Part shown: piece by piece, positions 1 through 64,000 of the stretch
Position numbering within the stretch: the stretch's first letter is position 1
How the letters are laid out: every line of letters begins with the position of its first letter
From: Acidocella sp. 20-57-95
GTDB taxonomy: Bacteria; Pseudomonadota; Alphaproteobacteria; Acetobacterales; Acetobacteraceae
Direction: 5' to 3'
Length of the DNA: 64,000 nucleotides
Assembly (NCBI GenBank): GCA_002255575.1
Contig: NCAT01000001.1
Span: 1 to 64,000, forward strand
Position numbers and translations under genes: made by a program
The notes under the pieces: model-generated
The model's input: the letters and a program-made list of their open reading frames with translations, nothing else
Databases searched by the model: none
Told to the model about the DNA's origin: nothing

Positions 1-1
1 T

Positions 2-1219
2 TGCGCCCGCTTGGGCCCGAAATTCCGCTTCTTCACGCTTGGCAAATATAAGGGCTTTAAGGCTGGTGCTCTGAACTTTGGCCTGCGCCAGACTGCCCCA
101 GATGCCGAGATCATCGGTGTGATCGACAGCGACTATATTGTGGAGCCAGATTGGCTGCGCAGCATGGTGCCGGCGTTTAACAACCCGAAGGTAGGCTTCA
201 CCCAGTCCCCGCAGGATTACCGCGACAATGACGGCAGCTTCTTCAAGCGCCTGATGTTCTGGGAATATGCCGGCTTCTTCCATGCCGGCATGGTGACCCG
301 CAATGAGCGCAACGCGATTATTCAGCACGGCACGATGACCCTGGTGCGCAAGGCCGCACTGGTGAATGAAAATGGCTGGGCCGAATGGTGCATCACCGAG
401 GATAGCCAGTTGGGCCTGCGGTTGTTCCGCGCTGGTTATGAGGCGGTGTATTCGAAAAAGAGCTTTGGTAAGGGCGTGATGCCGGATGACTTTAACGCCT
501 TCCGCAAGCAGCGTTACCGCTGGGCGTATGGCGCCATGCGCATTACCCGCGCCAATGCCAATGCCTTGTTCAACCCGTTCAATAAGGAACTTACGCTGGG
601 CCAGAAATGGCACTTCATCACCGGCTGGTTGCCGTGGATGGGCGACGCGCTGGGCCTGGTGTTCCTGGTGATGGGTCTGGCCTGGTCGGTTGGGTTGATT
701 TTGGACCCGGTGCGTTATGAGTTCCCGATTGCGCTGTTCATGCTGCCTTCGATTGGGTTGTTCTTCTTCAAGATTGTGCAGATTTTAGCACTCTATGCCA
801 ACCGCGTGCCGTGCGGCTTTGCGGACCGGCTGGGGGCGGCAATTGGTGGCTTGGCGCTGTCGCACAGCATCGGCAAGGCGGTTTGGAAAGGGTTGTTCAC
901 CAATTCCCTGCCCTTCCTGCGCACACCGAAGATGAAGAATGCCCCGGCTTTGGTGCAAGGCTTGGTGATGGCGCGGGAAGAACTGGTGCTCCTGGTTCTC
1001 ACTTGGGGCGCGCTGCTGGGTGTTGGCTTTGGCCACCATTGGGCAACCTTGGAAACCAAGCTGTGGTGCGCGGTATTGTTCACCCAATCTCTGCCGTACC
1101 TCGCTTCAGTGAGCGTCTCGATTTTGGCCTCGATGCCCGCCAAGGTCACAACGCCGGTGGTGGTCCAGGCGAAGGAGCCCGTACGGATGGGCGCGTTCCA
1201 CCCGGCCGCTGGGGACTAG
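2..1219 (+). CDS. GT2 processive glycosyltransferase (5' end outside window)
   Basis: Family 2 glycosyltransferase of the cellulose-synthase-like type, which polymerises a beta-glycan from a nucleotide sugar at the inner membrane. The reading frame is open to the window edge and the first visible residues are already inside the catalytic domain, so the start lies upstream. Visible motifs are KAGALN, the metal-binding DSD, the catalytic TED, and the QRYRW acceptor motif. Several hydrophobic segments follow in the C-terminal half (about residues 200-370 of the visible part), as expected for the translocating membrane domain. The exact polymer cannot be read from this fragment. A strong terminator follows 23 nt after the stop, so it ends its transcript. 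Confidence 0.88.
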   Translation, partial: CARLGPKFRFFTLGKYKGFKAGALNFGLRQTAPDAEIIGVIDSDYIVEPDWLRSMVPAFNNPKVGFTQSPQDYRDNDGSFFKRLMFWEYAGFFHAGMVTRNERNAIIQHGTMTLVRKAALVNENGWAEWCITEDSQLGLRLFRAGYEAVYSKKSFGKGVMPDDFNAFRKQRYRWAYGAMRITRANANALFNPFNKELTLGQKWHFITGWLPWMGDALGLVFLVMGLAWSVGLILDPVRYEFPIALFMLPSIGLFFFKIVQILALYANRVPCGFADRLGAAIGGLALSHSIGKAVWKGLFTNSLPFLRTPKMKNAPALVQGLVMAREELVLLVLTWGALLGVGFGHHWATLETKLWCAVLFTQSLPYLASVSVSILASMPAKVTTPVVVQAKEPVRMGAFHPAAGD

Positions 1220-1242
1220 GTTGTCTCGGTAATGGTTACAAA

Positions 1243-1267
1243 ACGGCCCCGCGAGGGGCCGTTTTTG
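1243..1267 (+). terminator. Rho-independent terminator after the GT2 gene
   Basis: A GC-rich stem (ACGGCCCC paired with GGGGCCGT) closes a GCGA tetraloop and is followed by a T run. It lies 23 nt downstream of the glycosyltransferase stop codon. Confidence 0.88.
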
Positions 1268-1411
1268 TTGGGGTGGGGCGATGTTACACGTGGAGCATTG
1301 CGGGACAGTTTGTATCGATAACTATACGTTAGTATAAATAATCTCAGGAATGAGGCAGGGAAAAACTTTTGGGTTTTGAAGGGATTTGAGGAGCCGCGCC
1401 GCCTGCACAAC

Positions 1412-1457
1412 CGTCATGCTCTCGAAGGCGAGCATCTTCTGGTTGGTGTAAGAAGAT
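1412..1457. repeat. 46-bp dispersed repeat, copy 1
   Basis: A 46-bp element that recurs at 1635-1680 with only two mismatches. It contains an imperfect hairpin (GATGCTCGC-type arms) and runs straight into a second palindrome (1452-1479). The 1268-1813 stretch holds no convincing gene; it is a cluster of short palindromic elements of REP/intergenic type, plus a roughly 100-nt AT-rich segment after the terminator in which I see nothing. Confidence 0.75.
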
Positions 1458-1479
1458 TCCCGCGTGCGCGGGAATGACG
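1452..1479. repeat. REP-like palindrome, copy A
   Basis: The core is an inverted repeat, TTCCCGCG facing CGCGGGAA, preceded by GAAGA and followed by TGACG. Related copies occur at 10215-10242 and 13936-13963, always outside genes. This type of element is widespread in alphaproteobacterial intergenic regions. Confidence 0.72.
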
Positions 1480-1550
1480 AAAGGGGGGGGAGAGAATGAC
1501 GAAAGGGAGTGGATGACGAAAGGGGGAATGACCGTTAGATGCGGCAGGCG

Positions 1551-1583
1551 TGGATGGCCGGGTCAAGTCCGGCCATGACGATG
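1551..1583. repeat. Palindromic repeat, left copy flanking the R-M island
   Basis: Inverted repeat with arms GGCCGG and CCGGCC around a GTCAAGT-type loop, followed by ATGACGATG. A same-orientation copy with compensated arm changes (GGCCCGG and CCGGGCC) lies at 4433-4465, so the two bracket the restriction-modification genes. Confidence 0.72.
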
Positions 1584-1634
1584 CCCCCTGTTCGTCATTC
1601 CCGCACTCAAACCCGTCAGTCCCGCACTCAAACC

Positions 1635-1680
1635 CGTCATGCTCGCGAAGGCGAGCATCTTCTGGTTGGTGTGAGAAGAT
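1635..1680. repeat. 46-bp dispersed repeat, copy 2
   Basis: Second copy of the 46-bp element at 1412-1457, in the same orientation, 44 of 46 positions identical. It sits about 130 bp upstream of the methyltransferase start. Confidence 0.75.
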
Positions 1681-1813
1681 ACTCGTCTGCGCACGTATGG
1701 CGGCGTAGGGAGGAGCAAGTTATTTATCCGGCCTTATTACGACTCGGGCTAACCGGCTTATCAAGTTGACTGAAATTCGATAACCCCGAACATTGATCTA
1801 TCAAAGGAATCTA

Positions 1814-2773
1814 ATGTTAAGTTCAGTGGAAATGTGTGCCGGTGCTGGCGGGCAGGCTTTGGGCCTAGAGACGGCCGGATTTGGTCATGAGGCGCTGATC
1901 GAAATTGAGCCGGATTATTGCAAGACGCTGCAATTCAACCGCCCGCATTGGAACGTGTTGGCCCAAAGCCTCGTTGATTTCAGCGCCACCAAATACAAGG
2001 GCATCGACTTATTGGCCGGCGGACTGCCCTGCCCACCATTTTCCAAAGCAGGTAAGCAGCTTGGCGAGAACGATGAGCGCAATTTGTTTCCGGAAGCGCT
2101 CCGGCTGGTTGATGAATGCCGTCCGAAGGCCATTATGATCGAAAATGTGCGGGGCTTTTTGGACGCGGTATTTGAGGATTACCGGGGACATCTCAAAAAG
2201 CAGTTAAAAAAACTTGGCTACGAGGTGGATTGGCGCTTGCTGAATGCATCTGAATTTGGCGTCCCGCAGTTGCGCCCTCGCGTTGTTATTGTGGCGCTAA
2301 AGAAAGACATCGCGAGCAATTTTGAATGGCCCGCAGTGACCGCACATAATCCGGCCACTGTCGGTGAAACTTTATATGATTTGATGGCGGCTAATGGCTG
2401 GCTTGGGGTCGCCAAATGGAGGGAGCAGGCCAACGAAATTGCCCCAACCATTGTGGGCGGTTCGAAGAAGCATGGTGGTCCAGACCTTGGCCCTACACGA
2501 GCCCGCAAAGCCTGGGCCAGTCTTGGGGTGAACGGGATTTCCATTGGCGATGCCGCACCTGAGCGTGATTTCGTGGGAATGCCGCGTTTAACAACCCGGA
2601 TGGTGGCCCGATTACAGGGCTTTCCGGATTCTTGGCAGTTTGCAGGGAAGAAAACGATTGCTTACCGGCAAGTTGGTAACGCGTTTCCACCGCCAGTGGC
2701 TCAAGCTGTGGCAACGCAGATTAAAAGTGCTCTCAATGTTACCGCAAAACGTCATCTCAGCAGCGTCGCATGA
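1814..2773 (+). CDS. DNA (cytosine-5)-methyltransferase of a type II R-M system
   Basis: Transfers a methyl group from AdoMet to C5 of cytosine in the site cut by the neighbouring endonuclease, protecting host DNA. About 319 aa. Motifs in order: the AdoMet-binding segment EMCAGAGGQALGLE near the N-terminus, IEIEPD, the catalytic PCPPFS loop (motif IV with its Cys), IENVRGF (motif VI), RPRVVIVAL (motif VIII), a target recognition region in the middle, then RLQGFPDSW and the closing QVGNAFPPPVA (motif X). I chose ATG 1814 because AAAGGA lies 8 nt upstream and the AdoMet motif follows at once. The stop overlaps the endonuclease start by 4 nt. Base composition is more AT-rich than in the flanking housekeeping genes, suggesting transfer. 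Confidence 0.93.
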   Translation: MLSSVEMCAGAGGQALGLETAGFGHEALIEIEPDYCKTLQFNRPHWNVLAQSLVDFSATKYKGIDLLAGGLPCPPFSKAGKQLGENDERNLFPEALRLVDECRPKAIMIENVRGFLDAVFEDYRGHLKKQLKKLGYEVDWRLLNASEFGVPQLRPRVVIVALKKDIASNFEWPAVTAHNPATVGETLYDLMAANGWLGVAKWREQANEIAPTIVGGSKKHGGPDLGPTRARKAWASLGVNGISIGDAAPERDFVGMPRLTTRMVARLQGFPDSWQFAGKKTIAYRQVGNAFPPPVAQAVATQIKSALNVTAKRHLSSVA

Positions 2774-3633
2774 CCGATAAAGAACCTTTTATTCAAATCG
2801 CTCGGGCTGAATTTCATAAATCCTTGCTCCAAACCTTACTCGTGATCAACGAGAAAGGTATCCCCAGTAACGCGGACGGCACCAATAAAACCAGTATATC
2901 AATTGCCCTTGGAATCGCTCAGCGGTTACAAGCTGAGACTGGCGTTCGTGGTGCCGCGCAAACCTCAGGAAATGACTTCGAGAGTCTCGTATCAAAATTT
3001 GTTGAAGTTTCTTTTTTACGTCTATCTCATTTAAGGCCAGGAAACTGGACCGTTCAACAAGTCGGCAATCGAAATCGAGGCGAGATCGCAAAATACGCAC
3101 AATATGCTCATTTAGCAGCCTTACAACAAGCAACAAAGGACAATCGAGATCTAGCAGCTGCTCTAGGAAATGACTACGCGATCACCCCAGACGTAATCGT
3201 GACGCGCGCTTTAGAGGATGATGAATCAATAAATGGTCTTGAATATTTAGTCGATGAAACTATTGCCAAGCGCGCAGACTTACGAGACGGCGAAAATAAA
3301 GTTCCATTGTTGCATGCAAGTATCAGCACGAAGTGGACCCTGAGAAGTGACCGAGCACAAAATGCACGTTCCGAGGCTCTTAATCTTATTCGGAACCGCA
3401 AAGGTAGGCAGCCACATATAATGGTCGTGACAGGAGAGCCACTGCCTAGCCGACTGTCATCACTAGCTCTTGGTACTGGGGATATCGATTGCGTCTACCA
3501 TTTCGCATTGGATGAGTTGGCTGCTTCAATTGAAGAAAGTGGAAATTCAGAAGCTCAAGATATGCTTGGCATTATGGTTCAAGGAAGGCGACTAAAGGAT
3601 ATCGCTGATTTACCGTTTGATTTGGCTGTCTAA
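2770..3633 (+). CDS. NgoMIV-family type II restriction endonuclease
   Basis: Predicted homotetrameric Mg2+-dependent endonuclease recognising GCCGGC. About 287 aa, close to the size of NgoMIV. Every functional residue I remember for NgoMIV is present at its known position plus one: E71, D141 (in TPD), K188, the recognition motif R192-S-D-R195, and E202. That register match is stronger evidence than general similarity. The coding sequence is clearly AT-richer than its surroundings, a usual mark of mobile restriction genes. It overlaps the methyltransferase by 4 nt, so the two are translationally coupled, and it meets the convergent gene at 3630 tail to tail with a 3-4 nt overlap. The family call is from motif recall; specificity is inferred from the recognition motif and not tested. 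Confidence 0.88.
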   Translation: MTDKEPFIQIARAEFHKSLLQTLLVINEKGIPSNADGTNKTSISIALGIAQRLQAETGVRGAAQTSGNDFESLVSKFVEVSFLRLSHLRPGNWTVQQVGNRNRGEIAKYAQYAHLAALQQATKDNRDLAAALGNDYAITPDVIVTRALEDDESINGLEYLVDETIAKRADLRDGENKVPLLHASISTKWTLRSDRAQNARSEALNLIRNRKGRQPHIMVVTGEPLPSRLSSLALGTGDIDCVYHFALDELAASIEESGNSEAQDMLGIMVQGRRLKDIADLPFDLAV

Positions 3634-4088
3634 TAAAAACTGACTAGCTCAACAGCCTTTCGCAATCTTACCAGCATCCCAAGTTGCACTGCCCGTGCGA
3701 TAGAGACGGGGTAAAGTTTTTCACAACGCTCCTCATAAAGACTATACACCATCGTTTCCTCATCTCGAACAGCATATCCGACGATTTGCATGTCATCCCA
3801 ATTATAGTCTGCAACTTCAGTTCGGTTTTCTTCCCAGCGCAAAATTGGGTTTGCTATCTGCTTCCTCCGACTTAAAGCCGTTAACATTTCATACTCGGCA
3901 TCGATCATGACGAACTTCGGCATTTTTTGTCCGGCTAGTGCCGCTTCATTTTCTGCTATGATTTCGGCCCGCCACGCAGTGATTTCGGTTAATTTGCATA
4001 ACCGGCTTGCGGTTCCTACACGCAGCTTTTTGCCATCGATGAAAACTGAAGTTTTGCGCTTATTCAATAAATAAAGGTCAACACCCAT
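3630..4088 (-). CDS. Hypothetical protein (152 aa) in the R-M island
   Basis: I do not recognise the family. The start at 4088 is supported by GGAGA about 10 nt upstream. The protein looks soluble and mixed alpha/beta, without signal peptide or membrane segment, and is rich in charged residues; a short aromatic stretch (YNWDDMQIVGYAVRDEETMVYSLYEERCEKLY) is broken by acidic residues. Composition is AT-rich like the endonuclease, which it faces tail to tail. Upstream on the same strand is the stub of an MmeI-like gene. It may be island cargo or a regulator of the restriction system, but nothing in the sequence proves either. Confidence 0.68.
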   Translation of the reverse strand: MGVDLYLLNKRKTSVFIDGKKLRVGTASRLCKLTEITAWRAEIIAENEAALAGQKMPKFVMIDAEYEMLTALSRRKQIANPILRWEENRTEVADYNWDDMQIVGYAVRDEETMVYSLYEERCEKLYPVSIARAVQLGMLVRLRKAVELVSFY

Positions 4089-4131
4089 TGCACGCTGTCT
4101 CCATTAATTACAGAATATGCTTACCAAATAA

Positions 4132-4368
4132 TCATTGTAAAACCGTAAACACGAGCAAGCCTTTCCAGAACAGGTCGATAAAGCCGTATTTCTGGTCGAG
4201 CTTTTTGACCGGTTCCTCAAAGCTGGCGACGCGGCGGCGCAGGATGCCGAAGATTTGGAAGAATTCGTTGTAGAAGGTTTGGCTTTCGCCTTTTTCGTAG
4301 GCGGCATTTTGCCATTCGGTGGCGAAGAGCGCGGCACGTGCCCGAATTTCGTTCCAGCTCAGCCGCAT
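4132..4368 (-). pseudogene. Truncated N-terminus of an MmeI-like (type IIL) R-M methyltransferase
   Basis: A 78-codon frame with a good ribosome site (GGGAG before ATG 4368). Its first about 70 residues have the look of the N-terminal domain of large MmeI-like DNA methyltransferase/endonucleases: LSWNEIRARA, the QTFYNEFF segment, RRRVASFEEPVKKL and GFIDLFWKG. In the family this domain is followed by VEQKS-type residues and then several hundred more amino acids. Here the match ends after FWKGLL, the frame runs into unrelated AT-rich sequence and stops. It is best read as the remnant of a gene cut off by the island at about position 4150. The high-GC composition matches the chromosome rather than the island. 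Confidence 0.72.
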
Positions 4369-4432
4369 GAAAATCTCCCTCAGACTCGCGTAGGCTGCAG
4401 GCTAGCAACGTTGGGTTAGGGGGGCAAAGGCG

Positions 4433-4465
4433 TGGATGGCCCGGTCAAGCCGGGCCATGACGATG
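4433..4465. repeat. Palindromic repeat, right copy flanking the R-M island
   Basis: Arms GGCCCGG and CCGGGCC around TCAAG, then ATGACGATG. Same orientation as the copy at 1551-1583, with paired changes in both arms that keep the stem. Located between the MmeI-like remnant and gor. Confidence 0.72.
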
Positions 4466-4589
4466 GCGGGGGCGGCGGGTCGCGGCCCGGTTTTGGCGCG
4501 GTCTTGGCACGGGGGCTATGCCGCGTTGGTATGTTTGCCCTCCGCAATCGGCTACCATATGTGCAACCAACTAGTTTTGGAGGCTCTAC

Positions 4590-5951
4590 ATGGATTTCGA
4601 CCTGTTTGTCATTGGCGGTGGTTCGGCGGGGGTGCGCTCGGCGCGGATTGCGGCCGGTTATGGGGCGCGCGTGGGCGTGGCGGAGGAGAGGTTCTGGGGC
4701 GGTACCTGTGTGAACATAGGCTGCGTGCCGAAGAAATTCATGGTGATGGCCGCCGAATATGGCGCCCAGGCCGATGATGCGGCGGGGTTTGGCTGGAATA
4801 TCACCAAGGGCGGGCATGACTGGTCCCAGCTGATCAAGGCCAAGGATAAGGAAATTAGCCGGCTGAACGGTATTTATCAGCGCCTGCTGGGCACTGCCGG
4901 GGCCACCATTTTTGAAGCCCGCGCCAGCTTTATCGATGCCCACACGCTGGATGTGGGTGGCCAGCGGGTGACGGCTGAGAGGATTATCATTGCCACCGGC
5001 GGGCACCCGACCCGGCTTGATATTCCGGGGGCGGAGCTGGGCATCGTCTCAGATGACGTGTTTTACTTGCCGAACATGCCAAAGCGCATTGCGATTATCG
5101 GCAGCGGCTATATTGCGGTGGAATTTGCCGGGGTGTTTGCCGGGCTGGGGGCAGAGACGCATCTGATTTATCGCCAGCCTCTGCCGTTGCGCGGGTTCGA
5201 TGCGGATTTGCGGGCCAGCCTGGCCGAACAGATGGCCGGCAACGGGGTGATTTTGCATGCGGGCAACACGCCTGTGAGCATTACCGCCGATGGCGCGGCG
5301 CGGCGTGTGGCCCTTGCCGACGGTCAGGTGCTGGATGTGGATGTGGTGTTTTTCGCAACCGGCCGGGCCGCCAATGTGAAGGGGCTGAACCTGCAGGCGG
5401 CGGGGGTGAAAACCAAGCCCAGCGGGGCGGTGATTGTGGATGAAACCCTGCTGACCACCGCGCCGAATATCTATGCCATTGGCGATGTGACGGACCGGCT
5501 GAACCTGACCCCGGTTGCGACCGCCGAGGGCCATGCGGTGGCTGATACCTTGTTTGGTAACAAGCCGCGCAAGGTTTCGCTCGAAAACGTGCCAACGGCG
5601 GTGTTTTCCATCCCGCCGATTGCCACGGTGGGGATCACCGAGGAACAGGCACCGCCGGGCGCAAAAATATTCGTGACCAAATTCAAACCAATGCGCCACC
5701 AGCTTTCGGGCCGCCAGCGTATCAGCCTCATGAAGCTGGTGGTGGATGCGGCGACTGACCAAGTGCTGGGCGTGCATATGCTGGGTGAGGATGCGCCGGA
5801 GATTATTCAAGGTATGGCGGTGGCGGTGATTGCCGGGGCCACGAAGGCAGATTTTGACCGGACCATCGGCATTCACCCCACGGCGGCGGAAGAATTCGTA
5901 ACCCTGCGGACTCAAACCAGGGTTGCGGGGGCCGCGATTGCCGCAGAGTAG
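4590..5951 (+). CDS. gor: Glutathione-disulfide reductase
   Basis: FAD-dependent cytoplasmic homodimer that reduces glutathione disulfide with NADPH. 453 aa, the usual family length. Dinucleotide fold GGGSAG (residues 9-14), redox-active disulfide [13 protein letters not shown] (Cys40 and Cys45), second nucleotide-binding motif [12 protein letters not shown], arginines in [12 protein letters not shown] that fit NADPH rather than NADH, the FAD motif IGDVTD, and the C-terminal HPTAAEE with the catalytic His of the partner subunit. Start ATG 4590 has GGAGG 8 nt upstream. The next gene begins 53 nt downstream on the same strand, so it may head the gor-aroG-pncB-nadE transcription unit. Other pyridine disulfide oxidoreductases (mercuric reductase, lipoamide dehydrogenase) are less likely given the CVNIGC pattern. 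Confidence 0.93.
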
Positions 5952-6004
5952 CGGACGACACATTTTTAGGCGATAATTGGCGAAATGAATGCCTTGGAGA
6001 GAAT

Positions 6005-7396
6005 ATGGACACCATCATCCCGGCCCGCCTGAATTCTGGCTGGAGCCCCGCTAGCTGGCGCGACTGCCCGATCAAGCAGGTGCCGGTTTACCCTGATGCG
6101 GCCAAGCTGGCTGCGATGGAAGCGCGCCTCACGCGGTTTCCGCCGTTGGTGTTCGCCGGTGAAGCGCGGCGGTTGAAGGCATCTCTGGCGCTGGCCGCAA
6201 CCGGGCAAGCCTTTGTGTTGCAAGGCGGCGATTGTGCGGAGAGCTTTGGTGATTTCACTGCCAATGTCATCCGGGATACGTTCCGGGTGCTGCTGCAAAT
6301 GGCGGTGGTGCTCACCTTTGGTGGGTCGATGCCGGTGGTGAAGCTGGGCCGGATGGCGGGGCAGTTCGCGAAGCCGCGCTCTTCGGACAGCGAGACGATT
6401 GATGGTGTCACCCTGCCCTCCTATCGTGGAGATATTGTGAATGGCCCGGAATTTTCGGCGCAGGCACGGATGCCCGATGAAAGCCGGATGGAGTTTGGCT
6501 ATTTCCAGTCCGCCGGCACGCTGAACCTGCTGCGGGCGTTTGCTTCCGGCGGTTACGCGGATTTGCATGAGGTGCATCGCTGGAATTTGGATTTTGTCGA
6601 GAAATCCCCGCTGGCGGCACGCTACCGGGATTTGTCGGCGCGGATTGATGAAACGCTGGCCTTTATGGCGGCGTGCGGGCTGACCAGTGTTTCGGCTCCG
6701 CAAATTCGCGAGACGGATTTCTTCACCAGCCATGAATCGCTGCTGTTGCCGTATGAGCAGGCGCTGACGCGGGTGGACTCCACCACCGGTGACTATTACG
6801 CCTGCTCGGCGCATTTCCTGTGGATTGGTGACCGTACCCGCCAGCCGGATGGCGCGCATGTGGAATTCCTGCGCGGGGTGAAAAACCCGATCGGGCTGAA
6901 AGTTGGCCCGACAACGACCGTCGATGATCTGCTGAAATTGATGGAAATTCTGGACCCTGCGAACGAGCCGGGCCGCCTCTCGCTGATCGCGCGGATGGGG
7001 GCTGATAAGGTTAATGAGAAGTTGACGCCGTTGGTACGCGCTGTGCGGCAAGCGGGGCGTACACCGGTTTGGCTGTGCGACCCGATGCATGGCAACACCA
7101 TCAGCACGGCGGCGAAGATCAAAACCCGCCGGTTCGATGCGATTGTTTCTGAACTGCGCTCGTTCTTTGACATTCATGAAGCTGAAGGCACGGTCGCTGG
7201 CGGTGCGCATGTGGAGATGACCGGGCAGGATGTCACTGAATGTGTGGGCGGTGCGCGTGGATTATCAGAAGAAGATCTGGGCAACCGGTATGAAACCTTC
7301 TGCGACCCGCGTTTGAATGCCGAGCAGGCTTTGGAGCTGGCATTCCTGCTGGCTGAGGAATTAAAGACCCGCCGCGCCAAGCGTGCCCATTCATGA
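6005..7396 (+). CDS. aroG: Class II 3-deoxy-7-phosphoheptulonate (DAHP) synthase
   Basis: Condenses phosphoenolpyruvate and erythrose 4-phosphate, the first step of the shikimate pathway. The class II (plant-type/Mycobacterium-type) sequence is evident: QGGDCAESF with the metal-binding Cys77, [28 protein letters not shown], the metal/substrate stretch [17 protein letters not shown], and [10 protein letters not shown]. 463 aa matches the class. GGAGAG precedes ATG 6005. The stop overlaps the pncB start by 4 nt. No aromatic amino acid leader is visible upstream. Class II enzymes are given several symbols; aroG is used here for the reaction. Confidence 0.92.
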
Positions 7397-8535
7397 CGGC
7401 GGCTCCGCTGGACCCAGCGGATATCACCAGCCGGACAGATGCGTATTTCAACCGAACGCGCGAGATTGTTGCGAAGTTTGGTGACAGCAAAGTTACCTAT
7501 GCGGTATTTTTGCGCCGCCCGGTGGTAAGTGCGCCGGCCTTGATGGTGGATTGGCTGCAAGCTGTTTCCGCCGCGCGGGGGCAAAAATTTGAAATTGAGC
7601 TGACACACCCGGAAGGCGCATGGATCGGCGCGGGTGAACCGCTGGTTTATATTACCGGCAGCTTTGCTGCCTTGGCTGATTTGGAAACGATTTTCCTGCA
7701 AAAGATCGGCGCCACCTGTGTGGCGGCGCATAACGCGTTTCAGATGTGTATGGCGCTGCCGCAAGCATCGTTTTTGGCGATGGAAGCGCGGCATTGCGCG
7801 GGCGCTGAGATGCAGGAGATGATGGCTTATGCCGCGTCCGTTGGGTCCAAAGCAGCGCAAGCGGAAGGGGCGAAAGGGTTTATCGGCAACGCCAATGACT
7901 GGACGGCGCGTTATTTCAACGCAGCCTGCGGGTTTGGCACAATGCCACATGCGTTGATCGGTTATGCGGGCTCCACTTTGCGCGCGGCTGAGATGTATGT
8001 GGAGACCTATCCCGCTGATAATCTCACCGTGCTGGTGGATTATTTTGGCCGGGAGATTAGCGATGCGCTGGCCGTATGTGCGCGGTTTGATGAGATGGCG
8101 GCGGCGGGCAAGCTCTCCGTGCGGCTGGACACGCATGGTGGGCGGTTCCTTGAAGGGCTGGACCCGCAGGAAAGCTACGCGGTGCTGGAACGCCACGCGC
8201 CAGGCGCGTTGCGACGTTACCGAAGCCAGACCGAATTGCGTTATTTGATCGGCACTGGCGTTTCGGCAGCTTCCGTGTGGCGGATGCGCGAGGCCTTGGA
8301 TGAGGCCGGATATCCGCACGTGAAAATCGTGGCGAGCTCCGGTTTCGGGGTGGAAAAATGCAGCGTGATGGCAGATGCCCATACGCCGATTGACGTGGTG
8401 GGCACTGGCAGTTTCATTCCTGAGCAATGGAGCGAGACTTATGCCACTGCCGACATTGTGGCCTATAATGGTGAGCCGATGGTAAAAATCGGCCGTGAAT
8501 TCTTACTCAAATCGGTGAAGCGCGACCTTGGCTGA
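7393..8535 (+). CDS. pncB: Nicotinate phosphoribosyltransferase
   Basis: Converts nicotinate and PRPP to nicotinate mononucleotide in the Preiss-Handler salvage route. 380 aa. Recognisable segments are LTDAYF-like [14 protein letters not shown] at the N-terminus, [10 protein letters not shown], a THGGRFLEG loop, [12 protein letters not shown] and DVVGTGSF near the C-terminal phosphate-binding region. ATGA overlap with the upstream DAHP synthase gene and an 8-nt overlap with nadE downstream indicate tight coupling; salvage and the final NAD synthesis step are thus made together. Nicotinamide phosphoribosyltransferase is the alternative, but the nadE partner favours the nicotinate enzyme. Confidence 0.9.
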
Positions 8536-10192
8536 CAATTTGAAAATCGCAATTGCGCAAATGGATTGCACCGTGGGTGCGGTGGATAAAAACCTCGCGG
8601 CCATTCGGGCGGCACGGGCCAAAGCAGCCGCCATGGGTGCGGATTTGCTGGTGACGCCTGAGATGTCGATTTCTGGTTATCAGCCAGAGGATTTGGTGCG
8701 CAAACCAGCCTTCGTTGCAGCGTGCGAGGCGGCGGTGGAAGCCTTGGCAGCGGATACCGCTGATGGTGGTCCGGGGGTGATTGTTGGCACGCCTTGGCGG
8801 CACGGTGAGGCGCTGCATAATGCCGCCTTTGTGCTGGATGGCGGTAAAATTATCGCCAAGCGTGCCAAGCACGAATTGCCCAATTACGGCGTGTTCGATG
8901 ATAAGCGGGTGTTTGATGCCGGCCCTGCCCCCGGCCCGGTGGTGTTCAGGGGCGTCCGGCTGGGGCTGATGATTTGCGAGGATTGGTGGTTCCCGGATGT
9001 ATCCGAAACGTTGGCGGAATCCGGTGCGGAATTGCTGCTCTCCATCAACGCCTCGCCGTTTGAGGATGGCAAGCAGGCGCGGCGGGTGACGCTGGCGGTT
9101 GAACGGGTGGTGGAGACCAAGCTGCCTTATATTTTTGCCGCCCTCACCGGCGGGCAGGATGAAATTGTTTATGATGGCGCGTCCTTCGTGCTGAATGCCG
9201 ACCGGACCCTGGCATTGCAGATGCCGTATTTCGACGAAGCCTTGACGCTGACTGAATGGCAGCGTGTGGATGGCAGACTGGTGTGCACCCCGCATGCGCT
9301 GCCAGCCGAACCGGCGCAGATGGAGCTGATTTATCGCTCCATGATGACGGGCTTGCGCGATTACGTGACGAAAAATGGCTTTCCAGGGGTGATTCTAGGG
9401 CTCTCGGGCGGGATTGATTCTGCCATCTCGGCGGCCGTGGCAGCCGATGCGCTGGGGCCGGACAAGGTACGGGCGGTAATGCTGCCCAGCCCCTATACCA
9501 GCCAGCATAGTTTGGAAGACGCAGCCCTCTGCGCGGAATATCTGGGTATTCACTACGACATTGTGCCGATATCTGGCGCGATGACCGCCTTTAGCGAGGC
9601 GTTGGCCCCGGCCTTTGGCAACCGCGCGGCGGATACAACCGAGGAGAATATTCAGTCTCGTACCCGCGGGCTGATATTGATGGCGATGTCCAACAAGTTT
9701 GGCCATATGCTGCTGACCACTGGCAATAAGTCAGAAATGTCAGTGGGTTACGCCACTCTGTACGGCGATATGTGCGGCGGCTATTCGGTGCTGAAGGATG
9801 TCTACAAAACCACCGTGTTTGCGCTGTGCCGCTGGCGCAATGCCCATAAGCCGGCCGGCGCCCTGGGGCCGGATGGGCTGGTGATGCCAGAACGGGTGAT
9901 TACCAAGCCGCCTTCCGCCGAGTTGAAGGATAACCAGACCGACCAGGACTCACTGCCGCCTTACGATATTCTCGACGGGATTCTGCTGCGGCTGATTGAG
10001 GGCGAGGCCTCCATCGATGCCGTGGTGGCAGAAGGGTTTGACCGTGCCACCGCCGTGCGGGTGTGGAAAATGCTCGACCGCGCCGAATATAAGCGCCGCC
10101 AAGCGCCGCCAGGGGTGAAAATCACACCCCGCGCCTTTGGCCGGGACCGGCGCTACCCGATGACCAATGGGTTCACGAATTTGGTGAAATAA
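8528..10192 (+). CDS. nadE: Glutamine-dependent NAD+ synthase
   Basis: Amidates nicotinate adenine dinucleotide to NAD+, taking ammonia from glutamine. Two domains. The N-terminal nitrilase-type glutaminase (about 1-260) has the Glu-Lys-Cys triad: E45 in TPEMSISG, the Lys in AKHELPNYGVFD and C150 in LMICEDWW. The C-terminal ATP-pyrophosphatase synthase domain has LSGGIDS (292-298), TTGNKSEMSVGYATLYGDM and the KPPSAEL motif. 554 aa is typical. I accept the TTG start at 8528 because it gives the family's usual short N-terminus (LKIAIAQMDCTVG) and overlaps pncB by 8 nt; the first downstream ATG would remove the first strand. A REP-like palindrome follows. Confidence 0.95.
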   Translation: MADNLKIAIAQMDCTVGAVDKNLAAIRAARAKAAAMGADLLVTPEMSISGYQPEDLVRKPAFVAACEAAVEALAADTADGGPGVIVGTPWRHGEALHNAAFVLDGGKIIAKRAKHELPNYGVFDDKRVFDAGPAPGPVVFRGVRLGLMICEDWWFPDVSETLAESGAELLLSINASPFEDGKQARRVTLAVERVVETKLPYIFAALTGGQDEIVYDGASFVLNADRTLALQMPYFDEALTLTEWQRVDGRLVCTPHALPAEPAQMELIYRSMMTGLRDYVTKNGFPGVILGLSGGIDSAISAAVAADALGPDKVRAVMLPSPYTSQHSLEDAALCAEYLGIHYDIVPISGAMTAFSEALAPAFGNRAADTTEENIQSRTRGLILMAMSNKFGHMLLTTGNKSEMSVGYATLYGDMCGGYSVLKDVYKTTVFALCRWRNAHKPAGALGPDGLVMPERVITKPPSAELKDNQTDQDSLPPYDILDGILLRLIEGEASIDAVVAEGFDRATAVRVWKMLDRAEYKRRQAPPGVKITPRAFGRDRRYPMTNGFTNLVK

Positions 10193-10214
10193 TCCGGTTT
10201 TTTGAACGTAAGAA

Positions 10215-10242
10215 GAAGATTCTCGCATTGGCGGGAATGACG
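10215..10242. repeat. REP-like palindrome, copy B
   Basis: GAAGATTCTCGC, a short loop, then GCGGGAATGACG. Same family as 1452-1479 and 13936-13963, with weaker left-arm pairing. It lies 22 nt after the nadE stop; the rest of the 187-nt gap shows no gene. Confidence 0.65.
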
Positions 10243-10379
10243 GGGTGAATTGCGAAAAGGCACTAACGTTTTTTCTCAGTTGATGTATGTAGAGGATTGG
10301 CCGTGGCGAATCGCGGCCAGGGATAAATGACAGTCGGCGGAAGCCCGAGACTGACGATTGATATAGGGGTTCTACCTGC

Positions 10380-13091
10380 ATGCCGACGGCCTATTCGACC
10401 GAAGACCTGGAACAAGTGTTCGACGCGCCTTTGCTACGGCGTGGCCGGACTTTGAACTTCCTGGAAGCGGTACAGGTAAGCCTGGATGGCGATACCATTA
10501 ACGGCACGGTGGATGACAAAGGCGAGATTCGGCATGTGAGTTTAAGCCCGGCTTTGATGGGCCGGCGCGTATCCTTCGCGGAACGCCATTGTGATTGCGG
10601 GCAGTTGCGCTGCGCCCACATGACTGCCACCGCCATTGCCGCCATGCAGCGCTTTCCGGCATTGCAAAAACCCAAGCCGGTTCCTGAAGTGATTGTGCCG
10701 GCGACGGATCTGTCGCAGCCGCGGCAATTTCAGCAGGCCCCACCGAAAATCCGCCCGCAAGGCCGCCGCGCCAAGGCGGCCGTGATTGCCGCACCGCTGA
10801 GCGCACCCGAAGTGAATGGCGTGGTGATTGACCGCACGCCGATCCCCGTGCTGCGCCTGCGCCGCGTTTATGCACCCGATGAGTTGGGCCGCCAGCGACT
10901 GATCGACGTGCTAACGCTGGATTTCGACTATGGCGGCATCACCATCGATGGTGCGGAAGAGGCGATGTTCATCACCATCAAATCCCCCACCGGCCCGATG
11001 TTCATACGGCGCGACCAGGCGGCTGAGGCGGCGGCGCTGGATGAGCTACGGCCAGATAATTTTGTCCAAATGCGGGTGAATGACGGCAAATCAGCCCGTG
11101 GCCAGCGCGTTCTAGTGTTCCGTGGGCAGGATGCCGCGGCCATGTGGCACCATTTCGTGGCGGTGCGCGTGCCGCAATTGCAGGCGCAAGGCTGGCAAAC
11201 CAACATTGACGAGAATTTTGGACCACGGCTGGCTGAGACCATCGGCATTCTCGATGTGCAGGTATCGGATGCTGACAAGGGCAATTTCTCGCTGGAATTT
11301 GGCATCGAGATCGACGGTGTGCGCCACCCGTTGCTGCCGATTTTGGAACATTTGCTGGCCCGTGGTGGTATTGATGCCGCGCAGATTGTGGGCGACGAGC
11401 TGATCACCAGCATGGATGACGGACGCGTGCTAAAGCTGCCGGCTGAGCGTATTCGCCGGCTGCTGGCGGTGATGGGCGATTTGATTGAAGCCGCTGGCCG
11501 TACCGCTGAGAAAGCCCTGGTGCTGCCGGTGGGTGCGGCGGCCACGGTGCTGGAACTGGAAGATGTTCTGACCACCAGTTGGCAGAATGCCGCGGCGATT
11601 GAAGCCTATGTGGATAAATTCCGGGGTGAGCCGGAAATTTTGCCGGTTGAATTGCCCCCTACCTTTAAGGCCGAGCTTCGGCATTATCAGCAGCATGGCG
11701 TGGACTGGTTGCAGCATCTCAGCAGCCACGGGTTAGGTGGGTTTCTGGCCGATGATATGGGCCTTGGTAAAACCGCGCAGACAATTGCGCATATTACTGT
11801 GGAACATGCAGCAGGCCGCTTGACCGCACCCGCTTTAATTGTGGTGCCGACCAGCCTGGTGGCGAACTGGACAGCGGAGCTTAAGAAATTCGCGCCGCAT
11901 TTGAAGGTGCTGGTGCTGCATGGCATGGAGCGCCATGAAAAGCGTGACCAGTTGGGCGAAGTGCATGTGGCCATTACCACCTACACGGTGCTGACCCGCG
12001 ATATTGAAGAGATGAAGGCTCTGCCTTGGCATATTGTGGTGCTGGACGAAGCGCAGGCGATCAAGAGCCCGGATGCGCGTGCCACCCGTGCCGTGTGCCA
12101 GCTAGAGACCACCAACCGTGTATGCCTCTCTGGCACGCCGATTGAGAATAATCTTGAAGAGCTATGGTCGCAATTTGCCTTCCTGATGCCCGGATTGTTG
12201 GGGGACCGCCGGGGGTTTACCAAGCGCTTCCGCACGCCCATTGAAAAGAACAATGATGCGACGTGCAGGGCACAGTTGATCCAACGGATTCAGCCGTTCA
12301 TTCTGCGCCGCACCAAGTCTGAGGTGGCAACCGAATTGCCGCCGAAACATACCATTCTGCGCCGGATTACTTTGGCACCTGACCAGCGCGAATTATACGA
12401 GACGATTCGTGGTACTTTATATGAAACGGTGCGCGAACAGGTGGCGGAACGCACGCTGGCACAGAGCCGGATTATCGTGCTCGATGCATTACTGAAATTG
12501 CGGCAAGCCTGCTGTGACCCGCGGTTGGTGAAGCTGGCATCTGCCAAAACCGTTGAAACCTCGGCCAAGCTTGAAGATTTGCTGGAAATGCTAGGTGAGC
12601 TGATCCCCGAAGGGCGGCGGATTTTGCTGTTCTCGCAGTTCACGTCGATGTTGGATTTGATCAAACCGCGTCTGCATGAGGCGGGGATTAAGTTTGTTGA
12701 GTTGCGTGGTGATACGCGCGACCGTGCTGAGCCGGTGCGCAGTTTTGAAGCTGGCGAAGTGCCGCTGTTTTTGATCTCGCTGAAGGCCGGTGGGCGGGGG
12801 TTGAATTTGACCTCGGCTGATACCGTGATCCATTACGACCCGTGGTGGAACCCGGCGGTGGAAAACCAGGCATCCGACCGTGCGCATCGTATCGGCCAGA
12901 CAAAGTCGGTGTTTGTGTACAAGCTAATCGCGGTGGATACGGTAGAAGAACGCATTCTGGAATTGCAGCAACGCAAGGCTGAGCTTGCCAGTATTGCGTT
13001 TAATGAATCCTCCGGTGGCCTCGCGTTTGATATCAGTGACATCAACTTCCTGTTCGGGCAGGACCCGGAGAAACAGGCAGAGGCGGCATAA
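10380..13091 (+). CDS. SWIM zinc-finger / SNF2-family helicase
   Basis: Large ATP-dependent DNA translocase of the SWI2/SNF2 superfamily, 903 aa. An N-terminal SWIM zinc finger is visible as C71-x-C73 ... C78-x-H80 (CDCGQLRCAH). A roughly 350-residue middle region of unknown function follows. The motor domain begins near residue 430: Walker A DDMGLGKTAQT (about 458), VVPTSLVANW, DEAQ, LSGTPIENNLEELW, then the C-terminal lobe LLFSQFTSMLD, LKAGGRGLNL and the arginine-finger motif DRAHRIGQTK. Bacterial members are suspected to work in transcription or DNA repair; the role here is not known. The sulfotransferase gene begins 6 nt after the stop. The ribosome site is weak. Confidence 0.9.
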   Translation: MPTAYSTEDLEQVFDAPLLRRGRTLNFLEAVQVSLDGDTINGTVDDKGEIRHVSLSPALMGRRVSFAERHCDCGQLRCAHMTATAIAAMQRFPALQKPKPVPEVIVPATDLSQPRQFQQAPPKIRPQGRRAKAAVIAAPLSAPEVNGVVIDRTPIPVLRLRRVYAPDELGRQRLIDVLTLDFDYGGITIDGAEEAMFITIKSPTGPMFIRRDQAAEAAALDELRPDNFVQMRVNDGKSARGQRVLVFRGQDAAAMWHHFVAVRVPQLQAQGWQTNIDENFGPRLAETIGILDVQVSDADKGNFSLEFGIEIDGVRHPLLPILEHLLARGGIDAAQIVGDELITSMDDGRVLKLPAERIRRLLAVMGDLIEAAGRTAEKALVLPVGAAATVLELEDVLTTSWQNAAAIEAYVDKFRGEPEILPVELPPTFKAELRHYQQHGVDWLQHLSSHGLGGFLADDMGLGKTAQTIAHITVEHAAGRLTAPALIVVPTSLVANWTAELKKFAPHLKVLVLHGMERHEKRDQLGEVHVAITTYTVLTRDIEEMKALPWHIVVLDEAQAIKSPDARATRAVCQLETTNRVCLSGTPIENNLEELWSQFAFLMPGLLGDRRGFTKRFRTPIEKNNDATCRAQLIQRIQPFILRRTKSEVATELPPKHTILRRITLAPDQRELYETIRGTLYETVREQVAERTLAQSRIIVLDALLKLRQACCDPRLVKLASAKTVETSAKLEDLLEMLGELIPEGRRILLFSQFTSMLDLIKPRLHEAGIKFVELRGDTRDRAEPVRSFEAGEVPLFLISLKAGGRGLNLTSADTVIHYDPWWNPAVENQASDRAHRIGQTKSVFVYKLIAVDTVEERILELQQRKAELASIAFNESSGGLAFDISDINFLFGQDPEKQAEAA

Positions 13092-13097
13092 GCACAG

Positions 13098-13922
13098 ATG
13101 GGTAAGCTTGTTTGGCTGGCTTCCTACCCGAAGTCTGGTAACACGTGGCTGCGGGCGTTTTTGAACAACTACATCGCTGAGCCAAAGACGCCGCACAGCA
13201 TTAATAAGCTCGCGGATTTTTCGGCGGTGGAGTCGGCCGCAGTGTTCTACCGCCCGCTGAACAATAAGCCAGCCTCGGGTTATAGCACCGAGGAGGTGCA
13301 GGCGATGCGCCCGCTGGTGCAGCAAAACCTGATGCGGCTGCATGAGGATTTGGTGTTCGTGAAAACCCATAATGCCGCGCTGAAGCTGCATGATGTAGAA
13401 TTATGCGCGAACGCGGTTACTGCGGGGGCGATTTATCTGGTGCGTGACCCGCGCGATGTGGCGATTTCCTATGCGCGCTATACCGGGCAAAGCATCGATG
13501 AGATTATTAGCTTTATGGGCAGCGAGGGGGCGGCGCATCGCAGCACTGATGTTCAGGTGTTTGAGTTTTTAAGCTCATGGTCGGTACATGTGCAGTCCTG
13601 GGTGGCGCGCGCAAAAACTTTACTGGTGCGCTATGAGGATTTGCAGGCTGAGCCGGTGAAAACATTCGGCAAAATTGTGCAGTTTCTGGGCGATGATGCG
13701 AACCCGGCGCGGTTAAAGAAGGCGATCGAGTTTAGTGAATTTCATGAACTGGCCCGGCAGGAACAAGCCGAAGGCTACAAGGCGCATACGCCGGGTGCGG
13801 TGGCGGCATTTTTCCGGGAAGGCAAAGCGGGCGGGTGGCGAGAGGTTTTAACGGCCGACCAAGCGCAGCAGATTGAAGCTGATCATGGTGGGGTGATGCG
13901 GCTTTTTGGGTATTTGGGCTAA
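13098..13922 (+). CDS. Sulfotransferase domain protein
   Basis: 274 aa. The PAPS 5'-phosphosulfate loop YPKSGNTW (residues 10-17) and the 3'-phosphate motif VRDPRD (115-120) followed by a conserved Ser are both present, with FVKTHNA between them. These define the cytosolic sulfotransferase fold; the acceptor cannot be read from sequence. No signal peptide. It starts 6 nt after the SNF2 gene and probably shares its transcript, although no functional link is obvious. Sequence after the stop is a palindrome grading into tandem repeats. Confidence 0.88.
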   Translation: MGKLVWLASYPKSGNTWLRAFLNNYIAEPKTPHSINKLADFSAVESAAVFYRPLNNKPASGYSTEEVQAMRPLVQQNLMRLHEDLVFVKTHNAALKLHDVELCANAVTAGAIYLVRDPRDVAISYARYTGQSIDEIISFMGSEGAAHRSTDVQVFEFLSSWSVHVQSWVARAKTLLVRYEDLQAEPVKTFGKIVQFLGDDANPARLKKAIEFSEFHELARQEQAEGYKAHTPGAVAAFFREGKAGGWREVLTADQAQQIEADHGGVMRLFGYLG

Positions 13923-13935
13923 AGCTTGCCCTGAA

Positions 13936-13963
13936 GAAGATTCCCGCTTTCGCGGGAATGACG
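13936..13963. repeat. REP-like palindrome, copy C
   Basis: GAAGATTCCCGC, TTTC loop, GCGGGAATGACG: near-perfect hairpin of the same family as 1452-1479. Its right arm is also the first part of the tandem array at 13952-14051. Confidence 0.75.
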
Positions 13964-14051
13964 GGATAGGAGCGGGAATGACGGGGTAGGAGCGCCAATC
14001 ACGGGATAGGAGCGGGAATAACGCGATAGGACCGGGAATGACGCGATAGGA
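13952..14051. repeat. Five tandem 20-bp repeats (minisatellite)
   Basis: Five head-to-tail units of consensus GCGGGAATGACGGGATAGGA, diverging progressively: GCGGGAATGACGGGGTAGGA, GCGCCAATCACGGGATAGGA, GCGGGAATAACGCGATAGGA, CCGGGAATGACGCGATAGGA. A degenerate sixth unit follows. Lies between the converging sulfotransferase and lpxC genes. No spacers and no cas genes, so it is not CRISPR. Confidence 0.85.
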
Positions 14052-14110
14052 TCGGGAAGGGAGCGGGAATGGCAGCGTAAGGGCCGAAATTGTGGGTGGG
14101 AGTGGGCGTT

Positions 14111-15079
14111 TCAGACCGGGGCGGCGGCGGCCGGCATCAGCATCGGGGCGCCGGCGAATTGGGTGCGGGTGATGCGATAATTGGCGCTATCAGCAAATAA
14201 CGCTCGCAGAACTTGGTTATTCAAGGCGTGGCCGGTACGGTTGCCACGGAAGCGCCCGCAGAGCGGCGCGCCTGCTAAAGCGAGATCGCCCACCACGTCC
14301 AGCAACTTGTGACGAACGAATTCATCCTGCCAACGCAGCCCTTCCGGGTTCAGAACCTTATCGCCATCCACCACGATGGCATTGGCAAGGCTGCCACCAC
14401 GCGCCAAGCCCATTTTACGCAAAGCTTCCACTTCGGCAGCCATGGTAAAGGTGCGGGCGCGGGCAAGCTCGTTCGCAAAGGACTCGGTGGTGAGGCCGAG
14501 ATTAAAAGCCTGACGACCAATGGCACCAGCGGCAAAATCAATCGCTAACGAAAGGTCAAGGCCGCTAGCTGGGTAAGTGGCATTCTGGTGCGGGCGCAGT
14601 TCGGCAAAAGCCTCACCTTGCTCAACGCGCACCGGCTGCAACACTTCAATAATGTCGCGTAAGCCGCCATGGCTGGCAATGCCGGCGCTCTCGATCAGAA
14701 ACAGGAAGGGCGCTGCCGAGCCATCCAAAATCGGGAGCTCTGCTGCGTCAACTTCAATAATCAAGTCATCGATCCGGGACGCGCTCAGTGCCGCCATCAA
14801 ATGTTCGATGGTGCCAACGCGGGCTTGCGGGCGGTCCGCTAGGCTGATCACGGTGCAAAGGCGCGTGTCGGTAACATGGTCGTATAAAGCGGGAATGATT
14901 GCATCAATATCGGTGCGATGAAATACGATCCCGGTATTTACCGGGGCGGGGCGCAAATTCAGGTGTACATCATTGCCGCTATGCAGCCCAATGCCAACAC
15001 AGCCGATGGCGGATTTCAATGTCCGGCGCGAAGAGCTCGCTTCACCACCAAACCCGACCCGATCACCAAAATAAGACAT
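14111..15079 (-). CDS. lpxC: UDP-3-O-acyl-N-acetylglucosamine deacetylase
   Basis: Zinc enzyme for the committed step of lipid A synthesis, in the cytoplasm. 322 aa. Visible: SAIGCVGIGLHSG near the N-terminus, zinc-binding His93 in TIEHLMAAL, PILDGSAAPF, and HKLLDVVGDLAL with the other zinc His and Asp, followed by FRGNRTGHALNN containing the catalytic His. A short proline/alanine-rich tail ends the protein. It is the last gene of the dcw cluster, the classical position after ftsZ, but here a KirBac gene intervenes. The 118-nt leader to that gene may hold its own promoter; the ribosome site is weak. Confidence 0.95.
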   Translation of the reverse strand: MSYFGDRVGFGGEASSSRRTLKSAIGCVGIGLHSGNDVHLNLRPAPVNTGIVFHRTDIDAIIPALYDHVTDTRLCTVISLADRPQARVGTIEHLMAALSASRIDDLIIEVDAAELPILDGSAAPFLFLIESAGIASHGGLRDIIEVLQPVRVEQGEAFAELRPHQNATYPASGLDLSLAIDFAAGAIGRQAFNLGLTTESFANELARARTFTMAAEVEALRKMGLARGGSLANAIVVDGDKVLNPEGLRWQDEFVRHKLLDVVGDLALAGAPLCGRFRGNRTGHALNNQVLRALFADSANYRITRTQFAGAPMLMPAAAAPV

Positions 15080-15197
15080 AAATTAACCCATCGCTCATTA
15101 TGTTAAGCACATTAGGCGAGGGGATCGACCGGCGCCAGTCAATCATTATTACTGTTTATTTCTGTTTAACCCGTTGTTTTTACGTGATTTAATGTAT

Positions 15198-15977
15198 CTA
15201 TTTATCTCGGACTGTAACGGTTTCCGTGTCATGGAAACGCCTGTAATCAATGGCCAGATCCCCATTCGGTTTGCGCTCGATCACGTCCACAAAACGATGG
15301 CCAAAGCGGACATCTTCAGCGCCATAAACATGCCGCGTGTAAATGCTGGCGCTCAAGGTGTCGTCAATGCCGGTGAAAGAGCAAATGATCACGTTGCCAC
15401 CGGCGGCGATGGCAGATTTATCTTTGCCGTAGAGGGGGCTGTCCGGTGTGATTTTATGCATTACCAGCCAACTGAGCGCAAAGACAGGCGAGACATCGCG
15501 CTCCAGCTTCAACGTGACCATCCGGCGCAGCACACTGCCATCTTCCTCAGTTTCATCGTGGGTGAGAGTCACATTCATGCGGGCTTCGGTAATCTGGTTG
15601 CGGCGTTCGTTTACAATACGGAACATTAAAGTCGGCGTACCGCGATAATCACGGATAATAAGGACTTTGCTAAACATAACGCGCGCCTGTGGGCGCGAGA
15701 GGCGGGCAAATAATATGCCGGTTGCCAGTGCGGTGGCTAGCAAGCCGATGAGAGATTCCAGCGAAGAGGCAAAATTGGCAGCCACCGAGACCGGGTAGAT
15801 GGCGCCATAGCCGGTGGTGGAAAGCGTTTGCACCGAGAAAAAAAAGGCCCCCAGCCAGGTGCCAGCCCGCACCCCTGCCAGCCCGCCGGTGATGGCATAA
15901 ACAACTGTGAAAAACATATTTATTAGCAAAAACAAAGCCGCCAGCGTGCCGAGCAACGCGGGCAACTGCATGGTCAT
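15198..15977 (-). CDS. KirBac-type inward-rectifier potassium channel (start uncertain)
   Basis: Tetrameric inner-membrane K+ channel. Two transmembrane helices flank the pore loop; the selectivity filter TTGYG is at residues 54-58 of the form given. After the second helix come the conserved LSRPxARVMFS linker and the cytoplasmic immunoglobulin-like Kir domain (FRIVNERRNQI, LSWLVMHKI, GHRFVDV). The ATG at 15977 is the only ATG, but it lies inside the family's N-terminal part. The same frame is open upstream to 16097 and encodes a recognisable slide-helix segment (RGISDAYHTL) that matches the family, so the true start is probably upstream and non-ATG; a CTG at 16061 is one possibility. Placed between ftsZ and lpxC. 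Confidence 0.85.
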   Translation of the reverse strand: MTMQLPALLGTLAALFLLINMFFTVVYAITGGLAGVRAGTWLGAFFFSVQTLSTTGYGAIYPVSVAANFASSLESLIGLLATALATGILFARLSRPQARVMFSKVLIIRDYRGTPTLMFRIVNERRNQITEARMNVTLTHDETEEDGSVLRRMVTLKLERDVSPVFALSWLVMHKITPDSPLYGKDKSAIAAGGNVIICSFTGIDDTLSASIYTRHVYGAEDVRFGHRFVDVIERKPNGDLAIDYRRFHDTETVTVRDK

Positions 15978-16041
15978 CAGCGTATGATACGCATCACTGA
16001 TACCGCGGCGGGAAACGCCGCGCCGCTCGATGGAGCGAAGC

Positions 16042-16063
16042 GCCGCTGCCGTTAAAGGCAGCG
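16042..16063 (-). other. Perfect hairpin between ftsZ and the KirBac gene
   Basis: Inverted repeat CCGCTGCC-TTTAAC-GGCAGCGG on the minus strand, 28-49 nt after the ftsZ stop. There is no T run, so it is not a classical terminator. It falls inside the upstream-open reading frame of the KirBac gene and could be an mRNA processing, attenuation or translation-control element. Confidence 0.45.
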
Positions 16064-16090
16064 GACGAGGACGGGATTTAGCAGATCGCT

Positions 16091-17668
16091 TTATGAGTTA
16101 GAACGGCGCAGGAACGCCGGAATTTCCAGGCCGATTTCGTCAATCTGCGCCGGCCTTACAGCGGCACGGGCAGGCTCTGGCTGGACATGAAAATCTGGCT
16201 CATGACGCGGCGCCACCGGGGCGATCACCGGTTCGCGGTGCGTGGTGGCGCGCGGTGCGGTTTGCACCGGTTCTTCATGGGCCCCACCAAACACCCGGCT
16301 GAACAGGCTCGGCCGCTTGGCAGTTTCCGGTGCCGGTTGGCGCGGTGGTTCGTAGCGCGCAGTGGCCGGTTGCGGTTGCGGTTGGGCCTGCGCTTGCGGC
16401 TGCATTTGCGGCGCTGGTTTTGCTGGCTTTACTTCATAGTCACGCAAGTCCAACGCTTCGGTTTCGGCTGATTCTCGGAACGCGGTCGATAATAACGGCT
16501 TGGCGGGCGGGTGCGGAACATAGCCGGCCCCGCCTGTAGCCAGGGATGTTGCTGCATGTTGGGCAACCGGCTGCGGTGCTACCGCGGCTTGCTGCCCGTT
16601 CTGAATGCCGGCCTGCACATGCGGCGGAAAGGCTACCGAATCGGCAACGCCGCCGCCGACCACTTGCAATTTCGGCATCTGCGAGGTCGCTGGGGCGGCA
16701 CTATCAATACCGGTTGCCACCACGGAAATCCGCATACGGCCCGCCAGATTCTCGTCGAGCGCCATGCCGACCATGATGTTGGCATCCTCATCCACTTCCT
16801 CGCGGATGCGGGTGGCGGCCTGGTCCATTTCAAACAATGTGAGGTCAGAGCCGCCCGTGATGTTAATGAGCAGGCCACGCGCGCCCTTGATGTTAGTATC
16901 TTCCAGCAAAGGGTTGCTAATAGCAGCTTCAGCGGCGCGCATCGCGCGATCCTCACCAGAGGCCTCGCCCGTGCCCATCATTGCCTTGCCCATTTCGGCC
17001 ATCACGGAGCGGATATCGGCATAGTCCAGATTCACCAAGCCCGGCAGCACCATCAAGTCCGTTACGCCGCGCACGCCCATATAGAGCACGTTGTCGGCCA
17101 TCTCGAAGGCTTCTTTCCAGCCGGTGCGTTCATTGGCAACCTTAAAGAGATTTTGGTTGGGAATCACAATCAGCGTATCAACATAGGCCTGCAATTCGGC
17201 GATGCCTTCATCGGCCAACCGCATGCGCTTTTTACCTTCAAAACCAAACGGCTTGGTAACCACGCCGATGGTGAGGATGTTACGCTCGCGCGCCATGCGG
17301 GCGATGACCGGTGCGGCCCCGGTGCCGGTGCCACCACCCATACCGGCGGTAATGAAGACCATGTGGGTGTTTTCCAGATGCCGTGCCAGATCATCTGACG
17401 CTTCGTCAGCGGACGCCTTCCCGACTTCCGGGCGGCCACCTGCGCCGTTGCCCTGGGTGATATGCGGCCCCAACTGAATGCGGCGTTCGGCCAATGATAG
17501 CTGCAACGACTGCGCATCGGTATTGGCAACCACGAAATCAACGCCCGGCAGGTTCAACGCGATCATGTTATTGACTGCGTTCGTACCGCCGCCACCAACA
17601 CCAATAACGGTGATGCGCGGGGTAAAATCCGTGTGCGCCGTCTTCTGAATCGTCAGGTTGAGGGTCAT
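16091..17668 (-). CDS. ftsZ: Cell division GTPase FtsZ
   Basis: Tubulin homologue that forms the Z ring. 525 aa, longer than the about 380 aa of Escherichia coli because of an extended linker. GTPase domain: [15 protein letters not shown] and the tubulin signature [10 protein letters not shown] (111-120), then the NxDxxD-type T7 loop region LVNLDYADI. Residues about 330-500 form a Pro/Gln/Ala-rich disordered linker, typical of alphaproteobacteria, ending in the conserved C-terminal peptide [12 protein letters not shown] that binds FtsA. A consensus AAGGAG lies 9-10 nt before ATG 17668. A 75-nt gap to ftsA could hold a promoter. Confidence 0.97.
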
Positions 17669-17743
17669 CTGTCAGTCTCCTTAATTCGTAGCGGTAAAGA
17701 ACGCTTCGATTTCATGTCAAACAAGAAATGCAGTTTTTCGGGC

Positions 17744-19054
17744 TTAAACCCGGTCTTTCAAAAAATTAACGAATCGGCCGAACCAGCCGGTGGATTGTTC
17801 ACCTTCGAAGTCGATGTCGTGCATCGTCTGGCCGTCACCGGTCGCGAACGCCAGCAACCCGGCGAGCGTGGCAAAGTTTGGCGCGGTTGCAGAATCTGGC
17901 AGCCCAACCATCGAGTTTGGCTTGCCCAGACGGACATTACGCTCCAGCATCTGCGCTGCCATTTCGCGCACGCCGCCTAATTGCGAGGCGCCACCGGTGA
18001 GCACAACGCGGTTGCCACCAGCACCTGCAAGACCGGCCGTTTCAAGACGGTCCTTCACCAGTTCAAAAATTTCTTCCATACGCGGCCGGATGACGCTGAT
18101 CAGCAGGCTGCGTGGTACTTTGGCGATTTGATGCTCATCCTCACCCACCTGCGGCACCGGCAGCAATTCGCGCTCGTCATCCGGGCTGCCTTGCACATTG
18201 CCATACAAAGCCTTCAATCTTTCGGCATGAGCCACCGAGGTTGAGAGCATCCGCGCGATGTCGTTAGTGACATGCATCCCGCCGACCGGCAGTTGCGCGG
18301 TGTGCAGCAACTGCCCCTCGGCAAATACCGCCATGCTGGTGGTGCCGCCCCCCATGTCGATGACGGTCGCGCCAAGTTCACGCTCATCACCCACTAACGT
18401 CGCAAGACCCGAGGCCATCGGGGCGGAAACGAGTGCTGCAATATCGAGCTCGCAACGGGACAGGCACGCAGCCAGCGTGCGCAAGGCGGTATTGCCGGAA
18501 TCAATCACATGGAGCTGAGCCGTCAGCGTGTCGCAGAACAGACCGCGCGGGTCAGTGATGCCCTGGGTCTCGTCGGTCGAGAAACTTAGCGGCAAGGAAT
18601 GGATCGTCTCGCGCCCTTCAGCGGCAGCCCGATTGCGGGCTTCGCGTACCACCCGGCGCACGTCTTCGCTGCTGACAGCACGGCCATCAACCGGCCATTG
18701 CACATTGAACAAACGGCTTTCCGGCGCGCCGCAGGAAAGATTGACATAAACCGATTTCAATCTGGTATCAGCCATATCTTCAGCCGCACCGACAGCGGCC
18801 CGGATGGCTTTCTCGGCCTCATCGAGATCGACGATGCCGCCAGACTTGATGCCCCTGCCCCTCTGCCAGCCAAAACCAAGGGCCCTGAGCCTGCCATCGG
18901 ATTCCGCACGGCCGATCAGACAGGCAATTTTGGTAGAGCCGATATCCAATACGCCGAACGGGCCTGAACGTATCGCACGCGGACGCGGCATTTCATCGGC
19001 CAATACGCGAATGGCGCGTTCGGCGTGGATGTCGCGGCGGGAAAGGTCATTCAT
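17744..19054 (-). CDS. ftsA: Cell division protein FtsA
   Basis: Actin-like ATPase that anchors FtsZ filaments to the membrane. 436 aa. ATPase motifs FGVLDIGSTKIACLIG (phosphate 1) and TVIDMGGGTTSMAVF (phosphate 2), then VVLTGGASQLGG (adenosine motif). The last dozen residues, GWFGRFVNFLKDRV, form the amphipathic membrane-targeting helix. A basic N-terminal extension of about 30 residues precedes the fold. It starts 12 nt after the ftsQ stop. Confidence 0.96.
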   Translation of the reverse strand: MNDLSRRDIHAERAIRVLADEMPRPRAIRSGPFGVLDIGSTKIACLIGRAESDGRLRALGFGWQRGRGIKSGGIVDLDEAEKAIRAAVGAAEDMADTRLKSVYVNLSCGAPESRLFNVQWPVDGRAVSSEDVRRVVREARNRAAAEGRETIHSLPLSFSTDETQGITDPRGLFCDTLTAQLHVIDSGNTALRTLAACLSRCELDIAALVSAPMASGLATLVGDERELGATVIDMGGGTTSMAVFAEGQLLHTAQLPVGGMHVTNDIARMLSTSVAHAERLKALYGNVQGSPDDERELLPVPQVGEDEHQIAKVPRSLLISVIRPRMEEIFELVKDRLETAGLAGAGGNRVVLTGGASQLGGVREMAAQMLERNVRLGKPNSMVGLPDSATAPNFATLAGLLAFATGDGQTMHDIDFEGEQSTGWFGRFVNFLKDRV

Positions 19055-19066
19055 GGTGGCGTATCC

Positions 19067-20011
19067 TCATGTATGATCAGCCGACTTAACCGCTGGTGCC
19101 ACGGCATCTTTCGGGAAGGGTTGCACCACCAGACGGTCCGGGCGGCGCATATCGATCGCCTCAACCGGGCGATCGAGCAGCGCCATGGTGTTTTGAAGCT
19201 TGCCAAGCTGGGCCAAGGCTGTTTGCTCATCATCGGCCGGCAGCTTGACCACCGCATGGTCCTGCAACACCAAATTCCAGCGTAGACCATCCACCCATTC
19301 GGCTGCCGCGAGGCGCGACATGATGAAAGGCGCGTTGGCGAGATCAGCCATTAAAGCAGCAGCGTGCTGCGGGGCACCGTTACCAACCAGTAAAACCAAG
19401 GCGGGGTTATGATGCTTGGCAGCGGCAGCATCCTGATCGGGAATAACATCGCCAGCTTTGTCGATCAGGACAAATTTTGTCGTGCCGTTCAAGCTGGTTT
19501 GCCAAATAGCATAGGGGGCGCGCCCAGTGATTGAGACCAGCAACGTACCAGGCAATTCCCGTTCAATGACGGCACTTTGCACTGGCCCCAATTGCGCGAT
19601 GCGGGCGGCCGCTTGGTCGAGCGCCACACCAAAAATCGGCGCGCCCTTGGCGGTACCAAGCGCCTCTAAGATGGCTTGTGGTGATGTGGAGTCGGCACCG
19701 GTGATTTGAATATTGACCACCCGAAACCCAAGCGAGGCCGCAAAGCGGGCAAACATGCTCGATGAAGCTGTCGGCGCAACGTTAACCGGTGCTGCTTTGG
19801 GAATTTTATGAGAGAGCTGTACCAGCAGTGCTACCACAAAAATACTGCCCAGCACCCATAGGCCCGGCTGCAAGCTGCGCTTGACGCGCCGAAAAAATAG
19901 CGTGCGCGCCTTCAAACGATCCTGCGGGCCAGACTGTTTTTTCGGCTTCGCTTTCGCGGCTGGCCGTGACGATGAAGCCCTGAGCGGTTGCGGAGATGCT
20001 AAACGCGACAT
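19067..20011 (-). CDS. ftsQ: Cell division protein FtsQ
   Basis: Bitopic divisome protein. 314 aa: a basic, Lys/Arg/Pro-rich cytoplasmic N-terminus (1-45), one transmembrane helix (about 48-66, [16 protein letters not shown]), then a periplasmic POTRA domain starting with [10 protein letters not shown] and the beta domain with the GRAPYAIWQ and [11 protein letters not shown] segments typical of the family. Overlaps ddl by 13 nt upstream. Confidence 0.94.
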
Positions 20012-20904
20012 GCGGCCCTCTCAACCATCCAGGCACAGAGGGCAGGAAACGACATACCGAGATGCCCCGCCTGCTCAGGCAGTAGCGATGTTGCTGTCAT
20101 GCCCGGCTGTGTGTTGACTTCAAGCAATACCAGTCGGCCGGTTGCATCATCATAGCGCAAATCCGACCGGCTGGCGCCGCGGCACCCGAGAGCGCGATGC
20201 GCGGCCAAAGCAATCTCCATTGCACGCCGGCTGATCTCTTCGGGAAGTTCCGCCGGAACCACGTGACGAGAGCCGCCTTGCGCATATTTGGCGTGGTAAT
20301 CGTAGAAAGCTTCGTCTGAAAGAATCTCGGTAACCGTTAAAGCGCGATCTTCCAAAACCCCAACCGTTAATTCGCGGCCGGGAATATATTGCTCAACCAT
20401 CGCCGGACCATATGTCCAGGCGGCAGCAATTTCAGCATTGCGATTATCGCCGGGTTTGACGATGGAAACACCAACTGACGAGCCTTCATTGACTGGTTTG
20501 ACCACGTAAGGTGGCGGCAACGGGTCATGGTCGGCGAGTTCCGCAATATCGATAATGCGGTGCGGTGCCACCGGCAAACCCGCATGGGCGAAAACTGCCT
20601 TGGCGGCGGCTTTGTCCATGGCCAGAGCAGAGGCCCGCACACCAGAATGCGTATAAGGAATGCCAAGATAATCGAGAACGCCTTGAATGCTGCCATCTTC
20701 ACCAAAGCGGCCATGCAACGCGTTAAATACCACATCAGGTGCCGGCGTGAGCGCTGCGATGAGTGACTTGAGATCATCATTCACGATCACCGGTGTCACC
20801 TCGTACCCAGCTTCCTGCAATGCGGTGATCACTTGTTGACCAGAGCGCAGACTGACTTCGCGTTCAGCTGACATGCCACCATGAAGAACAGCAACACGGG
20901 TCAT
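19999..20904 (-). CDS. ddl: D-alanine--D-alanine ligase
   Basis: ATP-grasp enzyme that makes the D-Ala-D-Ala dipeptide for the peptidoglycan stem. 301 aa. Start segment [19 protein letters not shown], then [41 protein letters not shown] (ATP loop), E-R-x-L-TVGVLE and the C-terminal metal-binding [11 protein letters not shown]. ddlB-type position between murB and ftsQ. ATGA overlap with murB. Confidence 0.95.
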
Positions 20905-21797
20905 GCGGGCACTCCAATCCGTTTAATTTCCCAGTGCAATTCCACACCGGATGTTTCAGCGACGCGGCGGCGCACCTCTTCGCCGAGACCTTCCAGGTCA
21001 GCGGCCGTGGCGTCACCATTATTGAGCAAAAAATTACAATGAAGTTCAGAAACCTGGGCACCACCACGGCGTAAACCACGGCAACCAGCAGCGTCGATTA
21101 ATTCCCAGGCTTTCATGTCCGGTGGGTTGGCAAAGGTGGAACCGCCAGTGCGGGCGCGCACCGGTTGCGAAGCTTCCCGGCTGGCTTTGATCTCTGCCAT
21201 ACGCGTTGCAATATTTTTTACATCACCCAGCTGCGTGAGCAGACGCGCCCGCGTGACAACAGAGCCAGGCGGCAGGTTCGAGCGGCGATAACGCAGCGAC
21301 AGATCATGACTGGTCAGACGTAAAATTTCGCCAGACCGCGTGACGATTTCTGCCCAATCAAGCACATGCGAAATATCCCCGCCATAAGCACCGGCATTCA
21401 TGGCAACCGCGCCACCAATAGTGCCGGGAATACCCGATAGAAATTCAAGGCCGGTGCGGCCCGCAGCAGCCGCGTGCTCAGCGACCGTGATATCGAGCGC
21501 GGCGGCACCAGCGATAACGCCATTGCCTTCAACCGTAATATCGCTGAAGCCACGCGCAAGTTTGATGACGGTACCAGCGATGCCACCATCACGGATAATG
21601 AGATTCGACGCAGCACCAATCACCGTGACCGGGATTTCATGCGGCAGGTTACGCAAAAAATTTGACAAATCTTCAATATCGGCTGGGCGAATTAAAAATT
21701 CTGCGGCCCCGCCAACCCGAAACCACGTGGTGGGACCAAGGCTGACGGCTTGTTGGACGCGACCGCGAATGGCTGGAATCTCGATAGTTTGGATCAT
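20901..21797 (-). CDS. murB: UDP-N-acetylenolpyruvoylglucosamine reductase
   Basis: FAD enzyme reducing UDP-GlcNAc-enolpyruvate to UDP-MurNAc with NADPH. 298 aa from ATG 21797; a longer open frame upstream starts inside murC and encodes no family sequence, while ATG 21797 gives the exact 4-nt ATGA overlap typical of this cluster. FAD-binding [10 protein letters not shown] and [14 protein letters not shown], substrate loop [32 protein letters not shown] (catalytic Ser replaced by the Thr-Phe-Ala-Asn-Pro context of type II enzymes should be checked) and the closing [12 protein letters not shown]. Confidence 0.94.
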
Positions 21798-23230
21798 CGA
21801 AGGGTTCCAGGTCGTTTCACCGCAGCCTGCAAATTTAATAGCTCGTTCGGGAGCGTATTGGCCCAGGCTGTGATGTTGCCTGCACCAAGGCAAATCACAA
21901 AATCACCATGGCGGGCAATGGCGTGCACCATTTCAGCCAGGTGCGCAGGATCACTGAGCGGCACGACCGAGCGATGGCCGCGGGCACGCAGCCCCTCAAC
22001 CAGCGCGTCACGATTGACGCCCTCAATCGGCGCCTCACCGGCGGGATAGACATCCGCTACAATCACTGTGCCAGCGTCATTCATGCAGGTGCAAAAATCT
22101 TCGAATAAAGTCTGTAACCGTGAATAACGGTGCGGTTGCACGATCGCCACAACATCGCGCGCCCCAGCCTGCCGGGCGGCTTTCAATACAGCGGCGATTT
22201 CAACCGGATGGTGACCGTAATCATCAATCACGGTAATGCCACCAGCCTCGCCCGTCTTGGTAAAGCGGCGCTTCACGCCAGCGAAAGAGGCAAGTGCAGC
22301 CTTGATCTGTTGTTCCTCGATTTCCATTTCGGTTGCCACCGCAATGGCCGCCAAGGCGTTTTGTACATTGTGATTACCCAGCATCGGCAAACGGAACGGA
22401 CCCATGCGGCGCGCCCGGCCGCTGATACGGTCAGAGAAGCGCACTTCAAACAACGCACCGGTACGGTCTGATACAATGCGCTCGGCACGCACATCCGCCT
22501 GCGGCGAAAAACCGTAAGTGACCACACGGTGATCTGATAAAGCCGGAATCATTTGTTGAACGGCCGGATGGTCGATGCATAATACCGCAAAGCCATAAAA
22601 CGGAATATTCGAAACGAATTGCCGGTAGCCGGCCTCCATCGCCTCACGTGTGCCCCAATGGTCGAGATGCTCAGGGTCCATATTGGTGACGATGGTGATC
22701 ACAGGCGGCAAGCGCAGGAAGCTGCCATCTGATTCATCGGCCTCCACCACCATCCAGTCCCCGGCGCCAAGGCGGGTGTTGCTGCCATAGGCGTTGATGA
22801 TCCCGCCATTGATGACCGTAGGGTCAAACCCAGCCCCTTCTAAAACTGCTGCCACCAGGCTGGTGGTTGTGGTTTTGCCATGCGTGCCACCGACCGCGAT
22901 TGACCATTTCAACCGCATTAATTCGGCCAGCATTTCGGCACGGCGCACCACTGGGATGAGCTTTGCGCGCGCCGCCACCAGCTCAACATTTTCCTTGGGA
23001 ACGGCGGTTGAAATGACCACCACCTGTGCATTCCCCAGATTATCCGCATGATGACCAATCGCGACGGGGACCCCAATGCCACGCAGCCGCCGCACATTGG
23101 CATTTTCAGAAATATCACTGCCCTGCACGGAATAGCCGAGCGTATGCAGAACTTCAGCAATGCCAGACATACCGATGCCGCCAATACCGACAAAATGAAT
23201 GGTCCCAATCGATAAAGGCAGTGCCCTCAT
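21794..23230 (-). CDS. murC: UDP-N-acetylmuramate--L-alanine ligase
   Basis: First Mur ligase of stem-peptide synthesis. 478 aa. N-terminal UDP-binding Rossmann start [21 protein letters not shown] loop [41 protein letters not shown], and the C-terminal domain with [11 protein letters not shown] and VQPHRYSR. 4-nt overlaps with both neighbours. Confidence 0.97.
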
Positions 23231-24339
23231 GAGTCTGCTCCTGCCATTGTAGATTGCACCAAATCAGCGAGCGTCTCAGCCACTGCCGGGCGGCCCTGGG
23301 CCGCCGCTGAGGCTGCCGCTGCTTCCAAGGTTTTTGGTTCGTTCAACAAAGTTTCAATTTTATTGGCGAGCACTTGGGGGGTCAGCAAGGCTTGATCCAT
23401 CCGCCAAGCAGCACCGCACGAGGTCAACGCGTCAGCATTGGCCCGTTGATGGTCATCGATCGCGTTCGGCAGCGGGATAAAAATCGCCGGTCGCCCTGCA
23501 ACCGCGATCTCAGCAACTGTTGAGGCACCCGCCCGGGCAATGACCAGATGCGCGCGCGATAGATGCTCCGCCACATCGTTAAAAAACGGCGAAAGGGTCG
23601 CTTTGATTTTAGCTGATGTAAAAATGGCATCCGCCTGGGCTAGATCATCCTGACGGCATTGTTGCATGACCACCAACCGTTCGCGGAGATATTCTGGCAA
23701 TAATGCCAACGCGGATGGAATCAGCGTCGCGAAAATTTTCGCCCCCAAAGACCCACCAAGGATGAGGATTTCGATTTTATCATCCGGTGCCTGATATGCT
23801 TGGCCACTGAGCGCTGCAATTGCCGGACGAACAGGATTACCCAGGACTGTGGATGTTTTACCAGCCGGCAGCTTTTCAGTACGGGCGAATGTGAGGATCA
23901 GACGGTCGCTGAAATAAGCGAGTAAGCGATTGGCACGGCCCAACACTGCATTTTGTTCGTGCAAAAATATCGCTGGCCGCGGGGTGATGAAACGGGCCGC
24001 TAATACGGGTGGGATGGCAGGATAACCGCCAAACGCAACAATCGCCGCTGGGTGCAAATCTTTTAGCAGGCGGTGGGCTTGGATCGTGCCACGCAACAGC
24101 GCCACAATACCTTGCAGCATGCGGCCTATACCACGCCCGGATAATCCCGCACCTGCAATCACATGCCGTTCGGCATTGGCGAATGCCGACGAATTTAGCC
24201 CGCCGGACCGCGCATCCGTCATCAGCACCACCCGTTCACCACGCCGCATCAAAGCTGATGCAAGCGCTTCGGCTGGAAAGAAATGTCCACCGGTGCCGCC
24301 AGCCGCAATGATGATCGGTTTCACCTGCGGGCCTCTCAT
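23227..24339 (-). CDS. murG: Undecaprenyl-PP-MurNAc-pentapeptide N-acetylglucosaminyltransferase
   Basis: GT-B enzyme that converts lipid I to lipid II at the inner membrane face. 370 aa. N-terminal glycine loop [16 protein letters not shown], then [25 protein letters not shown], and the second glycine loop [10 protein letters not shown]; the UDP-GlcNAc motif is at [24 protein letters not shown]. Starts with an ATGA overlap at the ftsW stop. Confidence 0.96.
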
Positions 24340-25457
24340 GAGTAGTCACCCTGATAACGCTTGCGTGTAAGCGCCAGCAAAAAGCCCATCTGAATGGAAA
24401 TAGCGAGCACCGAGCTACCGCCGTAAGAAATAAATGGTAACGTCATGCCCTTGGTTGGAATCAGGGAAAGCGACGAGGCCATATTTACAAAAGCTTGCAA
24501 GCCAAAGCCCACAATCAGCCCACCGGCAGCAAGCACCACAAACAGGTTGGGTTCAGCCAACAAGCGGGTCATCGCCCGCACGACGACAGCGCCAAACACC
24601 AAAATAATGAAAGCGCAAAATAATAGACCAAATTCCTCGCCCGCAACGGCAAACACAAAATCCGCCCGCGCATCAGGGAGGAAATGTTTGACTTGCCCTT
24701 CCCCTGGCCCAAGGCCGAACAGGCCGCCATTACCAAAGGCCGAAAGTGCGGTATGGGCTTGGTAGCCGCCGATGCTGGTAGGATGAAGGAATAACATCAC
24801 CCGGGTATGCACATGGTCGATATAGAAAAATGCGGCGATAAACAGCAACACGACCAAGGCGGCTGCCAGAAACACCCATTTCATATCCATGCCGTCCAAA
24901 TAGAACTGCGCGAAAATGACCATCGTAAACAAAAATGTCATGCCGATATCTGGCTGCATTTTCAGCAGCAGGGCTGTCATCACAAATAATGCAAAGGCGG
25001 CGCGCTTACCTGGAAACCCTGGCGTGCGGCGCGATTCGGCAATCAGCCAGCCGGAGACGATAATAAAAGCGGGGCGAAGAAATTCGCTCGGCTGAATGGT
25101 AAAGCCCGGCAGCGCGATCCAGCGATGCGCACCATCAACCTCGACACCATGCATGAGCGAGAAGCCGGTGAGCAGGAAAAATAATATGCACATGCCAAGC
25201 GCCAAAAGTTTGACCTGCCGCAATGTCAGCATCGACATGCCAAGCATCGTGGCACCACCCAAGGCGAGGAAAATAATCTGCTTGACCATCGCCATAGTAT
25301 GCGGGTCCGACAAATGCATCGACAGACCAGGTGTGGCGGCAAGCGCCAGCACATAGCCAATACCGATCAGCACGCTCAGGGCCAGCAACGTGACGCGGTC
25401 AACGCTCCACCACCAGCGGCCCAGCACGGATGTATCAGCGCGTGATATGCCCGGCAT
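24336..25457 (-). CDS. ftsW: Peptidoglycan polymerase FtsW (SEDS family)
   Basis: Septal lipid II polymerase working with FtsI. 373 aa with about ten hydrophobic segments. SEDS signatures include the IQPSEFLRPAFIIVSGWL stretch, the LGPGEGQVKHFLPDARADFVFAVAGEEFG loop with its catalytic Asp, and MTLPFISYGGSS near the C-terminus. The start ATG overlaps the murD stop by one base. Confidence 0.95.
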   Translation of the reverse strand: MPGISRADTSVLGRWWWSVDRVTLLALSVLIGIGYVLALAATPGLSMHLSDPHTMAMVKQIIFLALGGATMLGMSMLTLRQVKLLALGMCILFFLLTGFSLMHGVEVDGAHRWIALPGFTIQPSEFLRPAFIIVSGWLIAESRRTPGFPGKRAAFALFVMTALLLKMQPDIGMTFLFTMVIFAQFYLDGMDMKWVFLAAALVVLLFIAAFFYIDHVHTRVMLFLHPTSIGGYQAHTALSAFGNGGLFGLGPGEGQVKHFLPDARADFVFAVAGEEFGLLFCAFIILVFGAVVVRAMTRLLAEPNLFVVLAAGGLIVGFGLQAFVNMASSLSLIPTKGMTLPFISYGGSSVLAISIQMGFLLALTRKRYQGDYS

Positions 25458-26755
25458 CAGATGGTTGCCTTTACTAATTCGGTAAATCGCTCGCCACGAT
25501 GTTCAAAACTTTTGAACTGATCAAAGCTGGCGGCTGCTGGTGAGAGCAGCACCACATCCGTGCCGGTGGCGCGGGCGGCCTGGTAGGCCATCGGCACGGC
25601 GTCTTCCAAAGTGCCGACAACATCGTTGAAAACGCCATACTGGCTCAGCGTGGCTGCAAAATTCTGGCCATCCTGACCGATCAACAATGCTTTGGTGATA
25701 CGCGGGAACAGCGGATGCAGCGATTCGATACCGCCAGCTTTGGCAACGCCACCGGCGATCCAGATGAAACGATCATAGCAGCCCATGGCGCGGGATGCGG
25801 CATCGGCGTTGGTCGCCTTGCTGTCGTTAATAAAGCGTACGCCGCCACCTTCTGCGATCAGAGCCTGCCGGTGAGGCAGGCCCGGATAGCTCTGAATACC
25901 CTTAAATATTGCGGACTCGGGAACGCCCAAAGCACGCGCGGCGGCGGTTGCGGCGGCAGCATTCTGCGCATTATGCTGACCCGGCAAAGCAACGGCGTCA
26001 CCAACAGTGAAATTTGCGCCAGAAATTTCGACCAGTTTCGCAGGCTGCGTTCGCAACCATTGCGCCATGCTGCGGGACTCTGGATCATCCATACCAATGA
26101 TTGCCGTACAATCAGCATCCTGGCGTGCAAAAATATGGCGCTTGGCGACTGCATAACCCGCCATATCACCATGACGGTCCAGATGGTCCGGCGAGAGATT
26201 TAACATGATCGCCACATCAAAGCGCAGGCTTGCGAGTCGCTCCAACATGTAGCTGGACATTTCAAGCACATAGACGCCGTTATCAGGCAATAATGGCAAA
26301 GACAGCGCGGCCGGACCGAGATTGGCACCCGCTGCGTGGGGAATGCCGGCAACATCCAGAATATGTGCCAGCAACGCAGTGGTGGTTGATTTTCCGTTGG
26401 TGCCGGTAATGCCTGCAAACTTCGCCTTACTGCCAGAGCCGCGCACGGCTTGGTACAGTAATTCCGCATCGGTCCAGATCGGGATGTTTTGGCCGATCGC
26501 CCATGCGGCTTCAGGATGCGGCGTTGGCAGGTGGTGGGGAATGCCAGGCGAGAGGATCAGCGCGTCAAGTTTACCTGGCACATCGTGGGGCCGGACGGTT
26601 TCAAAACCGGCTGCAGCATCGCGGGATGGTGCAAAATCGTCCCATACATATATTTCGGCAGCCATGGCGCGCAGTGCATGGGCCGCCGGTAAGCCAGCCT
26701 TGCCAAGGCCCAGAACCGCAAACCGCTTGCCTTGGAAAACCGGCGCATAATTCAT
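25457..26755 (-). CDS. murD: UDP-N-acetylmuramoylalanine--D-glutamate ligase
   Basis: Second Mur ligase. About 432 aa from ATG 26755. Upstream in-frame ATGs exist, but ATG 26755 gives the 4-nt overlap with mraY and the family's usual start just before [17 protein letters not shown] loop [47 protein letters not shown] and a C-terminal [19 protein letters not shown] motif. Confidence 0.95.
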
Positions 26756-27840
26756 CGGATTTTCAGGGTGGCTAGCCCTGCCAGTGCCAGAATCATGGCG
26801 ATAATCCAGAAGCGGATAACGATGGTGGGTTCCGCCCACCCCTTCTTTTCAAAATGATGATGCAACGGCGCCATTAGAAAAACCCGGCGGCCGGTACGCT
26901 TGTACCAGAACACTTGCACAATTACCGAGACGGTTTCCACCACGAACAGGCCGCCCACAATCGCCAGGACGATTTCGTTCTTCGTTGCAACCGCCACCGC
27001 ACCTAGCGCGCCACCCAGGGAAAGGCTGCCCGTATCACCCATGAACACCGCTGCCGGTGGCGCGTTGAACCACAGGAAGCCAAGGCCCGCGCCGATGAGG
27101 GCCGAGAGAAATACCGTCAGTTCCCCAGCACCTGAGATAAAATTGATCTGCAAATAGCCGGCGAAAATACGGTTGCCGACAAGATAGGCGATCAGCCCAA
27201 AAACACCCGCCGCGATAATGGTAGGGACAATCGCAAGCCCATCCAATCCATCCGTCAGATTCACTGAATTTGATGCGCCCATCAGCACGACCATGGCCAC
27301 CAAAGGGAATAAAAAGCCGAACGGGATCATCAGGTTTTTGAAAAGTGGGACGGCCAGTTCGCTCCCCAATGGCGCCGGCATCAGCGCGGTGATCCAGATG
27401 GCTGCAATCAGACCAACGCTGGCTTGCACCACCAGCTTAACGCGGCCAGGAACGCCCTTGGTATTGCGCTTTGTCAGCTTCAAGTAATCATCGGCAAAGC
27501 CAAGTCCGCCGTAGCCGAGCGTCACGAATAAGGTTGCCCAGACATAGCCATTATCAAGGTCGGCCCAGATAAGGGTTGACAGCGTCAAAGCCATGAGGAT
27601 CAGCACACCGCCCATCGTTGGGGTGCCTTTTTTCTCGATCAGATGGCGCTCTGGCCCATCGGTACGAATTGGCTGGCCATGGCGCTGCATGGATTTCAAC
27701 ATACGAATCAGCTTTGGCCCAAACCAAAAGCTGATCACTAGAGCGGTCATGCACGCACCACCGGCGCGGAAGGTGATGTAGCGGAACAGGTTGAAAACAT
27801 GTACCTCGCCGGCCAAGGGCAGGAATATTCCGTATAGCAT
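26752..27840 (-). CDS. mraY: Phospho-N-acetylmuramoyl-pentapeptide-transferase
   Basis: Transfers phospho-MurNAc-pentapeptide to undecaprenyl phosphate, giving lipid I. 362 aa, ten predicted membrane spans. [15 protein letters not shown] near the N-terminus, KKGTPTMGG, the catalytic aspartates in [29 protein letters not shown] and the cytoplasmic HHHFEKKGW loop. The start overlaps the murF stop by one base (TAATG). Confidence 0.97.
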
Positions 27841-29192
27841 TAGCAGGGCCCTTCGAGGATCGAAACCACGTCACGCATCCGGCTGCCATAGCTGCCTTTA
27901 ACCAAGACAGTGTCGTTTTGGTGCAACGCAGATTTTACCAGCGGCCCTAGCAAAGCGGCCGTTTTAGCATGAGCGCCCTGACGATCCGACGGTAGGGTTG
28001 CAAATAACCGCCCCATCATCTCACCGCAGGTGAACACATAATCGGCAAATTTTATAACATCATCGCGCAGTGAAAGATGCTCGGCTTCAGCCTCATCGCC
28101 TAATTCCAGAATGTCACCCAGCACCGCAATATGGCGGCCAGGTTGCAATGCCAGCACTTGCAGTGCGGCACGAATAGAGGCGGCGGATGCGTTATAGCTC
28201 TCATCAAGCAGATAAACCCGGTTGCCACCGACATTGATAATATGACGCAGGCCACGGCCGGACACGGGCACAAAAGCCTCGATTTTATCAGCAGCTTTGA
28301 CAACATCCAGGCCAATGGCGTGGCAAGCGGCCAAAGCGGCCATGGCATTCATCGCCATATGCCGACCAGGAGCACCTAGGATGAAATCAATTTTTGTGCC
28401 CGCCACGATGCCTTTGACGTAGCAGGAAACCTGGTCACTTTCTGCCGAGAAAAGACGTGCTTCGGCAAACTCACCTTCGCCAAAGCTAAGCTGCTCAATG
28501 CCGGATGGGGCTAACGCGGATAAATCTTCATAAAAGCGGGAATCATATGGAATGATTGCCGTGCCGCCCGCCCGCACGCCTTGAAAGATCGAGGCTTTCT
28601 CGCGCATGATCGCTTCAATCGATCCCATGAGGCCGATATGGGCGCGCTCGATGGTGGTGATGATGGCGGCATCCGGGTTTGCCATCGTGGTGAGCGGCAG
28701 AATTTCGCCGGGATGATTCATGCCAAGTTCGAGCACCGCGAATTCGGTCTCACGCGGCATGCGGGCCAAGGTGAGCGGCACACCGATATGGTTGTTGAAG
28801 GACGCTTCGGCAGCATGGGTGGTACCAAAACCACTCAATATCCGCCGCAACATCTCCTTGGTGGTGGTTTTGCCAACACTGCCGGTCACCGCAATTAGTT
28901 TGCCCTTGCAACGCGCCCGTGCCGCAGCGCCCAAACGCTGCAACGCCGCCAACGTATCATCCACCCGCAATCGCGGGCCAACGCCTGGTACGTCGCGGGA
29001 GACCAAGGCTCCTGCGGCACCTTTGGCAAACGCATCCGCCACAAAATCATGCCCATCACGTTCGGCGACCAACGCCACGAATAAATCGCCCGGCTGCAGG
29101 GTGCGGGAGTCGATAGAAACGCCCGTAACAACAAAGCCGGCATCGTTACTGCCAACGGCTTTGGCTAATTCATCGCCTTGCCAAAGGCTCAT
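27840..29192 (-). CDS. murF: UDP-MurNAc-tripeptide--D-alanyl-D-alanine ligase
   Basis: Adds the D-Ala-D-Ala dipeptide made by Ddl. 450 aa. ATP loop [52 protein letters not shown] and [11 protein letters not shown] at the C-terminus. ATGA overlap with murE upstream. Confidence 0.96.
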
Positions 29193-30598
29193 AACGTGCC
29201 TGCCAGTGCGCGAATCACATCGGCATCATCGAAGGGGAAAATTTCAGTACCGATCATCTGCCCTTGCTCATGGCCTTTACCGGCCACCACCAGCACATCG
29301 CCTAGGCCCAACATGTTCAGACCGGCGGCGATGGCGGCGCCACGCTCAGCAATTTCAATGCCACCTGGGCAGGCTGCCATAATGGCCGCGCGAATGGTGG
29401 CGGCGTTTTCGGTACGTGGATTATCATCCGTCACAATCGCCACATCGGCAAAGTTTGCAGCAGCAGCGCCCATCAAAGGCCGTTTACCGGAGTCACGGTC
29501 ACCGCCCGCCCCAAAAACGATGATCAATTTGCCGGTGGCGTGCGGACGGAGAGCTTGCAACACGCGTTCAATCGCATCAGGCGTATGGGCGTAATCCACA
29601 TAGGCGGCCGCACCGTTGGGCAAAGTTGCCGCACATTCCAAACGGCCACGCACGCCGCGTAGTTTCGGTGCATAAGACCAGGCATTCGGCACCCCGATCG
29701 CTTGTGCCAAAGATGCCGCCAAAACGGCATTATCAGCCTGAAAGCGGCCCGGCAGGTTAAGTATCTCGGTCGGGCGGCTGCCGGGCAGATTGGCAGTGAC
29801 CAACTGGCCACCCGGAAACGCTTTGGCATCGGCCACACTTACCAGCCGCAACGCCAGCCCGCGCCGGACGGATATATCGCGCAAGGCCGCCAATGTTTCC
29901 TTGTCCATATCTGCCATCGCCACCGCCGGGGCCCCGCGTGGCAACAGAGTTTCAAACAGGCGCAATTTGGCGGCGCGGTAGGCGGCCATGCTGCCATGGT
30001 AATCCAGATGGTCGCGAGTAAGGTTGGTGAACCCGCCAGCACTCAGCTTCAGCCCGGCCATCCGGCTTTGTTCCAGCCCGTGTGAGGACGCTTCCAAGGC
30101 GGCATGGGTAATGCCGCGGCTGGCGAGGTCTGCGAGCGTATTGGCTAAAGTCACGGCATCTGGCGTGGTGAGGGTATCCGCGTGGGGTAAGCCATCGGCG
30201 ATCACCCCTAGCGTGCCGAGCGAGGCGGCGCGATGGCCCGATAGAACCAGGATTTGGCGCAGGAAATCCACCGTGCTGGTTTTGCCGTTGGTGCCGGTCA
30301 CCGCCACCAGGGTTTCTGGCATCGGGCCGGCAAGTTCGGCGGCAATTTGGGCCAGCTTGGTGCGCGGGGCGGCATCGGTCAGCAGCGGGCGCTCTGGCAC
30401 GCCTGGCGGCCATTCGGTGCCCAAAGGTGCTAAAATGGCGGCGGCACCGCGCGCCACGGCATCGGCAATAAAAGCCCGGCCGTCCTGCTTCGCACCCGGT
30501 AGGGCGGCAAACACAAAGCCGGGCTTTACGGCGCGGCTGTCAGCGGTGATGCCTTGGATGCTCATGCCCATCAGCTCAGTTATTCGCAATTTCGACAT
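29189..30598 (-). CDS. murE: UDP-MurNAc-L-Ala-D-Glu--meso-diaminopimelate ligase
   Basis: Third Mur ligase. 469 aa. N-terminal SIQGITADSRAVKPGFVFAALPG, ATP loop VTGTNGKTSTVDFLR, NLTRDHLDYHGSM, VDYAHTPDAIE, and the DDNPRTE motif whose Asn-Pro-Arg context indicates meso-diaminopimelate rather than lysine. C-terminal AGKGHEQGQ. Its first 23 nt lie within the 3' end of ftsI. Confidence 0.96.
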   Translation of the reverse strand: MSKLRITELMGMSIQGITADSRAVKPGFVFAALPGAKQDGRAFIADAVARGAAAILAPLGTEWPPGVPERPLLTDAAPRTKLAQIAAELAGPMPETLVAVTGTNGKTSTVDFLRQILVLSGHRAASLGTLGVIADGLPHADTLTTPDAVTLANTLADLASRGITHAALEASSHGLEQSRMAGLKLSAGGFTNLTRDHLDYHGSMAAYRAAKLRLFETLLPRGAPAVAMADMDKETLAALRDISVRRGLALRLVSVADAKAFPGGQLVTANLPGSRPTEILNLPGRFQADNAVLAASLAQAIGVPNAWSYAPKLRGVRGRLECAATLPNGAAAYVDYAHTPDAIERVLQALRPHATGKLIIVFGAGGDRDSGKRPLMGAAAANFADVAIVTDDNPRTENAATIRAAIMAACPGGIEIAERGAAIAAGLNMLGLGDVLVVAGKGHEQGQMIGTEIFPFDDADVIRALAGTL

Positions 30599-32603
30599 TT
30601 TTTACTCTCGGCGCGCGGGCGGCTAAATGCCCTTTGGGATCCAACGGCGCGGCAGGCGCCGGGCGTTGCGAACCATCATGCGACTGAGAAAGCAAGCGGT
30701 CCGGGTGCCCGGTTTTTGCTGGGCTGTCCCCCGGAGGTTTTTCGCCAAGTAATTCATAGGCAAAGCCGTTGGCACCAGCGGGTAGCGGGTGATTTGGGCC
30801 GAGTGCGGTTTGGCCCGGCGGCGGGGTGGGGTTCATCGGAATCGTCAGCGATGCCTGCAAAGCAGCCAGCGTATCGCCAGTTGCGGGCAAAACCCCCAGC
30901 ATCGGGCCAATACGCGCGATAATCCGGCCTACTGTGGGTGCCGCAATCACGCCGCCGGTGGTGAAGCCCGCGGTTGTGGCATCCGGCTTGGGCTGCAGCA
31001 CCAGCACGTAAATTACATATTGCGGGTCGTTCATCGGGAACGCCGCCATGAAGGAGGCGTTATTGGTGTGTTGCAAATACTTGCCATCCGGCCCCACCAC
31101 CTGCGCGGTGCCGGTTTTGCCACCAATCACATAGCCTGGGACTGCGGCGTTTTTGCCGGTGCCGGACATCACCACACCGGTCATCAGCTTGCGCATGATA
31201 TCGGATGTTTCCTGGCTCATCACCCGTACCCCTTGCGGCTGCGGGCCGGTGGGGGGCACTGCCACCAAGGTGGGGTTGTAGCGAATGCCGCCATTCACGA
31301 TCGGCAATACGCCAGTGACCAGGTGCAAAGGCGAAACCGCGATGCCGTTGCCGAACGATACGGTCATCGTGGTCGATAATCCCCAATTTTTCAGCGACGG
31401 GTAAAGCGGTGGCGAGGCTTCAGGAAGTTCGACCGGCAGCTTATTGAAAAAACCTTGTTTGCGGTACCAATCCTGCTCGATATGCGGGCCCAGAATGGTG
31501 GCGATCCGCGAAGCGCCAATATTCGAGGACACATTGATAATCTGTGGTACCGCCATCCAGACGTTGGTGGGCTCAAAGTCGGTGATGGTGAATTTGCCGA
31601 CATGCAGCGGATGCGAGGTGTCGAAATAATCCCAATAGTGGATCATGCCGGAATCGAGCGCCATTGAGACGGTTTGCAATTTGAACACGCTGCCCGGCTC
31701 GTAATTGCCGGTCACGCAGCGGTTGAAGCGGCTGTCAGCGCTGGCATCGCCAAGCGTCCCGGCGTCGTAATCTGGCAGGCTGACCATCGCCAGCACCTCC
31801 CCGGTATGGGCATTCATCACGATCGCGCAGCCGCCGGGGGATTGGAATTCCTTGATGGCAGAGGCGAGTTCATCATGAACAATGCCTTCAATGCCGATAT
31901 CGATTGAAAGCGCTAAGGATGCGGGGTTGGTGGTCAAGCGGGTTTGGAAATATTCTTCCACCCCGGCAATGCCTTTGCCGCCAACATCGATGCCGCCCAG
32001 AATATGGGCGGCAAGATCACCTTCCGGGTAATGGCGCTTTTCGCCGCTTTCAAAATTCACCCCTGGAATGCCGAGCGCGTTCACCGCCAATTCTTCACTT
32101 GGGGTGAGTTTACGGTCGAGATAGACGAAATCCTTGCCCGAAGAGAGGCGTTTTGCCGTTTCCGCGACGTCAAGCCCGGGCAACACGCTGGCCAGCTTGG
32201 CGGCGGCATCGGCAGCATTGGGCACTTGCTTCGGGTCAGCATAAAGCTCGGCCCCCGGCAGCGAGACCGCCAGAATGGTGCCGTTACGGTCGGTGATGCT
32301 GGCGCGACCGGGCGGTGGGGGGGTCATGTCCAGTTGCGGCTGCATGGCGGCCAGCACGGCCTGGGTGGGCAAAATAGGGTGGATGATAGTGGCGTATGTC
32401 AGACGCAGCGCCAGCACCACATAAAGCAGGCTAAACAATCCCGCACTGACCAGCATCCGCTTACGGGCTTTGTCCAAGCGGGCGCGATGCTGCAAATCCG
32501 GCGTGGTGACGCGGACATGTTCCATGCGCAGCGTGGCCCCCTGACCCGGCGCACCTCTGCGGCGCGACGGTGGGGGCGGTTCCGGGCGGAAGGTCAGGGT
32601 CAA
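30576..32603 (-). CDS. ftsI: Septal peptidoglycan transpeptidase FtsI (PBP3)
   Basis: Class B penicillin-binding protein that crosslinks septal peptidoglycan. 675 aa. A Pro/Arg-rich cytoplasmic stretch, one membrane anchor (about 50-68), the dimerisation/pedestal domain beginning RASITDRNGTILA, then the transpeptidase: active-site S305 in GSVFK, S359-S-N361, and K496-T-G. The C-terminus has an unusual Pro/Ala-rich tail of roughly 80 residues after the catalytic fold, echoing the tail on FtsL next door. ATGA overlap with ftsL, 23-nt overlap with murE. Confidence 0.95.
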   Translation of the reverse strand: MTLTFRPEPPPPSRRRGAPGQGATLRMEHVRVTTPDLQHRARLDKARKRMLVSAGLFSLLYVVLALRLTYATIIHPILPTQAVLAAMQPQLDMTPPPPGRASITDRNGTILAVSLPGAELYADPKQVPNAADAAAKLASVLPGLDVAETAKRLSSGKDFVYLDRKLTPSEELAVNALGIPGVNFESGEKRHYPEGDLAAHILGGIDVGGKGIAGVEEYFQTRLTTNPASLALSIDIGIEGIVHDELASAIKEFQSPGGCAIVMNAHTGEVLAMVSLPDYDAGTLGDASADSRFNRCVTGNYEPGSVFKLQTVSMALDSGMIHYWDYFDTSHPLHVGKFTITDFEPTNVWMAVPQIINVSSNIGASRIATILGPHIEQDWYRKQGFFNKLPVELPEASPPLYPSLKNWGLSTTMTVSFGNGIAVSPLHLVTGVLPIVNGGIRYNPTLVAVPPTGPQPQGVRVMSQETSDIMRKLMTGVVMSGTGKNAAVPGYVIGGKTGTAQVVGPDGKYLQHTNNASFMAAFPMNDPQYVIYVLVLQPKPDATTAGFTTGGVIAAPTVGRIIARIGPMLGVLPATGDTLAALQASLTIPMNPTPPPGQTALGPNHPLPAGANGFAYELLGEKPPGDSPAKTGHPDRLLSQSHDGSQRPAPAAPLDPKGHLAARAPRVKNVEIANN

Positions 32604-33457
32604 TTGCTGGACTCAGAATAAGGCCGAGGCGGCGGCAAATCGGCAGCCATCGCCAAAGCCGATCCACCGCCAGAGACAGCGGACGCTATTTCAGGACGTG
32701 GCGCTGCTGGCACATGATAGGCCGATGAATGGTAAACCGGCGCGGCTGCATGCGGTGGCGGCAAAGTCTCTGCCACCACCGTCGGCGCCAAATGTGAAAC
32801 ATCGTGCGGAGCGGATTTGGCAGCCAGACGAGACGCTGGTTGGGAAGGCTTGACCGGGTGATGGGGGGCCACACTGGCGAGCTTCACGGCCGGAGCCGGT
32901 TTTACGGCGGCTGGCTGTGGTATTTTCGGCATAGCCGTTGGCGTGGCCGACGCCATAGCAACAGGCGGCACAACCGGCGCGGTTACCGGCGCGGGCGCGG
33001 GCGCAGCGGCAGCCAGGAATTTCTGTGGGACCGGCGCCTGCGCCACGGGTGCCGTGACCGGCAGTGACGCGACTGGCGGTGAAGAGACTGGCGGTGCAGC
33101 GACTGGCGGCGCAGCAGCGGTAATTTGCGGCGGCATCGGTGCGACGGGATTGTCGATCGGCGCGACCTTGCCTGGCGGCGGCAGGGAAGTCTCCAGGCTG
33201 GCCAAAGTAACTAGCTGGGCCGGCTTCATTGGCTGCAAATCCGTAAATTGCGCGGCGAGTTGCTTAAGACGCGGCGGGGCGGTTTCCAGCGCCCATTGCG
33301 CCTGCAGCACCCGGATACGTTGCTCATCCAGCCGTGTTTGCTGGGCAACGCTGGCCAACTGGTCATCGAGCACCTGCGCCTTATGTTTGACCGCAAACAG
33401 ATACGCACCGGAGCCAGCCGCCAGCATCATTGTCAGCAATGTAAGCGGCCGGATCAT
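32600..33457 (-). CDS. ftsL: FtsL-like divisome protein with long Pro/Ala-rich tail
   Basis: By position between rsmH and ftsI, and by a short N-terminus, one membrane helix (about 4-22) and a coiled coil (about 25-75, [20 protein letters not shown]), this is FtsL, which joins FtsB and FtsQ in activating FtsWI. FtsL is normally about 100-130 aa; this protein is 285 aa. The extra part, from about residue 90 on, is almost wholly Pro, Ala and Val with few charges, predicted periplasmic and disordered. The core motifs are weakly conserved in this family, so the call leans on context. Overlaps both neighbours by 4 nt. Confidence 0.8.
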
Positions 33458-34389
33458 GCGGCAAGCCTTTCCATGGCGCGTAATTTGGCGCTGCGGGCGC
33501 GCGGGTTGGCTTTGGCCTCAGCGTCCGATGCGGTGACCGGGCTGCCCGTGAGGAGTTTGAAAAAAGGTTTTGCGGTCGGCAGCATACTGGTGGGGGCATG
33601 GCGTGAGACCCCCGCCGTGCGGCCGCAGGCGCCCGCCATGAAGCGCTTTACAATACGGTCTTCCAGCGAATGGAAGCTGACCACCACCAGCCGCCCACCG
33701 GGCGTAAGCAGAGACGCCGCTTGCGTGAGCGCTGCCTCAACATCCGACAACTCCTCATTCACCGCGATCCGCAACGCTTGAAAACTGCGGGTGGCGGGGT
33801 CAATGCCGGATTTGTCGGGCCGCACGACGCTGCGGATAATTTTTGCCAGATCCAACGTGGTTTGAAATTTTTCCACCTGGCGGCGGTCGATGATGGCCTT
33901 GGCAATCCGGCGGGAGGCTTTTTCCTCGCCAAATTCATATAAAATATCGGCTAGTTCGGATTCCGGCAGCGTATTCACCAAATGCGCCGCACTTACACCG
34001 CTGGTGCCCATACGCATATCAAGCGGACCGTCCTGGCGAAAGCTGAAGCCGCGCGCCGGGTCGTCGATTTGGTAGGAAGACACGCCGAGGTCGAACACCG
34101 CGCCATCCAGGCTGGCGACACCGGCGTTGCCCAGCAGTTCCAAAAGCTCGCCAATCCGGCCTTGCAGCAGATGCAGGCGGTTGGGGTAGTTGGCGGCCAG
34201 TAATGCACCGCGGGCAATGGCGGCGGGGTCACGGTCAATCGCCCAAAGAGTGCATGCTGCGGCATCCAGAATGGTGCGCGCGTAGCCGCCACCACCGAAT
34301 GTGCCATCGAGATAGGTTTTGCCGGATTCTGGCCGCAGCATGGCGACGGCTTCATCGCGCAGCACCGGGATGTGGGAGAATGCGCTCAT
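33454..34389 (-). CDS. rsmH: 16S rRNA (cytosine(1402)-N(4))-methyltransferase
   Basis: AdoMet-dependent methyltransferase (MraW) acting on 16S rRNA C1402 at the ribosomal P site. 311 aa. [10 protein letters not shown] start, AdoMet loop [64 protein letters not shown] and [15 protein letters not shown] are all family signatures. 4-nt overlaps with mraZ and ftsL. Confidence 0.97.
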
Positions 34390-34841
34390 GCGCCGACCGC
34401 CTTGCGCAGCACGCCGCGTTCCTGGTTGCGTTGGCGCACCGCCACTTTATGGGCTTCGGCCGCCGCCGGTTCCCAGATTTGAAAAATTTTACCTGCCCCT
34501 AAAAAAGTTACGCTACCGCTTAGCCCGGCATGGACCACCAGTGATTCAGGCAGCAATACACGGCCTTCTTTGTCGGCTTCCACCGGGTAAGCGTCGGCAT
34601 AAATCGCCACCGCCATGTCGTCATGGTCTTCGCTGAACAAATCCAAACCTTCAAGCTGCTGCTCCAACCCATTGAAAGCGGCTTCCGGCCAGGCTTCGAT
34701 GCAAGGGTGTTTATGCGACGGCCGCAACACAAAATGCGCTGCCCCATCTTCGGCCTTCAGCAACGCCCGGAACGGCGCAGGCACGGACACGCGCCCTTTG
34801 GCGTCGAGCCGATTCTGGTGGGTGCCGACAAACTGGCGCAT
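34386..34841 (-). CDS. mraZ: Transcriptional regulator MraZ
   Basis: DNA-binding protein that represses its own dcw operon and forms ring oligomers. 151 aa with two SpoVT/AbrB-like halves, each with the DxxGR motif: [16 protein letters not shown] near residue 15 and [12 protein letters not shown] near residue 90. First gene of the cluster. Four TGGG repeats lie 30-65 nt before the start, the expected binding array. Confidence 0.95.
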
Positions 34842-34870
34842 GGGCGGAAGGGGTTATCCTTTTGGAAAAT

Positions 34871-34908
34871 TATGGGTCGATATGGGATAACATGGGACGA
34901 CGTGGGCC
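34871..34908 (-). promoter_or_regulatory. Putative MraZ operator: four TGGG boxes at 10-bp period
   Basis: TGGG occurs at 34873, 34883, 34893 and 34903 on the plus strand, each separated by exactly 6 nt. MraZ is known to bind TGGGN repeats with this periodicity in front of mraZ. A candidate -35 (TTGACG, 34909-34914 read on the minus strand) sits directly behind the array with a TGTTAT -10-like hexamer inside it, so binding would block RNA polymerase. Promoter hexamers are weaker evidence than the boxes. Confidence 0.78.
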
Positions 34909-35060
34909 GTCAAAGAGAATCGGGGCAAAATCGACTCAAATCGCTTCCGAGTCGTTTAAAAATTTCATGCGAATCTCTGAGAGAATTGGAAAGAAGTTGT
35001 TTATGTTTTGTTCTAATTTTCAGCGCAGAACAAAGCCGCAACACATACCAAAAGAAAAAT

Positions 35061-35435
35061 CCAGACGGCCTATAAGCCGGGTTCTGTCCACGCTTTTGCA
35101 AGCGCTGGACGGCCATTCCTCTGGGACGTGTTTTGCAACACGCCTCGCGCGACCAACCCGGGCGACGGATCGAAAATACTCCCGCTTTCATGCTTTCGCA
35201 CAAAGCCGGCCGCCCCTATTCGGTCTTGCTCCCGGTGGGGTTTACCCTGCCAGCCTTGTTACCAAGGCCGCGGTGCGCTCTTACCGCCCCGTTTCACCCT
35301 TCCCTTCAGGCAAGCCTGGAAGGAGGTTTGTTTTCTGTGGCACTGTCCCTGGGGTCGCCCCCGCCGGCTGTTAGCCGGCACCGTATTTCCGTGGAGCCCG
35401 GACTTTCCTCCACCAAACTAGCTCATACACCGTCA
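35061..35435 (-). ncRNA. rnpB: RNase P RNA, bacterial type A
   Basis: Catalytic RNA of RNase P, which matures tRNA 5' ends. The minus strand reads the conserved 5' block GAGGAAAGTCCGGGCTCCA, then ACGGTGCCGGCTAACAGCCG, CCCCAGGGACAGTGCCACAG, GGTAAGAGCGCACCGCG, GGCAGGGTAAACCCC, GGAGCAAGACCGAATAGGG, CCCAGAGGAATGGCCGTC and the 3' block ACAGAACCCGGCTTATAGG, in the right order; P4 pairing is intact. The 3' end is placed at 35061. The 5' end is uncertain: GACGGT at 35429-35434 can pair with GCCGTC at 35064-35069 as a short P1, leaving only about 18 nt for the P2-P3 region. The 5' part overlaps the 3' end of the exosortase-like gene on the same strand. Confidence 0.93.
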
Positions 35436-36204
35436 ACCCAGGGCCATTATGCCACCAATCCCAGGCCTCAAAGCTGGGCACCATCAGACAGAGGCGAATT
35501 TCTGTCAGCGCGATGCTGGTGAGTAAAGCCGCCAGCAGCCAAGGCAGGTCCGTCCAGTTCAGAGCACGGCCCAAATAGAACTTTACCACGACATAAGCCA
35601 GAATAACGCTGCCGAGCGGCGCCAATGAGGAGCAACCCGTGAGGATGAGGATGCGGAAACTGCCATCGCCCACAATGGCCCCGCTGGCGGTAACGGCAAA
35701 ACCCAACGCACGCAGCAAAGCGGCCACCGCTTGGGCATCAAGCGGGGCAATCGGCAGGGTGAACCTGTCTAAAAACACCATCACGGCACTCAGCGCCAAG
35801 GCCAGCAAGAGCCAGCCAGCTTCCCGGCCAGCCCGTGCCACACATGGTTGCAGCAAGACCCCGGCGCCCAAGACCGCAATGGCGAGCACCGCCCCAAAAC
35901 CGGCAGGCACCAGGCGGACCGCCGCCAGAGCCAGCGCCAGGGCCGCCAGGATAATGTAACGCGCCATTGGCGGCGGTGCGAGCAACTGCCGGGCGCGGGC
36001 AAGTACCATCAGCCAGGCCGCAATATTGAAGGCGCCAAGATGGAAAAAACGATCAAGCCAGGTATCGGCGGCAAGGTTTGCATGCCAGACAAAAAATACG
36101 GCCAAAGCCCCGCAACCAAGGCCGGCCAACGCAAGACCTACCAGCATAGGGGCGTAAAGCCCGGCATCGCCCCAGCGGTAATTATTGGACCAACAATGCT
36201 TCAT
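35371..36204 (-). CDS. Exosortase/archaeosortase-family protein
   Basis: Polytopic inner-membrane cysteine transpeptidase, predicted to cleave a C-terminal sorting signal. 277 aa from ATG 36204. The frame is open another 168 codons upstream, but that part is antisense to the small secreted-protein gene and has no family sequence. About seven or eight hydrophobic segments. The catalytic triad of the family is recognisable: C191 in LTGCSSLAP, R237 in LTEIRLCL and H252 in WWHNGPG. After H252 the protein lacks the last membrane helix I would expect, and the final 16 codons are the conserved 5' block of rnpB read as protein. The proposed substrate is the divergent 67-aa gene 98 nt away. Confidence 0.8.
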   Translation of the reverse strand: MKHCWSNNYRWGDAGLYAPMLVGLALAGLGCGALAVFFVWHANLAADTWLDRFFHLGAFNIAAWLMVLARARQLLAPPPMARYIILAALALALAAVRLVPAGFGAVLAIAVLGAGVLLQPCVARAGREAGWLLLALALSAVMVFLDRFTLPIAPLDAQAVAALLRALGFAVTASGAIVGDGSFRILILTGCSSLAPLGSVILAYVVVKFYLGRALNWTDLPWLLAALLTSIALTEIRLCLMVPSFEAWDWWHNGPGLTVYELVWWRKVRAPRKYGAG

Positions 36205-36301
36205 AAATAAGTTGTAGGGCAAAAGCACGATTTGGGATATTAAGGTTGTAGCGATATTCGTGTTCGCAGTAACGTGCGAGCCATCACTTCGAGAGAATTT
36301 T

Positions 36302-36505
36302 ATGAAAACCGTATCGATCGTCGCAGCATGCTTGGTTGTGACCTTGTTCTCGGTGGCGCCGGCCTTCGCAGAGCAGAATGGTAATGGCGGGAACCCAGCT
36401 CCTGCGGCTGCCCCGGCCCCGGCGTTAGGGGCTGGCATTCCAGCGCTCCTCGCCGTTGGCGGTGGTGCGGCGCTGCTACGGTTGTTACGCAAGCGCGGGG
36501 AGTAG
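36302..36505 (+). CDS. Small secreted protein with C-terminal sorting signal (candidate exosortase substrate)
   Basis: 67 aa from ATG 36302; the GAGAG before it supports this start over an in-frame TTG at 36260. Residues 1-23 are a clear signal peptide ending in AFA. A 17-residue linker rich in Gly, Asn, Ala and Pro follows. Then comes a tripartite C-terminus: a PALGAGIP motif, a hydrophobic helix (about 43-59) and a basic tail RLLRKRGE. This is the architecture of PEP-CTERM-type substrates, with a motif I do not recognise as a named class. The processed peptide would be only some 20 residues. Divergent from the exosortase-like gene. Function beyond sorting is unknown. Confidence 0.75.
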   Translation: MKTVSIVAACLVVTLFSVAPAFAEQNGNGGNPAPAAAPAPALGAGIPALLAVGGGAALLRLLRKRGE

Positions 36506-36569
36506 TGCCGCCATTGTAAGGCCGCAAAGCGGCCGGGGCAGTCCATATTCAGTGGCCGCATCGCAGGAG

Positions 36570-36601
36570 ATGGATTGCTTCGCTCCGCTCGCAATGACGG
36601 G
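36570..36601. repeat. Short palindromic intergenic element
   Basis: ATTGC and GCAAT arms around a TTCGCTCCGCT loop, followed by GACGGG; it resembles the dispersed ATTGC-to-GCAATGACG elements common in proteobacterial intergenic regions. Only copy in this window. The 36506-36691 gap otherwise shows just a GGCCGC-AAA-GCGGCC hairpin at 36520 without a T run. Confidence 0.5.
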
Positions 36602-36691
36602 TCTGCCGTTATGGGGTGGGGGAGCGAGGCGCAGCTATTCAGCTTTAATGACGCGATTAACATGGCGGTGGGCGCTGCAATCCAACACTTC

Positions 36692-37285
36692 TCACGCGTG
36701 ATTAGCACTAAGAATTGTCCACAATGAATCGTTTGCTATGCAATAAATTCGGTGAAAATTTTCCCAATCAAATTTTGAATCTTGCATTACCCGCACTTTT
36801 AATTGCCCTTCAGTCAGTTGTGGCTTGCGCAAATTATTAAATTGCTCTTGCTCCATCTCAAAATTTTTATCGTGGAGTGGCGCTGCATATCTTCCCGCCC
36901 AGAACAATATTTGTTTTGCCCTCAACAGAATAAATTGATCGTTTTTACTTAACTTCGGAAGCTCAGCATCATTCCAAAGATGCAAAAGATCATGCGTAGC
37001 ACGAACACTCTTCTGCCCTAGTTTTCCGCAATTCTTTTCAATTCGTGCTGCGATTACAGCCTTGATGATCAGCTCCAAAGCTAGAGAGGCTTCGCGACCA
37101 AAGCTTTCGCCAAGGGCTACGCCAGGAGTTCCCGAATAACCTAATTCTGATTTGAAGTTATTGAGATCAGTTTGAATTAAGGACCACAAGACAAAGGCTG
37201 TGAAATGTGCATTTTCTGCCTTAGCTTCAAAGTGCAATGGGGCTTTTCGGCGCATCTCATGAATAGATTGAAATGTCTCATTCAT
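36692..37285 (-). CDS. Hypothetical AT-rich protein, possible HEPN-like fold
   Basis: 197 aa, soluble, mostly helical. Not confidently recognised. The pattern of an ELIIKAVIAAR helix, a RATHDLLHLWNDA segment and a later WAGRYAAPL segment recalls HEPN-domain proteins of the small, DUF type, but the catalytic RxxxxH of HEPN ribonucleases is not clearly present. The DNA is distinctly AT-richer than both neighbours, which suggests recent acquisition. It starts 21 nt after the amidase stop on the same strand, with a weak ribosome site. Confidence 0.68.
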   Translation of the reverse strand: MNETFQSIHEMRRKAPLHFEAKAENAHFTAFVLWSLIQTDLNNFKSELGYSGTPGVALGESFGREASLALELIIKAVIAARIEKNCGKLGQKSVRATHDLLHLWNDAELPKLSKNDQFILLRAKQILFWAGRYAAPLHDKNFEMEQEQFNNLRKPQLTEGQLKVRVMQDSKFDWENFHRIYCIANDSLWTILSANHA

Positions 37286-37306
37286 TTTTGAAATAAATTC
37301 TAACTT

Positions 37307-37957
37307 TCATAACACTCCCGCCGCCCGCTTCAGCGTTGCCTCATCTGCAACACTTGTTAACCGCTCTGGCAAAAACCGCCGCTGAAACGCCGTAATCACT
37401 GCGGCTTCTGGTAAGCTGGTATCATACCCGATTGCTGCCAGATCCTGCATTAAATCCCCCGGCTCACCCACCGCATCGGTCCAGAACCCTACCCCCTGCC
37501 CGGCCAGCCATTGCCAGTCGAACAACTCGCCAGGGTCTTGTTTGCGGTCGGGGGCGATGTCCGAATGGCCCACCACGTTGCGTGGCGGGATTGGGTGACG
37601 GTGCAGAATCCCTAAACATAAATCGCGCACGGCCAACATCTGCACCTTTGGGAAGGCGCGATACCCCCATTCATGGCCTGGGTTCACAATCTCAATGCCG
37701 ATGGAACGATCATTTAACTGCCGCACGCCGCGCCAATAACTCACCCCGGCATGCCAGGCGCGTTTTTGCTCATCCACCAGCGCGTAAACCGTGCCATCCT
37801 CATCCACCACATAATGCGCGGAAACTTTCGCTGCCGGGTCGCGCAGCCGGTCGATCGCGGCCTGGGCAGTTTGCATACCGGTATAATGCAGCACCAGATG
37901 GTCGATGGGAGCACCCGCCGGCCGGTCGTCAAAGTTCGGCGAAGGCGCAGAGATCAA
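37307..37957 (-). CDS. N-acetylmuramoyl-L-alanine amidase (AmpD/AmiD type)
   Basis: Zinc amidase cutting the MurNAc-L-Ala bond. 216 aa. Amidase_2 fold with zinc ligands H24 (LVLHYTG), H131 and D141 (VGHSDIAPDRKQDPG), and E89 in IGIEIVN. After the catalytic domain (to about 160) comes a short C-terminal helical part (LMQDLAAIGYD, VITAFQRRFLP) that looks like a peptidoglycan-binding domain, which favours AmiD over strict AmpD. No signal peptide is evident, which favours cytoplasmic muropeptide recycling. ATGA overlap with the DnaJ-domain gene upstream. Confidence 0.9.
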   Translation of the reverse strand: MISAPSPNFDDRPAGAPIDHLVLHYTGMQTAQAAIDRLRDPAAKVSAHYVVDEDGTVYALVDEQKRAWHAGVSYWRGVRQLNDRSIGIEIVNPGHEWGYRAFPKVQMLAVRDLCLGILHRHPIPPRNVVGHSDIAPDRKQDPGELFDWQWLAGQGVGFWTDAVGEPGDLMQDLAAIGYDTSLPEAAVITAFQRRFLPERLTSVADEATLKRAAGVL

Positions 37958-38709
37958 AGCTTGCGCTCGCGCTTGATCACATCATAGGCAGCGTTGATTT
38001 TGGCAACCCGGTCGGTGGCGGCCTTCACCATGTCGGGTGCTGCGCCTTTGGAAGCCAAGCTATCCGGGTGATTTTCCCGGACCAGCAATTTCCAGCGGGC
38101 GCGAAGTTCAGCATCCGTCGCGGTGCGGTTGATGCCCAGCACTTCATAGGGGTCGATATCGATCCCCATGCCGCGCCCGGCCCGGCCCGTAGCGCCGGAA
38201 TCCAGCCCGAACAATAGGGAAACCTGCGCCAGAAACAGCATCTCGGCATTGGTCAGCGCCCCATCAGCCTTGGCGATCTGGTACAAGCCGGCCAGCACCT
38301 GCTCCAGCAAGCCTCGATTGTCAGAAAACACCAGCCCGAGTTGGCGGGCGTAAATCTCAAACCCATCAGCCGAATCCCGCGCTTGGTCGAACACCCGGCC
38401 AATATCCTGCACATGCGCGTCGGCGATGTTGAACGTGGTGCGGAACGCATCAATTTCGGCGCGGTTTACTGGCCCGTCACATTTGGCGAGCTTGGCGGCC
38501 AGGGTGGTGACAACAATGGTGAATATCTGTTCGCGCTGCCCCAATAAGGTGGCGATTCGGGCGGGGTCGAACGGAAAGCCGCGCTGGTGAAGCTGCATGA
38601 AGGCACCATTATCCAACGCATGACCGATGGAAGCGCCAAACAAAGCGCCCATCGGCCCGCCCATGGCAAAGCCTGCCATGCCGCCAAAAAACTTACCCCA
38701 ATAGCTCAT
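37954..38709 (-). CDS. TerB/DnaJ-domain protein (DjlA-like)
   Basis: 251 aa. A glycine-rich hydrophobic N-terminus (about 4-30, FFGGMAGFAMGGPMGALFG) may contact the membrane. A TerB-like helical domain follows (about 55-165, with the acidic CDGPVNRAEIDAF and KADGALTNAE repeats). The J domain closes the protein (DPYEVLGINRTATDAEL, HPD in RENHPDSL). This order is that of DjlA, a DnaK co-chaperone. Shares a transcript with the amidase. Confidence 0.88.
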   Translation of the reverse strand: MSYWGKFFGGMAGFAMGGPMGALFGASIGHALDNGAFMQLHQRGFPFDPARIATLLGQREQIFTIVVTTLAAKLAKCDGPVNRAEIDAFRTTFNIADAHVQDIGRVFDQARDSADGFEIYARQLGLVFSDNRGLLEQVLAGLYQIAKADGALTNAEMLFLAQVSLLFGLDSGATGRAGRGMGIDIDPYEVLGINRTATDAELRARWKLLVRENHPDSLASKGAAPDMVKAATDRVAKINAAYDVIKRERKL

Positions 38710-38788
38710 GGCGCTTCATAACATGCTCCGGCCCTTGAACCCAACCGCACAATACAGCATCACCTAAGCATAATTTTGAGTAGGTTGG

Positions 38789-41700
38789 ATGGCAGGCTGG
38801 CAATTTTGGATTGATCGGGGCGGTACCTTTACGGACATCGTGGCGCGCGATCCGCAAGGCCGGCTGATGACCAAAAAGCTGCTTTCGGAAAATCCCGGGC
38901 GCTATAAGGACGCCGCTTTGGCAGGCATCGCCTCGCTGGCAGCAGGTGCTCCGGTTGAGTCCGTGAAAATGGGCACCACAGTGGCCACCAACGCGCTGTT
39001 GGAGCGCAAAGGCGTGCCGGTATTGCTGCTGACCAATCGCGGCTTTGCCGACCTGCTGCGGATTGGCAACCAGGCGCGGCCCCGGCTGTTCGACCTCGAC
39101 ATCAAACTGCCCTCGATGCTGTACGCCCGCGTGGCGGAGGTTTCCGGCCGGGTGGCGGTGGATGGTCGCGAGATTGAGGCACTGGATGAAGCCGAGGCGC
39201 TGGCGATTCTGCTTGAAGCCAAGGCGGCAGGCATTTCGGCAGTGGCGGTGGCGCTGATCCATGCCTGGAAATACCCGGCGCATGAAACCCGCCTGGGAGA
39301 ACTGGCCGCAAAGGCAGGGTTTACCCAAATTTCATTAAGCCATGTGGCCAGCCCTTTGCTCCGGCTGGTGCCGCGTGGGGATACCACGGTGGCGGATGCG
39401 TATCTTTCCCCCGTTTTGCGCCATTATATTGACCAGGTGGCGGCAGGGCTCGGCGATGCAAAATTATATTTCATGCAATCCCATGGCGGCTTGGCAGAGC
39501 GGGATAATTTCTCCGGTAAGGATGCGATTCTCTCCGGCCCCGCCGGGGGCATTGTGGGGGCCGCGCGAACTGCCGCGATGGCAGGGTTTTCCCGCGTTAT
39601 CGGGTTCGACATGGGCGGCACCTCGACCGATGTGGCTTTGTATGACGGCGCATTTGAACGCAGCTTCGAGACCGAAATTGCCGGTGTGCGCCTGCGGGCG
39701 CCGATGCTGGCGATTAACACGGTGGCGGCGGGCGGTGGCTCAATTTTGAGTTTCGATGGGGCGCGGCTGCGTGTGGGTCCCGAGAGTGCCGGGGCCAATC
39801 CAGGCCCAGCCTGCTACCGCAATGGCGGGCCGCTGACCGTTACCGATGCCAATGTGATGGTGGGTAAAATTCAGCCCTCACATTTTCCAGCCATTTTCGG
39901 GCCGGAAGGCAATGCGGCTTTGGACGCTGAGATTGTACGCGCCAAGTTTGCCGCATTGGCCGCGCAGGTGGCGCAAGCGACCGGCGTTTCGCGCACGGCG
40001 GAGGCATTGGCAGAAGGGTTTATCGCCATTGCGGTTGCTAATATGGCGCATGCCGTGAGGCAAATTTCTACCCAGAAAGGCCGCAACCCGGCAGATTTTG
40101 TCCTCACCAGCTTTGGTGGCGCCGGCGGGCAGCATGCGTGCCTGGTGGCCGATGAGCTAGGCATGGACCAAATTTTCATTCACCCGTTGGCAGGGGTGCT
40201 CTCAGCCTATGGGATGGGCCTTGCGGATTTTTCGGTGCTGCGCGAACAAGCCGCCGAGCTCAGCTTTACGCCTGCCGCCATGGTAACATTGCAGAGCATA
40301 GCAGATGATTTGCAAAACGCTGCAACCGCCGCGTTACAGGCCCAGCATGTTGCCGAGGCGGCGATATCAACACGCCATTTCGTGCATCTGCGCTACGCTG
40401 GCACCGACGCGCCGTTGCAGGTGGAACTGACAAATTATGTTCAAATGCTTGCCGCTTTTGAAGCTGCGCATAAACAGCTATTTGGATTTGTGACGCCAGA
40501 AAAGCCGCTGATTGCTGAGACCGTCTCTGTTGAAGCGATGGCACCGGGCGAAGCGGTGGTTGAACCAACATTACCTAGCCGGAGCGCGGATAAATTACTG
40601 CCGGTAGATGAGGTTACTATTTTCACGGGCGGCAAAGCCGCGGCAAGCCAGGTATTTGAACGCACGGCTTTGCTGGCCGGGGATAAAATCTGCGGCCCTG
40701 CGATGATCCGCGAGGCGAATGCCACCACCATCATCGAACCCGGTTGGCAGGCTGAAATTACTGCGCGCAACCATGTGATTTTACGGCGCGTGACAGCACG
40801 TGAAACCGCGTCGGTTTCTGACATTCAGCGGGCCGACCCGGTGCTGCTGGAATTATTCAACAACCTGTTCATGGCAGTGGCAGAGCAAAGCGGCACTGTG
40901 CTGCGTAACACCGCGCAGAGTGTGAATATTAAAGAACGCCTCGATTTTTCATGCGCTATTTTCGATGCCGAAGGTGGGCTGATTGCAAACGCCCCGCATG
41001 TGCCTGTCCATTTGGGCGCGATGGGTGAAAGTGTGCGCACCGTGATTCGCAGCCGGGGGAATACGCTAAAGCCCGGCGACGCAGTGGCACTGAATAATCC
41101 ATTCGCAGGTGGTACACATTTGCCGGACATTACATTGATCACACCGGTATTCGATGAGGCGGGCACAAATATTCGGTTTTTTGTCGCCTGCCGTGGGCAC
41201 CATGCTGATGTGGGCGGATTGACGCCCGGCTCTACACCGCCTTTTTCCAAAACGCTCGAAGATGAGGGGGTGGTCATTGATGATTTTCTGTTGCTATCCA
41301 GCGGTGTTTTTCAGGAAGCTGTGTTTCGAGATGTTCTCGCCAGCGCCAAATACCCGGCCCGCAACCCAGACCAAAATATAGCCGACATGCAGGCACAAAT
41401 TGCCGCCAATGAAACGGGTGTGCAAGCGCTCAATGCGGTGATCAGCCGCTATGGCTGGAATGTGGTTTCCGCCTACATGGGACATGTTAAAAACAATGCC
41501 GAGGCCGCCATTCGCCGTGTCATTGGCAAACTGCAGTATGGCGCATTTGATTATACGATGGATGACGATACGCCCTTGAAGGTGAGGGTTTCCATCAACC
41601 ACCAAGACCAATCAGCGGTGATTGATTTTACGGGTACGGGCAAGCCAGCCACACCAAATAATTTCAACGCGCCACCGGCCGTGACCACCGCCGCTGTGCT

Positions 41701-42364
41701 TTATGCGTTCCGCTGTCTGGTGGGGGCTGATATTCCTTTGAATGAGGGCTGCCTCCAACCATTAAAAATCATTATTCCACGTGGATGTTTTCTCTCCCCT
41801 GCGCCGGGGGCGGCGGTGGTGGCCGGCAATACGGAAGTAAGTCAAGCCGTGACGGTAGCGTTACTGGGTGCGCTGGGTGCGTGTGCAGCCTCGCAGGCGA
41901 CAATGAATAATTTTCTATTTGGCGATGCCACACGGCAATATTATGAAACCATCTGCGGCGGCGCCGGTGCCGGACCGGGCTTTGCTGGCACCTCGGCCGT
42001 GCATACCCATATGACCAATACGCGCATGACCGACCCTGAAATTATGGAGCTGCGTTACCCTGTGCGCATCGAGGCATTCTCGATCCGTACCGGCTCTGGA
42101 GGTGGTGGGAAATATCAAGGCGGCGATGGCGTTATTCGTAAATTGCGTTTCCTTGAGCCAATGACCGCCACCATTGTGTCCTCACGCCGCCGCCAAGGGC
42201 CGTTTGGCTTGCAGGGTGGACATGCCGGCGCGGTTGGCCGGCAATGGGTGGAACGGTCCGACGGTCTGGTGGAAATTCTCGGTGGCTGCGCCAAGGCTGA
42301 ACTCAACGCTGGTGATATATTCGTGATTGAAACGCCCGGTGGCGGCGGTTTCGGGGCCATATGA
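38789..42364 (+). CDS. 5-oxoprolinase (ATP-hydrolysing), HyuA-HyuB fusion
   Basis: 1191 aa. The N-terminal HyuA part (about 1-680) starts FWIDRGGTFTDIVARDPQG and carries the actin-like ATP motif FDMGGTSTDVALYDG; the C-terminal HyuB part (about 690-1191) has NIKERLDFSCAIFD, HLGAMGESVRTVI, NNPFAGGTHLPDITLITPVF and GGGGKYQGGDGVIR. The fused arrangement and the length fit 5-oxoprolinase, which opens 5-oxo-L-proline to glutamate with ATP, rather than separate hydantoinase subunits. gor at the other end of the window is another glutathione-cycle gene, but they are not linked. ATGA overlap with the AsmA-like gene. Confidence 0.9.
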   Translation: MAGWQFWIDRGGTFTDIVARDPQGRLMTKKLLSENPGRYKDAALAGIASLAAGAPVESVKMGTTVATNALLERKGVPVLLLTNRGFADLLRIGNQARPRLFDLDIKLPSMLYARVAEVSGRVAVDGREIEALDEAEALAILLEAKAAGISAVAVALIHAWKYPAHETRLGELAAKAGFTQISLSHVASPLLRLVPRGDTTVADAYLSPVLRHYIDQVAAGLGDAKLYFMQSHGGLAERDNFSGKDAILSGPAGGIVGAARTAAMAGFSRVIGFDMGGTSTDVALYDGAFERSFETEIAGVRLRAPMLAINTVAAGGGSILSFDGARLRVGPESAGANPGPACYRNGGPLTVTDANVMVGKIQPSHFPAIFGPEGNAALDAEIVRAKFAALAAQVAQATGVSRTAEALAEGFIAIAVANMAHAVRQISTQKGRNPADFVLTSFGGAGGQHACLVADELGMDQIFIHPLAGVLSAYGMGLADFSVLREQAAELSFTPAAMVTLQSIADDLQNAATAALQAQHVAEAAISTRHFVHLRYAGTDAPLQVELTNYVQMLAAFEAAHKQLFGFVTPEKPLIAETVSVEAMAPGEAVVEPTLPSRSADKLLPVDEVTIFTGGKAAASQVFERTALLAGDKICGPAMIREANATTIIEPGWQAEITARNHVILRRVTARETASVSDIQRADPVLLELFNNLFMAVAEQSGTVLRNTAQSVNIKERLDFSCAIFDAEGGLIANAPHVPVHLGAMGESVRTVIRSRGNTLKPGDAVALNNPFAGGTHLPDITLITPVFDEAGTNIRFFVACRGHHADVGGLTPGSTPPFSKTLEDEGVVIDDFLLLSSGVFQEAVFRDVLASAKYPARNPDQNIADMQAQIAANETGVQALNAVISRYGWNVVSAYMGHVKNNAEAAIRRVIGKLQYGAFDYTMDDDTPLKVRVSINHQDQSAVIDFTGTGKPATPNNFNAPPAVTTAAVLYAFRCLVGADIPLNEGCLQPLKIIIPRGCFLSPAPGAAVVAGNTEVSQAVTVALLGALGACAASQATMNNFLFGDATRQYYETICGGAGAGPGFAGTSAVHTHMTNTRMTDPEIMELRYPVRIEAFSIRTGSGGGGKYQGGDGVIRKLRFLEPMTATIVSSRRRQGPFGLQGGHAGAVGRQWVERSDGLVEILGGCAKAELNAGDIFVIETPGGGGFGAI

Positions 42365-45165
42365 AACGGTCAACCATCTTCTGGCTGTTATTGCCGCTGG
42401 GGCTTATCATCCTGGCAGGCAGCCTAATCCTCGCATTGCCTGATTTGGTTTCATCTCCGCAAAACCGTTCGACGATCGAATCACTGGCATCTTCCCTCAC
42501 AGGTAGCCAGGTTCATATCGCTGGTAATCTGTCGCTCGCGCTGAGGCCGGCGCCGCAACTAATTGCGAATGACGTTACGATCACCGGCCCGGATGCCGAA
42601 ACAATCACCGCCAAATCGCTGACAATTGACATCGCCCTCAGCCCGCTTTTGCATGGCAAATTAAGTGCCAGCAGCCTAATGCTGCAAACGCCCAATATTG
42701 TTTTTCCTTGGCCTTTGCCGCGCGGTGTAATATCGATCGCACCACCCCCCTGGCTGACGACCTTGCATGCGCAGATTAATAACGGTCGCATCAGCATTGG
42801 CGCGCTTAACTTTACCAATGTCTCGGCAGATATTTTTACCGGCGCTGAAGGTGCTTTGTCGGTTGCAGGCAATGGCGCCTTGCTTGGCCAACATGTCGAT
42901 GTCACGCTCAGCCTGGGCGCGCTTGATACAACCGCAACCGCACCGCTCACGATTGATGTCAAACAGGGCAAGAGCGCACTTCATCTTTCGGGAACGGCTT
43001 CGACTGCCAACTCATTTACCGGAACCTTTGCAGTAACCTCAGGCGATATTCATTGGCTGACCAACGATGCCACCCAAGCATTAAGTGCAACCGGTGCCAT
43101 CAAAGCTGATCCCGGCAACATTCTCGTGAGCGATGTGAAGGTCTTGCAAGGTCATGCCCAATTGCACGGTGATATGAGCATCGATTTCACCAAGCCTGCA
43201 TTAGACCTCCATATGAACGGAGACAATCTCGCAATACAGCCAGATGCATCAAAGTTACATTTCCCTGCTTTGGGCGGTCTCAGCGTTCATGGCGTGGTCT
43301 CACTTGATCATTCCAGCGTGAATCAAATTGATTTTTCTCATTTACTGGTGGATGCAACGTTATCGAACGCGGGTGTGAATATTGCCAACGCGTCAGCGAC
43401 AATGGCGGGAGATTCAAATATCAGCCTCGTCGGAACGCTTGACCCATCCGGTCAATTGCAAGCCAACTGGCAGTTAAGCAGCGCAGATATTCTTGGCATT
43501 ACCGCTGCATTGGGACGTAAGATCAACCTGGCTGAGCCATGGCCCGCTCAACTCACAGGGACGATTGATGGAACCTCGAACAAGCTGGCTGTGGCGCATA
43601 TCAATGGCGTTCTTGGTAACGCCCATGTTACTGGAACGGCAGCCATTCACCGCACGCTCGACAGAAACAGCGTCAATGGTCAACTGCATTTTTCACAAAT
43701 CGACTTAACCCCCGTGGCAGCGACCCTGGACCATTTCACACCAACTGCAAATCTATCTGCGAATTTTGAAATTACTGCCGATCACGCAAGCTATGAAAAA
43801 ATTGCGATGTCTCATCTGTTAATCGATGCTGGGCTGGATCAGCAATTGACGGTTCGGCAACTCACCGCCTCACTCTATAATGGCATCATCGCGGCCAGCT
43901 TTACCGTGGCACCCGGCGGCCAAATTTCATCAGCGCGGGCATTGCTCTCCGTTCCTTCGGCAGAGCCTTTGGCCGCATTGCTGCCATCAAATCTTCAACC
44001 GCCTGTCGCCGTTGCCAACGCGCCGCTCGCCGCAACGATCATCGCTTCTGGGCCGGCCAACGCATTGGCGACCAGCTTCACGCTCTCGCTGGGTGATTTT
44101 AACCTGACAGCTTCACCCATTGTTGACCTTGTGAACCTTAAAGCCAACGGTGCGCTGACCCTCCACCACCCGAGCGCGATTGCCGCGTTCAAAAATTTTG
44201 GCCTGGCCGGAAGTTTGGCTTGGCCGGGTGCTGGCTCAATCTCGCTACGCGCCAATATGTTGCTGTCCCCAACCCAAAGCGGGCTGCCGGATTTTGTGCT
44301 CTCGATGGGAGACTTGACCGCTGCAGGCCGGATTTTAATCACCCCTGACAATAAAGTCACCGGCCAGATTACTGCCGACACTTTAGCGTTGCCACCGTTG
44401 GCCAATAATTTAACACCGGTTTGGAATGTGATTGGCGTCACCAACGGCGCAATTGAAATGTCGGCCAATCGCGTCCTGTTCAATGGGCAGAAAATTCTTG
44501 GAGCAAGTACAGCCAGCATCGCCCTTCATCAAAATGATGCGACGCTGACAATTCAACACGCCGTTCTTGGCAACGGCAATGTGACTGGCACAATATCAGC
44601 CACGACCGCCCCGGCAACGCCACCGAGCCTTGCCACAGCGCTGACATTGCAAGCGATCGACCTGTCATCGATTCAATTGCCCTTGGTATTTCCAATAACT
44701 TTGCCCAGCGGCGTGGCAGATGCGCAAGTCAACCTTACTGCCTCCGGCTTTGCACCCACGGCCTGGCTAGCAACATTGAATGGCACAGCCACCATGCAGG
44801 CAAAATCCGGGACCGTTGCAGGTTTCAACCTCGCTGGCCTTAGCGCTGCATTACCTTTAGCTGGGAAAACAGCATTGCGGGCGGCCTGCCTCGCCGGCAC
44901 ATCCTCATACGACCAGCTCGGCATGACGGCGACCATCGATCATGGTATTTTGAAAATCACCAGCGCCAATTTACAAGGACCCGCAGGGTCAGGCTCGGTG
45001 TCCGGCACAATCGATTTACCGGACCAGGATCTGGCTTTGAATTTCAGCCTGTTGCCGAAGGTGCGCACACCGCCAGTGGTTGGGCTCTCGGTCGTTGGGC
45101 CATGGGCAAAGCCACACCGAATACCCGACCTGCGAGCTGCGTCGCGCTGGCAGGCTACGAATTGA
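42361..45165 (+). CDS. AsmA-family protein
   Basis: 934 aa. An N-terminal membrane anchor (about 5-27, IFWLLLPLGLIILAGSLILAL) is followed by a very long periplasmic region, rich in beta-strands with a repeating lipid-groove character, and the C-terminal AsmA signature (VAGFNLAGLSAALPLAG, YDQLGMTATIDHGILKITSANLQGPAGSGSVSGTIDLPDQDLALNFSL). Members are thought to bridge the periplasm and move phospholipid to the outer membrane or to affect its assembly. ATGA overlap with the oxoprolinase gene. The last 11 nt overlap the end of nadC on the opposite strand. Confidence 0.88.
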   Translation: MKRSTIFWLLLPLGLIILAGSLILALPDLVSSPQNRSTIESLASSLTGSQVHIAGNLSLALRPAPQLIANDVTITGPDAETITAKSLTIDIALSPLLHGKLSASSLMLQTPNIVFPWPLPRGVISIAPPPWLTTLHAQINNGRISIGALNFTNVSADIFTGAEGALSVAGNGALLGQHVDVTLSLGALDTTATAPLTIDVKQGKSALHLSGTASTANSFTGTFAVTSGDIHWLTNDATQALSATGAIKADPGNILVSDVKVLQGHAQLHGDMSIDFTKPALDLHMNGDNLAIQPDASKLHFPALGGLSVHGVVSLDHSSVNQIDFSHLLVDATLSNAGVNIANASATMAGDSNISLVGTLDPSGQLQANWQLSSADILGITAALGRKINLAEPWPAQLTGTIDGTSNKLAVAHINGVLGNAHVTGTAAIHRTLDRNSVNGQLHFSQIDLTPVAATLDHFTPTANLSANFEITADHASYEKIAMSHLLIDAGLDQQLTVRQLTASLYNGIIAASFTVAPGGQISSARALLSVPSAEPLAALLPSNLQPPVAVANAPLAATIIASGPANALATSFTLSLGDFNLTASPIVDLVNLKANGALTLHHPSAIAAFKNFGLAGSLAWPGAGSISLRANMLLSPTQSGLPDFVLSMGDLTAAGRILITPDNKVTGQITADTLALPPLANNLTPVWNVIGVTNGAIEMSANRVLFNGQKILGASTASIALHQNDATLTIQHAVLGNGNVTGTISATTAPATPPSLATALTLQAIDLSSIQLPLVFPITLPSGVADAQVNLTASGFAPTAWLATLNGTATMQAKSGTVAGFNLAGLSAALPLAGKTALRAACLAGTSSYDQLGMTATIDHGILKITSANLQGPAGSGSVSGTIDLPDQDLALNFSLLPKVRTPPVVGLSVVGPWAKPHRIPDLRAASRWQATN

Positions 45166-45997
45166 AATCCAAACCGATATCTAGCACGCGTACCGTGTGC
45201 GTCAGCCAGCCGGCGGAGAGATAATCAACCCCGGTTTCGGCAATGGCGGGTGCGGTGGCGGGCGAAATTCGGCCTGAGGCTTCGCAGATTGCGCGGCCAC
45301 CAATCATCGCTACGGCTTCGCGCAGCATGTCCGTGTTGAAGTTATCAAGTAAAATCACATCCACGCCTTCATCCAAAGCCTCGGCGAGCTGGGCCATGGA
45401 ATCTACTTCCAGTTCAATTTTCACCAGATGGCCAGCGGCTTTTTTGGCGGCCTGCAAAACTTGGCGAATGCCACCTGCAATGGCGACGTGATTGTCTTTG
45501 ATGAGAATGGCATCATCCAAGCCATAACGATGATTGCTCCCGCCGCCACAACGCACGGCATATTTTTGCGCAAAGCGAAGCCCCGGCATGGTTTTGCGGG
45601 TGCAGGTGATGCGCGCTTTAGTATGTGCGATGGCGTCTGCGATACCGCGCGTGGCAGTGGCAATGCCTGAGAGATGGCCGAGAAAATTTAGTGCCACACG
45701 CTCGCCCGAGAGAATGCCCCGCGCCGGGCCTGAGATGGTGGCAATCACGTCACCGGGTGAAAGCCGTGTTCCATCGGGCATGAACACCGTGAAATCAATT
45801 GAAGGGTCGATGAGGGCAAATGACGTGCGCGCAAAATCCAGCCCCGCCACCACGCCGGCATCACGCGCCACCAGCGCACAATTGGCACGGCTGCCAGCGG
45901 GGATCACGGCATCGCTGGTAATATCGCCGGCGCGGCCAAGATCTTCCAGCAGCCCAGCGCGAACCGCCTGTTCAACGAGCAAATAGGGCAGGCTCAT
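45155..45997 (-). CDS. nadC: Quinolinate phosphoribosyltransferase (nicotinate-nucleotide pyrophosphorylase)
   Basis: Makes nicotinate mononucleotide from quinolinate and PRPP with release of CO2. 280 aa. ALVARDAGVVAGL, LNFLGHLSGIAT, TCTRKTMPGLRFAQKYAVRCGGGSNHRYGL, IKDNH, and the C-terminal LDNFNTDML, EASGRISP and YLSAGWLTH motifs. Third gene of nadABC, 4-nt overlap with nadB. Confidence 0.96.
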   Translation of the reverse strand: MSLPYLLVEQAVRAGLLEDLGRAGDITSDAVIPAGSRANCALVARDAGVVAGLDFARTSFALIDPSIDFTVFMPDGTRLSPGDVIATISGPARGILSGERVALNFLGHLSGIATATRGIADAIAHTKARITCTRKTMPGLRFAQKYAVRCGGGSNHRYGLDDAILIKDNHVAIAGGIRQVLQAAKKAAGHLVKIELEVDSMAQLAEALDEGVDVILLDNFNTDMLREAVAMIGGRAICEASGRISPATAPAIAETGVDYLSAGWLTHTVRVLDIGLDFNS

Positions 45998-47460
45998 GCG
46001 GCGCGCTTCATTTCAGGCAAGACGCCAATATGGGTGATAAAGGACTGCGCTAATGCCGGGTTTGTTGCCGGGTAGTCGGTTCTAAACTGGCCGCCACGGC
46101 TTTCCTCGCGCTGCAATGCTGCTTGCGCCATCAAGGCGGCGATTAAGGCTGCATCAGACTGCGCAGCCAGCGGCAGTAATGCGTGAATGGCTTGGCGGAG
46201 AGCTTCCGCAGAACGTAAAATACCAAGATTTTGGCTGCAAATTTTACGGATCTCTGGTAGAAATTTAACAATCTGTGGCAGGCTGGTCAGCTTCGGAATA
46301 TCTGCCCGTAGCTGAACTTCACGCGCATTGATCGCAGCGGCGGCATCGCGCCCTGTGACCATCGCTTCCAATAATGAATTGCTGGCCAAGCGGTTGGCCC
46401 CATGCAAGCCGGTCGCTGCGGCTTCTCCGCAGGCAAATAACCCGTGCACGCTGCTTTCACTCTGGGCATCCACCGCGATGCCGCCCATATGGTAATGCGC
46501 GGCAGGGCGTACGGGGATCGGTTGGGTCGTGGGGTCGATACCATTTGCACGACAGACCGCAAAAATACTCGGAAATTTTTCAGCCGGTACGTCGCGGGCA
46601 TCCAAAAATACCGCATCACCCTCGGCATATTTCGCAGCCACGGCGCGGGCCACAATATCCCGCGCGGCCAGGTCACCACCCTGCATGAAAGGCTGCCCGG
46701 CATTATCAACAAACACCGCCCCTTCACCACGCACCGCCTCGCTAATCAGCGGCATGGGGTCCAGGCCACACGCCAAAGCCGTTGGGTGGAACTGCATAAA
46801 TTCAAGGTCGCGCAAATTTGCCCCGGCGCGCGCCGCCAGCGCCAGGCCGGCGCCCGTTGCCGTTGGCGGGTTGGTGGTATGGGCAAACAAGCCGCCAACG
46901 CCACCGCTCGCGATGATCACGTTCGCGGTTGCCAGCACCTGCGCGCCATTCGCATCGCGGAACTGCACCCCATGCACTTGGTTGTCTTTGGTAAAAATAT
47001 GCTCGGCAACAGCATGTTCCAGTACCGTAATGCTTGGCGTATTGCGCACGGCCTTAACCAATACCCGCATCACTTCAGCGCCGGTCGCGTCTTTGGCGTG
47101 CACGATGCGGCGGCGTGAATGCGCGGCCTCCAACCCCAATGCCAACGTACCATCCGCGTTACGGCCAAAGTCAGCGCCATATTTCAGCAGGGTTTCAATC
47201 ACCCAAGGCCCGCTTTCAACAATACGTGCTACGGTTGCAGGGTCGCACAGCCCAGCCCCCGCGGCGATTGTATCGGCTACGTGCAAGCGAAAATCATCAT
47301 CGGGCCCAACCACCGCCGCGATGCCGCCTTGCGCCCAGCCACTTGCCGCGTTGCCGCCCAAGCTGCCGCCGCACAGCAAAACCACGGGTCGCGGTGCCAG
47401 GCAAAGCGCAGCCGTTAAGCCCGCCGCACCGCCACCAATAATCACCGGCCGGTTGTTCAT
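45994..47460 (-). CDS. nadB: L-aspartate oxidase
   Basis: FAD enzyme oxidising aspartate to iminoaspartate. 488 aa. FAD loop [23 protein letters not shown], the DSxxHxxDT-type stretch [48 protein letters not shown] (active site) and [16 protein letters not shown]. The C-terminal helical domain follows. The His-Tyr-His-Met-Gly-Gly and catalytic Arg region support aspartate oxidase over fumarate reductase, as does the nadA/nadC context. ATGA overlap on both sides. Confidence 0.96.
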
Positions 47461-48425
47461 GGCACGGCCAGCATACGTTCAACGGAAAGCCGCGCCCGTG
47501 CCATCAAGGCCGGGTCAATGACCACCTCGGTCTGCATGGTTTCCAAGGTTTCCCGGATATTGCCGAGTGTGATGCGCTTCATATGCGGGCAGAGATTGCA
47601 CGGGCGGATAAATTCGGTGCCAGGGTGAGACGCTGCCACATTATCGCTCATTGAGCATTCAGTGATCAGCACCACGCGGGCGGGCTTTTCGTTGGTCACA
47701 TAATCGCTCATCGCGGCGGTCGAGCCCGCAAAATCCGCTTGTGCCACCACCTCTGGCGGGCATTCCGGGTGGGCCAGCACGATCAAACCAGGGTGTGCTG
47801 CCCGCAGATTGATAATCTCCTGCGGCGTGAAACGCTCATGCACTTCGCAGTGTCCGGCCCAGGAGATCACTTTCACATTGGTCTGTGCGGCAATGTTCTG
47901 TGCGAGGAATTCATCCGGCAGCATGATCACTTCCGGCACGCCCAGGCTTTCGACAATTTTCTTAGCGTTGCCGGAGGTGCAGCAGATATCCGATTCCGCT
48001 TTCACCGCTGCCGAGGTGTTTACATAGGCCACCACCGGCACGCCGGGGTAACGCTGGCGCAGCAGTTTGATATCCGCTGGCGTGATGCTTTCCGCGAGCG
48101 AGCAGCCCGCCCGGTTATCGGGGATCAGCACGGTTTTGGACGGGTTCAGCAGCTTGGCGGTCTCGGCCATGAAATGCACGCCAGCCAGCACGATCACGTC
48201 GGCATCCACCCGCATCGCTTCACGCGCCAGCGCCAGACTATCCCCTACGATATCCGCCACGCCGTGGAAAATTTCCGGCGTCTGATAATTATGCGCCAGG
48301 ATCACCGCATTGCGCTCACGCTTCAGCTTCTGGATCGCCTCAATATCCGGCGTGAACAGCGCCCATTCGGCAGGCGGAATGATGCGGGAAACACGTTGGT
48401 AGAGGTCGGTCAGGTCTAGCGGCAT
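47457..48425 (-). CDS. nadA: Quinolinate synthase
   Basis: Iron-sulfur enzyme condensing iminoaspartate with dihydroxyacetone phosphate. 322 aa. [29 protein letters not shown], the three likely [4Fe-4S] cysteines in [19 protein letters not shown] and [11 protein letters not shown], and the CTSGNA loop. First gene of nadABC. GGAG precedes ATG 48425 directly after a perfect 8-3-8 inverted repeat. Confidence 0.96.
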
Positions 48426-48435
48426 CGCTAACTCC

Positions 48436-48454
48436 TATGCTCAAACTGAGCATA
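48436..48454 (-). promoter_or_regulatory. Operator 1: perfect 8-3-8 inverted repeat before nadA
   Basis: TATGCTCA-AAC-TGAGCATA, a perfect palindrome 11-29 nt before the nadA start and adjacent to its ribosome site. A repressor here would block elongation or initiation of the nadABC transcript. The adjacent nadQ-like gene is the obvious candidate; the binding itself is inferred. Confidence 0.8.
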
Positions 48455-48492
48455 ATTCGGGTCAAAAAATAAGGGCGTTACCCTCGCGTGAC

Positions 48493-48523
48493 ATTATACT
48501 GGTGATGAGCATAAGGAAGTCAA
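48493..48523 (-). promoter_or_regulatory. nadABC promoter with imperfect operator 2
   Basis: On the minus strand TTGACT (48518-48523) and a perfect TATAAT (48493-48498) are spaced 19 nt apart. The spacer and -10 hold a second 8-3-8 element at 48495-48513: the TGAGCATA half is identical to operator 1 and the other half matches it at 5 of 8 positions. Binding would cover the -10. The two operator centres are 59 bp apart. Confidence 0.75.
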
Positions 48524-48539
48524 GCTGAAATATGACAGC

Positions 48540-49472
48540 TCAACTACGGGCCAAAGGCGGCTTAGTGCCTGCGTAGGCGCGTTCCTGCAATACATCGGCG
48601 CGGAACCGAAATAGCTTGGCGGGCCGGCCCCCCGTGGGTTCGGCCATTATCCCGGTTTCTTCCACCAGCTCCTGCTGTTCCACCAAGCGGCGGAAATTCT
48701 GCTTATGGAGCAGCCGCCCTGCAAGCGCTTCAACGCTGCGCTGCAAATCCAACAGAGTAAACATCGGTGGCATCAACTCAAACACCACCGGCCGGTACGT
48801 GATTTTAGCCCGCAACCGCGCAATACCGGTTGCCAGAATACGCCGATGGTCCTGCTGCATGGGCCGCCCCAAGGCGAGGCCCGCTCGGTTGGAATGGCAG
48901 GTGATGCCATCGCGCGCGGCCTCGGCCACCAGCCCCGCCTCGTACAGTAACTCATAGCGTTGCAGCACGATTTCCTCGTTCCAACGGCGGCCATCAAGAC
49001 CAAAGGCCACCGCAACCCGCAACGCGCGCGCGCGGGTCTGGGCGTTGCTGGCGGCGGCATCCGCCCAATCCTGCAGCGCCTGCGCCAAAGCCGGGTCGCC
49101 AGTGCTGCCGCGGCGGCGGTCTTCCCAGGGGAAGTAATCATACCAGTCGCCCCAGGCAGCGCCGTCATCCTCAGTGCTCGGTTGCTCGCGCGTGAGGCCT
49201 AGATACGAGATGGAAATAGCCCGCCCGTAGCCGCGCGGCCCCGCGTTTCGGTCGTTGTCAGCGAAGGTGTAAAGCTGCTCCACATAGCCAAGCGGATGGT
49301 GCGTCTGGCGTTCCACCCAAGCCCGAACACCGGCCTGTAGCGAGCGATGCTCCGGCGAGAGTGGACCAGAGGGTAGAGATTTACCCTCAGCAATGGTGAG
49401 AACCTTCGGTGTGCTGCCGGTAACAGCCACCAGCACCGCAATGAGTTCAGCCGCGACGCTGCTGGCTTGCAT
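48540..49472 (-). CDS. nadQ: NadQ-like NUDIX/winged-helix regulator of NAD synthesis
   Basis: 310 aa. The N-terminal half has the outline of a NUDIX domain (LIAVLVAVTGSTPKVLTI, QAGVRAWVERQTHHPLGYVEQLYTFAD), without an obvious catalytic Nudix box, so it likely senses rather than hydrolyses. The C-terminal part (about 215-300) looks like a winged helix ending in GGRPAKLFRFRADVL. NadQ is the alphaproteobacterial regulator predicted from comparative genomics to control nadABC, and this gene lies directly upstream of nadABC, beside two matching inverted repeats. The symbol rests on that context plus domain layout. It follows the MBL gene by 12 nt. Confidence 0.78.
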   Translation of the reverse strand: MQASSVAAELIAVLVAVTGSTPKVLTIAEGKSLPSGPLSPEHRSLQAGVRAWVERQTHHPLGYVEQLYTFADNDRNAGPRGYGRAISISYLGLTREQPSTEDDGAAWGDWYDYFPWEDRRRGSTGDPALAQALQDWADAAASNAQTRARALRVAVAFGLDGRRWNEEIVLQRYELLYEAGLVAEAARDGITCHSNRAGLALGRPMQQDHRRILATGIARLRAKITYRPVVFELMPPMFTLLDLQRSVEALAGRLLHKQNFRRLVEQQELVEETGIMAEPTGGRPAKLFRFRADVLQERAYAGTKPPLARS

Positions 49473-49484
49473 TCAGCGCAACCA

Positions 49485-50432
49485 TCAAGCCGCAACGGCA
49501 AAGCGGCGGGCGCCATCACGCATGAACATGGCCACCACAGCGGGCTTCACCGTGTTCGCGTCGGCGGGGGGAAGATCGTCATTTACAAACGCCATGCTGG
49601 CCGCCTCATCCGCACTTTCTTCAAGTTGAATGACCCTGCCTTCATGCGCGAGCTTGAGCAAATGCGCCAGGACGTTACGCTGGGCAGCGATTTTCAGCCG
49701 GTAATCGGTCTTGGCATAGAGATGCTCCGCCAATTCGGCGACGCTGAATTCACGACCTTCCAGTGCACGCAAAATTGTCGCCTCGCGCTTCTGGCGGTGC
49801 GACAGTAATTCCAGCACCAGCTTACGCGGCTCAGCCAGCATGGGGCCGTGGCCTGAGAGATATAGAACCTCGTGGCGCTCCAGCAGCAATTGCAACGATT
49901 TATAATAGGCCACCATGTCGCCATCTGGCGGTGAGACGATCGAGGATGACCAGGACATGACATGGTCGCCACTGAATAATATCTCGCCGGTGCCAGGGAC
50001 GTTATAGATGAAACTTAAATGGTCGGCCGCGTGGCCGGGTGTATGCAGTGCTTTTAACCCAGCAACCTCCTCACCATCCCGCAGCCCAATATCCGGCGCA
50101 AAATCAGCCTTCGGTGAGATATGAAACGCGTAAACCGGGACGTTGGTGGCCGCCCGCAATTTCGCGGTGGCGCCAAGATGGTCGGAATGGGTGTGGGTCA
50201 GCAGCAACCGCGCGATAGGCTTATCCCCGGCGGCACGCAGAATATCCGCCACATGGGTGTCGTCATCCGGCCCAGGGTCGAGAATGGTTAAACCATCCGC
50301 GCCGTCTATCAGGTAGGTATTGGTGCCCCAATAGGTCATGACGCTGGGATTGCGCGCCACCACCCGGCTGATACCGGGCAACAGGTTTAATGATGTACCG
50401 CGTTGCGGTTCAGCTTCGCTCAAGAATCCCAT
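49485..50432 (-). CDS. MBL-fold metallo-hydrolase (LACTB2-like)
   Basis: About 315 aa from ATG 50432; the frame is open 40 codons further but the usual start of this family is near GTSLNLLPGISRVVARNPSVMTYWGTNTYLI. Metal ligands HTHSDH (residues 80-85), a later TPGHAADH and FSGDHVM complete the metallo-beta-lactamase site. A C-terminal winged-helix domain follows (EGREFSVAELAEHLY, LAHLLKLAHEGRV), as in the LACTB2 group of suspected nucleases. It precedes nadQ by 12 nt. The substrate is unknown. Confidence 0.88.
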   Translation of the reverse strand: MGFLSEAEPQRGTSLNLLPGISRVVARNPSVMTYWGTNTYLIDGADGLTILDPGPDDDTHVADILRAAGDKPIARLLLTHTHSDHLGATAKLRAATNVPVYAFHISPKADFAPDIGLRDGEEVAGLKALHTPGHAADHLSFIYNVPGTGEILFSGDHVMSWSSSIVSPPDGDMVAYYKSLQLLLERHEVLYLSGHGPMLAEPRKLVLELLSHRQKREATILRALEGREFSVAELAEHLYAKTDYRLKIAAQRNVLAHLLKLAHEGRVIQLEESADEAASMAFVNDDLPPADANTVKPAVVAMFMRDGARRFAVAA

Positions 50433-50500
50433 GAGCCGATTGTCGCGCGCCCCCGGATGCTTGTAAACGGCAGCACTGTGCCGTTCGCTAAAACGCAGCC

Positions 50501-50662
50501 CTATTGCACATGATAGAGCAGCGCCAACCCGGCAAACACGCCAAGCACGCACGCCGCGCCGAGTAACGCCACCATCAAGCTGGGGCCGCCACCCGATTTC
50601 CGGTTCACATGCCGCGATTTACCGCTGCTGGCGGAAACTGCTGTAAAATCTCTTGTTTTCAT
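50501..50662 (-). CDS. Small single-span membrane protein
   Basis: 53 aa from ATG 50662, chosen because AGGA lies upstream; an in-frame ATG at 50704 would add 14 residues with no support. A basic, Ser/Lys/Arg-rich head is followed by a C-terminal membrane helix (MVALLGAACVLGVFAGLALLYHV). Not recognised. It lies 68 nt upstream of the MBL gene in the same direction. A real gene seems likely from base composition and ribosome site, but evidence is modest. Confidence 0.5.
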   Translation of the reverse strand: MKTRDFTAVSASSGKSRHVNRKSGGGPSLMVALLGAACVLGVFAGLALLYHVQ

Positions 50663-50843
50663 TGACTTTGTCCTGGACCAACAAATCAACCCGCCGCGCT
50701 TCAAATTATTTTAACGGGCTGAAACACGACCAGTCGATAACATGCGCCGAAATTCGGCCAGGGTGCAACAAAAACTATATAGGCTGAATGATGTCTCTCC
50801 CGCGCTTGCAGGACCACCCACCGGCCCCCTATGTCTGAGATAG

Positions 50844-52112
50844 ATGGAAACTGCCGCCCCCCTGCCCGACCCGGATCTCGCGCTGCGGCGCCAACTGGCC
50901 AAACACCGGGCCTTCGCCACCGGATTACTATTGTTTATGGCGGCCCTCGCCGTGACCGGTTACATGCTGCCGTTGAATGTTTGGAGTGGTTTGCTACGGG
51001 ATTCCGCCAAGGCCGGGTTCATTGGCGGCGTGGCAGACTGGTTCGCCGTCACGGCCTTGTTCCGCCATCCGCTGGGTCTGCCAATTCCACATACCGCCAT
51101 TCTGCCCGCGCAAAAGGAGCGTTTAGGCGCTGCCCTTGGGCGGTTTGTGGCCAACCATGTGTTTACGGAAACCGATGTGCGGAAGTTTCTTGGCAATTTG
51201 GATAGCCCCGCGATTTTGCGGCGGTTTCTCGCCAACCCGGCATCAACCCAGCCAATGGCAGAAGCCCTGGCCGGTATGCTGCCAAAGCTGCTGGCCAGCA
51301 TCGAGGATGGTCAGGCCCGCCGCTTGCTGGCAAGGCTGCTGCCACGCTTGATCGGCGGACGCACGGCAGGGACCGTGGTAGCCCGCGCCCTCCATGGGTT
51401 GGTGGATGGTGGACGCCACCAGGAGGTGTTTTCCTTCATCCTGAACCAACTGAAAGAAACGCTGCGAGCCCGCGAGGATATTCTGCGCGACGCCATCAAG
51501 GAGCGGGTGCGTGAGCAAGGCGGCCGCCTGGTAGGCTGGGCGTTAGGCGCCTCGGTGGCGCGGCGGGTGATTAGCGGCGTGAATTTGGAATTAGAGCGCA
51601 TCAGCCCCGATAGCTCTGAAATGCGTGAGGCTTTTGACGAGTGGGTCCATCGTGAAATTGAACGGCTGGAGACCGACCCTGCGCGTGCCGCCGAGCTTGG
51701 TGCAGCGATTAAAAATGTGCTCGCGCATGATACGGTGAAAGCTTGGGCCTGGGATGTGTGGGCCAGGCTGCGCCGCGCTTTGGAAATGGATGCCGCCAAG
51801 CCGCATGGCCGCTCGGTTTCAGTCATTGAGGGGGCGCTTGCGAACTTGGGCGAGATGCTGGAAAAAGACGATGCCGCCAAGGCGCGCGTGACCGCCGCCG
51901 TGCAAAGCCTGGCACTCAATATTTTACCCGGCGCACAAGCGGAACTTTCTGGCTTTATCGGCCGCGTGATCGGCCAATGGGACACCGCAACCATTACCGA
52001 TAAGCTGGAACTTCGCGTTGGCAAGGATTTGCAATATATCCGCGTCAACGGCACAATGGTGGGATTTTTTCTGGGTGCCCTGATTTACGGGCTTTTATTG
52101 TTGGTGAAGTAA
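50844..52112 (+). CDS. DUF445 family membrane protein
   Basis: 422 aa, the YjiN-like family. An N-terminal membrane helix (about 25-45) precedes the signature SAKAGFIGGVADWFAVTALFRHPLGLPIPHTAILP, which is strongly conserved. A long helical middle follows (repeated VRDRIKE-like segments, LVGWALGASVARRVISGV) and a second membrane helix lies at the very C-terminus (MVGFFLGALIYGLLLLV). Function is not established in the family. The stop shares one base with the next gene's ATG. Confidence 0.88.
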   Translation: METAAPLPDPDLALRRQLAKHRAFATGLLLFMAALAVTGYMLPLNVWSGLLRDSAKAGFIGGVADWFAVTALFRHPLGLPIPHTAILPAQKERLGAALGRFVANHVFTETDVRKFLGNLDSPAILRRFLANPASTQPMAEALAGMLPKLLASIEDGQARRLLARLLPRLIGGRTAGTVVARALHGLVDGGRHQEVFSFILNQLKETLRAREDILRDAIKERVREQGGRLVGWALGASVARRVISGVNLELERISPDSSEMREAFDEWVHREIERLETDPARAAELGAAIKNVLAHDTVKAWAWDVWARLRRALEMDAAKPHGRSVSVIEGALANLGEMLEKDDAAKARVTAAVQSLALNILPGAQAELSGFIGRVIGQWDTATITDKLELRVGKDLQYIRVNGTMVGFFLGALIYGLLLLVK

Positions 52113-53083
52113 TGCATATCCATTTTCACGATTCCCTAGACCATGAAAAATTGCCGGTGCAGCCGGCAGAATGGGACGCCGCCGCCAAGCGTGCCGGCAA
52201 GCTCGGTGAAGGTCATGTGGTGACTTTCAGCACTGATTTTGACTCTGTGCGGGACGAAGTTGAGGTCATCATTGCGCCCCCCTACCGGCTGCAACAAATT
52301 AACATGCATAGCGCGCCGAAGTTGAAGCTTATCCAGTCCACCTATGCTGGTATGGATAGTCTGTATCCGTTCGACATCATTCCCCGTACCGCCATGTTGC
52401 TGAATAATCGCGGGGTACACGGCAAGCGCGCTGGTGAATACTGCGCCATGGCGATATTAATGCTGACCAACAAAATGCCGCTTTTTGCTACCCAGCAGCG
52501 CCAGAAACATTGGCAGCGCGCCATTGGCAGCCTGGCGAACCGCCAGCGCATTACCATTGTCGGGCTTGGCGCGATTGGCACCGGTGCCGCCCACTGGGCG
52601 CGGCAACTCGGCATGCATATTACGGGAATCCGTCACGGCAATACGCCGCACCCGGATTGCGATGCCACTTTTTCGATGGATAAACTCGACGAGGTGCTGC
52701 CCACCACCGATATCCTGCTGCTTGCCTGCCCGCTCACGCCACTCACGACAAATTTGCTGTCACGTGAACGCATTGCGCTGCTGCCTTCGGGGGCTGGTGT
52801 CATCAATGTTGGCCGCGGCAAGCTGGTTGAGCAGGAGGCACTGTGTGACGCGCTCGATGCTGGGCGTCTGGGTGGCGCTGTGCTGGATGTGTTTGCGGTT
52901 GAACCGATCCCGCCTACAGACCGCATTTGGACGACCATAAATATGGTGATTACACCACATATGTCGGCTGATGATCCGCTCGCCTATAATGCTGATACGC
53001 TTGATATTTTCTTCGAAAACCTTGCCGCCTATCTGGCTGGTAAAACCCCGCCGACCTTGGTGGATTTAACCAAAGGTTACTAG
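52112..53083 (+). CDS. D-2-hydroxyacid dehydrogenase family protein
   Basis: 323 aa NAD(P)-dependent reductase. The Rossmann motif is VGLGAIGTGAA, with the catalytic Arg in NVGRGKLV, the Glu in DVFAVEPIP and the His in TPHMSAD. The N-terminal substrate domain is divergent, so the substrate (glyoxylate, hydroxypyruvate or another 2-keto acid) cannot be named. It begins at the last base of the DUF445 stop (TAATG) and converges with the sugar transferase gene by a 4-nt overlap. Confidence 0.88.
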   Translation: MHIHFHDSLDHEKLPVQPAEWDAAAKRAGKLGEGHVVTFSTDFDSVRDEVEVIIAPPYRLQQINMHSAPKLKLIQSTYAGMDSLYPFDIIPRTAMLLNNRGVHGKRAGEYCAMAILMLTNKMPLFATQQRQKHWQRAIGSLANRQRITIVGLGAIGTGAAHWARQLGMHITGIRHGNTPHPDCDATFSMDKLDEVLPTTDILLLACPLTPLTTNLLSRERIALLPSGAGVINVGRGKLVEQEALCDALDAGRLGGAVLDVFAVEPIPPTDRIWTTINMVITPHMSADDPLAYNADTLDIFFENLAAYLAGKTPPTLVDLTKGY

Positions 53084-54561
53084 AAAACATTCTTGCCGGT
53101 GAACCCTACAAAAATTGTCTTCACCAGAATGATCAGATCGAACGTTAGGGACCAGTTCTCGATATAATAAATATCGTGCGCAACCCGGCGTTCAATCTGC
53201 TCGATTGTTTCCGCAGGACCGCGCCAGCCATTCACCTGCGCCCAACCGGTCATGCCGGGCTTCACCCAATGCCGGCCAGCATAATCGTCCAGCGCATCAG
53301 CAAAATATCGGCCGTCCACTTGCTGGCCGACCATATGGGGTCGCGGCCCAACGAGCGACATCTCACCGCGCAGCACATTCAAAACCTGCGGCAATTCATC
53401 AAGACTATAACGCCGCAGCCAGTAGCCAATTCTGGAAATCCGCGCATCGTTAAGCCTGGTAGGCTGAGAGCCGCACGCCAGATGGTTCATGGTGCGGAAT
53501 TTCATAATGTTAAAAACCCGGCCTTTATAGCCAATACGCGGCTGAATAAAAAAAACCGGCCCTGGCCCCTCAAGCTTAATGAGGGCCGCGCAGAGCACAA
53601 AAACGGGGGCCAAAAGGATAAGCCCAGCGGCGGCGAAGCTACGGTCCAATAGTGATTTAATGAAAAACCCCATATCCGACATCGGCCGGTCTGCCACCGT
53701 GATAAGTTTCACGCCCGGCAATTCGTCTCCTGAGAGCTTAACCGGTGCCCCGCGTAGCAGCCCGATCTCTCCTGGCAAAACACGGATATTCAGTGGCTCG
53801 TCGCGCAATTGCCGTAAGATGGAGGATAAATATTCATGCTGCGCGACCGGCAAGGTGATAATAACAAGGTCAATTTTCTCCTGCCGAACAAACTGGATGA
53901 GGTTTTGAATATTACCACGCCGTAGTAAATTTTGTGGCGCTGCGCTGAGTACGGGCGTCGCATCATCGAACACACCCAGAAACCGGATGCCTGATGAATG
54001 GCCCTGCAAACGCGCTAATAAATTGGCGGTTGCTGCATTATCACCAATAATTACCGCAGTGCGGGTAGCGTAGCCGGCCTTGATCCAACTGCGTAATTGC
54101 CGGGCCAGCGTGAAGCGTGTTAGCCACAGGCCCGAAAACCCAGCGATGTAGAACAACCCAAACCACAGCCGCGAAAATAACCCCGGCTCGTGCGTTAACG
54201 CAGCCGATGCGGCGAGGGTAATAAAAATTGAGGTCCAACGTGGCAGGATTGCGTGCACCGCAAATATGTCATCGCGCAGCGCTGAGATGCGGTAGAGACC
54301 AGCCTGGGCAAAGCTGACCATGCACAGCAAAGCCGAACCCAGAAATACAAAACCATAACGCAACGGTAAGTCTCCGCGCCAACCGCTGGCCACCAGGTAG
54401 GACAAAAAGGCGGCGAGCATGACGATCGCAAAATCAGCAACCAGCGCATAGGACGCTAATTGCCAATGCGGCAGAAACCGGGGGCGCTGGATGGGCACGG
54501 CAGCGCACGTGGGAAGCTGACATGCTTGGTCATCACCTGCCATTCCCCGCATTTCCGGCAT
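53080..54561 (-). CDS. Polyprenyl-phosphate sugar-1-phosphate transferase (exopolysaccharide initiation)
   Basis: 493 aa, bitopic-to-polytopic initiating transferase of the WbaP/GumD/PssY group. About five N-terminal membrane helices (35-165), a central CoA-binding-like Rossmann domain (YATRTAVIIGDNAATANLLARL...), one membrane helix near 300, and the catalytic bacterial sugar transferase domain: MKFRTM, RRYSLDELPQ, LRGEMSLVGPRP and VKPGMTGWAQVNGWRG. It loads a hexose-1-phosphate on undecaprenyl phosphate. No other polysaccharide gene is nearby, apart from the GT2 at the other end of the window. Confidence 0.9.
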   Translation of the reverse strand: MPEMRGMAGDDQACQLPTCAAVPIQRPRFLPHWQLASYALVADFAIVMLAAFLSYLVASGWRGDLPLRYGFVFLGSALLCMVSFAQAGLYRISALRDDIFAVHAILPRWTSIFITLAASAALTHEPGLFSRLWFGLFYIAGFSGLWLTRFTLARQLRSWIKAGYATRTAVIIGDNAATANLLARLQGHSSGIRFLGVFDDATPVLSAAPQNLLRRGNIQNLIQFVRQEKIDLVIITLPVAQHEYLSSILRQLRDEPLNIRVLPGEIGLLRGAPVKLSGDELPGVKLITVADRPMSDMGFFIKSLLDRSFAAAGLILLAPVFVLCAALIKLEGPGPVFFIQPRIGYKGRVFNIMKFRTMNHLACGSQPTRLNDARISRIGYWLRRYSLDELPQVLNVLRGEMSLVGPRPHMVGQQVDGRYFADALDDYAGRHWVKPGMTGWAQVNGWRGPAETIEQIERRVAHDIYYIENWSLTFDLIILVKTIFVGFTGKNVF

Positions 54562-54685
54562 CCAGACCTCGCCCCCTCAACCCGGCATGAACGCCAGATG
54601 ATAAGGAAACGTATCTATCTTAGGTTGTTTTGTCTATTAAAATTTTACCTAAAGTTAATGTTTGCTGGCGCAACGAACCCGCCAA

Positions 54686-55897
54686 TCAAACCAACGATAA
54701 CAGCTTAACGCCACATTGTTGGCCGCTACGCACCACAACCTCCCCGGTGCCGAGAAAGTACCCATTCGCAAAAATCCGCAGCGGCTCGGCAGCCGCCTGC
54801 TCCAGCACAATCAACTCCCCATATTGCAGGTTAGCAAATTGCTGAAACGACAAATGCGCCCGGCCTAACTCAACCGTTAGTTTAACCATCACCCGATCTG
54901 TCTGATGCTCCCACAGGTTTACCGCACGCACCGGGCCCGGCAGACCCCTATCGACGCCACCCGGTGCAGCCGACATTGCGCTGGGCGAAAGGCTGAACCG
55001 CGCGGGCACCGCCCTCTCAGTGTGAGGTATTCGTGCAGCACAACAAACGCTCCCCTCATGCTGCCCATAATCGGCCAAAAATAAATCAATCCCGGAGGAA
55101 ACCGCAAACGCTTCCGGCAAAATGGGGCACGGCAATATGTCACCGCAATGAAGGCCCTTGAATAAGCGCAATGGAATTTCGGCGCGAACAATTTCAAAAC
55201 AAATTTCAAACGGCAGCTTGCTTGTCAAAGCGTCAAGACTTGTCAGCCAACGCCGGTCGGCTGCCGAGGACCCGGCAATACCAAGTTGTGATGAGACCTT
55301 ATTCTCCAACGGCTCAAAACCCGCATAGGGCGCGATGAACCTGATCGAACCGATACCGATCGGCGTTTCAAAAATACCGGTTGTGGAAATCATCCAATCC
55401 TGCTCAGCGGCAATGGTCAACATACTGGTGGAGGTTTCAAATTGCACAATTGTCCAACGTAGCGGCATCAAATTAGCGAAAACTTCAGTAATGGCCGTAT
55501 AGGTCAGCTCAATCATCTGCTTGGCAATGCGCATTTCCATGGCCGACAGCTCAGTTCGGTAGAACATGTCACCGCTGGTGGCGCCGCACATGCCATCCAC
55601 AACCGCACCAATCAAATCCCCCTCTACCGCCACAATCACGCGCCCATGCAAAGGTGCAATATCGGCGATGCCGGCCAGCATCACGTCAGGCATTGAGCCC
55701 AACGCAGACTCATGGCTGATGACGCCATTAATGCAGCTTAAAAGCCTGACATTACATCGCATTTTCTGGAACAACATGAAGCCGATTTTGCGCATGATTA
55801 CGTCTGATTGCGCTTCCATCAACGCCGAGCGGCGCTGCGGTGCCCGGCCAGAGGCAAGTAAATCCAGCTTCGTTATTTCAACTGCGCCATCCGGCAT
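54686..55897 (-). CDS. fliM: Divergent flagellar motor switch protein FliM
   Basis: 403 aa. A FliM-like CheC/CheX middle domain (about 60-230) and a C-terminal SpoA (FliN-like) domain (about 325-403, VNLWEHQTDRVMVKLTVELGRAHLSFQQFANLQYGELIVLEQ, then NGYFLGTGEVVVRSGQQCGVKLL). The N-terminal CheY-binding peptide of typical FliM (the EIDALL motif) is not seen, and no start codon upstream would add it. The GGxG-type motif is weak too. Transcribed away from the cheY-cheA operon across a 208-nt gap. It could be a secondary FliM or a lineage-specific form. Confidence 0.8.
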   Translation of the reverse strand: MPDGAVEITKLDLLASGRAPQRRSALMEAQSDVIMRKIGFMLFQKMRCNVRLLSCINGVISHESALGSMPDVMLAGIADIAPLHGRVIVAVEGDLIGAVVDGMCGATSGDMFYRTELSAMEMRIAKQMIELTYTAITEVFANLMPLRWTIVQFETSTSMLTIAAEQDWMISTTGIFETPIGIGSIRFIAPYAGFEPLENKVSSQLGIAGSSAADRRWLTSLDALTSKLPFEICFEIVRAEIPLRLFKGLHCGDILPCPILPEAFAVSSGIDLFLADYGQHEGSVCCAARIPHTERAVPARFSLSPSAMSAAPGGVDRGLPGPVRAVNLWEHQTDRVMVKLTVELGRAHLSFQQFANLQYGELIVLEQAAAEPLRIFANGYFLGTGEVVVRSGQQCGVKLLSLV

Positions 55898-56105
55898 ATG
55901 AGTTTCTGCCCCAGAAATGTTGTCGCCCGCCGATCTATGACCTTACCTCGTAAGGGTATGTGGTTAAAAACCTGTAAACGATGCGCGAAATGAATTGGTC
56001 TCATTACAATTGAGCGGACAAAAAACAATATTAACCAATTATCATTTTATTATCCCTAAAATAAAGGTGATGCACCGACTCATTAGCTAGAGAGACCTGT
56101 CACCT

Positions 56106-56477
56106 ATGACGATGATTATGATACTTGACGACTCTCCCACCGTTATTATGAGCCTGTCACAAATATTAATAAAAGCTGGGTACGAGGTTGCCACTGCTGC
56201 AAACGGCAAAGAAGGTGTTGACCAGCTGAGCGGTGGATTGAAGCCAAATGTGATATTGACTGACCTGAATATGCCCGAAATGGATGGCATTGCATTCATC
56301 AAGGAAGCCAGAAAAACCGCCGCAACAAAATTCACACCCATCATCGTGTTGAGTGGTGATTCCGATGGCAGGAAACGCGATGATGCAAAATCCGCCGGCG
56401 CGTCGGGGTGGCTGGCTAAACCGCCACAAGCAAATCAATTACTTTATGTTGTTAAACAATTGCTTCCATCAACATGA
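56106..56477 (+). CDS. CheY-like response regulator (first copy)
   Basis: About 123 aa, a lone receiver domain. The acidic pair is in MILDDSPT, the phosphoacceptor Asp in LTDLNMPEMDG, a Ser takes the usual Thr position (VLSGDSD) and the conserved Lys is in WLAKPP. It is the first gene of the plus-strand che region, 200 nt before the STAS gene; the gap is AT-rich with no gene. It may be a motor-binding CheY or a phosphate sink. The start could also be ATG 56112. Confidence 0.86.
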   Translation: MTMIMILDDSPTVIMSLSQILIKAGYEVATAANGKEGVDQLSGGLKPNVILTDLNMPEMDGIAFIKEARKTAATKFTPIIVLSGDSDGRKRDDAKSAGASGWLAKPPQANQLLYVVKQLLPST

Positions 56478-56677
56478 AACAATATTGCACAAAGTATATT
56501 TTAGCTAAGACTTAATTATTCAATTCAATACTCCAGATACGTCCCATCTCATATGTTGTTGCGGAGCCTTGTATGAAAACGATCCTAATCAAATGATTCG
56601 AATAATCGATCAAGTAATAATGGCTCTCACCCGTCATATGATCGTGACGCTGACTATAAACGGGATGGGTATTAAAG

Positions 56678-56986
56678 ATGCATCTTGAGGATTCACCAGA
56701 AGATCAATTCGAATTTGAATTACCCGCCATATTAAATAGTGCAGCGGCAATAAGCCTTTATGAGTCGCTTGCGCAAGCACCAACAAGCAGGATGATCTTA
56801 AATGGCGCCAGTGTAAAATGGATCGGCGGACAATGCTTACAAATATTATTATCGTCCCACCGGTCAGCCTGCCTCAGAGGCGAGGCATGGCGGATATCAA
56901 ATATGTCGGAGGGGCTTTCCGATCACCTCAGGTTGCTCGGTATAACGGATGATCTTCTGGCAAACGCAAAGGATGACATGATATGA
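56678..56986 (+). CDS. STAS-domain protein in the che operon
   Basis: 102 aa. STAS fold outline: an N-terminal strand (FEFELPAILN), MILNGASVKWIGGQCLQILLSSHRSACLRG, then ISNMSEGLSDHLRLLGI. The usual phosphorylatable Asp-Ser region before the LQIL helix is Gly-Gly-Gln here, so control by serine phosphorylation is unlikely. A small protein immediately before cheY and cheA, like the cheS position in rhizobial operons; a role in CheY dephosphorylation or CheA binding is possible but inferred. ATGA overlap with the next cheY. Confidence 0.78.
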   Translation: MHLEDSPEDQFEFELPAILNSAAAISLYESLAQAPTSRMILNGASVKWIGGQCLQILLSSHRSACLRGEAWRISNMSEGLSDHLRLLGITDDLLANAKDDMI

Positions 56987-57348
56987 CGACCACTGTTCTA
57001 ACGGTCGACGATTCACGAACGATGCGTGATATGCTAAAATATTCCCTTCTTGAAGCCGGCTTTCGGGTTTTGCAAGCGCAAGATGGTCTCGATGGATTGG
57101 AAGTTCTGAAAACCGAAACGCCAGATGTTATCGTTACTGATCTGAATATGCCAAGGCTCGATGGATTTGGTTTCATTGAAGCTTTGCGGCGTGATGTTGA
57201 TCGCAAATCAATGCCGGTTTTAATTCTCACCACAGAAGTCGATACCGAAAAAAAACTTCGGGCCAAAGCGGCCGGTGCAACGGGGTGGATCGTCAAGCCA
57301 TTTGATCCCGTAAAGCTGGTTGATGCGATCCGGCGCGTTGCCGCCTAA
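56983..57348 (+). CDS. cheY: Chemotaxis response regulator CheY (second copy)
   Basis: 121 aa receiver. VDDSRTMRDML, phosphoacceptor Asp in VTDLNMPRLDG, Thr in LILTTEVD, Lys in WIVKPFDPVKL. All key residues conform to CheY. Starts by a 4-nt overlap with the STAS gene and ends 15 nt before cheA, so it is the principal CheA-coupled regulator by context. Confidence 0.92.
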   Translation: MTTTVLTVDDSRTMRDMLKYSLLEAGFRVLQAQDGLDGLEVLKTETPDVIVTDLNMPRLDGFGFIEALRRDVDRKSMPVLILTTEVDTEKKLRAKAAGATGWIVKPFDPVKLVDAIRRVAA

Positions 57349-57363
57349 CGAGGATAGAGCAAA

Positions 57364-59481
57364 ATGGATTCTTTGGATTCAATTCGTGAAGTCTTTTTCC
57401 AAGAATGCGATGAACAGTTGAACGAGCTGGAAACTGGCCTTGGCCTGATCCAAACGGGAGCAACACTCGCCGATACGATTAACGCGGTCTTTCGTGCTGT
57501 GCACTCTATAAAGGGAGGGGCCGGCATCTTCGGGCTCGACGAACTCGTCAATTTTGCGCATATATTTGAAACTACATTGGACCGGATAAGGCGCGGGGAG
57601 CTTGCAACAAGCCCACAGGTGATTCAGGTCTTTCTGCGCGCAGCGGACATACTATCTGACTTTGTGAACGCAGCCAGGACGGATGGTGTTTATAATCTAG
57701 CGAAATCAAAGACAGTGATTTCTGAACTAAAGCACCTGACATCTACTGATCCGGCTCTTGCGACAGACGAACGATTAGATGAAGTCTCAGCGGAGACTGG
57801 TCTGCTAAAATTGCCGTATTGGCATATTATTTTTAAGCCGTTTCCGAGCCTATACGCCAAAGGTAACGAGACAATGCTGTTATTGCGTGCATTGGAAAGA
57901 CTTGGTACTTTAGATGTTAAAATTGACGTCAGCAATGTGCCGGAACTTCAAAATCTCGACCCGGAAAATACCTATTTATCCTGGAAGATCGCACTATTCG
58001 CAGATTGCACGGAAGATATCATTCGTGATGTCTTCGAATTTGTTGAAGGCGATTGTGAACTTCAAATCAGCTGGATCGAAGGTGATACTAAGTCTGATGG
58101 GACATTCGAACAACCTGACATCGATATGTCTAAATTCGAGCTATTCACATTGCCGCAACAAGTAGAGGAAACTTCAGCGGCTGCGGCAATGAGCACAAAC
58201 AATGCCGACCAAAATTTACCAGACCAGCAAACGTCGAAAACCGACACGACACAACATGTCAACGCCACCATCCGCGTTGATCTTGACCGTGTTGACCGAA
58301 TGATCAATTTAGTTGGTGAATTGGTGATCAATGAAGCGATGCTTAGCCAGAGGGTGATTGAGGCTGGTATTGCCCGCACTTCGAGCGTCGCCATTGCGCT
58401 AGATGAACTTGAGCATTTAACGCGGGAAATACAAGATAGCGTGATGGCAATCCGGGCGCAGCCAGTGCGTTCGGTATTTCAGCGCATGCCACGGCTTGTT
58501 CGTGAAGTGGCAGCCCAAACAAATAAACAAGTGCGTCTGCTTATGGATGGCGAGACCACCGAGGTTGATAAAACAGTGATCGAACGAATTTCCGATCCGC
58601 TGACCCACATGATCCGAAATGCAATCGATCATGGCTTAGAATCGCCCGAAATCCGCGTAGCCGCTGGTAAACCGGCGGAAGGTACGGTGCGTTTGGTTGC
58701 CTTGCATCGATCCGGCAGAATTGTGGTGGAAGTGTCTGATGATGGCGCGGGTATCAACCGGGCGCGGGTTAAGGCAAAAGCGACCGAGAATGGTTTGATT
58801 TCGAGTGATGCCACGCTAACCGATGAAGAGATTGATAATCTCATATTTCTTCCCGGTTTTTCAACAGCAAGTGCGGTGACGGATATTTCTGGGCGCGGGG
58901 TGGGCATGGATGTGGTGCGCCGGTCCGTGCAAGCCCTTGGCGGACGAATATCCATTGCATCGAGGCCGGGCAAAGGCTCGACATTTACGCTCAGCCTGCC
59001 GCTCACATTGGCGGTCCTGGACGGCATGGTCGTCACTGCTGCCGGCCACACACTCATTGTGCCGCTCGGTGCTATTCTTGAGACGCTGCAACCGCGCGAG
59101 CGGGATATTCATGCACTCGATCATAATATCAGAGTCCTAGCCGCACGCGGTGGCTATATTCCGATGATCGATGTTGCCATGCTGTTAGGATATCGCCACC
59201 AAGCAATCGACCCAACAAAATCCGTGGCCTTATTGGTTGAATGCGAGAGCGGCACCCGCGCTGTGCTGCTTTACGACACCATCCAAGGCCAGCGCCAGGT
59301 TGTTATTAAAAGCCTGGAATCCAATTACCGTGCAGTACCTGGCATCGCGGCAGCTACCGTGATGGGAGATGGCCGCGTCGCGCTGATCCTGGATGTCGAT
59401 GCCATAATAACATCTACACGTATGGCGACCGCACGCCTCGAACGTCCCCGTATAGAGCAAACTCTCATGGAAGTGAGTTAA
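57364..59481 (+). CDS. cheA: Chemotaxis histidine kinase CheA
   Basis: 705 aa. Hpt domain with the phosphorylated H47 ([15 protein letters not shown]); a P2 CheY-binding domain (about 155-245, [27 protein letters not shown]); dimerisation helices ([25 protein letters not shown]); ATP domain with the N box [12 protein letters not shown] and the G boxes [19 protein letters not shown] and [18 protein letters not shown]; and a C-terminal CheW-like regulatory domain. GAGGATAGAG precedes ATG 57364. Confidence 0.96.
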
Positions 59482-59485
59482 GCAG

Positions 59486-59950
59486 ATGACGAATTCAACC
59501 TATGGCGAACCAAAATCCAGGGAGTTGATCGCGTTTCGGATCGGCGAGCAGGAATTTTGCATCAATATCATGACAGTTAGGGAAATTCGTGGCTGGACCG
59601 CGGCAACCTCGCTGCCGCATGCACCCGAATATCTCCGTGGCGTGATCAACCTGCGCGGCGCGGTATTACCAATTATCGACCTTTCCGTCCGGCTGGGTTT
59701 GCCAAGCACGGAACCAACCGAACGAAATGTTATCATCGTCGCACAGATTGCGCATCAGCAGGTCGGTCTGCTGGTTGATGCTGTTTCCGATATATTGAAT
59801 TTCAATGAAGAAAATATCCAGCAAACGCCAGATATCGCATCTGATCTCGTGCGCATGTTTATACGTGGTTTATTGCCTGTGGAAGGCCGGATGATCAGCC
59901 TCCTATCGCTCGACCATGTTCTGCCCGCCGATGCGCTCGAAGATTCATAG
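59486..59950 (+). CDS. cheW: Chemotaxis coupling protein CheW
   Basis: 154 aa scaffold that links receptors to CheA. One CheW domain: [52 protein letters not shown], then [12 protein letters not shown] and [18 protein letters not shown]. Four bases after cheA. Confidence 0.95.
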
Positions 59951-59958
59951 CTGACTAA

Positions 59959-60846
59959 ATGAAAACTCCCACCAATAATGGCAATCTCGTCAGTGATGCA
60001 GAATTTATCATGACGAGCCGCGATTTTGCAAAAATCGCCAGTATTATGCATCGGGACACCGGAATTGCCTTGCTGGAAAGTAAGGCAAATCTGGTCTATT
60101 CGCGCCTCGCCAAACGCTTGCGGTTGCTAGGTCTGAAAAGTTTTGAAGAGTATTGTCACCTTATTGAACAACAATCTGGCACGAATGGTAACGAACGCGA
60201 TGCAATGATTGCGGCTTTGACAACCAATGTCACCAGATTTTTTCGAGAGCCGCACCATTTTGAACATTTAACAAAAAATATTGTACCTTATATGGTCACC
60301 GAAGCAAAATTAGGCAAAGCGGTGCGCATTTGGTCAGCAGCATGCTCCAGCGGCCAGGAACCCTATTCAATCGCGCTCAGTATTCTATCTGTCTTTCCGG
60401 AGGCTAATCAATACGATCTAAAAATTCTGGCGACAGATATTGACCCGAATATGATCGCGCACGGGATCGAAGCTGTTTATGATTCCGAGACTGTTCAGGC
60501 CATTCCAACGCATCTGAGACAGCGCTATTTTTCCACCGCACCGAAATCGTCTGGTTCGATGGTCGCGTCTGCAGAATTACGCGGCCTTGTGACCTTTCGT
60601 AAATTAAATCTGATCGGTGATTGGCCAATCCATGGTAAATTTCACGCAATATTTTGCCGTAACGTCGTGATTTATTTCGATCAAGCTACCCAAAATAAAC
60701 TCTGGGCCCGTATGGTGCCCATGCTAACGCCTGGCGGTGTACTTTATATCGGCCATTCGGAGCGTGTGGCCGGCCCCGCGGAAGCCTTATTGCGCAGCGA
60801 CGGCGTTACCACCTACCGGCCCGTAAGCGCCAAGGCGGCCTCATGA
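59959..60846 (+). CDS. cheR: Chemotaxis protein methyltransferase CheR
   Basis: Methylates receptor glutamates with AdoMet. 295 aa: N-terminal helical domain ([34 protein letters not shown]), [12 protein letters not shown], the AdoMet motif [23 protein letters not shown] and [15 protein letters not shown] overlap with cheB. Confidence 0.96.
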
Positions 60847-61874
60847 GCGTTAGGGTTTTGGTGGTTGATGATTCCGCAACCATGCGGCGGATTATCACGA
60901 CGACACTGCAAGCCGATCCTGCCATCAGCGTGGTTGGGGAAGCCGCAGACCCGAGTGAGGCGCAGCAAGCGATCAGGCGGCTCTGCCCAGATGTACTGAC
61001 ACTGGACATTGAAATGCCAAATATGAACGGATTGGCGTTTTTAGAAAAACTCATGCGGCTGCGGCCGATCCCAGTCGTGATGGTCTCCAGCCTTACCCAG
61101 GCAGGGGCTGAGATTAATCTTCGCGCCTTGGAATTAGGAGCGTTTGACTGCGTGGCAAAGCCAAACAGTTTAAATTCAGAAAGTTTTGAGTTGCTGGGGG
61201 AAAAAGTAAAAGCAGCCTCCCGTTCACGCCGGATTCGGTCTCCCAAGCCACCGCTGCGACGTGATATTGCGCCACATTTTTCGCCCAATGGCCGCGTCGT
61301 CGCGATTGGTTCATCTACCGGTGGTGTCGAGGCGCTGGTTGAAATATTGTCTCAGTTCCCAGCCAATTGTCCGCCAACCTTGATCAGCCAGCACATGCCG
61401 GCGACGTTCACCAAAAGCTTTGCCGAGCGGCTTAACCGGCTATGCGCCGCCAATGTTGCCGAAGCGACAGATGGAGCGCCAATTCAAGTGGGCAATATTT
61501 ACCTTGCCCCGGGTGATGCACATTTGGAAATTCGTGGCCTGTTGCAGCCGGTTTGCAAGCTTAATCATGAGGGCAGGGTCAACGGGCACCGCCCGTCGGT
61601 GGATGTGATGTTCAATGCGGTGAGCCGTCATTTCAAATCCCGTGCGCTTGGTGTGATACTCACCGGCATGGGGCGCGATGGGGCGGATGGTTTGCTGGCA
61701 CTCCGTCAGGCCGGAGCCGAAACAATCGGGCAGGACGAAGCAAGCTGTGTGGTCTATGGCATGCCAAAGGTGGCGTTTGAAATTGGCGCGATCACCCGGC
61801 AAATGCCATTGGACCGGATTGCACCCCTGATATTGCAACTCACCAGCCGTACGAAAAGCGAGGCCGCATTATGA
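60843..61874 (+). CDS. cheB: Chemotaxis response regulator / protein-glutamate methylesterase CheB
   Basis: 343 aa. Receiver (1-120) with [11 protein letters not shown], phosphoacceptor in [11 protein letters not shown] and a Ser-Ser in VMVSSLTQ; linker; C-terminal esterase with the catalytic Ser in [11 protein letters not shown], His in [18 protein letters not shown] and Asp in [13 protein letters not shown]. Followed by a minicistron that overlaps its stop. Confidence 0.96.
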
Positions 61875-61909
61875 TCAAATCCCTCTCCTCCCCGTACCCT
61901 GGCGCTTGA
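61871..61909 (+). other. Twelve-codon minicistron linking cheB and cheD
   Basis: ATG 61871 overlaps the cheB stop (ATGA). The frame reads [12 protein letters not shown] and stops with TGA at 61907-61909, one base before the cheD ATG. The cheD start has no purine-rich ribosome site. This geometry would let ribosomes restart at cheD. Whether it is translated is not known. Confidence 0.5.
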
Positions 61910-61910
61910 A

Positions 61911-62462
61911 ATGGCATCCGTAACATTGCCCAATGAACGCTGCGTGAATATCATTCAAGGCGAGTTCAGGGTTGATAACGACCCGCGCACGAAGCTCACC
62001 ACCATTCTGGGTTCGTGCGTTGCAGCATGCTTGTGGGATTCGGTGGCTGGGCTGGGCGGCATGAATCATTTTTTGCTGCCGGGCATTGAAGGTAAACAAA
62101 CCCAGCCAGTTGGGGCCGCCATGCGCCATGGCGTACATGCCATGGAGCTGCTGGTGAATGGGTTGTTACAAAAAGGCGCGGACCGGCGCCGCCTGCAAGC
62201 GAAACTATTCGGCGGCGCCCGCATGATCAAAGGTCTTACGGATATTGGCGACATGAATGCCGGTTTCGCCGAGCGGTTTTTACGGGCTGAGGGTATTACC
62301 ATCGTTGGCGGTAGCCTCCGCGGCGAACAAGGCAGACGCATCCAATTCTGGCCAGCCTCGGGCCGGGCCGCGCAGGTTTTTATCGGGCTAGAACAAACCG
62401 CGAGCCGCAACCCGCCAGCTGCCAAACCAATTGCTAGCGCCGGTGCGCTCGAATTATTTTAG
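61911..62462 (+). CDS. cheD: Chemoreceptor glutamine deamidase CheD
   Basis: Deamidates receptor glutamines. 183 aa. Catalytic Cys36 in [12 protein letters not shown] and His53 in GGMNHFLLP, then KLFGGARMI. In frame with cheB but separated by its stop and 36 nt. No other start codon lies between, so ATG 61911 is used despite the poor ribosome site. Confidence 0.95.
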
Positions 62463-62478
62463 GAAAGACAAATTCAGT

Positions 62479-62850
62479 ATGGACCATGCCATATCTCATG
62501 ACGCTGAAGCAGCCACTTTGCTGGCGGCTCTGCTTGGCATCATCAGCGATGAATTGGCCGAACTTGGTGATTTTACCGGGCAGTTGCAAACAACGCTCAG
62601 CCCGGCGCTACTGCGGCTGGCCAATGACCCAACCTGCCACCGCAATGTGCAAATGCTTGATTTACTAGCGCAGCGCCTTTCAGTTCTTGGATTGTTTTTC
62701 GTCTCGCTCGCCCAAACCATTCCAGAGGGTCTGCAGATTGATATGAGACCGGCGCTAAACGCGGTTACGTTGTCGGAACTCGCTTGGCGGCTACAAGGCA
62801 AGCAAGGGTCACAATTCCAGCATCCAGCTGGCGAGTTAGAGGCTTTCTAA
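62479..62850 (+). CDS. Small helical che-operon protein with DxxxQ motifs (CheT/CheZ-like candidate)
   Basis: 123 aa from ATG 62479; TAGGAAAG upstream is a good ribosome site, while the in-frame ATG at 62431 lies inside cheD. All predicted helical, no membrane segment. It has D61-LLA-Q65 in QMLDLLAQRLSVL and a second D31-FTG-Q35. DxxxQ is the catalytic motif of the CheZ phosphatase and of the CheT protein encoded last in the che operon of Sinorhizobium meliloti, the same position as here. A CheY-phosphate phosphatase is therefore a good hypothesis, not a proof. A terminator follows directly. Confidence 0.78.
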   Translation: MDHAISHDAEAATLLAALLGIISDELAELGDFTGQLQTTLSPALLRLANDPTCHRNVQMLDLLAQRLSVLGLFFVSLAQTIPEGLQIDMRPALNAVTLSELAWRLQGKQGSQFQHPAGELEAF

Positions 62851-62854
62851 ACAA

Positions 62855-62885
62855 AAACCCTGCCCGCAGAAGCGGACAGGGTTTT
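62855..62885. terminator. Bidirectional terminator between the che operon and amt
   Basis: Stem AAACCCTG-CCCGC / GCGGA-CAGGGTTT with an AGAA loop. The plus strand continues with TTTTATG, and the minus strand with TTTTTGTTT. It terminates both converging units; the minus-strand signal is the stronger. Confidence 0.88.
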
Positions 62886-62899
62886 ATGTATCCAACAAG

Positions 62900-62925
62900 T
62901 TGCCGGGCCCGCAAAGGCCCGGCAA
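62900..62925 (-). other. Perfect 10-bp hairpin after amt
   Basis: TTGCCGGGCC, six-base loop, GGCCCGGCAA. It lies 11 nt past the amt stop, before the bidirectional terminator. No T run on the minus strand, so it may stabilise the 3' end or assist termination. Confidence 0.5.
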
Positions 62926-62935
62926 TATTTCAGGA

Positions 62936-64000
62936 TTAGTCGCCCATCACGGGGATCTTCTGACCATCGGCGAAGATCGCGTAGGCTTCTTCACCATGGA
63001 TCGCATCGTCGCCGATCATCAGGGTTTCTTCATCAGCCCGCAGCGGGATAACCAGCCCGATCAGCTTGAGGATGATGAAGGTACCGATGACATTGATCAC
63101 GATGATGAATGCAGCACCGTAGCATTGCAGAGCAACCTGATAGAGATTGCCGAACATCGCACCCGTCACGTTGACAGCGCTATCCTTACCGGTGGCGTAA
63201 TACTCAATCATGCCAGGGTCAGCGAGGATACCGGTGCCGATACCACCAACCAACGCAGCCACACCATGGGTATGGAACACGCCGAGTGTGTCATCGACCT
63301 TACGCATCAAAGCGGTCTTGCCAAACAGGTTCCAAGACATCCAGGGCAGAATACCAGCCACAATGCCGAGAACGATCGCCTCGGCACCGTTGATGTAACC
63401 AGCGGCCGGGGTAATGGCGACGAGGCCGGCAATCATGCCGTTCACAGCGCCCAGCACGGAAGGCTTGCTGTAGGCAAACACGTCCAACATGGTCCAGGCG
63501 AGCAGAGCAGCAGCCGCAGCGATGTTGGTGTTCAACACAGCAGCACCAGCGTCGGCGTTGGCGAAGTACGGGTCACCACCGTTGAAGCCGTCCCAGCCGA
63601 GCCACAGAATACCTGCACCAACCATGGTGATGAGCAGATTATTTGGCTGGAAGTTTTCACGGTCACGCGCAATACGCGGGCCGATCACGGCAGCAGCGGT
63701 GAAGCCAGAGGCAGCAGCGGTCAAATGGATGACGTAACCACCGGAATAGTCGACCACGCCCATGGAACCCAGCCAACCACCAGCCCAGAGGCTGAACGCG
63801 CCAAGCGGGTAGATCAAGCTCATCCAGACCGGAACAAAAATCATCCAGGCCTTGAAGTTCATACGGCCAATGATCGAGCCTTGCAGAATGATCACGGTGA
63901 TGGCCGCGAACACGAACTGGAAGAACACCATGGTTGCCATCGGGAAGCCGATGGGCGGCATGCCGCCGGCGGCTGCCGGGATGATCGCTTCTTTGGTTTC
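62936..64000 (-). CDS. amt: Ammonium transporter Amt (5' end outside window)
   Basis: Trimeric ammonium channel. The frame is open to the window edge, so the start lies beyond 64000. Visible: FQFVFAAITVIILQGSIIGRMNFKAWMIFVP, DYSGGYVIHLTAAASGF (family signature with the pore-lining His), WDGFNGGDPY, and DTLGVFHTHGVAALVGGIGTGILAD with the second pore His. Most membrane helices after number three are present. No glnK/glnB gene lies downstream; if present, it must be upstream, outside the window. Confidence 0.95.
   Translation of the reverse strand, partial: ETKEAIIPAAAGGMPPIGFPMATMVFFQFVFAAITVIILQGSIIGRMNFKAWMIFVPVWMSLIYPLGAFSLWAGGWLGSMGVVDYSGGYVIHLTAAASGFTAAAVIGPRIARDRENFQPNNLLITMVGAGILWLGWDGFNGGDPYFANADAGAAVLNTNIAAAAALLAWTMLDVFAYSKPSVLGAVNGMIAGLVAITPAAGYINGAEAIVLGIVAGILPWMSWNLFGKTALMRKVDDTLGVFHTHGVAALVGGIGTGILADPGMIEYYATGKDSAVNVTGAMFGNLYQVALQCYGAAFIIVINVIGTFIILKLIGLVIPLRADEETLMIGDDAIHGEEAYAIFADGQKIPVMGD

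What the first reader, a model, noticed from the sequence alone, without database searches (positions are those of the whole stretch)
35371..36505. Divergent exosortase-like gene and a 67-aa secreted mini-substrate as a stand-alone sorting pair
Seen: a polytopic protein with C191, R237 and H252 in the order of the exosortase triad, and 98 nt away on the other strand a 67-aa protein with signal peptide, short linker, PALGAGIP motif, hydrophobic helix and basic tail. Known: exosortases process PEP-CTERM-type tails, and some are dedicated to one target. Inference: this is a dedicated single-target system, with a motif I cannot assign to a named class, whose processed peptide is only about 20 residues. 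That is very short for a structural product and could be a signal or surface peptide.
Basis: partly seen in the sequence, partly recalled or inferred. Interest (0 to 1): 0.72.

Follow-up and report, generated by a model that had tools for sequence, protein, structure and literature searches.

The report
Dedicated exosortase with tiny single target
In a few species of the acid-loving bacterium Acidocella, a divergent protein-sorting enzyme sits beside one tiny secreted protein that carries the only matching processing tag found in the genome, so the two look like a private enzyme-and-target pair that could be tested directly.

Summary
Window 36204-35371 (-) encodes a 277-aa exosortase-superfamily protein (PF09721, above cut-off; C191/R237/H252). 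97 nt away, divergently, 36302-36505 (+) encodes a 67-aa protein: signal peptide, short linker, PALGAGIP motif, hydrophobic helix, basic end. The genus is Acidocella. The same divergent pair occurs in all five genomes found with this exosortase: four Acidocella (one clade, same site between an amidase gene and rnpB) and one MAG of another genus; 28 other Acidocella rnpB loci lack it. A tail profile finds exactly one strong hit per pair genome (E 1e-14 to 1e-18; next best 0.18 or weaker). The other-genus MAG also has a canonical exosortase with its own PEP-CTERM set. The tail is under strong purifying selection; the 8-13 residues before it are not conserved, which argues against a sequence-specific signal. 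No named subtype or tail class fits: a new variant of the known 'dedicated' exosortase system. Processing itself is undemonstrated.

The parts
35371..36204 (-). Exosortase-superfamily protein, 277 aa; C191, R237, H252; motifs GCSS, TEIR, HNGPG; final ~15 residues read from rnpB
   Evidence: (PF09721, 29.1 bits vs 25.7)
36302..36505 (+). 67-aa secreted mini-substrate: signal peptide 1-23, linker 24-36, PAPALGAGIPA motif and hydrophobic helix, basic end RKRGE
36413..36502 (+). Tripartite C-terminal sorting tail, consensus PAP-x-L-x-A-G-[IL]-P-A-x-x-A-x-G-G-G ... RLLRKR; dN/dS 0.04-0.16
36205..36301 (.). 97-nt intergenic region shared by the two divergent genes; candidate GAGAG ribosome-binding site before the small gene; no sigma-70 consensus found
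   Evidence: sequence
35057..35459 (-). rnpB (RNase P RNA class A) as matched by Rfam; the 5' strands of P1, P2 and P3 are replaced by exosortase coding sequence
35410..35425 (-). Junction of a ~124-nt deletion relative to the Acidocella orthologues (real or assembly error)

Best explanation
A dedicated exosortase system. The 67-aa protein is exported by Sec and cut by signal peptidase after AFA. It then stays in the inner membrane through its C-terminal helix, held by the basic end. The exosortase, with its Cys/Arg/His residues near the outer face, recognises the PAPxLxAGIPA motif and cleaves there, either releasing a roughly 20-residue Pro/Ala-rich peptide or joining it to a surface lipid or glycan. 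Shown here: gene arrangement, homology, exclusive pairing, and selection on the tail. Inferred: export, cleavage, any attachment, and location. Because the peptide itself is not conserved, its role is more likely that of a carrier or spacer for something attached at its new C-terminus, or a plain surface peptide, than that of a sequence-specific signal.
For: PF09721 match over cut-off; profile-profile match of the five orthologues with six other exosortases, probability 98.7%, E 1.8e-16 over 228 columns with Cys, Arg and His in register. Divergent pair kept in 5 of 5 genomes. Tail profile hits one gene per pair genome at E 3e-14 to 3e-18, and in these genomes the next best hit is 0.18 or weaker; three Acidocella without the exosortase give nothing better than 0.08. 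No PEP-CTERM (PF07589) and only one PF09721 protein in the window's genome. The other-genus genome G114 has a canonical exosortase and seven PEP-CTERM matches over cut-off in addition to this pair, which points to separate specificity. dN/dS: tail 0.04-0.16, exosortase 0.19-0.36. Pair species form one clade on the rsmH tree (100/99).
Against: No biochemistry on this or any close relative. Two of the three motifs reported invariant in EpsH (C-x-G, N-x-x-R) are changed to CSS and TEIR. In the window the exosortase lacks its last hydrophobic segment. The cargo is so small that the small protein could be a partner subunit rather than a substrate. Only five genomes carry the pair, four of them one clade. 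The tail profile was built from these same genes, so its strong self-hits are expected; the informative part is the absence of others.
Confidence: 0.72

Rival explanations
1. The small protein is not cargo but an obligate membrane partner or regulator of the exosortase: its hydrophobic segments stay in the membrane and the conserved tail is a docking surface.
For: Almost no cargo; the 8-13 residues between signal peptide and motif are unconserved; strict one-to-one linkage. Partner proteins encoded beside exosortases are known, e.g. the exosortase F system-associated protein beside XrtF in Flavobacterium.
Against: The layout signal peptide - linker - proline/glycine motif - helix - basic end is that of exosortase substrates (PMC1569441; PMC3237569); a clear AFA signal-peptidase site; G114 carries a much longer Gly/His-rich cargo before the same tail.
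Confidence: 0.17
2. A relic: the pair is losing function, at least in the window's species, where a deletion fused the exosortase to rnpB.
For: Loss of the last hydrophobic segment and of the native stop codon; absence of the pair from most Acidocella.
Against: Purifying selection on both genes across four species and all three triad residues kept; the same junction would also damage the only rnpB copy found in the genome, so an assembly error is at least as likely as a real deletion.
Confidence: 0.11

Closest known systems
Exosortase/PEP-CTERM (EpsH family, PF09721; Haft 2006, PMC1569441)
   Same: Polytopic membrane protein with Cys, Arg, His in order; targets with signal peptide and C-terminal motif-helix-basic tail
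   Different: CSS and TEIR instead of C-x-G and N-x-x-R; motif PAPxLxAGIPA instead of PEP; one target per genome instead of a median of eight; no exopolysaccharide locus beside it
Dedicated sorting systems as defined for rhombosortase/GlyGly-CTERM (PMC3237569)
   Same: One enzyme with one target encoded next door in genomes with a single target
   Different: Rhombosortase is an unrelated serine protease; here the genes are divergent and the target has almost no cargo
Exosortase V (NF035943), XrtD (TIGR04152), exosortase H (TIGR04177)
   Same: Best NCBIfam matches of the window protein (V, D) or of its G114 orthologue (H)
   Different: 17.2, 14.1 and 15.8 bits against cut-offs of 313, 400 and 86: not members
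XrtF and its adjacent partner in Flavobacterium johnsoniae (PMC10936215)
   Same: Variant exosortase with a neighbouring partner gene; targets predicted to be unlike PEP-CTERM; knockouts show surface-colonisation defects
   Different: Different phylum and subtype; the partner there has not been shown to be a tail-bearing mini-protein

Membership tests
Exosortase/archaeosortase superfamily (PF09721) | Profile match above the curated cut-off | tested here: met
   29.1 vs 25.7 bits in the window protein; the orthologues score below the cut-off one by one, but their joint profile matches other exosortases at 98.7%
Exosortase/archaeosortase superfamily (PF09721) | Cys, Arg, His triad in that order | tested here: met
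   C191, R237, H252, invariant in five orthologues
EpsH-type exosortase (Haft 2006) | Invariant motifs C-x-G, N-x-x-R, H-x-x-x-G | tested here: not met
   C-S-S, T-E-I-R, H-N-G-P-G: only the third motif is kept. The canonical G114 exosortase has CAG and NGLR
Exosortase V / XrtD / exosortase H subtypes | NCBIfam score above cut-off | tested here: not met
PEP-CTERM target | PF07589 or a named CTERM domain model | tested here: not met
   No NCBIfam or Pfam sorting-domain model above cut-off on the small proteins tested; no PF07589 match in the window's genome
Dedicated sorting system | One enzyme, one target, neighbouring genes | tested here: met
   by profile search, not by a whole-proteome tail scan
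Dedicated sorting system | Enzyme processes the target | not testable with these tools
   Needs protein chemistry
Exosortase fold | Three-dimensional fold | tested here: inconclusive
   AlphaFold models from 4-5 sequences have mean pLDDT 44-45; no related PDB chain found by sequence profile

The most novel reading that the evidence does not exclude
An unnamed exosortase subtype (GCSS/TEIR/HNGPG) with its own sorting signal (PAPxLxAGIPA) whose only target is essentially cargo-free, so that the product is not an anchored protein but a minimal peptide that serves as a carrier for whatever the enzyme joins to its new C-terminus.
Probability: 0.2. Interest if true: 0.7.

Novelty: new variant of a known kind. 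Interest (0 to 1): 0.45.

Why it matters
What exosortases do to their targets is known from few experiments, partly because most hosts have many targets. A 62-67-residue target with one enzyme, in a genome where no other target was found, is about the smallest natural test system one could ask for: the whole product could be read in one mass spectrum and the attached group, if any, identified.

Tried and rejected
Assignment to named exosortase subtypes or CTERM classes (NCBIfam, Pfam): rejected on scores. Recent arrival by horizontal transfer into the window's species: not supported, since GC and GC3 match the neighbours, the pair species are one clade, and the pair sits at one site. Plasmid relatives: none found. 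Structure comparison: models too poor to search. PDB relatives by sequence: none. Generalising the AGIP motif to other alphaproteobacterial exosortases: L015 (APAPLLGVGLPAF tail beside an exosortase) and L013 (two VPGPLEGVGLP tails) look similar in layout, but the tail profile only reaches E 0.03 for the first and did not list the second, so no common class is claimed. One intermediate tail alignment (A7) contained a typing slip and was not used.

Full report
What is there. The minus-strand ORF 36204-35371 encodes 277 aa with C191, R237 and H252. Pfam PF09721 (Exosortase_EpsH) matches above its cut-off, 29.1 vs 25.7 bits; no NCBIfam subtype does. The plus-strand ORF 36302-36505 encodes MKTVSIVAACLVVTLFSVAPAFAEQNGNGGNPAPAAAPAPALGAGIPALLAVGGGAALLRLLRKRGE, with a signal peptide ending AFA and a tripartite tail. 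The starts are 97 nt apart and divergent. In a rough scan with post hoc criteria it was the only signal-peptide-plus-tail ORF in 64 kb, and 20 Markov simulations of the window gave none.

Which organism. Named relatives with the same neighbourhood are Acidocella MAGs; the genomes of G334, G367 and G840, which match them, are in the same genus as the window's genome.

Distribution. A genus-wide look at rnpB loci and profile searches found the exosortase in four Acidocella genomes (window; G334 = L010/L050; G367 = L011/L051; G840 = L021/L052) and in G114 (L003/L053), a MAG of another genus in the same family. In all five a divergent small gene carries the same tail. In Acidocella the pair always lies between an amidase gene and rnpB; the 28 other Acidocella rnpB loci recovered lack it there, and in most the amidase gene lies directly beside rnpB. 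On the rsmH tree the three pair species with that gene are one clade (100/99); on the amidase tree the two that could be placed group together (98/90). GC and GC3 of the pair match the neighbours. One gain in an ancestor of the clade, or losses elsewhere, both fit.

One enzyme, one target. PF09721 finds one protein in the window's genome. A 31-position tail profile finds exactly one strong hit in each of the five pair genomes (window 3.1e-14, G334 1.8e-17, G367 3.2e-17, G840 3.0e-18, G114 2.6e-14) and nothing better than 0.18 besides; three Acidocella without the exosortase give nothing better than 0.08. The profile was built from these genes, so the value lies in the absence of others. PF07589 (PEP-CTERM) finds nothing in the window's genome, while G114, which has a canonical exosortase as well (192 bits, CAG and NGLR motifs), has seven matches over the cut-off. 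In G114 two systems therefore sit side by side with different tails.

What is conserved. Over the four Acidocella genes the tail has pairwise dN/dS of 0.04-0.16, whereas the stretch between the signal peptide and the PAP motif differs in sequence and length (8-13 aligned codons; 0.65 for window against G334, 0.10 between the closer G334 and G367). In G114 that stretch is a longer Gly/His-rich segment. A sequence-specific signalling peptide would be expected to conserve this part. The exosortase has dN/dS 0.19-0.36. Synonymous sites are close to saturation in several comparisons, so these values are approximate.

Relation to known exosortases. Haft and colleagues reported three motifs that hold the invariant residues of EpsH: C-x-G, N-x-x-R, H-x-x-x-G (PMC1569441). 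Here they read CSS, TEIR and HNGPG (HSGPG in G114). Profile-profile comparison with six other exosortases gives 98.7%, E 1.8e-16, with the triad in register; against a single canonical sequence it gives nothing. The protein is thus a member of the superfamily, outside the named subtypes and with two EpsH motifs changed. A sorting enzyme with a single target is what the rhombosortase paper calls a dedicated system, and such pairs tend to be neighbours (PMC3237569).

The window's exosortase runs into rnpB. Rfam RF00010 lies at 35057-35459 on the same strand. Compared with G840, G367 and G334, the window lacks about 124 nt: the last hydrophobic stretch and stop of the exosortase, the spacer, and about the first 30 nt of rnpB with the 5' strands of P1, P2 and part of P3. 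The 3' strands of P1 and P2 remain nearly unchanged. Its rnpB scores 276.5 bits, against 292 to 329 in the complete copies listed, and it is the only copy found. RNase P RNA is essential in bacteria (general knowledge), so an assembly error or a very recent deletion is likely. This weakens the claim that the pair works in this particular genome as assembled, not the claim about the family.

Mechanism. Sec export, signal peptidase cut, retention by the tail helix, recognition of PAPxLxAGIPA and cleavage by the Cys/Arg/His enzyme follow from the anatomy and the family; none was measured. Whether the roughly 20-residue product is released or attached to a surface molecule is open. Rivals are a partner subunit rather than a substrate, and a decaying relic.

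Limits. Five genomes, four of one clade, at least four of the five MAGs; AlphaFold models with mean pLDDT 44-45, not used; no whole-proteome scan for other tails; genome-wide absence of the exosortase was checked in about 20 same-genus genomes, elsewhere only at the rnpB site.

Noticed in passing
window 35371-35459 within 35057-35459 (-): The only rnpB copy found in the genome lacks its 5' end; an exosortase-rnpB junction replaces it (a ~124-nt deletion relative to relatives, or an assembly error).
   Followed up: yes
window 36692-37285 (-); L052 2447-3511 (-); L018, L036: The spot between the amidase gene and rnpB is a variable site in Acidocella, with different AT-rich orphan genes (41% and 40% GC); the L052 gene has a weak PADLOC match (PDC-S25, E 0.0023). 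No Pfam match for either.
   Followed up: partly
window 36573-36599 (+): Repeat-like sequence GATTGCTTCGCTCCGCTCGCAATGACG just downstream of the small gene (once in the window); a similar stretch appears near the small gene in L052.
   Followed up: partly
L015 927-1220 and 1255-2181; L013 236-541 and 2345-2734: Other alphaproteobacterial exosortases lie beside small proteins with GVGLP tails; possibly a wider, unnamed group of exosortase-target pairs.
   Followed up: partly
L003 2217-2678 (+); L015 2030-2605 (+); L014 1008-1574 (-); L017 974-1675 (-): An ORF of about 150-235 aa with an N-terminal hydrophobic segment follows several of these exosortases but is absent in Acidocella, where rnpB follows; no Pfam match for the L003 one. 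Similarity among these ORFs was not tested.
   Followed up: partly
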